Origin: Xanthobacteraceae bacterium
Lineage (GTDB): Bacteria; Pseudomonadota; Alphaproteobacteria; Rhizobiales; Xanthobacteraceae
NCBI GenBank assembly: GCA_030037895.1
Contig: JASHPW010000132.1
Coordinates: 1 to 40,723, forward strand
Direction: 5' to 3'
Length of the DNA: 40,723 nucleotides
Shown here: piece by piece, positions 1 to 40,723 of the stretch
Numbering within the stretch: position 1 is the stretch's first letter
Layout: every line of letters begins with the position of its first letter
Notes under the pieces: generated by a model
The model's database searches: none
What the model was told of the DNA's origin: nothing
The model's input: the letters and a program-made list of their open reading frames with translations, nothing else
Position numbers and translations under genes: made by a program

Positions 1-71
1 CTAAGGTTGACCGCTTCCACATCGCGGAGGAATTGCGGCAATTCCGCCACGACGTGCAGGCTCGGCGACAT
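1..71 (-). CDS. Possible 5' end of a truncated minus-strand gene (hypothetical)
   Basis: Reading leftwards from an ATG at 71, 23 codons stay open to the window edge and give a plausible N-terminus (MSPSLHVVAELPQFLRDVEA). The hydrophobic start followed by ELPxFLR loosely resembles the beginning of RelE/HigB-type toxins, but that is only an impression from a short fragment. A palindromic operator-like site lies just upstream at 87-114. A competing reading is a plus-strand gene end in the third frame, open from the edge to a TGA at 90-92. Neither can be settled without sequence to the left. Confidence 0.25.
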   Translation of the reverse strand, partial: MSPSLHVVAELPQFLRDVEAVNL

Positions 72-86
72 GGCGCTTATGTACGC

Positions 87-114
87 CAATGACGCACATG
101 CGTCAATGACGCAC
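87..114. promoter_or_regulatory. Overlapping palindromes, operator-like
   Basis: The 11-bp direct repeat CAATGACGCAC occurs at 87-97 and 104-114. Between and across the copies are two perfect inverted repeats: TGACGCA-CA-TGCGTCA (90-105) and TGCGTCA-A-TGACGCA (99-113). Such interlocked dyads are typical of operators for dimeric helix-turn-helix repressors. The site is 16-43 bp upstream of the minus-strand ATG at 71 and about 200 bp upstream of the epimerase gene. The bound regulator is unknown. Confidence 0.4.
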
Positions 115-313
115 TTTACTCGCGAATGTGCCCGCCTGCTCGGCGTGGGCCCGCGTGCGCGGCGGATAGGAAATCCACCGGGTCGCTGTTCGATCGGGTC
201 AATCGCTCCCGCACTGTGCTTGCGCCGGCGCGCCGCAGGTTTCAGCGGAAGCCAAGGGCGAGGGGGGCGTGCTAAGGTGCCGCCTGCCGACAGTGCAGGA
301 GAAGAAGAATCTT

Positions 314-718
314 ATGATCGGCAGGCTCAATCACGTGGCGATTGCGGTGCGCGATATCGGCAAGGCGGCCGCCATTTACCGCGATGTTTTGGGCGCGGAG
401 GTTTCGGCTGCGCTGCCGCAACCGGAGCATGGCGTGACCACCGTGTTCGTCATTTTGCCGAACACCAAGATCGAGCTCCTTGAGCCGCTCGGCGACGGGT
501 CGCCCATCGCCAAGTTCCTCGAACGCAATCCGGATGGCGGCATGCACCACGTCTGTTATGAGGTCGATGACATCCGCGCCGCCCGCGATGCGCTCAAGGC
601 GGCGGGCGCCCGCGTCCTCGGCGACGGCGAGCCGAAGAACGGCGCCCACGGCAAACCCGTCCTGTTCCTGAACCCGAAGGATTTTTCCGGTACCCTGGTC
701 GAGCTGGAGCAACGCTGA
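314..718 (+). CDS. mce: Methylmalonyl-CoA epimerase
   Basis: A 134-aa glyoxalase/VOC-fold protein. It interconverts (2R)- and (2S)-methylmalonyl-CoA in the cytoplasm, linking propionyl-CoA breakdown to succinyl-CoA. The N-terminal motif LNHVAIAVRDI carries the first metal-binding His. The second half has GGMHHVCYEVDDI, with a further His and the family's substrate-pocket signature, and the protein ends in a typical LVELEQ segment. The ATG at 314 is chosen over an upstream ATG at 269 because family members begin with this motif within the first ten residues and an AGGAGAAGAA ribosome site precedes it. The next gene starts 2 bp after the stop, so the two are probably cotranscribed. Confidence 0.93.
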   Translation: MIGRLNHVAIAVRDIGKAAAIYRDVLGAEVSAALPQPEHGVTTVFVILPNTKIELLEPLGDGSPIAKFLERNPDGGMHHVCYEVDDIRAARDALKAAGARVLGDGEPKNGAHGKPVLFLNPKDFSGTLVELEQR

Positions 719-720
719 TC

Positions 721-966
721 ATGTCGATTATCACGGCTCTCGCCATCTTCTTCGTGATCTGGTGGGTGGTGCTGTTCGCGGTGCTGCCGTGGGGAGTCCG
801 CGGCCAGCATGAGGGCGGCGAGATTGCGCCCGGCACCGATCCCGGCGCGCCTGCAGTTCCGAACCTGGGACGCAAGTTCTTGTGGACGACGCTCGTCGCG
901 GCGGTGATCTCCGCCGTCTTCTACGTCGTCTATACGGAACACCTGATCACGTTGGGGGTGCGGTGA
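721..966 (+). CDS. DUF1467 family small membrane protein
   Basis: An 81-aa protein with two membrane spans, at about residues 3-22 and 56-75, joined by a loop rich in Gly, Glu and Pro (RGQHEGGEIAPGTDPGAPA). This is the standard architecture of the DUF1467 family, found mainly in alphaproteobacteria and commonly next to mce and proS. The function is unknown. It starts 2 bp after the mce stop and probably shares its transcript. The loop motif VRGQ.E.GE..PGT.PGAP is the family hallmark, so the family assignment is firm although the role is not. Confidence 0.85.
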   Translation: MSIITALAIFFVIWWVVLFAVLPWGVRGQHEGGEIAPGTDPGAPAVPNLGRKFLWTTLVAAVISAVFYVVYTEHLITLGVR

Positions 967-1024
967 GGGGTGCGGCGCTGGCGCCGTCTGGGGACACCGC
1001 CTTTAGTTAAGTTAAGCTATGCTC

Positions 1025-1051
1025 AAAAAAAGAGCAGGGCTAAAGCCCTGC
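1025..1051 (-). terminator. Rho-independent terminator, minus strand
   Basis: A perfect 7-bp stem GCAGGGC/GCCCTGC (1034-1040 with 1045-1051) closes a 4-nt loop. On the minus strand it is followed by TCT and a run of seven Ts (A-tract 1025-1031 on the plus strand). On the plus strand the hairpin has no T-run, so it ends a minus-strand transcript. No intact minus-strand gene lies upstream of it, which suggests a decayed gene or a small RNA within roughly 1052-1380. Confidence 0.75.
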
Positions 1052-1095
1052 CATAGAATCCTCATCCACTCTTTTACCTTATTCTCGCATATTTG

Positions 1096-1242
1096 TCATT
1101 GTCGGCGCGGGCGGCAGCGTTGGTTCGCACCGTTGGACTGTCCTCCCCCAGACTTGGACCGCCTCCCGGAGGCCAAGACGGCTAGCGGCTCCAGAATGGC
1201 GTCGGCATGGTCGTACTCGATCTTTGGTCCATTGTCATCATC
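1096..1242 (-). pseudogene. Gene-like fragment without a start codon
   Basis: In one minus-strand frame the segment reads DDDNGPKIEYDHADAILEPL and continues for about 29 residues to a TGA at 1096-1098. The first half has balanced amino-acid use like a real protein. No start codon lies in frame after the upstream TAA, but an ATGATGACAATG in the neighbouring frame would join it after a 1-nt shift near 1228-1230. The intrinsic terminator at 1025-1051 lies just beyond its stop. I read it as a remnant or frameshifted small gene and cannot name a family. Confidence 0.22.
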
Positions 1243-1384
1243 TTAGGGCGGGTCGATGACAAAAAAATTTAATGTGGCCGCGTTTTGTGGGAAGTGATGC
1301 TACCTTGCTACCCCCTTGTGATTCCACCGTTGTTGCTGATTCACTCCGGGACGACGCTGGTCGTCCCGCGCCCGACGAGATTTT

Positions 1385-2707
1385 ATGCGCCTTTCCCGAT
1401 ACTTCCTGCCTATTCTGCGCGAAACGCCGAAAGAGGCGGAGATCGCCTCCCATCGCTTGATGCTGCGCGCCGGCATGATCCGCCAGGAAGCGGCCGGCAT
1501 CTATGCCCTCCTGCCGCTCGGCCTTCGCGTCCTCGACAAGGTCTGCCGGATCGTGCGCGAGGAACAGAACCGTTCCGGCGCCGTCGAGCTGTTGATGCCG
1601 ACCATTCAGTCGGCGGATTTGTGGCGCGAGAGCGGACGCTATGAGGCCTACGGCAAGGAGATGCTGCGCATCAAGGATCGCCACGAGCGCGACATGCTGT
1701 ATGGACCGACCAACGAGGAAATGATCACCGAGATTTTTCGCGCCTATGTCCGCTCGTACAAGGATCTGCCGCTCAATCTCTACCACATCCAATGGAAATT
1801 CCGCGACGAAGTGCGGCCGCGCTTCGGCCTGATGCGCGGGCGCGAGTTCTTGATGAAAGACGCCTATTCGTTCGACGTGGATCTGGCCGGCGCCAGGCAC
1901 GCCTACAATCGCATGTTCGTCGCTTATCTGCGCACGTTTGCGCGCATGGGACTGCGCTCGATCCCGATGGTGGCCGAGACCGGGCCGATCGGCGGCAATC
2001 TCTCCCACGAGTTCATCGTGCTCGCGGACACCGGCGAGAGCGAGGTGTTCTGCCATCGCGACTATCTCGATTTCGAGGTTCCCGGCGCGGATGTGGATTT
2101 CGACAGCATCGCCGGCATGCAGGCGATCGTGGACAAATGGACCGGGCTTTATGCGGCGACCGCGGACAAGCACGACGCCGCCGCTTTTGCCGAGCTTGCG
2201 CCGGAGAAGCGCCTGTCGGCGCGCGGCATCGAAGTCGGCCAGGTTTTCTATTTCGGCACCAAATATTCCGCGCCGATGAAGGCGCTCGTCGCCGGCCCCG
2301 ACGGCGTGGAGCGGCCGGTGCATATGGGGTCCTATGGCATCGGTCCGACCCGGCTTCTACCCGCCATCATCGAAGTCTTTCACGACGAGGCGGGCATCAA
2401 ATGGCCGGACGCCGTCGCGCCCTTCACCGTCGCGATCCTCAATCTCAAGCAAGGCGCAAGCGACACCGACGCGGCCTGCGAGCGCCTTCACAGCGCGCTC
2501 GCGGCCAAGGGGATCGACACGCTCTACCATGACCTCGACGAACGGCCGGGATCGAAGTTCGCTACCGCCGACCTGATCGGAATACCTTGGCAAATCCTGG
2601 TCGGGCCGCGCGGGCTCGCCGAAGGCAAGGTCGAACTCAAGCGCCGCTTCGACGGATCGCGGGAACTCGTGAGCCCCGCGGAGGCGCTTGCGCGGCTCGG
2701 CGCATGA
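1385..2707 (+). CDS. proS: Prolyl-tRNA synthetase, short alphaproteobacterial type
   Basis: A 440-aa class II aminoacyl-tRNA synthetase that charges tRNA-Pro with proline using ATP. The class II motif 2 region is clear at about residues 135-165 ([19 protein letters not shown]), preceded by the TNEEM substrate loop near 109-113. Motif 3 is [10 protein letters not shown] near 316-325. The C-terminal 110 residues form the anticodon-binding domain. The roughly 180-aa INS editing domain of the longer E. coli enzyme is absent, as is normal in alphaproteobacteria. The ATG at 1385 gives the usual [19 protein letters not shown] start. The window also encodes a tRNA-Pro (34875-34952). The preceding 418-bp gap suggests its own promoter. 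Confidence 0.97.
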
Positions 2708-2798
2708 AGCTGTGCGCAGCCGCGCAAGGGCGTAAGTTTTGCGGCTTGAATCCGCCAGAATCGTGTGAAACTCCGTCCCCTGCGGGGACTCGATCTTG

Positions 2799-4067
2799 AT
2801 GCCAAAGCTTACCGGCACCCATCCCTTCGCGCCGTTCGAGTGGATGCTGTCGCTGCGTTATCTGCGTGCGCGGCGCAAGGAAGGATTCATTTCGGTCATC
2901 GCCGGCTTCTCCTTCCTCGGCATCATGCTGGGCGTCGCCACGCTGATCATCGTGATGGCGGTGATGAACGGGTTCCGCCAGGAGCTGTTGGCGAAGATTT
3001 TGGGCCTCAACGGCCATCTGCTCATCCAGCCGCTCGAATATCCGCTGACCGATTGGGAGGCGGTCGCCGCCCGTGTCGCCAAGGTCCGCGGCATCCGCCT
3101 CGCCGCGCCGATCGTTGAAGGCCAGGCGCTCGCCTCTTCGCCGTTCAACGCCTCCGGTGTCCTGGTGCGCGGCATTCGCGGGAGCGACCTCGCTAAGCTC
3201 GGCTCCATCGCCCAGAACATCAAGCAGGGCACCCTCGAAGGCTTCGACGAGGGACGCGGCCTCGCCATCGGCAGTCGCCTCGCCGAGCAGCTTTCGGTGC
3301 GCGCCGGCGACAATCTGACGCTGGTCGCGCCGCGCGGCGCGGTGACGCCGATGGGCACCATGCCGCGGATAAAATCCTACCGGATCGCCGCCGTGTTCGA
3401 GATCGGCATGTCGGAATACGACGCCGCCTTCGTCTTCATGCCGCTCAGCGAGGCGCAAGCCTATTTCAACCGCGCCGGCGACGTGACCGCGATCGAGGTC
3501 TATACCGACGACCCGGATCGGGTCGACCGCTACCGCCAATTGGTCACCCAGGCCGCGGCGCGGCCGATCTACATGATCGACTGGCGCCAGCGCAACGCCA
3601 CGTTCTTCAACGCGCTCGAGGTCGAGCGCAACGTCATGTTCCTGATCCTGACGTTGATCGTGGTGGTGGCGGCGCTCAATATCGTCTCCGGCCTGATCAT
3701 GCTGGTGAAGGACAAAGGCAGCGACATCGCCATCCTGCGCACGATGGGCGCGACGCAGGGCGCGATCATGCGTGTCTTTCTCATCACCGGCGCCGCGATC
3801 GGCGTGGTCGGCACGCTGGTCGGCTTCATCCTGGGCACGATCATCTGCCTCAACATCGAATCGATCCGGCACTTCCTGTCGTGGCTGACCAACACCGAGC
3901 TGTTCTCGCCTGAGCTTTATTTCCTGTCGAAGCTTCCCGCCGACATGAATGTCGGCGAGACCACCGCCGTCGTGATCATGGCGCTCGGCCTGTCGCTCCT
4001 GGCGACACTTTATCCGTCCTGGCGGGCGGCGCGGCTCGATCCGGTCGACGCCTTGCGCTACGAGTGA
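2799..4067 (+). CDS. lolC: Lipoprotein-releasing ABC transporter permease (LolC/LolE family)
   Basis: A 422-aa inner-membrane permease that, with the LolD ATPase encoded next, extracts outer-membrane lipoproteins for hand-over to LolA. It begins with the family's cytoplasmic FEWMLSLRYLRARRKEGFIS motif, followed by membrane span 1 (about residues 27-50). A large periplasmic domain precedes three C-terminal spans near 270-300, 320-345 and 385-405, and the end is the usual LDPVDALRYE. Alphaproteobacteria often have a single permease acting as a homodimer, so LolC versus LolE is a naming choice. The ATG at 2799 is preferred over the TTG one codon earlier. The 91 bp between proS and this gene may hold a promoter. 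Confidence 0.93.
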   Translation: MPKLTGTHPFAPFEWMLSLRYLRARRKEGFISVIAGFSFLGIMLGVATLIIVMAVMNGFRQELLAKILGLNGHLLIQPLEYPLTDWEAVAARVAKVRGIRLAAPIVEGQALASSPFNASGVLVRGIRGSDLAKLGSIAQNIKQGTLEGFDEGRGLAIGSRLAEQLSVRAGDNLTLVAPRGAVTPMGTMPRIKSYRIAAVFEIGMSEYDAAFVFMPLSEAQAYFNRAGDVTAIEVYTDDPDRVDRYRQLVTQAAARPIYMIDWRQRNATFFNALEVERNVMFLILTLIVVVAALNIVSGLIMLVKDKGSDIAILRTMGATQGAIMRVFLITGAAIGVVGTLVGFILGTIICLNIESIRHFLSWLTNTELFSPELYFLSKLPADMNVGETTAVVIMALGLSLLATLYPSWRAARLDPVDALRYE

Positions 4068-4076
4068 CCGCGCGCG

Positions 4077-4811
4077 ATGGACGAGACCACGACGATAAAG
4101 GAGCCCGCGACGTCGACAGCCGAGGACGACGACCATCCGATCCTGTTCCTGCACGGCGTCAGCCGGCAATTTCGCCAAGGCGATGCCACGCTCGACATTC
4201 TCAGGAGCGCCGAGCTTGCGGTATGGGCGGGCCAGTCGGTGGCGCTCGTCGCCCCGTCGGGGGCGGGGAAATCGACGCTCCTGCACATTGCCGGTTTGCT
4301 CGAACACGCGGATGCCGGCGAAGTCTATATCGACGGCGTCGCCACCTCGCACATGACCGACGTCGAGCGCACGCGCATCCGGCGCGCCGACATCGGCTTT
4401 GTTTATCAATTCCATCATCTGCTGCCGGAATTCTCGGCGCTCGAAAACGTCATGCTGCCGCAGATGATCCGCGGCCTCGGCCGCAACGAAGCCTCGGCGC
4501 GCGCCGCCGAGTTGTTGAGCTATCTCGGCCTCAAGGGGCGCCTGCCGCACCGGCCGACGGAGATGTCCGGCGGCGAGCAGCAGCGCGTCGCCATCGCGCG
4601 GGCGGTCGCCAACGCGCCGCGTATCCTGTTGGCCGACGAGCCGACCGGCAATCTCGATGTGCGCACCTCCGAGCACGTGTTCGCGACGCTCGGCCATTTG
4701 GTGCGCGCGACCAACCTTGCCACCATCGTCGCCACTCATAATTTGGATATCGCCGGGCAGATGGACCGCCGCGTGACCATCCGCGACGGTCAGGTCGTGG
4801 AGATCACCTGA
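4077..4811 (+). CDS. lolD: Lipoprotein-releasing ABC transporter ATP-binding protein LolD
   Basis: A 244-aa ABC ATPase that powers lipoprotein release from the inner membrane. Walker A is APSGAGKST at residues 59-67, in which the first Gly of the canonical motif is Ala. The Q-loop segment [19 protein letters not shown] is characteristic of LolD. The signature is MSGGEQQRV, Walker B is [12 protein letters not shown], and the switch His is in VATHNLD. The N-terminal 20 residues are acidic and poorly conserved. It starts 9 bp after lolC and is cotranscribed with it. Confidence 0.95.
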
Positions 4812-4986
4812 TACTGAAAGAATCTCCCGCTCGCCTCGGCAGACGATGAAGGGCTCCGCAAACCACGACACCGTCCCAAGGCGGTCTCGTCCACGTCTGC
4901 CACGCGCGAACGCCCAGCTATCAGCAGGGAGGCGTTGCGATGCTCAAGCCGCAAAATCTTGTCGGCCTGAACGCTCCTCCAACCCA

Positions 4987-5015
4987 TTGACTCAGAACAA
5001 TTAGGGAACTATGTT
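4987..5015 (+). promoter_or_regulatory. Sigma-70-type promoter overlapped by LexA boxes
   Basis: TTGACT (4987-4992) and TATGTT (5010-5015) are separated by 17 bp, close to the sigma-70 consensus. Both LexA boxes lie over the spacer, the -10 element and the expected start site, so bound repressor would block RNA polymerase. The promoter faces the 32-codon microprotein gene and then dnaE. Confidence 0.7.
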
Positions 5016-5027
5016 CCCTTAATGTTC
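4995..5027. promoter_or_regulatory. Two LexA (SOS) operators in dyad arrangement
   Basis: Box 1 is GAAC-AATTAGG-GAAC (4995-5009). Box 2 is GTTC-CCTTAAT-GTTC (5013-5027). Both match perfectly the GTTC-N7-GTTC consensus (or its reverse complement) established for LexA of Rhizobiales, Caulobacter and Rhodobacter. Three bases (TAT) separate them, and together they form a nearly symmetrical 33-bp palindrome whose inner part is a perfect AGGGAAC-TAT-GTTCCCT. Their position over the -10 region predicts strong DNA-damage-inducible control of the downstream transcript. Confidence 0.85.
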
Positions 5028-5047
5028 TCAATGGAGAGGAGACAATC

Positions 5048-5146
5048 ATGGTCCGGGCTGTTGTCGAGGAGGCTGCAGCGCTTGCCTCGATCGCTTTATT
5101 CGTAGGCACGGTCGCGGTGTGGGCGCAGGTGCTCGGGGCCATTTGA
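5048..5146 (+). CDS. SOS-controlled single-pass membrane microprotein (SidA-like candidate)
   Basis: A 32-aa ORF starting MVRAVVEEAAALASIALFVG and ending in a WAQVLGAI segment. The ATG lies 6 bp after a strong Shine-Dalgarno (GGAGAGGAG, 5033-5041) and downstream of the LexA-covered promoter. Residues 8-28 form one hydrophobic helix containing a Trp near the end, flanked by an Arg and two Glu at the N-terminal side, as expected of a short inner-membrane protein. In Caulobacter the 29-aa SOS-induced membrane protein SidA blocks division by acting on FtsW/FtsN. The size, topology and regulation here are alike, but sequence homology is not shown and the function is inferred. It is 81 bp upstream of the chosen dnaE start and could share that transcript. 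It is easily missed because of its size. Confidence 0.7.
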   Translation: MVRAVVEEAAALASIALFVGTVAVWAQVLGAI

Positions 5147-5227
5147 GGCCCTGCTTGCGGCGGAGGTCGTCGCCGGTAGGACCGGGCAAACTTTCTGTGC
5201 GTGGCGGTGATCCGAGCGGTCGCCGCC

Positions 5228-8812
<3,585 letters not shown>

Positions 8813-8841
8813 CAGGTCGTCATCGCGCGGCGTAGGCTCCA

Positions 8842-8870
8842 TTGCGCGGCGGCGGCTGTACCTATATAAG
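8842..8870 (+). promoter_or_regulatory. Putative promoter of the rpsB gene cluster
   Basis: TTGCGC (8842-8847) and TATAAG (8865-8870) with a 17-bp spacer lie about 100 bp before the rpsB start. An alternative -10, TATATA, begins 2 bp earlier. The long leader to the ATG at 8972 would leave room for S2 feedback control on its own mRNA, as known in other bacteria. No experimental start is available. Confidence 0.5.
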
Positions 8871-8971
8871 CCCGGCAATCTCACACGCGGACCTGGCCGA
8901 AAAAGGCCCATCCGGTGCCCGGCCGCAAGGCCGGGCTCAGCGGTCCGCGGCGGAACAACCGGAGAACTTTG

Positions 8972-9970
8972 ATGGCGCTGCCCGACTTCAGCATGCGCCA
9001 GCTCCTGGAAGCTGGCGTCCATTTCGGCCACCAATCGCATCGCTGGAATCCGAAGATGGCGGAATACATCTTCGGCACGCGCAACAACATCCACATCATC
9101 GACCTGACGCAGTCCGTGCCCATGCTGCACCGGGCGCTGCAGGCGATCAGCGACACGGTGGCGCAAGGCGGACGCATCCTGTTCGTCGGCACCAAGCGCC
9201 AAGCGCAGGACGCGATCGCCGAAGCCGCCAAGAGATCGGCGCAATATTACGTGAATTCGCGCTGGCTTGGCGGCACGCTCACCAATTGGAAGACAATCTC
9301 CAATTCGATCAAGCGGCTGCGCACGCTCGAAGAGATGCTCGCCTCCAACGAGGCGCAGGGCTATACCAAGAAGGAGCGGCTGACGCTGCAGCGTGAGCGC
9401 GACAAGCTCGACCGCGCGCTCGGCGGGATCAAGGACATGGGCGGGCTCCCCGACCTTGTCTTCGTGATCGACACCAACAAGGAAGACATCGCCATCAAGG
9501 AAGCGCAGCGCCTCGGGGTTCCGGTCGCGGCCGTTGTCGACACCAATTGCAATCCAGACGGCATCACCTATGTCATCCCCGGCAATGACGACGCCAGCCG
9601 CGCCGTCACGCTCTATTGCGACCTCGTCGCCAAGGCGGTGATTGACGGCATTTCGCGGGCGCAGGGCGAACGTATCGACGTCGGCGCTCTGGTCGAGCCC
9701 GAGGTGCCGGAGGCATTGCCGACCGAGACCGACAGGCTCGGCTTTCAGCCGCTATCGGGACCGCGTGGCGTCGCCGACGACCTCAAAAAATTCCCCGGCG
9801 TGTCTCCGACCATCGAAAAGAAACTCAACGACCTCGGCATCTTCCACGTCCGGCAGATCGCCGAACTCTCCCCGGTTGCCGCACGTAATATCGGCGAGGA
9901 GGTCGGGCTGCCCGGCCGCGTCGAGGGCTGGATTGCCCGGGCGAAGGAACAGGTGGCTGCGACGGAGTGA
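8972..9970 (+). CDS. rpsB: 30S ribosomal protein S2 with C-terminal extension
   Basis: A 332-aa S2 protein of the small ribosomal subunit. The body (residues 1-230) has the family motifs [34 protein letters not shown] and VDTNCNPD. It is about 90 residues longer than E. coli S2. The extra part (about 271-325, starting [20 protein letters not shown]) looks like a helix-hairpin-helix module of the kind seen as extensions on alphaproteobacterial ribosomal proteins. The ATG at 8972 follows CCGGAGAAC. An upstream in-frame ATG at 8915 would add 19 unconserved residues. The next gene is tsf after 74 bp, the standard arrangement. Confidence 0.96.
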
Positions 9971-10044
9971 GCGTCAACCCGGGACGCGGGCATGGCCCGT
10001 GGACCCGGACCCATCATCACGGATTTTACGGGTCTTCAAAGGTC

Positions 10045-10959
10045 ATGCCGACCAACATCACCGCGCCCATGGTGAAAGAGCTCCGCGACAAGACCGGAGC
10101 GGGCATGATGGATTGCAAGGCGGCGCTCAGCGAAAGCGGCGGCGATCTCGATGCGGCGGTCGATTGGTTGCGCAAGAAGGGGTTGGCCAAGGCCGCCAAG
10201 AAGGCGGGGCGGATCGCGGCTGAGGGCCTCATCGGCGTTGCGCTCGCGGCGGGCAAGGGAGTCCTCGTCGAGGTGAATTCGGAAACCGATTTCGTGGCGC
10301 GCAATGATTTGTTTCAAGGCTTGGTGAAGATGATCGCCGACGTCGCTCTCGATGTCGGGGCGGACGTGGAAAAGATCCTCGCCGCGCGCGTCGGCGACCG
10401 CACCCTCGCCGACGCGATCGCGGAGACGATCGCCAAAGTCGGCGAGAACATGACGCTGCGTCGCGCCGCCGCGCTTTCGGTCGGCACGGGGGTCGTGGCC
10501 AGCTACGTGCATAATTCGGTGGCCGACGGGCTCGGCCGGATCGGCGTGATCGTGACGCTCGAATCGGCCGGCCGCAGCGACGAGCTCAAGGCCTTCGGCC
10601 GCATGGTGGCGATGCACGTCGCTTCGGCAAATCCCCAGGCGCTCGATCCCGCGGCGCTCGATGCCGCGAGCGTCGAGCGCGAGAAGAATGTCCTTGCGGA
10701 TAAGGCCAGGGCACAGGGCAAACCCGCCAACGTCGTCGACAAGATCGTCGAATCGGGCCTCAAGACCTTCTACAAGGAGGTCTGCCTGCTCGATCAGGCC
10801 TTCATCTTCGACGACAAGAAAAGCGTGGCACAGGCCCTCAAGGAGAGCGAAGCGAGGGCCGGCGCGCCGATCAGGATCGGCGGCTTCGTGCGTTATGCGC
10901 TCGGCGAGGGGATAGACAGGCCCGGCAGCGCAGCCGCGACGACCGCGGGCGCGCACTGA
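10045..10959 (+). CDS. tsf: Translation elongation factor Ts
   Basis: A 304-aa nucleotide exchange factor that removes GDP from EF-Tu. The N-terminal UBA-like domain contains [19 protein letters not shown] and the [15 protein letters not shown] segment. The EF-Tu-contacting TDFVARND motif is near residue 80. The coiled-coil and second core domain follow, and the C-terminal module has [14 protein letters not shown]. The start ATG at 10045 matches the family start, while the frame is open 26 codons further upstream without conservation. Its position behind rpsB and before pyrH and frr is conserved across bacteria. Confidence 0.96.
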
Positions 10960-10978
10960 GTCGCGCGCTTGCGAAAGG

Positions 10979-11054
10979 TGTAGGGTGGGTTGAGCGGAGC
11001 AAAACCCGCCGACGTCAGTAGCGTGGGTTTCCTTTGCGCTCGACCCAACCTGCA
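10979..11054. repeat. Dispersed palindromic repeat-like element between tsf and pyrH
   Basis: Outer arms TGTAGGGTGGGTTGAGCG (from 10979) and the complement of CGCTCGACCCAACCTGCA (to 11054) match at 15 of 18 positions. Inner segments AAAACCCGCC and GTGGGTTTCC allow a further, imperfect fold. The wording TAGGGTGGGTTnAGCG...CCCACC is typical of short palindromic repeats scattered between genes of Bradyrhizobium and other proteobacteria. The copy ends 16 bp before the pyrH start and abuts its ribosome site. Only one copy was noticed in this window, so its repeat nature rests on recall of other genomes. Confidence 0.5.
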
Positions 11055-11070
11055 GGGGCGGAAAATCCCC

Positions 11071-11784
11071 ATGGCCAAGCCGAACTACCGACGCGTGATC
11101 GTCAAGCTCTCCGGCGAAGCCCTGAGCGGTCCGGAAAAATTCGGGATCGATCAGCCGACGATCGATCGTTTCGCCGCCGATCTCGTCGCCGCCCACGCGC
11201 TCGGAATAGGTCTTGGCGTCGTGGTCGGCGGCGGCAATATCCTCCGTGGCGCCCAGATTTCTGAGAATGGGCTGTCGCGGCCGACCGCCGACGCGATGGG
11301 AATGTTGGCGACCGTCATGAATGCCCTCGTCCTGGAAGCGGCCATCGAGCGCGCCGGCGTCGGCGCCCGCACCATGTCGGCGCTCGCCATGCCGCAAGTC
11401 TGCGAGACTTATGAGCGCCAGCGCGCGTTGCGCCATCTCGACGACGACACGGTGATCGTCTTCGCCGGCGGCACCGGCAATCCCTATTTCACCACCGATA
11501 CGACGGCGGTCCTGCGCGCCGCCGAGATGGGGTGCGACGCCGTCCTCAAGGCGACCGACGTCGATGGGGTCTATACTGCCGATCCCAAGCGCGATCCGAC
11601 CGCCAAGCGATACGAGCGCCTCGACCATCAGGAGGCGCTCAACCGAAACTTGAAGATCATGGATGCGACGGCGTTTGCGCTTGCCCGGGAAATCCGTATG
11701 CCTATCATCGTCTTTTCGATCCGGGAGCGCGGCGCGATCGAGACCGTTTTGCGCGGGAAGGGGCACTTCACCACCGTCGGCTGA
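11071..11784 (+). CDS. pyrH: UMP kinase
   Basis: A 237-aa member of the amino acid kinase fold that phosphorylates UMP to UDP with ATP for pyrimidine nucleotide supply. It starts with [15 protein letters not shown], the phosphate-binding strand-loop. [12 protein letters not shown] is the glycine-rich loop, and [20 protein letters not shown] is the acceptor-site motif. [13 protein letters not shown] completes the signature. The ATG at 11071 is chosen over a 27-codon upstream extension that runs through the palindromic repeat. The upstream repeat may affect mRNA stability or translation. frr follows after 66 bp. Confidence 0.97.
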
Positions 11785-11850
11785 AGATTGCGCACCCGGC
11801 TGAACGCGGCCGCTTGCAGGAGGTCTCAAACGGTGATCGCGGAGGGCACC

Positions 11851-12414
11851 ATGGCCACGACGACATTCGACATGAATGACCTCAAGCGCCGCATGCAGGG
11901 AGCGGTCCAGTCGCTCAAGCAGGACCTTGGCGGTTTGCGCACGGGGCGCGCTTCGACCGCACTGCTCGACCATGTCCAGGTCGAGGCCTATGGCAGCCAT
12001 ATGCCGCTCAATCAGTTGGCCACGATCAGCGTTCCGGAGCCGCGGCTGCTCAACATCCAAGTTTGGGACCGATCGCTGGTTCACACGGTGGAAAAGGCGA
12101 TCTCCGCCGCCAACCTCGGATTGACGCCGTCCACCGAAGGTCAGGTGCTGCGGCTGCGCATTCCCGAACTCAACGAGGAGCGGCGGCGGGAACTGGTGAA
12201 GGTCGCCCACAAATACGCCGAGGCGGCGCGCGTGGCGGTTCGCCATGTCCGTCGCGACGGCCTCGATCTGCTCAGGAAGTTGGAAAAGGACCACAAAATC
12301 AGCGAGGACGACCACAATCGCCACGCCGGAGAGGTGCAGAAAGCGACTGACGAGGTGATTACCGAAGTCGACAAGATGCTCGCCGGCAAGGAAACGGAGA
12401 TCATGACGGTTTGA
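11851..12414 (+). CDS. frr: Ribosome recycling factor
   Basis: A 187-aa factor that, with EF-G, splits the post-termination ribosome. It is mostly three-helix bundle with the family motifs LRTGRAST, the [15 protein letters not shown] segment of the second domain, and [15 protein letters not shown] in the C-terminal helix. The start at 11851 has a GCGGAGGG ribosome site. An in-frame ATG 21 codons earlier gives no conserved residues. The stop codon overlaps the TTG start of uppS (TTGA at 12411-12414), implying translational coupling. Confidence 0.96.
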
Positions 12415-13190
12415 GCGACGCGGCAAGATCGAGAAGCAAAGCGACGCTGCCGCTCCCGGCGCCAAGCGACCGGTTCGACGTGCCGCGGCATGTTGCCATC
12501 ATCATGGATGGCAATGGGCGCTGGGCGGCCGCGCGCGGCCTGCCGCGCGTGGAAGGCCACCGGCGCGGGGTTGAGGCTCTGCGCCGAACCGTGCGCGCGG
12601 CCGCCGATCTCGGCATTTCCGTGTTGACCATTTTCTCCTTCAGCTCCGAGAACTGGTCCCGCCCGTTGGCGGAAATCAACGATCTGTTGGGCCTGTTGCG
12701 CCGTTTCATCCGCAACGATCTCGCCGACTTGCACCGGAGCAACGTGCGCGTGCGCATCATCGGCGAGCGCGACGATCTCGATCGCGACATTCTTCTTCTG
12801 CTTCAGGAAGCGGAGGATTTAACGCGCGGCAATGACGGCCTCACGCTTGTCGTGGCGTTCAATTACGGCGCGCGTCAGGAGATCGCGCACGCGGCGCGCC
12901 GCGTCGCCATCGAAGTGGCGCAGGGGCGTCTTGCGGTCGATGACGTATCGGCGGAGCTTCTCGCCCGCTATTTTCACGCCCCCGACATTCCCGATCCCGA
13001 CGTGATCATCCGCACTAGCGGCGAGCAGCGGTTGTCCAACTTCCTGCTTTGGCAGGCGGCCTACAGCGAGCTTGTCTTCGTTCCGATCAATTGGCCGGAC
13101 TTCGACCGCGCTGCGCTCGAAGGCGTCATCGCCGAATACCGCCGCCGCGAACGCCGCTTCGGCGGGTTGATCGCCCAGACCGGATCGTGA
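12411..13190 (+). CDS. uppS: Undecaprenyl diphosphate synthase
   Basis: A 259-aa cis-prenyltransferase that extends farnesyl diphosphate with isopentenyl diphosphate to the C55 carrier needed for peptidoglycan and surface polysaccharide. [13 protein letters not shown] holds the catalytic Asp33. [23 protein letters not shown] and the diphosphate-binding [21 protein letters not shown] complete the signature. The TTG start at 12411 is the only reasonable in-frame start before the conserved core and overlaps the frr stop. The gene overlaps cdsA by 1 bp (TGATG). The exopolysaccharide locus at the right end of this window depends on this carrier. Confidence 0.95.
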
Positions 13191-14083
13191 TGCCGTCCGA
13201 CCATCACGGCGAGCGCGCGGCAAGCATGGTCACAGCGGGCGATGCGAACGAACTGACAGTCCGCGCGGTCTCGGCGGTTGTGCTCGCGCCGGTTGTGCTC
13301 GCATGTACTTATGCCGGCGGCTGGCTTTTCCTGGCCCTGTGCGTCTTCGCCGCCGGCGGCATTCTCTGGGAATGGACCCATCTCATCGCCGGTCGGGCCG
13401 AACCCCGCCTTCTCGCGCCCGGTTTGGCCGCGCTGCTTGCTGCGGTCGTGCTCACCGGCCTGAACCAAATCGGCGCTGCGACAATGACCATCCTGATGGG
13501 CGCCGTGGTCGCCGGCGCCGCATCGGCGGGTCGGCCGCTTGCCGACGGATCGCCCGGGAGGGGAGCCGCAACCTGGGCGCTCGCCGGCGTCATCTATGCC
13601 GGCGTCGCCTTCTTGAGCCCCGCGCTGTTGCGCAGCGATCCGAGATGGGGTTTCACGGCGCTTTTATTCCTGCTCGCAACTGTTTGGGGCAACGACATTT
13701 TTGCCTTCTATTGCGGTCGGGCGATCGGCGGCCCTGCGCTCTGGCCCAGCGTGAGCCCGAACAAGACATGGGCCGGAGCCATCGGCGGGCTTGCCGGGGG
13801 GGTTGCCGCCGGCGTCGCGCTCGCCTATGCGAGTGGTATCGGCAAGCTGGGGATGGCAGGAGTCATGGCGTTGCTGCTCTCGGTCCTGGCGCAAGCCGGC
13901 GACCTCGCCGAGTCTGCGATCAAGCGGCGTTTTGGGGCGAAGGACGCGAGCCGGCTCATCCCCGGTCATGGGGGATTAATGGATCGGCTCGACGGCTTCC
14001 TGGTTGCCGCATTCGCCGCGCTCATCATCGGAATTGTACGTCAAGGAACGGATGCGCCGGCCAGAGGCTTGCTGCTATGGTGA
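13190..14083 (+). CDS. cdsA: Phosphatidate cytidylyltransferase (CDP-diacylglycerol synthase)
   Basis: A 297-aa integral membrane enzyme that makes CDP-diacylglycerol from phosphatidate and CTP, the precursor of all membrane phospholipids. Hydrophobic spans fill most of the chain. Near the C-terminus is the family signature [20 protein letters not shown] followed by [10 protein letters not shown], with the metal-binding acidic residues. Upstream, [12 protein letters not shown] is also conserved. The ATG at 13190 shares its A with the uppS stop. The N-terminal 20 residues are hydrophilic and variable. Confidence 0.94.
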
Positions 14084-14087
14084 GCCG

Positions 14088-15311
14088 ATGACGCAGACAC
14101 AGCCCAGGGCGCGAGTTGAACTGGCGTCCGTGCCGCGCACGGTGACGCTCCTTGGCGCCACGGGCTCGATCGGCTCGAGCACGGTCGACCTGTTGCGGCA
14201 AGAGTCCGCCCGCTACCGGGTCGAGGCGGTGACCGCGCATCGCAATGCGGCGGCTCTGGCGCATCTCGCGCGCGAACTCGGCGCGCGCTTTGCCGCGGTC
14301 GCGGACGCCGATGCTTACCGCGAACTCAAGACGGAGCTTTCCGGCTCCGGGATCGAAGCGGGCGCCGGTGCAGCGGCCGTCGTCGAGGCGGCGCAGCGCC
14401 CGGCCGATTGGGTGATGGCGGCAATCACCGGCGCAACGAGCCTCAGACCGACGCTCGCCGCCGCCGAACGCGGCGCCACGGTCGCGCTCGCCAACAAGGA
14501 ATGCCTGGTCTGCGCGGGTGCGTTGTTCATGCGGCGGGCGGCGGCCGCCGGCGCCCGGGTGCTGCCGGTCGATTCCGAGCACAACGCGATTTTCCAGGCG
14601 CTGAGCGCCGGCCGGCGCGAAGATGTGCGTCGCATCGTGCTCACCGCTTCGGGCGGGCCGTTTCGCACGTGGCCGCTCGAAGCGATCCGACAAGTGACCG
14701 TGGAGCAGGCGCTCAGACATCCAACCTGGTCCATGGGTCAGAAGGTCACGATCGATTCGGCGACACTGATGAACAAGGGCCTTGAGCTGATCGAGGCGCA
14801 TCATCTTTTTGCCCTGGGAATGGATGCGCTCGATGTCGTCGTCCACCCGCAATCGGTGGTTCACGGCTTGGTGGAATTTCGCGACGGCTCCGTGGTCGCC
14901 CAGCTCGGATCGCCGGACATGCGCATCCCGATCGCCCATTGCCTGGCATGGCCCGTGCGCATGGGAACGCCGGCGCCGCGCCTTAATCTCGCGCGTCTTG
15001 CGACGCTGACGTTCGAGGAGCCCGATCCGATACGCTTCCCGGCGTTGGCGCTGGCCCGTCGGGCGCTTGCGGCCGGCGGCGCCGCGCCCACGATTCTCAA
15101 CGCGGCGAACGAGATCGCGGTGCGCGAATTCGTCGGCCGGCGTCTGGGATTCAACGGTATTCCCGCCCTCGTCGAGGCGACGCTCAATGCGGCGGAGCGG
15201 CATGGCGCAATAGCCGAGCCGCAATCCGTGGAGGACGCGCTCGCCATTGACCATAACGCAAGAAGGTTGGCCGCCGACCTCTTGCCCGAAATTGCCGCAA
15301 TGGCATCCTAA
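14088..15311 (+). CDS. dxr: 1-deoxy-D-xylulose 5-phosphate reductoisomerase
   Basis: A 407-aa NADPH-dependent enzyme that converts DXP to 2-C-methyl-D-erythritol 4-phosphate, the committed step of the MEP isoprenoid pathway. The nucleotide-binding loop is [31 protein letters not shown] and [14 protein letters not shown] carry catalytic Lys, Asp and Glu residues, and [20 protein letters not shown] is the conserved substrate segment. It starts 4 bp after cdsA. Since uppS uses the products of this pathway, its presence here ties precursor supply to envelope synthesis. Confidence 0.96.
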
Positions 15312-15356
15312 GGCTAGGACCGGCCGGGACAATCAAGCGTGGGGTAGGGCAACGTC

Positions 15357-16508
15357 ATGGGGTTGAACTTTTTGTCGCACTTGCACGCGCTCGGCGGCGG
15401 CGTAACGGAATATGTTATTCCCTTTCTGTTCGTTCTCAGCCTTGTCGTCTTTTTTCATGAGCTGGGCCATTTTCTGATTGCACGCTGGTGTGGCGTGCGA
15501 GTTCTGGTCTTTTCCATAGGATTTGGCCCGGAAATCGTCGGCTTCAACGATCGTTACGGCACGCGCTGGAAGATCTCCGCCGTTCCCCTCGGCGGGTTCG
15601 TGAAATTCTTCGGCGATGAGAATGTGGCGAGCGCCCCGACGGGCGCTCGCGCCGCCAACATGGACGCGAGCGAGTGCGCGCACAGTTTCGTGTTCCAGCC
15701 GGTCCTCAAGCGTGCGGCCATCGTCGTGGCGGGACCGCTGGCAAATTTCGTTTTGGCAATTGTGATTTTTACCGCGATCTTCACACTGTACGGCAAACAA
15801 ACAGTGAGCGCCCGGGTGGATGCCGTACAGCCGAACAGCGCCGCGGCCGCGGCGGGATTCCAGCCCGGCGACCTCGTCGTGGCGATCGACGATCATGCCA
15901 TCCACAGCTTTGCCGACATGCAGCGCATCGTCGGCACGAGCGCCGGAGAAGCCCTCGCCATTACGGTCGATCGCGGGGGCACGCGACGGGTGCTCAAGGC
16001 CACGCCGACGCTCAAGGCGGTCAAGGACAATTTTGGCAACGTCCATCGTATCGGCATACTCGGCATCAGCCGGTCAATGGCGGCGGAAGATCTGAAACTG
16101 CACCCGGTAGCGTTGCCGCAGGCCGCCTGGATGGGCGTGCAGGAGACTTGGTTCGTGGTCGACCGGACGCTGAGTTACATTGGCGGCGTCATCGTCGGCC
16201 GCGAGGCTGCGGATCAGCTCGGCGGCCCGATCCGGATTGCTCAGATGTCTGGACAAGTGGCCACGATCGGCTTCGTTGCTCTCATCCATCTCACGGCCGT
16301 TCTTTCCGTTTCCATCGGGTTGCTCAATCTCTTTCCGATTCCCATGCTCGACGGGGGTCACCTTTTGTTCTATTTGATCGAAGCCATGCGTGGCCGCCCG
16401 CTGTCGGAAAGAGTCCAGGAATTCGGTTTCCGCATCGGCCTCGCGATCGTCCTCATGTTGATGATATTTGCAACTTTCAATGACATTGTTCATTTGACAA
16501 CGTCCTAG
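15357..16508 (+). CDS. rseP: Site-2 protease RseP (intramembrane zinc metalloprotease)
   Basis: A 383-aa inner-membrane protease of the S2P/M50 family that cleaves anti-sigma factors and remnant signal peptides. Span 1 carries the zinc motif HELGH (His34, Glu35, His38) in VVFFHELGHFLIARWCGVRV. A periplasmic PDZ domain covers about residues 130-200 (GFQPGDLVVAIDDH). The second catalytic motif, NLFPIPMLDGGHLLFY, is near residue 320. Only one PDZ domain is apparent, whereas E. coli RseP (about 450 aa) has two. The ATG at 15357 follows GGGGTAGGGC. The dxr-rseP-bamA order is conserved. Confidence 0.95.
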   Translation: MGLNFLSHLHALGGGVTEYVIPFLFVLSLVVFFHELGHFLIARWCGVRVLVFSIGFGPEIVGFNDRYGTRWKISAVPLGGFVKFFGDENVASAPTGARAANMDASECAHSFVFQPVLKRAAIVVAGPLANFVLAIVIFTAIFTLYGKQTVSARVDAVQPNSAAAAAGFQPGDLVVAIDDHAIHSFADMQRIVGTSAGEALAITVDRGGTRRVLKATPTLKAVKDNFGNVHRIGILGISRSMAAEDLKLHPVALPQAAWMGVQETWFVVDRTLSYIGGVIVGREAADQLGGPIRIAQMSGQVATIGFVALIHLTAVLSVSIGLLNLFPIPMLDGGHLLFYLIEAMRGRPLSERVQEFGFRIGLAIVLMLMIFATFNDIVHLTTS

Positions 16509-16660
16509 GGGGATGTGAGGAGCGCGCAGCGTCGATGGGTGAACGCATGGGATCGTTGGGAGAAAGTGGCATAGAACTAGGGTTTTGAGCAGGAAAAGCT
16601 GAGGGAGATTCTGAACGACCCGCCTGGGGGTGGCCACGAGGGGATAAGGGCGCTTTGCGC

Positions 16661-19252
16661 ATGGACATGTGTGTGCGGGTAAGACGAGGGCTCGTGGCCG
16701 GCTTGCTCCTCGGCGGGCTTTTCCTTGGCTTTGCTGCCGCCGGTGCCGCGGTCGGCGCGCCGGCGGAATCCGGCGTGACCGCAAGTTCCATTGTGGTCGA
16801 AGGCAACCGCCGCGTCGACGCCGACACGATCCGCTCGTATTTCAAGCTGGCGCCCGGCGAGCACCTCGATGCCGCCAAGATCGACGCCGCGTTGAAAGCC
16901 CTTTACGCCTCGGGTCTGTTCGAGGATGTCCGCATCAACCGGTCCGGCGGCCGGCTCGTCGTGACCGTGGTGGAAGCGCCGGTCATCGACCGGCTCGCCT
17001 TCGAAGGCAACAATAAGATCAAGGATGAGCAACTTCAGCAGGAAATCCAATCGAAAGCCCGCGGGACGCTGTCGCGCGCGACCGTGCAGGCCGACGTCGA
17101 ACGCATCATCGAGGTCTATCATCGCAACGGACGCTTCGACGTCCAGGTCGTGCCGAAGATCATCCGCCGACCGAACAATCGAGTCGACCTGATTTTCGAG
17201 ATCAAGGAAGGGGAGAAGACCGGCGTCAAGTCGATCGTCTTCGTCGGCAACCACGCCTATTCGGACTACCGCCTCAAGGAGGTGATCAAGACATCGATAT
17301 CGCATTGGTACAGCTTTCTGCAGACCACGGACGTTTACGACCCCGATCGCATCGAGGCCGACCGCGATCTGCTCCGGCGCTTCTATCTCAGCCACGGCTA
17401 CGCCGACGTGCAAGTCGTCTCCGCGACCGGCGAATACGATCCCGCCAAGAAGGGTTTCATCGTCACCTTCACGATCGATGAAGGACCGCTGTACCACTTC
17501 GGCGCGATCGACATTCAATCCAATATCCATGCCGTCGATTCGCGGTCGTTGCGCTCCGTTCTACGGATGAAAGCCGGTGACATCTATAACGGCGACGCGG
17601 TCGAGAAAACGGTCGAGGACCTCACCGTCGAAATTGCCAAACACGGCTATCCCTTCGCCACGGTGCGACCGCGCGGCGACCGCAATGTCGAGCGGCGAAC
17701 GGTCGGCGTCGTCTTTGTCGTGGATGAGGGCACCCGCGCCTATATCGAGCGCATCAACATCCGCGGCAACACCCGAACGCGCGATTACGTGATCCGGCGC
17801 GAGTTCGACATTGCCGAAGGCGATCCGTACAACCGCGCCTTGATCGATCGCGCCGAGAGGCGGATCAAGAACCTCAACTTCTTCAAGTCGGTGAAGATCA
17901 CCACCGAGCCGGGCTCGGCGCCCGACCGGGTGGTGATCAATGTCGACGTCGAGGAGCAATCGACCGGGGACTTCTCGGTTATGGGCGGCTACTCGACCGC
18001 CGACGGCTTTATGGCGCAAGTGTCGGTCTCCGAACGCAACCTCCTCGGGACCGGCCGGTTCGCCAAGGCCTCCGTCACCTATGGACAATATATTCGTGGC
18101 GTCGAGCTTAATTTCGTCGAACCTTATTTTCTCGACGACCGACTCTCTTTCGGTACCAATTTGTTTGCGCGGCAGACCCTCGCCAGCCCCTACCTCTCAT
18201 ACGGCACCACAAACATCGGCACCTCGCTTAGTCTCGGCATTCCGCTGCGCGAGGATCTCACGTTTCAACTGCGCTATTCGGTGTACTGGCAGGACATCAA
18301 CCTGGCGACGTCGATAGACGATTGCAACAACATCAATCCGAATTTCTCGACGACGTTTCCGACCCCGGCCGCCGTAACCGCCGCCGCGGCCGCCGGCGTG
18401 CCCTATGCCGGCGTCGCCGCTGCCCAGGCGGCCGGCACACAGTGGAACTGCCTCGGCTTCCAAGGCGTGTCGACGGGCGAGGCCTCTCTGCCGGTCCGAA
18501 TAGAGGCGGCAGAGGGAGGGTACCTGACGTCGCTCGCCGGGTATGGATTGGCCTACAACACGCTCGACAACAATAAGCACCCCACGAGCGGTATGCTGCT
18601 CAGCGTCGGCCAGGACTTCGCCGGTCTTGGCGGCAGCGTCGCCTATGTGCGCTCGGTCGCGGACTTCCATAGCTATTACGAGATCGTCTCCGATTTCATC
18701 GGTATCCTGCATCTGCAAGCTGGCGATATGTTTGGACTTGACGGCCAGGACATACGGTTGCTTGACGACTTCAAGATGGGTCCTAATCTCGTGCGCGGTT
18801 TTGAGCCGGCCGGCCTCGGCCCGCGCGACATCACCTCCTGTCCGCCCGGAACCCAGAACATCTGCACCGCCGGCGATGCGCTCGGCGGGACGATGTACTG
18901 GGGCGCCAGTGCCGAGGTGCAATATCCGTTCTATTTCCTGCCCAAGGATGCCGGCTTCCGCGGCGCCGTGTTCGTCGATTCCGGTTCAGAATGGGGCTAT
19001 CAGGGGGGAGGGACGACGTGGGGGACCACCGGAGAAATCAACGGGCAGGTGACCACCGCAACCGGCGCCAGTTTTAATTGCAAATGCGGTATGGTGTACG
19101 CCGACAGCCCGGCCCCGCGCGTGTCGGTCGGCTTCAGCCTGATCTGGGACTCGCCCTTTGGGCCGTTGCGTTTCGATTTTGCCTATCCGCTGGTGAAAGA
19201 GTGGTATGACCGCACCCAGTTTTTCCAATTTGGCGGTGGAACGCATTTCTGA
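16661..19252 (+). CDS. bamA: Outer membrane protein assembly factor BamA
   Basis: An 863-aa Omp85 protein that inserts beta-barrel proteins into the outer membrane. A signal peptide (about residues 1-32, ending GAPA) precedes five POTRA repeats beginning ASSIVVEGNRRVDADTI. The second half is the barrel, with the conserved loop-6 region and the Bam-type end LRFDFAYPLVKEWYDRTQFF, and the final residue is Phe. The barrel holds an Ala-rich insertion (about residues 565-595) and six Cys (555, 597, 727, 735, 807, 809) spaced as three pairs, unusual for this family. ATG 16661 is preferred to TTG 16655 because AAGGG lies 10 bp upstream. bamE is also in this window. Confidence 0.95.
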   Translation: MDMCVRVRRGLVAGLLLGGLFLGFAAAGAAVGAPAESGVTASSIVVEGNRRVDADTIRSYFKLAPGEHLDAAKIDAALKALYASGLFEDVRINRSGGRLVVTVVEAPVIDRLAFEGNNKIKDEQLQQEIQSKARGTLSRATVQADVERIIEVYHRNGRFDVQVVPKIIRRPNNRVDLIFEIKEGEKTGVKSIVFVGNHAYSDYRLKEVIKTSISHWYSFLQTTDVYDPDRIEADRDLLRRFYLSHGYADVQVVSATGEYDPAKKGFIVTFTIDEGPLYHFGAIDIQSNIHAVDSRSLRSVLRMKAGDIYNGDAVEKTVEDLTVEIAKHGYPFATVRPRGDRNVERRTVGVVFVVDEGTRAYIERINIRGNTRTRDYVIRREFDIAEGDPYNRALIDRAERRIKNLNFFKSVKITTEPGSAPDRVVINVDVEEQSTGDFSVMGGYSTADGFMAQVSVSERNLLGTGRFAKASVTYGQYIRGVELNFVEPYFLDDRLSFGTNLFARQTLASPYLSYGTTNIGTSLSLGIPLREDLTFQLRYSVYWQDINLATSIDDCNNINPNFSTTFPTPAAVTAAAAAGVPYAGVAAAQAAGTQWNCLGFQGVSTGEASLPVRIEAAEGGYLTSLAGYGLAYNTLDNNKHPTSGMLLSVGQDFAGLGGSVAYVRSVADFHSYYEIVSDFIGILHLQAGDMFGLDGQDIRLLDDFKMGPNLVRGFEPAGLGPRDITSCPPGTQNICTAGDALGGTMYWGASAEVQYPFYFLPKDAGFRGAVFVDSGSEWGYQGGGTTWGTTGEINGQVTTATGASFNCKCGMVYADSPAPRVSVGFSLIWDSPFGPLRFDFAYPLVKEWYDRTQFFQFGGGTHF

Positions 19253-19283
19253 TTGCGGCGGCGACCTCATTACGGCCGAGCGC

Positions 19284-20213
19284 ATGCCCGGTGTCCTTTC
19301 AAGCAATCGCGAGCTGACGATTCGCGAGATCGTGGCGCTGACCGGCGCCGAGCCGCACCCCGATGCGGCGCTCGACCGGCGCATCGGCAACATCGCTCCG
19401 CTCGATACGGCGGCAACCGCCGATATCAGTTTCCTCGACAATGCAAAACATCTGGGTGCGCTCTCTATCACTCGAGCCGGGGCCTGCCTGATAACGCCGC
19501 GTTTCCAGGCCGCGGCGCCAAAGGGGCTTGTCGTTCTGGTGACGGACGAGCCGTATCGCGCCTTCGTTGCGGTGGCGCGTGCGCTGTTTCCCTCCGCGTT
19601 GCGGCCGTCTTCGCTGTTCGGCGCGAGCGCGGGCGCGGCGGGCGCATACGTGCATGCCTCGGCGCGGATCGAGGCGGGCGTGACGCTTGATCCGCTCGCG
19701 GTGATCGGCCCCGGCGCGGAGATCGGCGCGGGCACGCTGATCGCGGCCGGCGCAGTGATCGGGCCGGGCGTCGCCATCGGACGCGATTGTGCGATCGGCG
19801 CCGGTGCCACGGTGCAAAACGCGTTGATCGGCGATCGCGTCATCATCCATCCCGGCGCCCGCATCGGCCAGGACGGATTCGGCTATTTGCCGTCCCGGCA
19901 GGGCCAGCAGAAAATCCCGCAGACCCGCCGCGTCATCATTCAGGACGACGTGGAGATCGGCGCCAACGCCACCATCGACCGCGGCTTCACTCGGGATACG
20001 ATCATCGGCGAGGGCACCAAGATCGACAATCTCGTGCAAATCGCGCACAACGGCATCATCGGACGGCACTGCCTGATTGCCGGGCGGACCGTCATATCCG
20101 GTGATGCGAATGTTGGCGACTTCGTCATGATGGACGGCAAGGCGGGCGGCGCGGCGCCCGGGGTCGGCCCGCCTGCGCCGATGCGCGGCAAGCCCGAAGG
20201 GGAGGGGGAATGA
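19284..20213 (+). CDS. lpxD: UDP-3-O-(3-hydroxyacyl)glucosamine N-acyltransferase, C-terminally shortened
   Basis: A 309-aa enzyme that adds the second hydroxyacyl chain in lipid A synthesis, working as a trimer with acyl-ACP. The N-terminal uridine-binding domain (LTIREIVALTGAEP to about residue 100) is followed by left-handed hexapeptide repeats from about 118. The catalytic His255 is in DNLVQIAHNGIIGRH. After GDFVMMDGKAGG the usual last coils (GDGA.IAA.SGV..D.P.G) and C-terminal helix are missing, and the chain ends in a Gly/Pro-rich PGVGPPAPMRGKPEGEGE. Length is about 30-45 residues below normal. The ATGA overlap with fabZ is intact. ATG 19284 fits the family N-terminus, while ATG 19206 would overlap bamA. 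Confidence 0.88.
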   Translation: MPGVLSSNRELTIREIVALTGAEPHPDAALDRRIGNIAPLDTAATADISFLDNAKHLGALSITRAGACLITPRFQAAAPKGLVVLVTDEPYRAFVAVARALFPSALRPSSLFGASAGAAGAYVHASARIEAGVTLDPLAVIGPGAEIGAGTLIAAGAVIGPGVAIGRDCAIGAGATVQNALIGDRVIIHPGARIGQDGFGYLPSRQGQQKIPQTRRVIIQDDVEIGANATIDRGFTRDTIIGEGTKIDNLVQIAHNGIIGRHCLIAGRTVISGDANVGDFVMMDGKAGGAAPGVGPPAPMRGKPEGEGE

Positions 20214-20662
20214 CCGTCGAAGCTGTCGGCGCCGCCGACATCCATGAGATCCTGCGGCTGTTGCCGCACCGCTATCCCTTTCTCATGGTCGACCGCGTCA
20301 CCGACATACGCGGGGACGAGCACGGGGTTGGACGCAAAAATCTCACGATCAACGAGCCGCAATTCGTCGGTCATTTCCCGGAAAACCCGGTGATGCCCGG
20401 GGTGCTGGTGATCGAGGGCATGGCGCAAACCGCGGCCGTGCTTGTGCTGCGGCTGCAAAAGACCAGCGAGCCGCGCCCGATGTTTCTCCTGACGATCGAC
20501 AAAGCCAAGTTTCGCAAGCCGGCGGTGCCCGGCGACGTGGTTGAATATCACGTCGACAAGATCGCGCGTCGCCGCAGCATGTGGTGGTACCGCGCCGAGG
20601 CCAAAGTCGGCAGCGTGCTGATCGCCGAAGCCGAAGTCGGCGCGTTCCTTACCGAGGTCTAG
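20210..20662 (+). CDS. fabZ: 3-hydroxyacyl-[acyl-carrier-protein] dehydratase FabZ
   Basis: A 150-aa hot-dog-fold dehydratase that removes water from 3-hydroxyacyl-ACP in fatty acid elongation. The catalytic His55 is in VGHFPENPVMPGVLVIEGMA and the catalytic Glu69 is in the same segment. LLPHRYPFLMVDRV is the conserved N-terminal stretch. It overlaps lpxD by 4 bp (ATGA) and is followed directly by lpxA with no gap. FabZ competes with LpxA and LpxD for 3-hydroxyacyl-ACP, so shared transcription keeps lipid A and phospholipid synthesis in step. Confidence 0.97.
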   Translation: MTVEAVGAADIHEILRLLPHRYPFLMVDRVTDIRGDEHGVGRKNLTINEPQFVGHFPENPVMPGVLVIEGMAQTAAVLVLRLQKTSEPRPMFLLTIDKAKFRKPAVPGDVVEYHVDKIARRRSMWWYRAEAKVGSVLIAEAEVGAFLTEV

Positions 20663-21484
20663 ATGGCGATCGATCCGACCGCGCGCGTGGCCGACGGCGC
20701 GTGCATAGGGGAGGGCGTGGAGATTGGGCCGTATTGTCTGGTCGGGCCGCGGGTCGTACTCGAAGCCGGCGTGCGTCTCATCGCGCACGTCCACGTCGCC
20801 GGGGTGACGACGATCGGCGAAGGCACCGTCGTTTATCCGTTTGCCTCGCTGGGAACGCCGCCGCAATCGGTCCATTATCGCGGCGGCGCGACGCGGCTCG
20901 CCATCGGAGCGCGCTGCGAGCTGCGCGAGAGCGTCACCATGAATACCGGTACCGAAGATGGCGGCGGGCTGACCAAGGTCGGCGAGCGCTGCTTCTTCAT
21001 GGTGGGCTCGCATGTCGGACACGATTGCCAGGTCGGCAACGACGTGACCCTGGCCAACGATGTCGTGCTCGGCGGTCACGTCTGCGTCGGCGATCACGCG
21101 TTCCTGGGCGGCCATGTCGCCATTCACCAATATGTGCGCATCGGTGAGGGCGCCATGATCGGCGGCATGTCGGGCGTTCGCGACGACGTCATCCCGTACG
21201 GATTCGCCTTTGGCCAGATCGCGGCGCTGATCGGATTGAATACCGTCGGTTTGCGGCGGCGCGGCGCGACGCGGGCCGAGATGCATCAGCTGCGCCGGAC
21301 GTATCGTGCTCTGTTCTGGGGCGAAAGCGTATTCGCCGATCGAATTGAGGCGGTCGCCGCTGAATTCGCGCACGACCGGCTGGCCGAGAAAATCATTGCG
21401 TTCATCCGTGCCGGCGGCAAGCGGCCTTTGATGAAGCCCCGCGGCCGGCGCGACGCAGATGACCGCGGCGACGATGAACTGTGA
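20663..21484 (+). CDS. lpxA: Acyl-ACP--UDP-N-acetylglucosamine O-acyltransferase
   Basis: A 273-aa first enzyme of lipid A synthesis that transfers a 3-hydroxyacyl group from ACP to UDP-GlcNAc. Hexapeptide repeats run from residue 1 to about 190, with the catalytic base His120 in SHVGHDCQVGND. GGMSGVRDDVIPYGFAFG and the GLNTVGLRRRG segment open the C-terminal helical domain. Start and stop abut fabZ exactly. The C-terminal tail is unusually charged (RGRRDADDRGDDEL), and its coding end overlaps the lpxI start. Confidence 0.97.
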   Translation: MAIDPTARVADGACIGEGVEIGPYCLVGPRVVLEAGVRLIAHVHVAGVTTIGEGTVVYPFASLGTPPQSVHYRGGATRLAIGARCELRESVTMNTGTEDGGGLTKVGERCFFMVGSHVGHDCQVGNDVTLANDVVLGGHVCVGDHAFLGGHVAIHQYVRIGEGAMIGGMSGVRDDVIPYGFAFGQIAALIGLNTVGLRRRGATRAEMHQLRRTYRALFWGESVFADRIEAVAAEFAHDRLAEKIIAFIRAGGKRPLMKPRGRRDADDRGDDEL

Positions 21485-22376
21485 CGAACGAGCCAGCGCG
21501 GGTGCGCACGCGCCGCCGGCGTCAGCCGCCGATGGTCCGATCGCGATCATCTGCGGCGGCGGCAGCTTTCCCGGCGCGGTCGCCGAGATGATTGCGCGGC
21601 GCGGCCGGCGGCCGGTGATGTTCGGCCTCAAGGGTTGGGCCGACCCCCAGGTCGTCGAGCGCTATGCGCATCACTGGATTGCACTCGGTCAGTTCGGCCG
21701 ATTTCTTCGCCTTGCCGATGCGGAACGCTGTCGTGACGCGTTGTTCATCGGCACTCTGCTGCGGCCGCCGCTCACCCGGATTCGTCTGGATTGGCGAACG
21801 ATCCGGTTGCTGCCGCGCATCGCGCGCTCGTTTCGCGGCGGCGACGATTGGCTGCTCTCCGGCGTGGCCGCCATGATGGAGAACGGCGGCGTGCGCGTCG
21901 TTGGTCTTAAGGAAGTGGCGCCGGAAATCATCGTGCCGGAAGGCGTACTGGCCCGCCGTCAACCGTCCGCGCGCGACCACGCCGATATTGCGCGCGCGCT
22001 CAAGCTGATTGCCGCGCTTGGGCCGTTCGACGTGGGTCAGGCCGCGGTCGTCGCCGACAACCACGTGCTCGCCGTCGAAGCGGCGGAAGGCACCGACAAT
22101 CTGCTCGCCCGCATCGCTGATTTGCGCCGCGAGCGGCGCGTGGCGACGCCGCCCGGCGTCGGCGTTCTGGTCAAGGCGCCCAAGCCCGGCCAGGATCGTC
22201 GCTTCGATCTGCCGTCGATCGGTCCGCGAACAATCGAGAACGTGGTCCGCGCCGGACTTGCCGGCGTCGCCGTCGCGGCCGGGAGCGCGATCATCGTCGA
22301 AGCGGCCGAAACGATCGCCGCCGCCGACCGTGCCAAGGTCTTTCTCCTCGGCGTGCGCGAGGATACGGCAGCATGA
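21459..22376 (+). CDS. lpxI: UDP-2,3-diacylglucosamine pyrophosphatase LpxI
   Basis: A 305-aa protein of the DUF1009/LpxI family, which replaces LpxH in alphaproteobacteria. It splits UDP-2,3-diacylglucosamine into lipid X and UMP. The N-terminal domain begins IAIICGGGSFPGAVAEMIAR. The C-terminal catalytic domain holds DVGQAAVVADNHVLAVEAAE, then GTDNLL and VLVKAPKPGQDRRFDLPSIG, with the expected Asp and Lys residues. Two ATGs, 21459 and 21474, both overlap the lpxA stop, and either could be used. The stop overlaps lpxB by 4 bp. Location between lpxA and lpxB supports the call. Confidence 0.94.
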   Translation: MTAATMNCDERASAGAHAPPASAADGPIAIICGGGSFPGAVAEMIARRGRRPVMFGLKGWADPQVVERYAHHWIALGQFGRFLRLADAERCRDALFIGTLLRPPLTRIRLDWRTIRLLPRIARSFRGGDDWLLSGVAAMMENGGVRVVGLKEVAPEIIVPEGVLARRQPSARDHADIARALKLIAALGPFDVGQAAVVADNHVLAVEAAEGTDNLLARIADLRRERRVATPPGVGVLVKAPKPGQDRRFDLPSIGPRTIENVVRAGLAGVAVAAGSAIIVEAAETIAAADRAKVFLLGVREDTAA

Positions 22377-23593
22377 ATGACGTGCCACCGCCGCGACCGC
22401 TTGCGATTCATCTTGTTGCCGGCGAGGAATCGGGCGACGCGCTCGCCGCCGCCTTGGCGCGCGCGCTCGTGCGGCGCGAAGGGGGTGCGGTGAAGCTCGC
22501 GGGCGTCGGCGGGCGGGCGATGGCGGCCGCCGGGATTGTCAGCCCGTTCCCGATCGATGACCTCTCGATCATCGGACTAAGCGGGCTCGCGCGCCGGCTG
22601 CCGACAATCTGGCGGCGCATCAGGCAAACGGCGGATGCCGTCGTGGCGGCGCGCCCGGACGCCCTCGTCATCGTCGACAGTCCGGAGTTCACGCACCGGG
22701 TGGCGCGCCGGGTACGGCGGCGGGCGCCGTCGATCCCGATCCTCGATTATGTGTCGCCCTCGGTCTGGGCCTGGCGGCCTTGGCGCGCCCGCGCCATGCG
22801 CGCCTACGTCGATTGCGTCCTCGCCATCCTGCCGTTCGAGCCTGCGGTGCATGTGCGGCTCGGCGGACCGCCTTGCGTCTATGTCGGCCATCCGCTGACC
22901 GAGCGTATCGCCGAACTGCGCCCCAAAACCGATGAGGCGCAGCGTCGGCGCGCCGATCCGCCGATCGTTCTCGTGTTGCCCGGCAGCCGGTCCGGCGAGA
23001 TCCGCCGCCACATCGACATTTTCGGGGCCGCGATCGCGCGGGTCGCCACGCGTGTCGGGCCGATCGAGCTGGTGCTGCCGACCCTGCCGCATCTGGCGGC
23101 GCGCCTGCGCGAGGCGGTCGCCGGCTGGACGGTGACGCCGCGCATCGTGGCCGAGCCGGCGGAGAAATGGGCCGCCTTCCGCACGGCGCGCGCGGCGCTT
23201 GCGGCATCCGGCACGGTGACGCTCGAGCTGGCGCTGGCCGGCGTCCCGACCGTTGCCGCCTACCGGCTGCCGCTGGTCGAGGAGATCATTCTACGATCCT
23301 TAAGTCCGCGGCCGCGGCCGCAGAGCGTCATCCTCGCCAATCTGGTCATTGGCGAAAACGTCGTGCCGGAGATCCTGCAGCGGGATTGCACCGCGGAGCG
23401 CCTTGCCGACTCACTCCGGGCGCTGATGTCCGACGCTCCGCCGCGTCTGCGGCAGATCGAGGCTTTCCAGCGTCTCGACAAAATCATGGCGCTTGACACC
23501 GAGCCGAGCGCCAAGGCCGCCGCAATGGTTCTCGATGTCGCCCGGCGCGCGCGCCGCGACCGCGCTTGCGCCGATACGCCACACCAATGCTGA
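22373..23593 (+). CDS. lpxB: Lipid-A-disaccharide synthase
   Basis: A 406-aa GT-B-like glycosyltransferase of family GT19 that joins lipid X and UDP-2,3-diacylglucosamine to the beta-1,6 disaccharide on the inner membrane. The N-terminus IHLVAGEESGDALAAAL and VDSPEFTHRVARRVRR are conserved, as are YVSPSVWAWRPWRA, VYVGHPLTE, LVLPGSRSGEIRRH and the substrate-binding ALAASGTVTLELALAGVPTV. It starts in a 4-bp ATGA overlap with lpxI and is the last gene of the long cluster. A 208-bp gap follows, and the next genes seem unrelated to the operon. Confidence 0.96.
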   Translation: MNDVPPPRPLAIHLVAGEESGDALAAALARALVRREGGAVKLAGVGGRAMAAAGIVSPFPIDDLSIIGLSGLARRLPTIWRRIRQTADAVVAARPDALVIVDSPEFTHRVARRVRRRAPSIPILDYVSPSVWAWRPWRARAMRAYVDCVLAILPFEPAVHVRLGGPPCVYVGHPLTERIAELRPKTDEAQRRRADPPIVLVLPGSRSGEIRRHIDIFGAAIARVATRVGPIELVLPTLPHLAARLREAVAGWTVTPRIVAEPAEKWAAFRTARAALAASGTVTLELALAGVPTVAAYRLPLVEEIILRSLSPRPRPQSVILANLVIGENVVPEILQRDCTAERLADSLRALMSDAPPRLRQIEAFQRLDKIMALDTEPSAKAAAMVLDVARRARRDRACADTPHQC

Positions 23594-23707
23594 TCGATCC
23601 CTCTCGGCGGGCCTATCAATGCGCCGATCATCCTGCTAACGAAAGCAACGACCGCAGCACGGTTTGATAATTCCGCCCTGCGTCGCCGCACTTTCCGCCG
23701 CCGGGTT

Positions 23708-23746
23708 CCTCTCGTGCGCAGCGCGAGGGGACGCCGAGAGGGGAGG
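23708..23746 (+). other. Leader with two competing hairpins before the FabH paralogue
   Basis: CCTCTCG (23708-23714) can pair with CGAGGGG (23724-23730, one G-U pair) or perfectly with CGAGAGG (23735-23741). The second fold takes in part of a purine-rich GAGAGGGGAGG run that looks like a Shine-Dalgarno. This run touches an ATG at 23747, too close for normal initiation, and that ATG opens a frame that continues antiphase into the FabH gene. Such folds are easy to find by chance in GC-rich DNA. Confidence 0.25.
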
Positions 23747-23801
23747 ATGAATCCTTTCAACGTGATACTCCCGAGCAACCCCAATTTCTTCTCCTCCGGG
23801 C

Positions 23802-24833
23802 ATGACGAAACAGCCGAAGAAGGCGGTCCTGAAGTCTCCGATCCGCGCCGCGATCATCGGCGTGCACGGCTATGTGCCGCCCGACGTGCTCACCAATGCC
23901 AAGCTCGCGCAGATGGTCGACACCAGCGATGAGTGGATCGTCGCGCGCACCGGCATCAGAGAACGGCGCATCCTGACCGGCAAGGGTCTCGGCACGTCGC
24001 ATATGGGCGCCGAGGCGGTGCGCGGGCTCCTGAAAAAGACCGGCACCGCGCCCGCCGACGTCGATCTGCTGATCTGCGCCACGACGACGCCGGACTTTGT
24101 GTTCCCTTCGACCGCCAATGTCATCTGCGACATGTGCGGCATCCGTGACGTCGGCAGCTTCGACGTGCAGGCCGCATGTTCCGGCTTCGTCTATGCGCTC
24201 GCCGTCGCCGCGCAATTCATCGCGACCGGAACGTATCGCAGGATCGTGGTGGTGGGCGCCGACAAGATGTCGGCGATCATCGACTATACCGACCGCGCCA
24301 CCTGCGTCCTGTTCGGCGACGGCGCCGGGGCGGTCCTGCTCGGGCCGAGCCGCACATACGGGATCATCGATGCGCTGATCCGCTCCGACGGCGCCGGCAT
24401 GAAGCATTTGCATCAGAAAGCCGGCGGCAGCCGCATGCCGCCGACCGCGGAGACCGTGGCCAAACGCCTGCACTACGTGCACCAGGAAGGCGCCGCGGTC
24501 TATAAATTTGCCATCGCGCGCATGGCCGAGGTCGCCACCGAGCTGATGCGACGCAACCGCCTCACCAGCGACACGGTCGATTGGCTCGTGCCCCATCAGG
24601 CCAACAAGCGCATCATCGAGGCGACGGCCGCGCGCATAAAGCTGCCGGTGCAGCGCGTGATGCTGACGATCCACAAATACGGCAACACCACCGCGGCGAC
24701 GATCCCGCTCTGCTTATGGGATTACGAGCACAAGCTCAGGGCCGGCGACCGCCTGTTGCTGGCGGCCTTCGGCGGCGGCTTCACCTGGGGCGGCGTCTAT
24801 CTGACCTGGGCTTACGACCGGCGCCGAGTTTAA
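23802..24833 (+). CDS. Beta-ketoacyl-ACP synthase III paralogue, Bacteroidetes-like
   Basis: A 343-aa KAS III that condenses an acyl-CoA with malonyl-ACP. The catalytic triad is Cys126 (AACSGF), His265 (VPHQANKR) and Asn295 (YGNTTAAT). It differs from the native FabH at 31435-32412. It carries a 20-30-residue insertion around 202-229 (HLHQKAGGSRMPP then HYVHQEG), the phrase CATTTPDFVFPSTANVICD, and the end IPLCLWDYE...AAFGGGFTWGGVYLTWAY. From memory these match Bacteroidetes FabH far better than proteobacterial ones. An upstream in-frame TGA at 23763 fixes ATG 23802 as the first ATG, although the ribosome site is weak. It could set a different primer chain or serve a special lipid. Confidence 0.88.
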   Translation: MTKQPKKAVLKSPIRAAIIGVHGYVPPDVLTNAKLAQMVDTSDEWIVARTGIRERRILTGKGLGTSHMGAEAVRGLLKKTGTAPADVDLLICATTTPDFVFPSTANVICDMCGIRDVGSFDVQAACSGFVYALAVAAQFIATGTYRRIVVVGADKMSAIIDYTDRATCVLFGDGAGAVLLGPSRTYGIIDALIRSDGAGMKHLHQKAGGSRMPPTAETVAKRLHYVHQEGAAVYKFAIARMAEVATELMRRNRLTSDTVDWLVPHQANKRIIEATAARIKLPVQRVMLTIHKYGNTTAATIPLCLWDYEHKLRAGDRLLLAAFGGGFTWGGVYLTWAYDRRRV

Positions 24834-24925
24834 TTCTGCGCCGTGCCGCCCGACGAGCGATGGCGGAACCGGCGTTTACCTCGCCGGCTGTTCGCACATG
24901 GCGCGGAGCTCATCCCGGCTCCTGC

Positions 24926-24931
24926 TATAAT
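24926..24931 (+). promoter_or_regulatory. Possible -10 element before the FMN dehydrogenase gene
   Basis: A perfect TATAAT lies 22 bp upstream of the ATG at 24953, followed by a GGGAGA ribosome site (24941-24946). No recognisable -35 hexamer sits 16-18 bp upstream, so this is a half-supported promoter. It would give a very short leader. Confidence 0.3.
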
Positions 24932-24952
24932 GGACGGTCCGGGAGACGTCCC

Positions 24953-26197
24953 ATGCACGACACGACGGCGATCGCCGCGCCGCAGCACCAAAAGCTCGTC
25001 AGCCGCGGTCGCAACCCGCATGATGCGGAGCTGCATCGGCGCTTCCCGAGCATCGACTACTTGCGTCGCGGCGCCCGCCGGCGCATTCCGCATTTCGCCT
25101 TCGAATATGCCGATGGCGGCTCGGGCAGCGAAGATGCCGGCATCAGGCGCAATTGGGCGGCGCTCGACGCGATCGAGCTGGTGCCGCGCTATGGCGTGAT
25201 GCCGACGCTGCCGCCCTGCGACGTGGAACTGTTCGGCCGCCGTTATGCCGCGCCGATCGGCGTCGCCCCGATGGGCGGACCGGCGATCGTGTGGCCCGGT
25301 GCGGATCTGCATCTCGCCCGCGTCGCGCAGCGCGCGCGCATTCCCTACATGCTCAGCTCCGTGGGCGGCGCCTCGATCGAACAGGTTGCCGAGATTGCAC
25401 CCGACGTATTCTGGTTCCAGCTCTATCGCTTCGCCGGTAATGACCACGCCATCGGCCTCGATCTCGTCCGCCGCGCCGAAGCCGTAGGCTGTCGCGTGCT
25501 GGTGCTGACGCTCGACGTGCCGGTGCGCACCACGCGCCCGCGCGAGGCGGTGACCGGGCTCGCCGGCTCCTTCCGCCTCAACCCCGGTATCGTGTTGCAG
25601 ATCGCGCTCAAGCCCGGCTGGGCCAAGGCGCTGTGCAGGAACGGCATTCCGCGTTTTGCCAATCTGCGCCCCTATGCCGATAAAAACGCCTCGCTCCACG
25701 AGGTCATCGCGTTTACGCGCCGCGAGATGGGCGGCGCCTTCACCTGGGAGGAGGTCGCACGATATCGCGACCGCTGGAAGGGCACATTGATCGTCAAGGG
25801 GGTCCTGCACCCGCAGGACGCAGACAAAGCGGTGTCGCTCGGCGTCGACGGCGTCATCGTGTCGAACCACGGCGGGCGCCAGATCGAGGTTTTGCCGGCG
25901 GCGATCGACGTGCTTCCCGCCATCGTCAGAGAGGTCGGCAGGCGCGCGACCGTGATGATGGATTCCGGCGTGCGCAGCGGCAGCGACGTGGTGCGCGCCT
26001 ACGCGCTCGGCGCCGCGGCCGCCTTCGCCGGCAAGGCTTTTTTGTGGGGTCTCGGCGCGCTGGGCGCGCAGGGTCCGGCGCACGTCATCGATCTTTTGAT
26101 CGGAGAGACGCAGGCGGCGCTCGGGCAATTGGGCGCGCGCACGCCGGAGGACGTGCGCTCGGTCGCGATCCGGCATGAGCGCGCGCTGCGGTTCTAA
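24953..26197 (+). CDS. FMN-dependent alpha-hydroxy acid dehydrogenase
   Basis: A 414-aa TIM-barrel flavoenzyme of the lactate dehydrogenase/glycolate oxidase/mandelate dehydrogenase family, which oxidises a 2-hydroxy acid to the 2-oxo acid. FMN- and substrate-binding segments are visible in order: FAFEYADGGSGSE near the N-terminus, IGVAPMGGPAIVWPG, LSSVGGASIEQV, FWFQLY, TLDVPVRTTRPRE, IVKGVLHPQDADKAVSLGVD, and VIVSNHGGRQ, which holds the catalytic His and Arg. DSGVRSGSDVVRAYALGA binds the FMN phosphate. The substrate cannot be read from sequence. The N-terminal 30 residues are extra. The neighbouring Bacteroidetes-like FabH and this gene separate lpxB from hppA and may be an insertion. Confidence 0.9.
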   Translation: MHDTTAIAAPQHQKLVSRGRNPHDAELHRRFPSIDYLRRGARRRIPHFAFEYADGGSGSEDAGIRRNWAALDAIELVPRYGVMPTLPPCDVELFGRRYAAPIGVAPMGGPAIVWPGADLHLARVAQRARIPYMLSSVGGASIEQVAEIAPDVFWFQLYRFAGNDHAIGLDLVRRAEAVGCRVLVLTLDVPVRTTRPREAVTGLAGSFRLNPGIVLQIALKPGWAKALCRNGIPRFANLRPYADKNASLHEVIAFTRREMGGAFTWEEVARYRDRWKGTLIVKGVLHPQDADKAVSLGVDGVIVSNHGGRQIEVLPAAIDVLPAIVREVGRRATVMMDSGVRSGSDVVRAYALGAAAAFAGKAFLWGLGALGAQGPAHVIDLLIGETQAALGQLGARTPEDVRSVAIRHERALRF

Positions 26198-26324
26198 GCT
26201 CGCGATTAAAAGCGGGGGACCGGAGGAGCGTAATCCATTGACCTTGCACGGCTGAGGCAATTTTGGCAATGTCCGCGCCGATTTGCGCCGTAACGCGGAC
26301 ACTGCGCGGGCGCGCCTTCCTTCC

Positions 26325-26346
26325 GGACCGATTTTAACTTCGGTCC
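26325..26346 (+). other. Hairpin in the hppA leader
   Basis: A perfect 7-bp inverted repeat GGACCGA/TCGGTCC (26325-26331 and 26340-26346) encloses an 8-nt T-rich loop. It lies 22 bp before the hppA ATG, just ahead of the AGGGCCCTC ribosome region. There is no T-run after the stem, so it is not a terminator. It may affect translation or mRNA stability. The wider gap 26198-26368 holds no gene. Confidence 0.35.
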
Positions 26347-26368
26347 TCCATCAACGCAGGGCCCTCTC

Positions 26369-28501
26369 ATGGCAACTTTGTGGCTTATCGTTCTCTGCGG
26401 CGTTCTTGCGCTCGTCTATGCCATCTGGGCGATCAGTTCGGTGATGCGGTCAGATCCCGGCAGCGAAAAGATGCAGGAGATTTCCGCGGCGGTGCGCGAG
26501 GGCGCGCAAGCCTATCTGCGCCGCCAATACACGACGATTGCCGTCGTCGGCATCATCATTTTCCTGATCATCGGGTTTCTCCTCGGCTGGTTCGTCGCCG
26601 TCGGTTTTGCCGTCGGCGCCGTCTTGTCGGGCGCGGCCGGCTTCATTGGCATGAACGTCTCGGTGCGCGCCAATTCGCGCACCGCGCAGGCTTCGATCGG
26701 CTCGCTCGCCGGCGGGCTTGCGCTCGCCTTCCGCGCCGGCGCCTCGACCGGCCTCCTGGTGGCCGGGCTCGCGCTTCTCGGCGTCACCCTTTATTTCGGC
26801 TTTCTCATCGGCACGCTGCACCTTGCCCCGGACGACCGCACCGTGACCAACGCGCTGGTGGCGCTCGGCTTCGGCGCCTCTTTGATCTCGATCTTCGCCC
26901 GCCTCGGCGGCGGCATCTTCACCAAGAGCGCCGATGTCGGCGGCGATCTCGTCGGCAAGGTCGAAGCCGGTATTCCCGAGGACGATCCGCGCAATCCCGC
27001 CACCATCGCCGACAATGTCGGCGACAATGTCGGCGACTGCGCCGGCATGGCCGCCGACCTGTTCGAAACCTACGTCGTCACCACTGTCGCCACCATGGTG
27101 CTGGCCTCGATCTTCGCCAGGGCCGCCGGCGCTAGCGCCGACGTTTTGCGCACCATGATGACGCTGCCGCTCGCCATCGGCGGCATCTGCATCATCACCT
27201 CGATCCTCGGCACGTTCTTCGTCCGGCTGCCGGCCAACCAGTCGATCATGGGCGGGCTCTACCGCGGCGTGATCGCGACCGGCATTCTTTCGCTCGGCGG
27301 CGTCGCGCTGGTCATCCATCTGCTGATCGGCTTCGGTCCGGTCCCCGGGCTCACCTATACCGGCCTGTCGCTCTATCTCTGCGGCATCGTCGGGCTCATC
27401 GTCACCGGCCTGATCGTGTGGATCACCGAATATTATACCGGCACCACCTTCCGCCCGGTGCAGTCGATCGCCAAGGCTTCGGTGACCGGCCACGGCACCA
27501 ACATCATCCAGGGACTGGCGGTCTCGCTCGAAGCGACCGCGCTGCCGGCGATCGTCATCATCGCCGGCATCCTTTTCGCCGTGAATCTCGCCGGCCTGTT
27601 CGGCCTCGCCATCGCGGTGACCACGATGCTGTCGCTCGCCGGAATGATCGTCGCGCTCGACGCCTTCGGCCCGGTCACCGACAATGCCGGCGGCATTGCC
27701 GAAATGGCCGGCCTGCCCAAGGACGTGCGTAAGTCGACCGACGCGCTCGACGCCGTCGGCAACACCACCAAGGCGGTGACCAAAGGCTACGCCATCGGCT
27801 CGGCCGGGCTCGGCGCCCTGGTGCTGTTCGCGGCCTACAACCAGGACCTCAGCTACTTCATCACCGGCTCGGGAACGCATCCCTATTTCCAGGGCGTGAC
27901 GCTCAACTTTTCCTTGAGCAACCCCTACGTCGTGGTCGGACTCTTGTTTGGCGGCTTGTTGCCCTATCTGTTCGGCGCGCTCGGCATGACGGCGGTCGGC
28001 CGCGCCGCCTCATCGATCGTCGAGGAGGTGCGGCGGCAATTCCGCGAGCGGCCCGGCATCATGCAGGGCAAGGACAAGCCCGATTACGGCCGCGCCGTCG
28101 ATATGCTCACGCGCGCCGCGATCAGGGAGATGATCGTGCCGTCGCTGCTCCCGGTGCTGTCGCCGATCGTCGGCTATTTCATCATCTACTTCATCGCCGG
28201 CGGCGGCGCCGCAGGCAAGTCGGCGGCCTTTTCGGCGCTCGGCGCCATGTTGCTCGGCGTGATCGTGACCGGTCTCTTCGTCGCCATCTCCATGACTTCT
28301 GGCGGCGGCGCCTGGGATAACGCCAAGAAATACATCGAGGACGGCCATTACGGCGGCAAAGGTTCCGACGCCCACAAGGCGGCGGTCACCGGCGATACCG
28401 TTGGCGATCCCTACAAGGATACGGCCGGGCCGGCGGTCAATCCGATGATCAAGATCACCAATATCGTCGCGCTGCTGCTGCTGGCCGTATTGGCCCATTA
28501 A
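26369..28501 (+). CDS. hppA: K+-independent H+-translocating membrane pyrophosphatase
   Basis: A 710-aa integral membrane pump with about 16 helices that couples pyrophosphate hydrolysis to proton export. Catalytic motifs are [20 protein letters not shown] (180-199), [19 protein letters not shown] (205-223) and the C-terminal [10 protein letters not shown] and [14 protein letters not shown] with later [18 protein letters not shown]. In [19 protein letters not shown], Lys468 occupies the position that is Ala in K+-dependent enzymes, so this pump should not need potassium, as usual in alphaproteobacteria. A good AGGG site precedes ATG 26369. It faces bamE, and the stops are 84 bp apart. Confidence 0.96.
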
Positions 28502-28585
28502 TTAGGTTGCAGTGCGACGGCCTGGCCCAGCAGGCGTCTCGATCGAGCGGCGGTCGCCTCGGTATGACCGGGCGCGCCGCCCGCC

Positions 28586-29053
28586 TCAGAATGGCAGGCC
28601 TATATGCGCATTTTCGAGGGTGTGGAACAGGGCCTTGATAAAACTGAGTTCGGACCCGGCGGTCGGCGTCGTTCGGCTGATGAAATCAAACACTTTGCCG
28701 TCCTTGATGCCGTAGGATGCGACCCGCTCGACCCGCCGGTTCTTGTCGAAATAGATCGCGATGACGCGCTGGTCGGTGATTCTCGTCGGCATGAACGCGA
28801 TCGGCCGCTCGGCGCGCTGCGAGATGTAATAAAACGCTTCGCCGCTGACCGTAGCGACGGTCGAGGGCGTTCCGAGCACGATCAGTACCTGTTCCTGCGA
28901 CGCACCGAGCGGAATTTGTTGGAGCGCCCCTTCGGGAAGCACGTAACCGCGTTGAAATGTTTCGCCGACGCACCCGCCGAGCGTGAGCGCGAAAATCAAC
29001 ACACAGGCCGCTGCGGCGCGCCCGCCTCTCCTATGCCCGAGATTGCCCCGCAT
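28586..29053 (-). CDS. bamE: Outer membrane assembly lipoprotein BamE (SmpA/OmlA family)
   Basis: A 155-aa lipoprotein of the BAM complex, which supports BamA. A basic N-terminus and hydrophobic helix lead to the lipobox LTLGGC with the lipidated Cys28. The SmpA/OmlA domain follows, with LQQIPLGASQEQVLIVLGTP and YYISQRAERPIAF, ending in FISRTTPTAGSELSFIKAL. The C-terminal tail of about 30 residues is typical of alphaproteobacterial OmlA proteins. It is encoded on the minus strand, divergent from the bc1 chaperone gene across 113 bp and convergent with hppA. Confidence 0.93.
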   Translation of the reverse strand: MRGNLGHRRGGRAAAACVLIFALTLGGCVGETFQRGYVLPEGALQQIPLGASQEQVLIVLGTPSTVATVSGEAFYYISQRAERPIAFMPTRITDQRVIAIYFDKNRRVERVASYGIKDGKVFDFISRTTPTAGSELSFIKALFHTLENAHIGLPF

Positions 29054-29135
29054 CCTCGATCCGCCTTGAGTCCGAACGTCGCTTGCCGTACCCCGGGATG
29101 CGGATAATTGGCAATGCGCCGCCCCCGGGGGGACG

Positions 29136-29153
29136 CTCCGAGCCCGTTCGGAG
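29136..29153 (+). other. Hairpin covering the ribosome site of the bc1 chaperone gene
   Basis: CTCCGA (29136-29141) and TCGGAG (29148-29153) form a perfect 6-bp stem with a 6-nt loop. The right arm includes most of GGAGG (29150-29154), the only Shine-Dalgarno-like sequence before the ATG at 29167. It could mask the ribosome site. The divergent gap with bamE must also hold both promoters, but no clear hexamers were found. Confidence 0.3.
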
Positions 29154-29166
29154 GTAAGCTATCCCC

Positions 29167-29739
29167 ATGATCCTACCGCGGTTTCGGCACGAGCCCCACG
29201 ACCGCACCATCGGCGCGCTCTATGGCATGATCGTGGCGCAGGCACGTTCGACGGCGTTTTACGCCGCCGGCTACGGCGTGCCGGACACGGTGCAGGGCCG
29301 CTTCGATTTGATCGTGCTGCATCTCGTCCTCATCCTGCGCCGGCTTGACCGGCAAAACGACACGGGAGCGGATCGCGAGGGCGGTCCGGCGCGCAATCTG
29401 GGGCAGCGACTTTTCGATCTCTTCTGCCGCGATCTCGATGACAATCTTCGCGAGATGGGCGTGGGTGACCTCGCCGTGCTCAGGGAGATGCGGCGTTTCG
29501 CCGAGGCGTTTTACGGCCGACAGGCTGCCTATCATGGCGCGCTCACCGCCGCGGAAGAGCGGGAACTTGAGAAGGCGCTCGCGCGCAATATCTACGGGAC
29601 CGTCGGTGTCGACGACAGGGCCGCGCGGCTGGCGCGCTATACACGCGCGGCGGAGAGGCAGTTGGATACCGCGGAGGAGAGCGCTTTGCTGGCCGGCAAG
29701 GTGGTCTTCCCCAACCCCGAGGTCATTGCGCATGCCTGA
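29167..29739 (+). CDS. Ubiquinol-cytochrome c chaperone family protein (Cbp3-like)
   Basis: A 190-aa homologue of the mitochondrial Cbp3/UQCC1 assembly factor for the cytochrome bc1 complex. Segments typical of the family are IGALYGMIVAQARSTAFYAA, GVPDTVQGRFDLIVLHLVLI and LFDLFCRDLDDNLREMGVGD, followed by KRxx-type text (here REMRRFAEAFYGRQAAY). No signal peptide or membrane span is seen, so it should act in the cytoplasm or at the membrane surface. It overlaps the DUF177 gene by 8 bp, an arrangement common in Rhizobiales, and is probably cotranscribed with it and plsX. Confidence 0.9.
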   Translation: MILPRFRHEPHDRTIGALYGMIVAQARSTAFYAAGYGVPDTVQGRFDLIVLHLVLILRRLDRQNDTGADREGGPARNLGQRLFDLFCRDLDDNLREMGVGDLAVLREMRRFAEAFYGRQAAYHGALTAAEERELEKALARNIYGTVGVDDRAARLARYTRAAERQLDTAEESALLAGKVVFPNPEVIAHA

Positions 29740-30295
29740 GCGTAGATCGGTAAAATACGCGCCATCGCCCTGGCGCGTCCCGGTTGCGGCCGAGGATGTT
29801 GCCGAAACCGGTGAGCATTTCGATCTTGTCGCCAACGAGGAGGTCTGTGCCGGCGTGGCGCGCATTGCGGGCCTGCGCAATTTGCCGCGCCTCGAGGCGA
29901 ATTTCGACGTGACGCGTCGCGGTGCGGGCGGGCTCCATGTGGCCGGCCGGGTTTCCGCGACGGTCGGTCAAATCTGCGTGGTCACGCTCGAGCCGCTCGT
30001 CAACGAGGTCGAGGAGGCGGTCGATCTTCTCTTCCTGCCGCAGCAGCCGGCCGGGGAACAGACCGATAATGACGCGGCGAAAGACGAGCGGCGCGAGATG
30101 AAGTGGGATGGACCGGAGCCGCTGATCGGCGGGATGGTCGATCTCGGTGCGCTCGCCACCGAATTCCTCATTCTTGGCATCAATCCCTATCCCCGCGCGC
30201 CCGGCGTGGTTTTTGAACCGCCGCGGGAATCGAAGCCCGACCAAGGACTGTTCGCCGCGCTTGCAGGACTCAAGAAGGATCGCGATGGCCCCTGA
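29732..30295 (+). CDS. DUF177 (YceD) family protein
   Basis: A 187-aa protein of the DUF177/YceD family, found before plsX or rpmF in most bacteria and linked to 23S rRNA metabolism in some. The middle carries the family's VSATVGQICVVTLEPLVNEV, including one Cys, and the acidic C-terminal DLGALATEFLILGINPYPR. The ATG at 29732 overlaps the chaperone stop; the open frame reaches much further upstream but only in antiphase to that gene. rpmF, often next to yceD elsewhere, is not present here. Confidence 0.87.
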   Translation: MPERRSVKYAPSPWRVPVAAEDVAETGEHFDLVANEEVCAGVARIAGLRNLPRLEANFDVTRRGAGGLHVAGRVSATVGQICVVTLEPLVNEVEEAVDLLFLPQQPAGEQTDNDAAKDERREMKWDGPEPLIGGMVDLGALATEFLILGINPYPRAPGVVFEPPRESKPDQGLFAALAGLKKDRDGP

Positions 30296-30382
30296 TCGCA
30301 GTTGTTTCCCGGCGCCGAACCGCTATTCTGACTTTCGATCGCGCCTCGCCCTTATTCGGACCTAGGACCGCAAGGTCGTTCA

Positions 30383-31438
30383 ATGTCACAAAAGGTCCGT
30401 ATTGCTCTCGATGCGATGGGGGGAGATTACGGCCCCGCCGTGGTCGTCGCCGGCGCGGAACTGGCGCTGGCGCGTTACCCGGAGAGCGAGTTCGTATTCT
30501 TCGGCCATACCGCGTTGGTCGCGCCGCTTCTCGCTGCGCGTCCGGCGCTGAAATCCGCCTCGCAACTCGTTCACACCGACATCGTGGTGCGAATGGAGGA
30601 CAAGCCGAGCCAGGCTTTGCGCTACGGCCGGCGGAAATCTTCAATGTGGTTGGCGATCGATGCGGTCAAGAAGAGACAAGCGGACTTGGCGGTATCGGCG
30701 GGCAATACCGGCGCCCTGATGGCGATGTCGAAATTCGAACTCAAAACGCTTTCCGGTATCGAGCGACCGGCTATCGCGGCGCTGTGGCCGACCTTGCGCG
30801 GTGCTTCGGTTGTGCTCGATCTCGGCGCCTCGATCGGTGCGGACGCCGCGCATCTCGTCAATCTCGCCGTCATGGGCGCAGCGACGGCACGGATCTTGTT
30901 CGGCCTCGACCGTCCGATGGTCGGCCTTCTCAATATCGGCGTGGAGGAGGCGAAAGGGCTCGAACAGGTGCGCGAGGCCGGCCGCATCCTGCGCGAGGAG
31001 AGATTGCCCGGCCTCGACTATCGGGGCTTCGTCGAGGGCGATGATATCGGTCGCGGCAAGGTCGATGTCGTCGTTACCGAAGGCTTTGCCGGCAACATCG
31101 CGTTGAAAACGGCCGAGGGCACGGCACGGCAGATGGCCGAATACCTTAAGAATGCGATGAGCCGTTCGCTCGGCGCGCGGATCGGATATCTGTTCGCGCG
31201 TTCGGCATTCGCGCAAGTACGGGAGCGCATGGACCCGCGGCGGGCGAACGGCGGCGTTTTTCTCGGCCTCAACGGCATCGTCATCAAGAGCCATGGCGGC
31301 ACCGATGCCGAAGGGTTTGCCGCCGCCGTCGCGCTCGGCTACGGCGTGGTGCGCGATCAACTTCTGGCCAAGATCACGGCCGCCCTGGGGCGGACCGGCA
31401 AGGAGTCGGACCCGGCGCTCGGCGGAGCCGCCTCGTGA
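30383..31438 (+). CDS. plsX: Phosphate acyltransferase PlsX
   Basis: A 351-aa peripheral membrane enzyme that makes acyl-phosphate from acyl-ACP for PlsY, the first step of phospholipid assembly. It starts with [34 protein letters not shown], then [21 protein letters not shown] and [20 protein letters not shown] are the family motifs. The end [17 protein letters not shown] and [18 protein letters not shown] is conserved. Its TGA overlaps the GTG start of fabH, so the two are coupled, and ihfA follows. Confidence 0.96.
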
Positions 31439-32412
31439 CGGCTCGCCGTTCCATCGTGCTCGGTTGCGGCAGCTATCTGCCGAGCCGCATTGTCACCAAC
31501 GCCGAACTCGCGCGAAAGGTCGATACGTCCGACGAATGGATCGTGCAGCGCACCGGCATTCACGAGCGCCGGATCGCCGCGCCCGGCGAGTTGACCTCGC
31601 AGATGGCCGTGCACGCGGCGCGCGCCGCGCTCGCCCACGCCCACCTCGATGCGCAATCGATCGATCTTATTGTGCTCGCAACATCGACCCCCGATAATAC
31701 CTTTCCGGCCAGCGCCGTCTCGGTGCAGGCCGACCTCGGCATCACGCATGGCGCGGCTTTCGATTTGCAGGCGGTGTGTTCCGGCTTTGTGTATGCGTTG
31801 GCGACGGCCGACGGACTGATCAAATCGGGCGCGTTCTCCCGGGCGCTGGTGATCGGCGCCGAGACTTTTTCGCGCCTCCTCGATTGGACCGACCGCGGCA
31901 CCTGCGTCCTGTTCGGCGACGGCGCCGGCGCCGTCGTTCTCGCCGCGCAGGAGCAGCCGGGCGGGCGCGAAGACCGCGGCATTCTCGTCGTCCGCCTGCG
32001 TTCCGACGGCCGGTACAAATCGAAGCTCTATGTGGACGGCGGACCGTCATCGACCGGCACGGTCGGCCATTTGCGCATGGAAGGCCGCGAGGTGTTCCGT
32101 CACGCCGTGGCCATGATCACCGACGTGGTCGAAGATGCATTCAGGGCGACCGGCACCACCGCCGCCGACGTCGATTGGTTCATCCCGCATCAGGCCAACA
32201 GACGCATCATCGACGGCTCGGCGCACAAATTGGGCATCGCGCCGGCGAAAATCGTCACCACGGTCGATCGGCATGGAAATACGTCGGCAGCTTCGATTCC
32301 GCTGGCGCTTGCCGATGCCGTCGCCGACCGCCGCATCAAACGCGGCGATCTCTTGCTCTTCGAAGCAATGGGCGGCGGCTTCACTTGGGGAGCGGCGTTG
32401 GTGCGCTGGTGA
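31435..32412 (+). CDS. fabH: Beta-ketoacyl-ACP synthase III (native FabH)
   Basis: A 325-aa initiating condensing enzyme of fatty acid synthesis, joining acetyl-CoA and malonyl-ACP. The triad is Cys115 ([11 protein letters not shown]), His252 ([11 protein letters not shown]) and Asn282 (HGNTSAAS). It ends with the usual [16 protein letters not shown]. It begins with GTG at 31435, overlapping the plsX stop (GTGA). The plsX-fabH-ihfA-merR order is the standard Rhizobiales arrangement, so this copy is the housekeeping one. The paralogue at 23802-24833 differs in insertions and termini. Confidence 0.96.
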
Positions 32413-32543
32413 GGAGACTTTGGCGAAGTATGACGATTTCGCAGAAATCGCCTCCCGCTTGCCGGGCTATGGTCTTAGCCCGACGAAGCCGTTGACCGTA
32501 TGGCGACAAGCTAATATCGTTGATAATTCAGCACGATACGTTT

Positions 32544-32563
32544 GATCGATAATTGTATCGATC
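32544..32563. promoter_or_regulatory. Inverted repeat in the ihfA leader
   Basis: A perfect 8-bp inverted repeat GATCGATA-ATTG-TATCGATC lies 20 bp before the ihfA ATG, in an AT-rich patch that stands out from its surroundings. A second dyad, CGATTTC-GCA-GAAATCG, is at 32434-32450. Either could be an operator or an mRNA hairpin. The 170-bp gap between fabH and ihfA probably holds an ihfA promoter. Confidence 0.4.
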
Positions 32564-32582
32564 GCGGCGAGTGGGGCAGGGC

Positions 32583-32903
32583 ATGGCGGGCAAGACGGTC
32601 ACGCGGGCGGATTTGTGCGAGGCGGTCTATCAGAAGGTCGGTCTGTCGCGCACCGAATCCGCCGCGCTGGTTGAACTGGTACTGAAAGAGATCACCGACT
32701 GCCTGGAACGCGGCGAAACCGTGAAGCTGTCGTCGTTCGGCTCGTTCCTCGTGCGCAAGAAGGGCCAGCGCATCGGCCGCAACCCCAAGACCGGAAAGGA
32801 AGTGCCGATCTCGCCGCGCCGGGTCATGGTGTTCAAACCGTCCGCCATCCTCAAGCAGCGCATCAATTCCGACCCGGACGGCGGCAAGGAGAGCGGCAAG
32901 TGA
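32583..32903 (+). CDS. ihfA: Integration host factor subunit alpha
   Basis: A 106-aa DNA-bending protein of the HU/IHF family, which pairs with IHF beta and shapes promoters, recombination sites and the replication origin. [19 protein letters not shown] opens the helical dimer region. [20 protein letters not shown] and [20 protein letters not shown] form the DNA-binding arm with its Pro at the tip. The ATG at 32583 follows GGGGCAGGGC and gives the normal start. It is followed by the MerR-like gene after 21 bp. Confidence 0.95.
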
Positions 32904-32924
32904 CGGCGGGCGGGGAGTAGGACA

Positions 32925-33515
32925 TTGGACAAGGCGCCCGATGCATTCCGCACGATCAGCGAAGTCGCTGAGGAGATCGACGTTCCGCAACACGTGCTGC
33001 GGTTCTGGGAAAGTCGCTTCGCGCAGATCCGGCCGATGAAGCGCGGCGGCGGCCGGCGTTATTACCGCCCGGACGACGTGGATTTGTTGCGCGGCGTGCG
33101 GCACCTGCTCTATGGCGAAGGCTACACCATCCGCGGCGTTCAGCGCATCTTGCGCGAAGAGGGTCCGGCTTTTGTCCAAAACGTCTGGCGCGCCGGCGCC
33201 GAACCGCCTCCGGCGCAGTCGGCGGAGGACGGAGACGGCGACAACGGCGCCGATAACCGGATGGAAACACGACCGCGGGAAGAGCCCTCCTTCTTCGGCT
33301 TGCGGTCGTCGCGCCCCGAGGCTCTTCCGGTTGATGAGCAATCGCCGACGCGGCGCGAACCGACACGACGCGCGGCGGCTGCCGCACCGCCGTCGGCCGG
33401 GCGGCTCGGCGCGCAAAGCGAAAACCGACGCAAGCTGCAGCGGGCGCTCGATGAGCTTGTGGCATGTCGCCGCCTGATCGACGCCGCGCTGTCGGACACT
33501 CCGTCGTCGGAATGA
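32925..33515 (+). CDS. MerR family transcriptional regulator
   Basis: A 196-aa regulator. Residues 8-75 form a MerR helix-turn-helix ([20 protein letters not shown], then [20 protein letters not shown] and [20 protein letters not shown]). The central 80 residues are low complexity, rich in Glu, Arg, Pro and Ala, and a short helix ([20 protein letters not shown]) ends the protein. Ligand and targets are unknown. This gene follows ihfA in most Rhizobiales. The start is TTG at 32925 with a GGGGAG site 9 bp upstream, and no ATG fits before the HTH. Confidence 0.87.
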
Positions 33516-33525
33516 TTCCGACGAT
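33504..33525 (+). terminator. Possible terminator hairpin at the MerR gene end
   Basis: TCGTCGGAAT-G-ATTCCGACGA is a perfect 10-bp inverted repeat centred on the stop codon (33513-33515). As RNA it gives an 8-bp stem with a 5-nt loop. The following TGCGTTT is only a weak T-run, so termination may be partial. It closes the plsX-to-MerR transcript. Confidence 0.45.
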
Positions 33526-33530
33526 GCGTT

Positions 33531-33561
33531 TGGTCGAAGCAGCGGGATTTGCGCCCGCGAC
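33531..33561 (-). pseudogene. Remnant of a tRNA-Pro 3' end
   Basis: On the minus strand this stretch reads as a CCA end, discriminator A, acceptor half TGCTTCG and a perfectly paired T-arm GCGGG-CGCAAAT-CCCGC. It matches the 3' end of the intact tRNA-Pro at 34875-34952 at 25 of 31 positions and in the same orientation. The T-loop has lost its TTC, and no matching 5' acceptor half, D-arm or anticodon arm follows. It is therefore not a working tRNA. It could be an old integration scar or a decayed tandem copy. Confidence 0.5.
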
Positions 33562-33774
33562 TCTCGGTCAGGACGTGGATACGCGGCGTAGGCCGTACAC
33601 GACGGGTCCGCGCCGATGGCCCGCGCCCCGCCGATCGGGAAGCGCCCGGGGACACGTGACAAAACGCTGCATTTCCGTTCGCACCCGGGATGGTGGAGCG
33701 TGTGCGCCGGTGATAGATTGCCGTTCCAGGAAAACGGTCCGAACCGTATACGCAGCGGGCAGTGGAGGGGAACC

Positions 33775-34830
33775 ATGACCGCGCAACCCAAGCAAGCCGA
33801 GCTCAAGGCGCAGACGCCGATGGCCGGGGAGAAGATCGTCAACTTGGCGCTCCAAGGAGGCGGCAGCCACGGTGCCTTCACTTGGGGCGTGCTCGATCGC
33901 TTGCTGGAGGACGAGCGCATCGCTTTCGACGGCATCACCGCGACCAGCGCCGGCGGCGTCAATGCCGTCCTTCTCGCCGACGGCCTGGCGGCCGGCGGCC
34001 GCGAGGGAGCGCGGAATTTGCTGCGGACTTTCTGGAAAAAGATGTCCGACACGACATCGTCCAGCATCATCGCGCCCTCTTTCCTCGACCAGATGAATCC
34101 GAATTTCGGTCTCGAACATTCGCCCGGTTACGTTTTCGTGGACATCATCAGCCGCTTCATGTCGCCCTATCAGCTCAACCCGATGGACGTAAATCCGATG
34201 CGGGACTTGCTCAACGAGACCGTCGACTTCGAGCAGGTGCGCCAGCAACGGGTGGTGAAGCTGTTTCTGTCCGCGACTACGGTCCGCACCGGCAAGGTCA
34301 AAGTCTTTACCAACGAGGAAATTACCGCCGACCACGTGCTCGCTTCGGCGTGCCTGCCGTTCATGATGCGCGCGCCCGAGATCGACGGCGAGGCTTATTG
34401 GGACGGCGGCTTCATGGGAAATCCCGCGATCTTTCCGGTGATCTACGGGTGCGACTCGCGCGACGTCATCATGGTTCACCTGACGCCGACCGAACGCACG
34501 GAGCTGCCGACCAACTCCCGCGCCATCCTCAACCGCATGCAGGAGATCAGCTTCAATTCCTCGCTGATGCGGGAAATGCGCGCCGTCGCCTTCGTGACCA
34601 AGATGATCGACGAGGGCAAGCTGACCGACGGCAAACGCATGCTCATCCACTTGATCGAAGCCGAGGACGTGATCCGGGAGTTGTCGGGTTCGAGCAAGAT
34701 GAACGCCAGTTGGAAGTTCCTGACGCATCTTTTCGATATCGGCCGCGAGCGCGCCGACAAGTGGTTGGCGGCCAATTACGGTCAGATCGGCGTCGAGTCG
34801 ACGGTCGATCTTGTCGCCAAGTATTTTTGA
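33775..34830 (+). CDS. Patatin-like phospholipase
   Basis: A 351-aa alpha/beta hydrolase of the patatin family. The oxyanion-hole motif LALQGGGSHGAFTWGVLDRL starts near residue 24. The nucleophile Ser58 is in ITATSAGGVNA, where Ala replaces the first Gly of GxSxG, and the partner Asp210 is in YWDGGFMGNPAIFP. Serine and aspartate of the dyad are both present, so activity on acyl lipids is expected. It lacks a signal peptide or span, so it should be cytoplasmic. ATG 33775 follows GGAGGGG, which favours it over upstream in-frame ATGs. It stands alone between a tRNA-Pro remnant and the intact tRNA-Pro. Confidence 0.9.
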   Translation: MTAQPKQAELKAQTPMAGEKIVNLALQGGGSHGAFTWGVLDRLLEDERIAFDGITATSAGGVNAVLLADGLAAGGREGARNLLRTFWKKMSDTTSSSIIAPSFLDQMNPNFGLEHSPGYVFVDIISRFMSPYQLNPMDVNPMRDLLNETVDFEQVRQQRVVKLFLSATTVRTGKVKVFTNEEITADHVLASACLPFMMRAPEIDGEAYWDGGFMGNPAIFPVIYGCDSRDVIMVHLTPTERTELPTNSRAILNRMQEISFNSSLMREMRAVAFVTKMIDEGKLTDGKRMLIHLIEAEDVIRELSGSSKMNASWKFLTHLFDIGRERADKWLAANYGQIGVESTVDLVAKYF

Positions 34831-34874
34831 AAATTCCGGCAAGCAACCGGGGGCTTGATTGTCGGCGGTCGCAT

Positions 34875-34952
34875 TGGTCGGAGCGGCGAGATTTGAACTC
34901 GCGACCCCCAGTCCCCCAGACTGGTGCGCTAACCGGGCTGCGCTACGCTCCG
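34875..34952 (-). tRNA. tRNA-Pro, anticodon GGG
   Basis: A 78-nt gene with encoded CCA. Acceptor stem CGGAGCG/CGCTCCG is perfect, D-stem GCGC/GCGC, anticodon stem CCAGT/ACTGG with loop CTGGGGG giving anticodon GGG (reads CCC and CCU), variable loop GGGTC, and T-arm GCGAG-TTCAAAT-CTCGC. The discriminator is A. It has its own promoter at 34965-34993. Its first 24 nt coincide with the end of the O-antigen ligase gene on the same strand. Confidence 0.95.
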
Positions 34953-36292
34953 AAGTTGCGGTTCACTATAGTGAGCCGTCTCTTGACCCGCAACACGCGC
35001 GGCGCGCTGCGCACAAACGCCGCTCGCATGGCTCGCCGGCGACGCCGTTCCGCTCCACGCCTGCCGGCGGCGGAAATTGATCGTCGCCACCGTCAACCCC
35101 CAGATCAGGCCGAGCAGAAGGAAGAAGTGGCGCCAGTGATCGGTGTCCACGATCAGCCCTTCGCAGGCTTCGCCGACGAAGCCGGCAAAGGCGGCGATGA
35201 GATAGTCTTGCCACGGACTGGGCACCCGCGCGGCAAAGAGGCCGATCACCAAAGTGAGAGCGACGATGGTCATATAGGCTGCGCCGCCGAGCCAGCCATA
35301 GACGAGAAATCCCTGCATGTAGACGTCGTGCTGCTGCGTCCCGAACACGCGGCTGAATTCGAACGGACCCATGCCGTTCGGATGATCGAGTATGACGCCG
35401 AGCGCAAGACGTTGCTCCCAGAAGCGGCCGCCCGGGCCGACATCATAGGGCTGAATCGCTTTCGCGCGCTCGACGAACAAATCGTGGATGGAATCGATGG
35501 ACGCCAGGGCGAATACCAGCAGTACCGCCGCGATCGCGGCAAAGACCCCCCAGATGATGATGCGCGCGCGCAGGCGCGGATCGGGCGTCGTGGCCACGAG
35601 GACGGCGACGGCGACCACGGCCGAGATCGCGAAATGCGTCCAAGCGCCGCGTGAAAAGCTCAGGAACAGGCCGCCGAGCAGCGCCGCGACAGCCGCGACG
35701 CCGGACAACCTCGCGCCACGCGTCAGCATATTGATGATGAGCAACAGCAGCGGGAAGATCAGGAACGGCCCGTAAACGTTCGGGTCCTTGAACGTCGCGC
35801 TGACGCGCTCATTGTCGAGGAAGATGCCGGCACCCGGGAGCAGGTGGAAGAAACCGATATACCCCGCGGCGGTGGCGATGAGCGCGGCCGAGATATAAGC
35901 GCGGCGCAGGATATTGAGCCGCACCAAGTCTCCAGTGCTGAACAGGCATGCGAACGTGATCGCCGCCAGCGCCAGATAGACCGACGTTCCGGCATACTGG
36001 ACGGGTTTTGCCTGATCGCCGACCTGGATCAGCGACAGGAGTCCGCCGACAAGCCAGATCGTCAGCAGCGCCAAGAGCGGAACGAGCTTGCGGTCGAAAG
36101 GCACGCGGGCGGCGACGCACGTCGCCAGCAGCACCAGCATCAAGGCGTCGTGCGGCGACGGCTCGACGAAGGCCAGCGAGCTCGTCAGCATGGTGATGAA
36201 CAGGACGACGTTCAAGAGCCGTTGGGCCAGAGCCGCGGGGCGCGTGAATTCCGTGCTAACGGCGGGCGCCGCCGCCGGATTGCGGACGTCGA

Positions 36293-36296
<4 letters not shown>
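34929..36296 (-). CDS. O-antigen ligase/polymerase family membrane protein (Wzy/WaaL-like)
   Basis: A 455-aa multi-span protein with about 11-12 hydrophobic helices and the Wzy_C loop (GGRFWEQRLALGVILDHPNG then FGTQQHDVYMQGFLVYGWLG), which contains the conserved Arg and His. It should polymerise or ligate undecaprenyl-linked repeat units on the periplasmic side. The start is taken as TTG at 36296, whose TTGA overlaps the stop of the sugar transferase gene. An ATG at 36368 would overlap that gene by 76 bp. The C-terminal 30 residues look unconserved, and the stop codon lies inside tRNA-Pro, with the tRNA promoter also inside this reading frame. Confidence 0.85.
34965..34993 (-). promoter_or_regulatory. 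Promoter of tRNA-Pro, with a palindrome over the -10 box
   Basis: On the minus strand TTGCGG (34993-34988) and TATAGT (34970-34965) are 17 bp apart, and the expected start lies a few bases before the tRNA 5' end at 34952. The perfect 12-bp palindrome TCACTATAGTGA (34963-34974) is centred on the -10 element and may bind a dimeric regulator or be fortuitous. The promoter is inside the coding sequence of the O-antigen ligase gene. Confidence 0.6.
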
Positions 36297-37849
<1,553 letters not shown>

Positions 37850-37940
37850 GATGCTCACGCCTATTGCCGCCCGCACCCGGGCGCGGAACGCCCCAACCAG
37901 CGGTCTGGCGGGAAAATAGTGAATAAACTTCAAAAATTGG

Positions 37941-39179
37941 TTATGTGAATTGAGCGAGTTTTCGCATGGCGATCGCCTCCCGATAGGCGGCAAGCCCGCC
38001 GTCCACCATCGCGGTCAACGAGAACTCGCTGTGAACCCGGTCCTTGATGATGTGCGCAGCGCGCTTGATCCTTCCCGGATCATCGAGCGCCGCCGCGATC
38101 GCGCCGGCGAGCGCCTTGACATCCTCGGGCGCGACCAGATGTTCGGCTTGGGGGCCGAAGATTTCCGCGTTGCCGCCCACCCTGGTGGCAATGATCGGCA
38201 TTCCGGCCGCCGCCGCTTCGAGCACGATGTACGGCAACGATTCGGCGCGCGAGGGAATGACCAGCATGCGTCCCATGGCGAAGGCCTCGCGCGCCGGACG
38301 ATAGCCGACGAAAGAGATGTTTTCGGCGACCCCCAATCGCTCCGCTTGCGCCATGAGTTCGGCCTCTTGCGGGCCTTCGCCGGCGATGGTGGCGCTGACC
38401 CGGCGGCCGGATCGCTCAAGCGTCGCCAACGCCTCGATGAGGACGTCGATCGCCTTGACCGGCCGCAATTCGCCCACACAGACGATATCGGTCGCATCGG
38501 GTCGCGCCGTCACCGGCGCGAACTCGGCTTCGCCGACGCCGTTGCGCACGATGCGCACCATCGCGCGCGGCCGACCGACCCGGGATCGGAACAGATTCGC
38601 CACATAGCCGCTCTCGAACAGGAACAGTTCGGTGCGCCAGTTCAGCAGCCATTCCAGCTTGCGATAAAAGCCGCCCCGCAGCGAGCCGGGACAATAGACC
38701 AGCGAGCCGCCGTGCGGCGTGTAGACGCGGATTGCATTCGGCGCGCCCGGCGCAAGGCGCGCCAGGGCGGCGCCTTTGCCACCGTGCCCGTGGATGACGT
38801 CGGGGGCGACGGACGCGATCCGCCGCGCGATCAGACGCAACGCGTGGACATCGCCCGCGCTGAGTTCGCGCGCCATCGCAATGCGCTCCACCCCGAACGC
38901 AAGATCGGGAGCAAGCGCGGCGAGAACGGCGTCGGCGCGCGCCCCGCCGGTCGTGCTGTCGGCGATCAGTCCGACGCGATGGCCGCGTTCGGATTGGCCG
39001 CGCGCCACGTCGAACACGTGGCGAAACAGTCCGCCGAGCGGCGCCCGCAAAATGTGCAAGATCTTGAGACTCGCCGGGCCGGCGGCGGTTTGCCACACGC
39101 CGGTCGCGGCCGCGCTCACGGCCTCGGTCGATACGGCGGCATCGGCGAGCATCGACGCGCCCGCCCGCAAATCGCCCAT
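37941..39179 (-). CDS. Glycosyltransferase family 4 protein
   Basis: A 412-aa GT-B glycosyltransferase that adds a sugar to a lipid-linked exopolysaccharide unit at the cytoplasmic face. The N-terminal domain starts LKILHILRAPLGGLFRHVFD, the acceptor-side Gly-rich loop. The C-terminal nucleotide-sugar domain has CVGELRPVKAIDVLIEAL, then TIAGEGPQEAELMAQAERLG and the EX7E motif in RAESLPYIVLEAAAAGMPII. The donor sugar is not readable. ATG 39179 follows AGGGAGTCTC on the minus strand, better than the GTG at 39224. The sugar transferase gene follows after 91 bp on the same strand. Confidence 0.9.
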   Translation of the reverse strand: MGDLRAGASMLADAAVSTEAVSAAATGVWQTAAGPASLKILHILRAPLGGLFRHVFDVARGQSERGHRVGLIADSTTGGARADAVLAALAPDLAFGVERIAMARELSAGDVHALRLIARRIASVAPDVIHGHGGKGAALARLAPGAPNAIRVYTPHGGSLVYCPGSLRGGFYRKLEWLLNWRTELFLFESGYVANLFRSRVGRPRAMVRIVRNGVGEAEFAPVTARPDATDIVCVGELRPVKAIDVLIEALATLERSGRRVSATIAGEGPQEAELMAQAERLGVAENISFVGYRPAREAFAMGRMLVIPSRAESLPYIVLEAAAAGMPIIATRVGGNAEIFGPQAEHLVAPEDVKALAGAIAAALDDPGRIKRAAHIIKDRVHSEFSLTAMVDGGLAAYREAIAMRKLAQFT

Positions 39180-39384
39180 GAGACTCCCTAAAAGTCGCGG
39201 CAGAGAATTAAGCCCGATAGACACGTGCGGCGGTTAAAAAAGCCTGACGAACTGCGGATCGGATCGACCGCCATTGCGCCGCCGTGCCCGCGGGAAAGGC
39301 TGAAAGCGGGCCCATTAACGGGATGGCAACCTTAACAGTTTCTAATCAAACGGCGTTTTTGCGTATGCCGGTAGGAGTGATGAA
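39180..39384. promoter_or_regulatory. Divergent intergenic region of the exopolysaccharide locus
   Basis: This 205-bp AT-richer gap separates the minus-strand glycosyltransferase operon from the plus-strand chain-length gene and must hold promoters for both. TTAAC occurs at 39315-39319 and 39332-39336. A GTAGGAG ribosome site (39371-39377) serves the plus-strand gene. No unambiguous promoter hexamers were found. Confidence 0.35.
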
Positions 39385-40723
39385 ATGAGCGTGGCGTCGC
39401 AATCGCCTCGGGCTGCAAGCAACGGGCCGTTCCTCGACGCGGAGTTCGATCTGCCGGCGCTCGGCGCGGCACTGTGGCGCAAGAAATGGAAAATCCTGCG
39501 CCCGACGATCCTCGTGGCGCTGATCACGCTTGCCGTCGTCCAGTTGATTCCGCCCAAATATCTCTCGGAGTCGCGGGTCCTCATCGAAGGACGCGACAAC
39601 ATTTTCCTGCGCCCGGATGCCGACAAGGATACCGTTGACCGCGGCGTCGTCGACGAGGAGGCGGTGACCAGCCAGGTGCAGCTCGTCCTCTCGCGTGATC
39701 TCGCCAGCGAGGTGATCGCCAAGCTCAAGCTTGCCGAGCGCGCCGAGTTCGATCCGGCCCGGCGCGGAATTTCTCCGGTCAAAGCGCTGCTCGGCCTCAT
39801 CGGTTTGACCAGGAACCCGATGCGCATGACGCCGCAAGAACGCGTGCTCGAAGCCTACTATGACCGGCTCAGCGTCTACCCGGTGGAAAAGTCGCGGGTC
39901 ATCGTCATCGATTTTCTGTCCGAAGATCCACAGCTTGCCGCGCGCGTCGCCAACGCCATTGCCGGCGCCTACCTGACGCGCCAGCAGGCCGCCAAGCAGG
40001 AACAGGCGCGCAGTGCCAGTCAATGGCTGTTCGGCGAGATCGAGACGATGCGCAAGAAGGTGGCGGATGCCGAAGCCAAGGTCGAAGCGTTCCGCGCCAA
40101 ATCCAATCTCCTCCTCGGCCCCAACGGCACCACGCTCTCCGCCCAGCAACTCGGCGACCTCACCACGCAGCTCGCCGGCGCGCGCGCGCAGAAGGCCGAC
40201 GCCGAAGCCAGGGCCGGGCTGATCCGCCAAGCGCTTCGGTCCGGAGAGCCGATCGAATCCTCCGATATTCTCAATTCCGAGCTTATTCGCCGGCTTTCCG
40301 AGCAGCGGGTGACGCTGCGCGCCGAGCTTGCCGAGCAATCCTCCTCGCTGCTCGACGGCCATCCGCGCATCAAGGAATTGAAGGCGCAGATTGCCGACCT
40401 CGACCAGCAGATCAGGTCGGAAGCGGAGACGATCGCGCGCGCGCTGGAGAACGACGCCAAGGTCGCGACCGCGCGCATGGATTCGCTCAGCGCGAGCCTC
40501 GATCAGCTCAAGACCCAGGCCGCCGGCACCAACGAACGGGACGTGCAGTTGCGCGCGCTCGAGCGGGACGCCAAGTCGCAGCGCGACCTGCTCGAATCCT
40601 ACCTCGCCAAATACCGCGAGGCGACCGCGCGCGACACCATCAACTCCGCTCCGGCCGACGCCCGCGTGATTTCGCGCGCCATGGTATCGAACGTGCCGGC
40701 CTATCCGAAAAAGCTTCCGACCG
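39385..40723 (+). CDS. Exopolysaccharide chain-length/transport protein (Wzz/GumC family), partial
   Basis: The frame is open from ATG 39385 to the window end, 446 codons so far, with no stop. The N-terminus has the Wzz pattern FDLPALGAALWRKKWKILRP, then a span (about residues 40-58), LIPPKYLSESRVLIEGRDN, and EEAVTSQVQLVLSRDLASEV. A long coiled coil follows (about 195-400, e.g. EIETMRKKVADAEAKVEAFR). The last residues VISRAMVSNVPAYPKKLPT are the proline-rich approach to the second span. A C-terminal tyrosine autokinase domain may lie beyond the edge. GTAGGAG precedes the ATG. It should set polymer length and, with the divergent genes, export an exopolysaccharide. Confidence 0.9.
   Translation, partial: MSVASQSPRAASNGPFLDAEFDLPALGAALWRKKWKILRPTILVALITLAVVQLIPPKYLSESRVLIEGRDNIFLRPDADKDTVDRGVVDEEAVTSQVQLVLSRDLASEVIAKLKLAERAEFDPARRGISPVKALLGLIGLTRNPMRMTPQERVLEAYYDRLSVYPVEKSRVIVIDFLSEDPQLAARVANAIAGAYLTRQQAAKQEQARSASQWLFGEIETMRKKVADAEAKVEAFRAKSNLLLGPNGTTLSAQQLGDLTTQLAGARAQKADAEARAGLIRQALRSGEPIESSDILNSELIRRLSEQRVTLRAELAEQSSSLLDGHPRIKELKAQIADLDQQIRSEAETIARALENDAKVATARMDSLSASLDQLKTQAAGTNERDVQLRALERDAKSQRDLLESYLAKYREATARDTINSAPADARVISRAMVSNVPAYPKKLPT

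Follow-up and report, generated by a model that had tools for sequence, protein, structure and literature searches.

A putatively LexA-controlled gene for a predicted membrane microprotein next to dnaE in a member of the family Xanthobacteraceae, probably a counterpart of Caulobacter SidA

The primary SOS division inhibitor of Caulobacter crescentus is SidA, an inner-membrane protein of 29 amino acids that acts on FtsW. The study describing this activity discusses SidA as a Caulobacter protein and presents SulA as not widely conserved outside the gammaproteobacteria (PMC4211646). Among the titles listed by searches of the open-licence literature, none concerned SidA orthologs outside Caulobacter, by which we do not claim that they are absent from print. 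In Caulobacter the LexA consensus reads GTTCN7GTTC, with a single box reported for about 97% of the SOS promoters (PMC12700426). In a study of YneA, this protein was placed on transmembrane helix 7 (TM7) of FtsW; AF3 models, given as not of high confidence, put ChiZ, SosA and SidA on the same helix, with SidA opposite the side used by YneA (PMC13396833). A short ORF before a replicative polymerase gene is known from Sinorhizobium meliloti, in which sORF25, located in the 5'-UTR of dnaE1, is reported as translated based on Ribo-seq detection. It is described as missing from two annotation releases, and a uORF role is proposed in that study for some sORFs of this kind. Further background was taken from PMC13384398, PMC10117765, PMC9632790, PMC11535069, PMC3667746 and PMC6851548.

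The genomic place of sidA can be deduced from published locus tags. In C. crescentus, sidA is CCNA_02004 (PMC10769358). In the older numbering, dnaE is CC1926 (taken here as the replicative copy; the second copy is CC3211), lexA is CC1902 and recN is CC1983 (PMC1839093). The corresponding newer tags of lexA and recN are CCNA_01979 and ccna_02062 (the latter from PMC12700426), which gives an offset of 77–79 between the two numberings in this region and thus places dnaE within CCNA_02003 to CCNA_02005. Since CCNA_02004 is sidA and CCNA_02005 is listed as a nucleoside hydrolase, dnaE is CCNA_02003 by elimination. We infer from these tags that sidA adjoins dnaE, on a side that the tags do not state.

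The DNA analysed here (the window) comprises 40,723 nt of a Xanthobacteraceae bacterium (GCA_030037895.1, contig JASHPW010000132.1, positions 1–40,723, forward strand). A preliminary description had reported a promoter with two perfect facing LexA boxes and a 32-codon ORF, all of which proved exact on rereading, so that the observation of an SOS operator in front of a microprotein gene is confirmed. The sigma-70-like promoter TTGACT-17-TATGTT (4987–5015, plus strand) matches 9 of 12 positions and is the sole promoter-like site found by the promoter scan in 4800–5360. LexA box 1 (GAAC-N7-GAAC, GAACAATTAGGGAAC, 4995–5009, plus strand) and box 2 (GTTC-N7-GTTC, reading GTTCCCTTAATGTTC on the plus strand, 5013–5027, minus strand) are inverted relative to each other and separated by the 3-bp spacer TAT; box 2 overlaps the -10 hexamer. 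A Shine-Dalgarno sequence, GGAGAGGAG (5033–5041, plus strand), precedes the microprotein gene (5048–5146, plus strand), whose 32-aa product is predicted by hydropathy to have one hydrophobic helix (best 19-residue mean 2.01). Searches of Pfam and NCBIfam with the 32-aa microprotein yielded no match, and Rfam yielded no family at the locus.

The gene lies between an ABC ATPase gene (4077–4811, plus strand), for which the match is to ABC_tran only and the name lolD is that of the preliminary description, and dnaE (5201–8812, plus strand), which encodes the alpha subunit of the replicative DNA polymerase III with PHP, pol3 alpha, finger and HHH domains. Translation of dnaE may actually begin at a downstream ATG, for example the one at 5297. 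A terminator scan of the coding strand between the microprotein ORF and dnaE found none. Downstream of dnaE (8915–13187) ordinary genes follow, coding for ribosomal protein S2, EF-Ts, an amino-acid kinase family protein and an undecaprenyl diphosphate synthase-type prenyltransferase.

Perfect LexA boxes occur four times in the window compared to 1.31 expected, and a count of four was reached in 4 of 100 shuffles; hence a lone GAACN7GAAC carries little weight in a 40-kb stretch. One such box, probably a chance occurrence, is found directly ahead of the rpsB start codon (8953–8967), and another is located at 38022–38036. The facing pair is a different matter. In a scan of 385 genomes of the class, both genomes from the window's family had a single copy of the exact pair with 3-bp spacing; the other 383 lacked it, and the backward control pattern matched one genome. 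Its confinement to the two family genomes makes the pair strong evidence, and in view of the single box of most Caulobacter SOS promoters we regard it as unusual.

The double pattern was also found in at least 119 stretches of a named sequence collection, among the matches listed. A script detected the microprotein ORF behind the operator in 92 of the 119, and with L067 as the 93rd the count is 93/119. Among these listed matches, dnaE or lolD lay inside the fetched stretch in 89 of the 92 that passed the script. Where titles were shown, the named genera were Bradyrhizobium, Rhodopseudomonas, Afipia, Tardiphaga, Pseudolabrys and Pseudorhodoplanes. The 26 listed stretches without the ORF (20 with titles shown) are scattered over Bacteroidetes, Cloacimonadota, archaea and others and look like chance matches. 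Four of the ORF-less stretches (L073, L110, L127, L139) belong to one Cloacimonadota MAG and a fifth (L134) to another Cloacimonetes record; these are perhaps a repeat.

The lexA and recA loci of the same genome share the GAACN7GAAC box type with the microprotein operator. Their boxes, GAACACATATGGAAC and GAACATATTGCGAAC, are the only perfect ones in the respective stretches. They stand 76 nt (lexA) and 155 nt (recA) ahead of the match to the protein family, distances measured to that match rather than to the start codon.

Conservation of the ORF and its boxes, which the preliminary description had left to be checked, is borne out within the family. A search with the microprotein, made without use of the operator, covered 101 genomes, namely the source of the window and 100 relatives. 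It gave matches in 49, including 43 of the 61 that belong to the window's family; in the remaining 18 family genomes this protein search gave no match. All of the best 30 family loci have a perfect LexA box less than 80 nt upstream (both boxes in 25, one in 5). TTGAC together with a -10-like hexamer at a distance of 17–20 nt was observed in 26 of these 30 loci and is absent in four. Second matches of the microprotein that neither lie near dnaE nor carry a perfect LexA box were noticed at L441 (genome G523) and L467 (genome G613). Genome G040 also has a second match (G040:C13:5582-5665). These second matches are possible paralogs outside SOS control.

The proposed analysis of substitutions indicates that the microprotein frame is under purifying selection. 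Based on 111 distinct coding sequences, dN/dS is approximately 0.23 (2860 of 6105 pairs with pS <0.6), compared to 1.0 and 2.9 in the other two frames, and the uncorrected pN/pS over all 6105 pairs is 0.32. Differences fall mostly on third codon positions (0.49 vs 0.30 and 0.10). As the sequences were chosen by pattern and box, this set does not bear on the conservation of the box. Among 20 aligned relatives, M1, E8, A9, A11, L12, S14, L17, F18, W25 and V28 are invariant and E7 is nearly so; this alignment is fairer than the peptide set used to look for a conserved helix face, in which the invariance of E8 and W is partly built in because peptides were picked by an E and W pattern. Neither the peptides of the window's family (f1) nor those of family f105 (see below) showed a periodicity that would mark a conserved helical face.

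Beyond the family, dnaE is present in all 22 stretches of a set of order loci (L186–L207; 21 from other families, whereas L186 belongs to the window's family, in a divergent genus), and in 18 a perfect box lies no more than 150 nt away. With a wider profile (A4), 103 of 249 genomes of the order matched at E ≤0.05. Of the 82 matches listed without a locus, 60 were fetched and 22 of the weaker ones left out; the 60 are not independent, as L437 is itself in the profile and several are close siblings. Neither dnaE nor the LexA box enters into this profile. In 51 of these 60 weaker matches, dnaE follows within 900 nt in the same orientation; the position beside the replicative polymerase gene noted in the preliminary description is conserved. 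A perfect LexA box is present less than 160 nt upstream in 37 of the 51 and absent in 14. Eight of the 60 stretches lack both features, and at L465 a box was found and no dnaE. In the order-level loci, 128 to 604 nt separate the ORF match from the DnaE alignment.

Two families of the order deviate in their arrangement. In family f20, the order of the boxes is changed in six of nine loci (L187–L190, L193, L194), where the GTTC pair comes first and the GAAC pair second, 16 nt apart; L192 and L197 retain one perfect box and L191 none, while gene and place are kept in the rearranged loci. In seven of eight stretches of family f11 (L460, L463, L476, L477, L483, L484, L486), the match coincides with the last part of a longer open frame (VRDVAALGALVLF-like) that has no box. 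Six of these seven lie before dnaE and are the same six that are counted among the 14 box-less matches adjoining dnaE. The matching segment in f11 may be a longer form or an unrelated protein.

Outside the order, the DNA upstream of dnaE was surveyed in 169 genomes of the class. The sample is non-random: 30 genomes stem from the dnaE search (which found dnaE in 363 of 372 genomes), 80 mostly larger ones were chosen by hand from the list of that search and 59 were selected by family and size. A perfect LexA box within 600 nt before dnaE was present in 33 of the 169. In 24, belonging to ten families, the box is directly followed by an ORF of 25–60 codons with a Shine-Dalgarno sequence and a hydrophobic stretch; the other 145 fail this test. 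The same test gave 0 on the reverse strand and a mean of 0.03 (maximum 1) over 30 shuffles. Eight of the box-bearing loci without such an ORF (L229, L258, L265, L274, L285, L308, L317, L357) have a GTTC box less than 90 nt from dnaE, which we take as chance or as dnaE's own box, and the ninth (L364) has two boxes and an ORF whose start failed the criteria. Most of the 24 ORFs match neither profile, only a few are similar and the sequences are widely divergent, so for most of them the case at class level is one of the same place, control and build only. The family profile (A1) alone did not find the gene outside the window's family in a class-wide search; its 27 further genomes (E 4.8e-4 to 0.097) all matched part of the profile and were treated as chance. 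The preliminary description had proposed a SidA-type protein of Rhizobiales; the SidA-type reading is supported, whereas the limit to this order looks too narrow given the ten sampled families of other orders.

The family f105, one of the families outside the order with this arrangement, provides a link to SidA. Its peptides follow a pattern with R-[ED] near residue 6, A-L-A-S-V and F-V-W-M. A 29-aa query from this family matches 37 of 60 genomes, and in 25 of 30 fetched loci an ORF was found before dnaE by pattern. Its product has 29 aa in 21 of the 25 and 30–32 aa, counted from the first start codon, in the other four. A perfect LexA box lies within 110 nt in 19 of the 25; the six without one include L386, which has imperfect boxes only. 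An IU (inosine-uridine) nucleoside hydrolase is located beside the ORF in two of four g442 loci (L386 by Pfam, L383 by similarity) and in no other locus fetched at that point. As this corresponds to the nucleoside hydrolase neighbourhood in C. crescentus, f105 is probably Caulobacteraceae.

With f105 standing in for SidA itself, hhalign of the window-family (f1) and f105 profiles gave a probability of 73.5 and an E value of 3e-5 over 25 columns. Single f105 peptides scored 3.3–13.6 bits against the window-family profile, compared to 14.3 for the best shuffled peptide (8300 shuffled, 6426 reported). The similarity of the microprotein to the 29-aa group at sequence level is thus modest. The likeness to SidA, originally drawn from size, topology and control, gains support from position, as locus tags place sidA (CCNA_02004) next to dnaE and the 29-aa ORF of f105 precedes dnaE. 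SidA is a likely ortholog of the microprotein as judged from these comparisons.

Considering sequence and analogy together, we think that the ORF is probably the Hyphomicrobiales counterpart of Caulobacter SidA, an SOS-induced division inhibitor. LexA cleavage upon DNA damage is the established SOS pathway. In undamaged cells, LexA would occupy both facing boxes and keep the promoter shut, since box 2 overlaps the -10 hexamer; after DNA damage, active RecA would lead to cleavage of LexA and the promoter would open. The 32-aa product is predicted from its hydropathy to enter the inner membrane as one helix, where, like SidA, it would most likely bind the FtsW/FtsI septal synthase and hold division until repair is complete. 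As no terminator was found in between, and as sORF25 is translated from the dnaE1 5'-UTR, dnaE may be on the same transcript.

A SOS-controlled membrane microprotein could also have another target. TisB is an SOS-regulated toxic single-transmembrane peptide and DinQ is likewise described as one, so that the product might lower the membrane potential and slow growth. We consider this unlikely, because the gene keeps its place before dnaE across families and is linked to SidA, and because E8 and W25, which do not vary among the 20 aligned relatives, and E7, which hardly does, suggest a protein contact. An antisense RNA partner would be expected of a type I SOS toxin of the TisB/DinQ kind; the Rfam search gave no family at the locus, although an undescribed RNA may be present there.

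That the ORF is instead a leader peptide or uORF tuning dnaE expression, with a product of no importance itself, is more doubtful still. The gene does remain before dnaE, and the Ribo-seq-detected sORF25, in its comparable position, comes from the study proposing some such sORFs as uORFs. However, the dN/dS of 0.23 points to conservation of the amino acids beyond translation alone, the distance between ORF and DnaE is variable, and in the likely ortholog SidA it is the protein that is active (PMC4211646). A chance ORF behind a genuine LexA promoter serving dnaE would agree with the shortness of the frame and its lack of Pfam and NCBIfam matches. It is contradicted by the frame's conservation in the family and by selection, as well as by the class survey (24/169 vs 0.03 in shuffles) and the 51 of 60 order matches before dnaE, and we regard it as extremely improbable.

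Two results were surprising. The SidA-like gene extends outside the order while keeping its position next to dnaE, and the promoter in the window's family has a double LexA operator with facing boxes. As a tentative and rather speculative extension, a SidA-type checkpoint at dnaE might be ancestral to the Alphaproteobacteria, with many losses. In some lineages it might form one SOS operon with dnaE, the same LexA promoter raising dnaE while the first gene blocks the septum, and the Xanthobacteraceae promoter might be among the most tightly gated of the regulon through its two facing boxes.

By position and LexA control, a SidA-like gene is present in bradyrhizobia and related bacteria, in additional families of their order and in ten sampled families elsewhere. 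If the SidA-type reading is true, many Alphaproteobacteria gain a candidate SOS division checkpoint beside dnaE, damage-induced division arrest in these bacteria becomes directly testable, divergent natural variants of a probably FtsW-directed helix are supplied, and the question arises of whether their replicative polymerase is subject to SOS control. Genes this short easily escape annotation, as the example of sORF25 illustrates.

Among other known systems, YneA, SosA and ChiZ are small damage-induced membrane division inhibitors, as the microprotein is predicted to be. These proteins are known from Bacillus subtilis, Staphylococcus aureus and Mycobacterium tuberculosis, respectively, and differ from it in that YneA and ChiZ are described as containing a LysM domain. 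DidA of C. crescentus is also a damage-induced membrane division inhibitor, but is reported to be SOS-independent and to interact with FtsN, unlike a SidA-type protein. The S. meliloti sORF25 resembles the microprotein gene as a translated short ORF before dnaE1 and is a possible ortholog by position, although the words SOS and LexA are absent from the main text of its paper. The closest likeness is to SidA, which blocks division through FtsW while still allowing the divisome to assemble. Both are proteins of about 30 aa (32 aa here, 29 aa in SidA), with an inner-membrane location that is predicted here from a single helix. Both genes neighbour dnaE, by direct reading in the window and by elimination of locus tags in C. 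crescentus. SOS control is likewise probably common to them, as indicated in the window by two perfect, conserved boxes on the promoter, and the facing pair sets the window's family apart from the one-box promoters typical of Caulobacter (PMC12700426).
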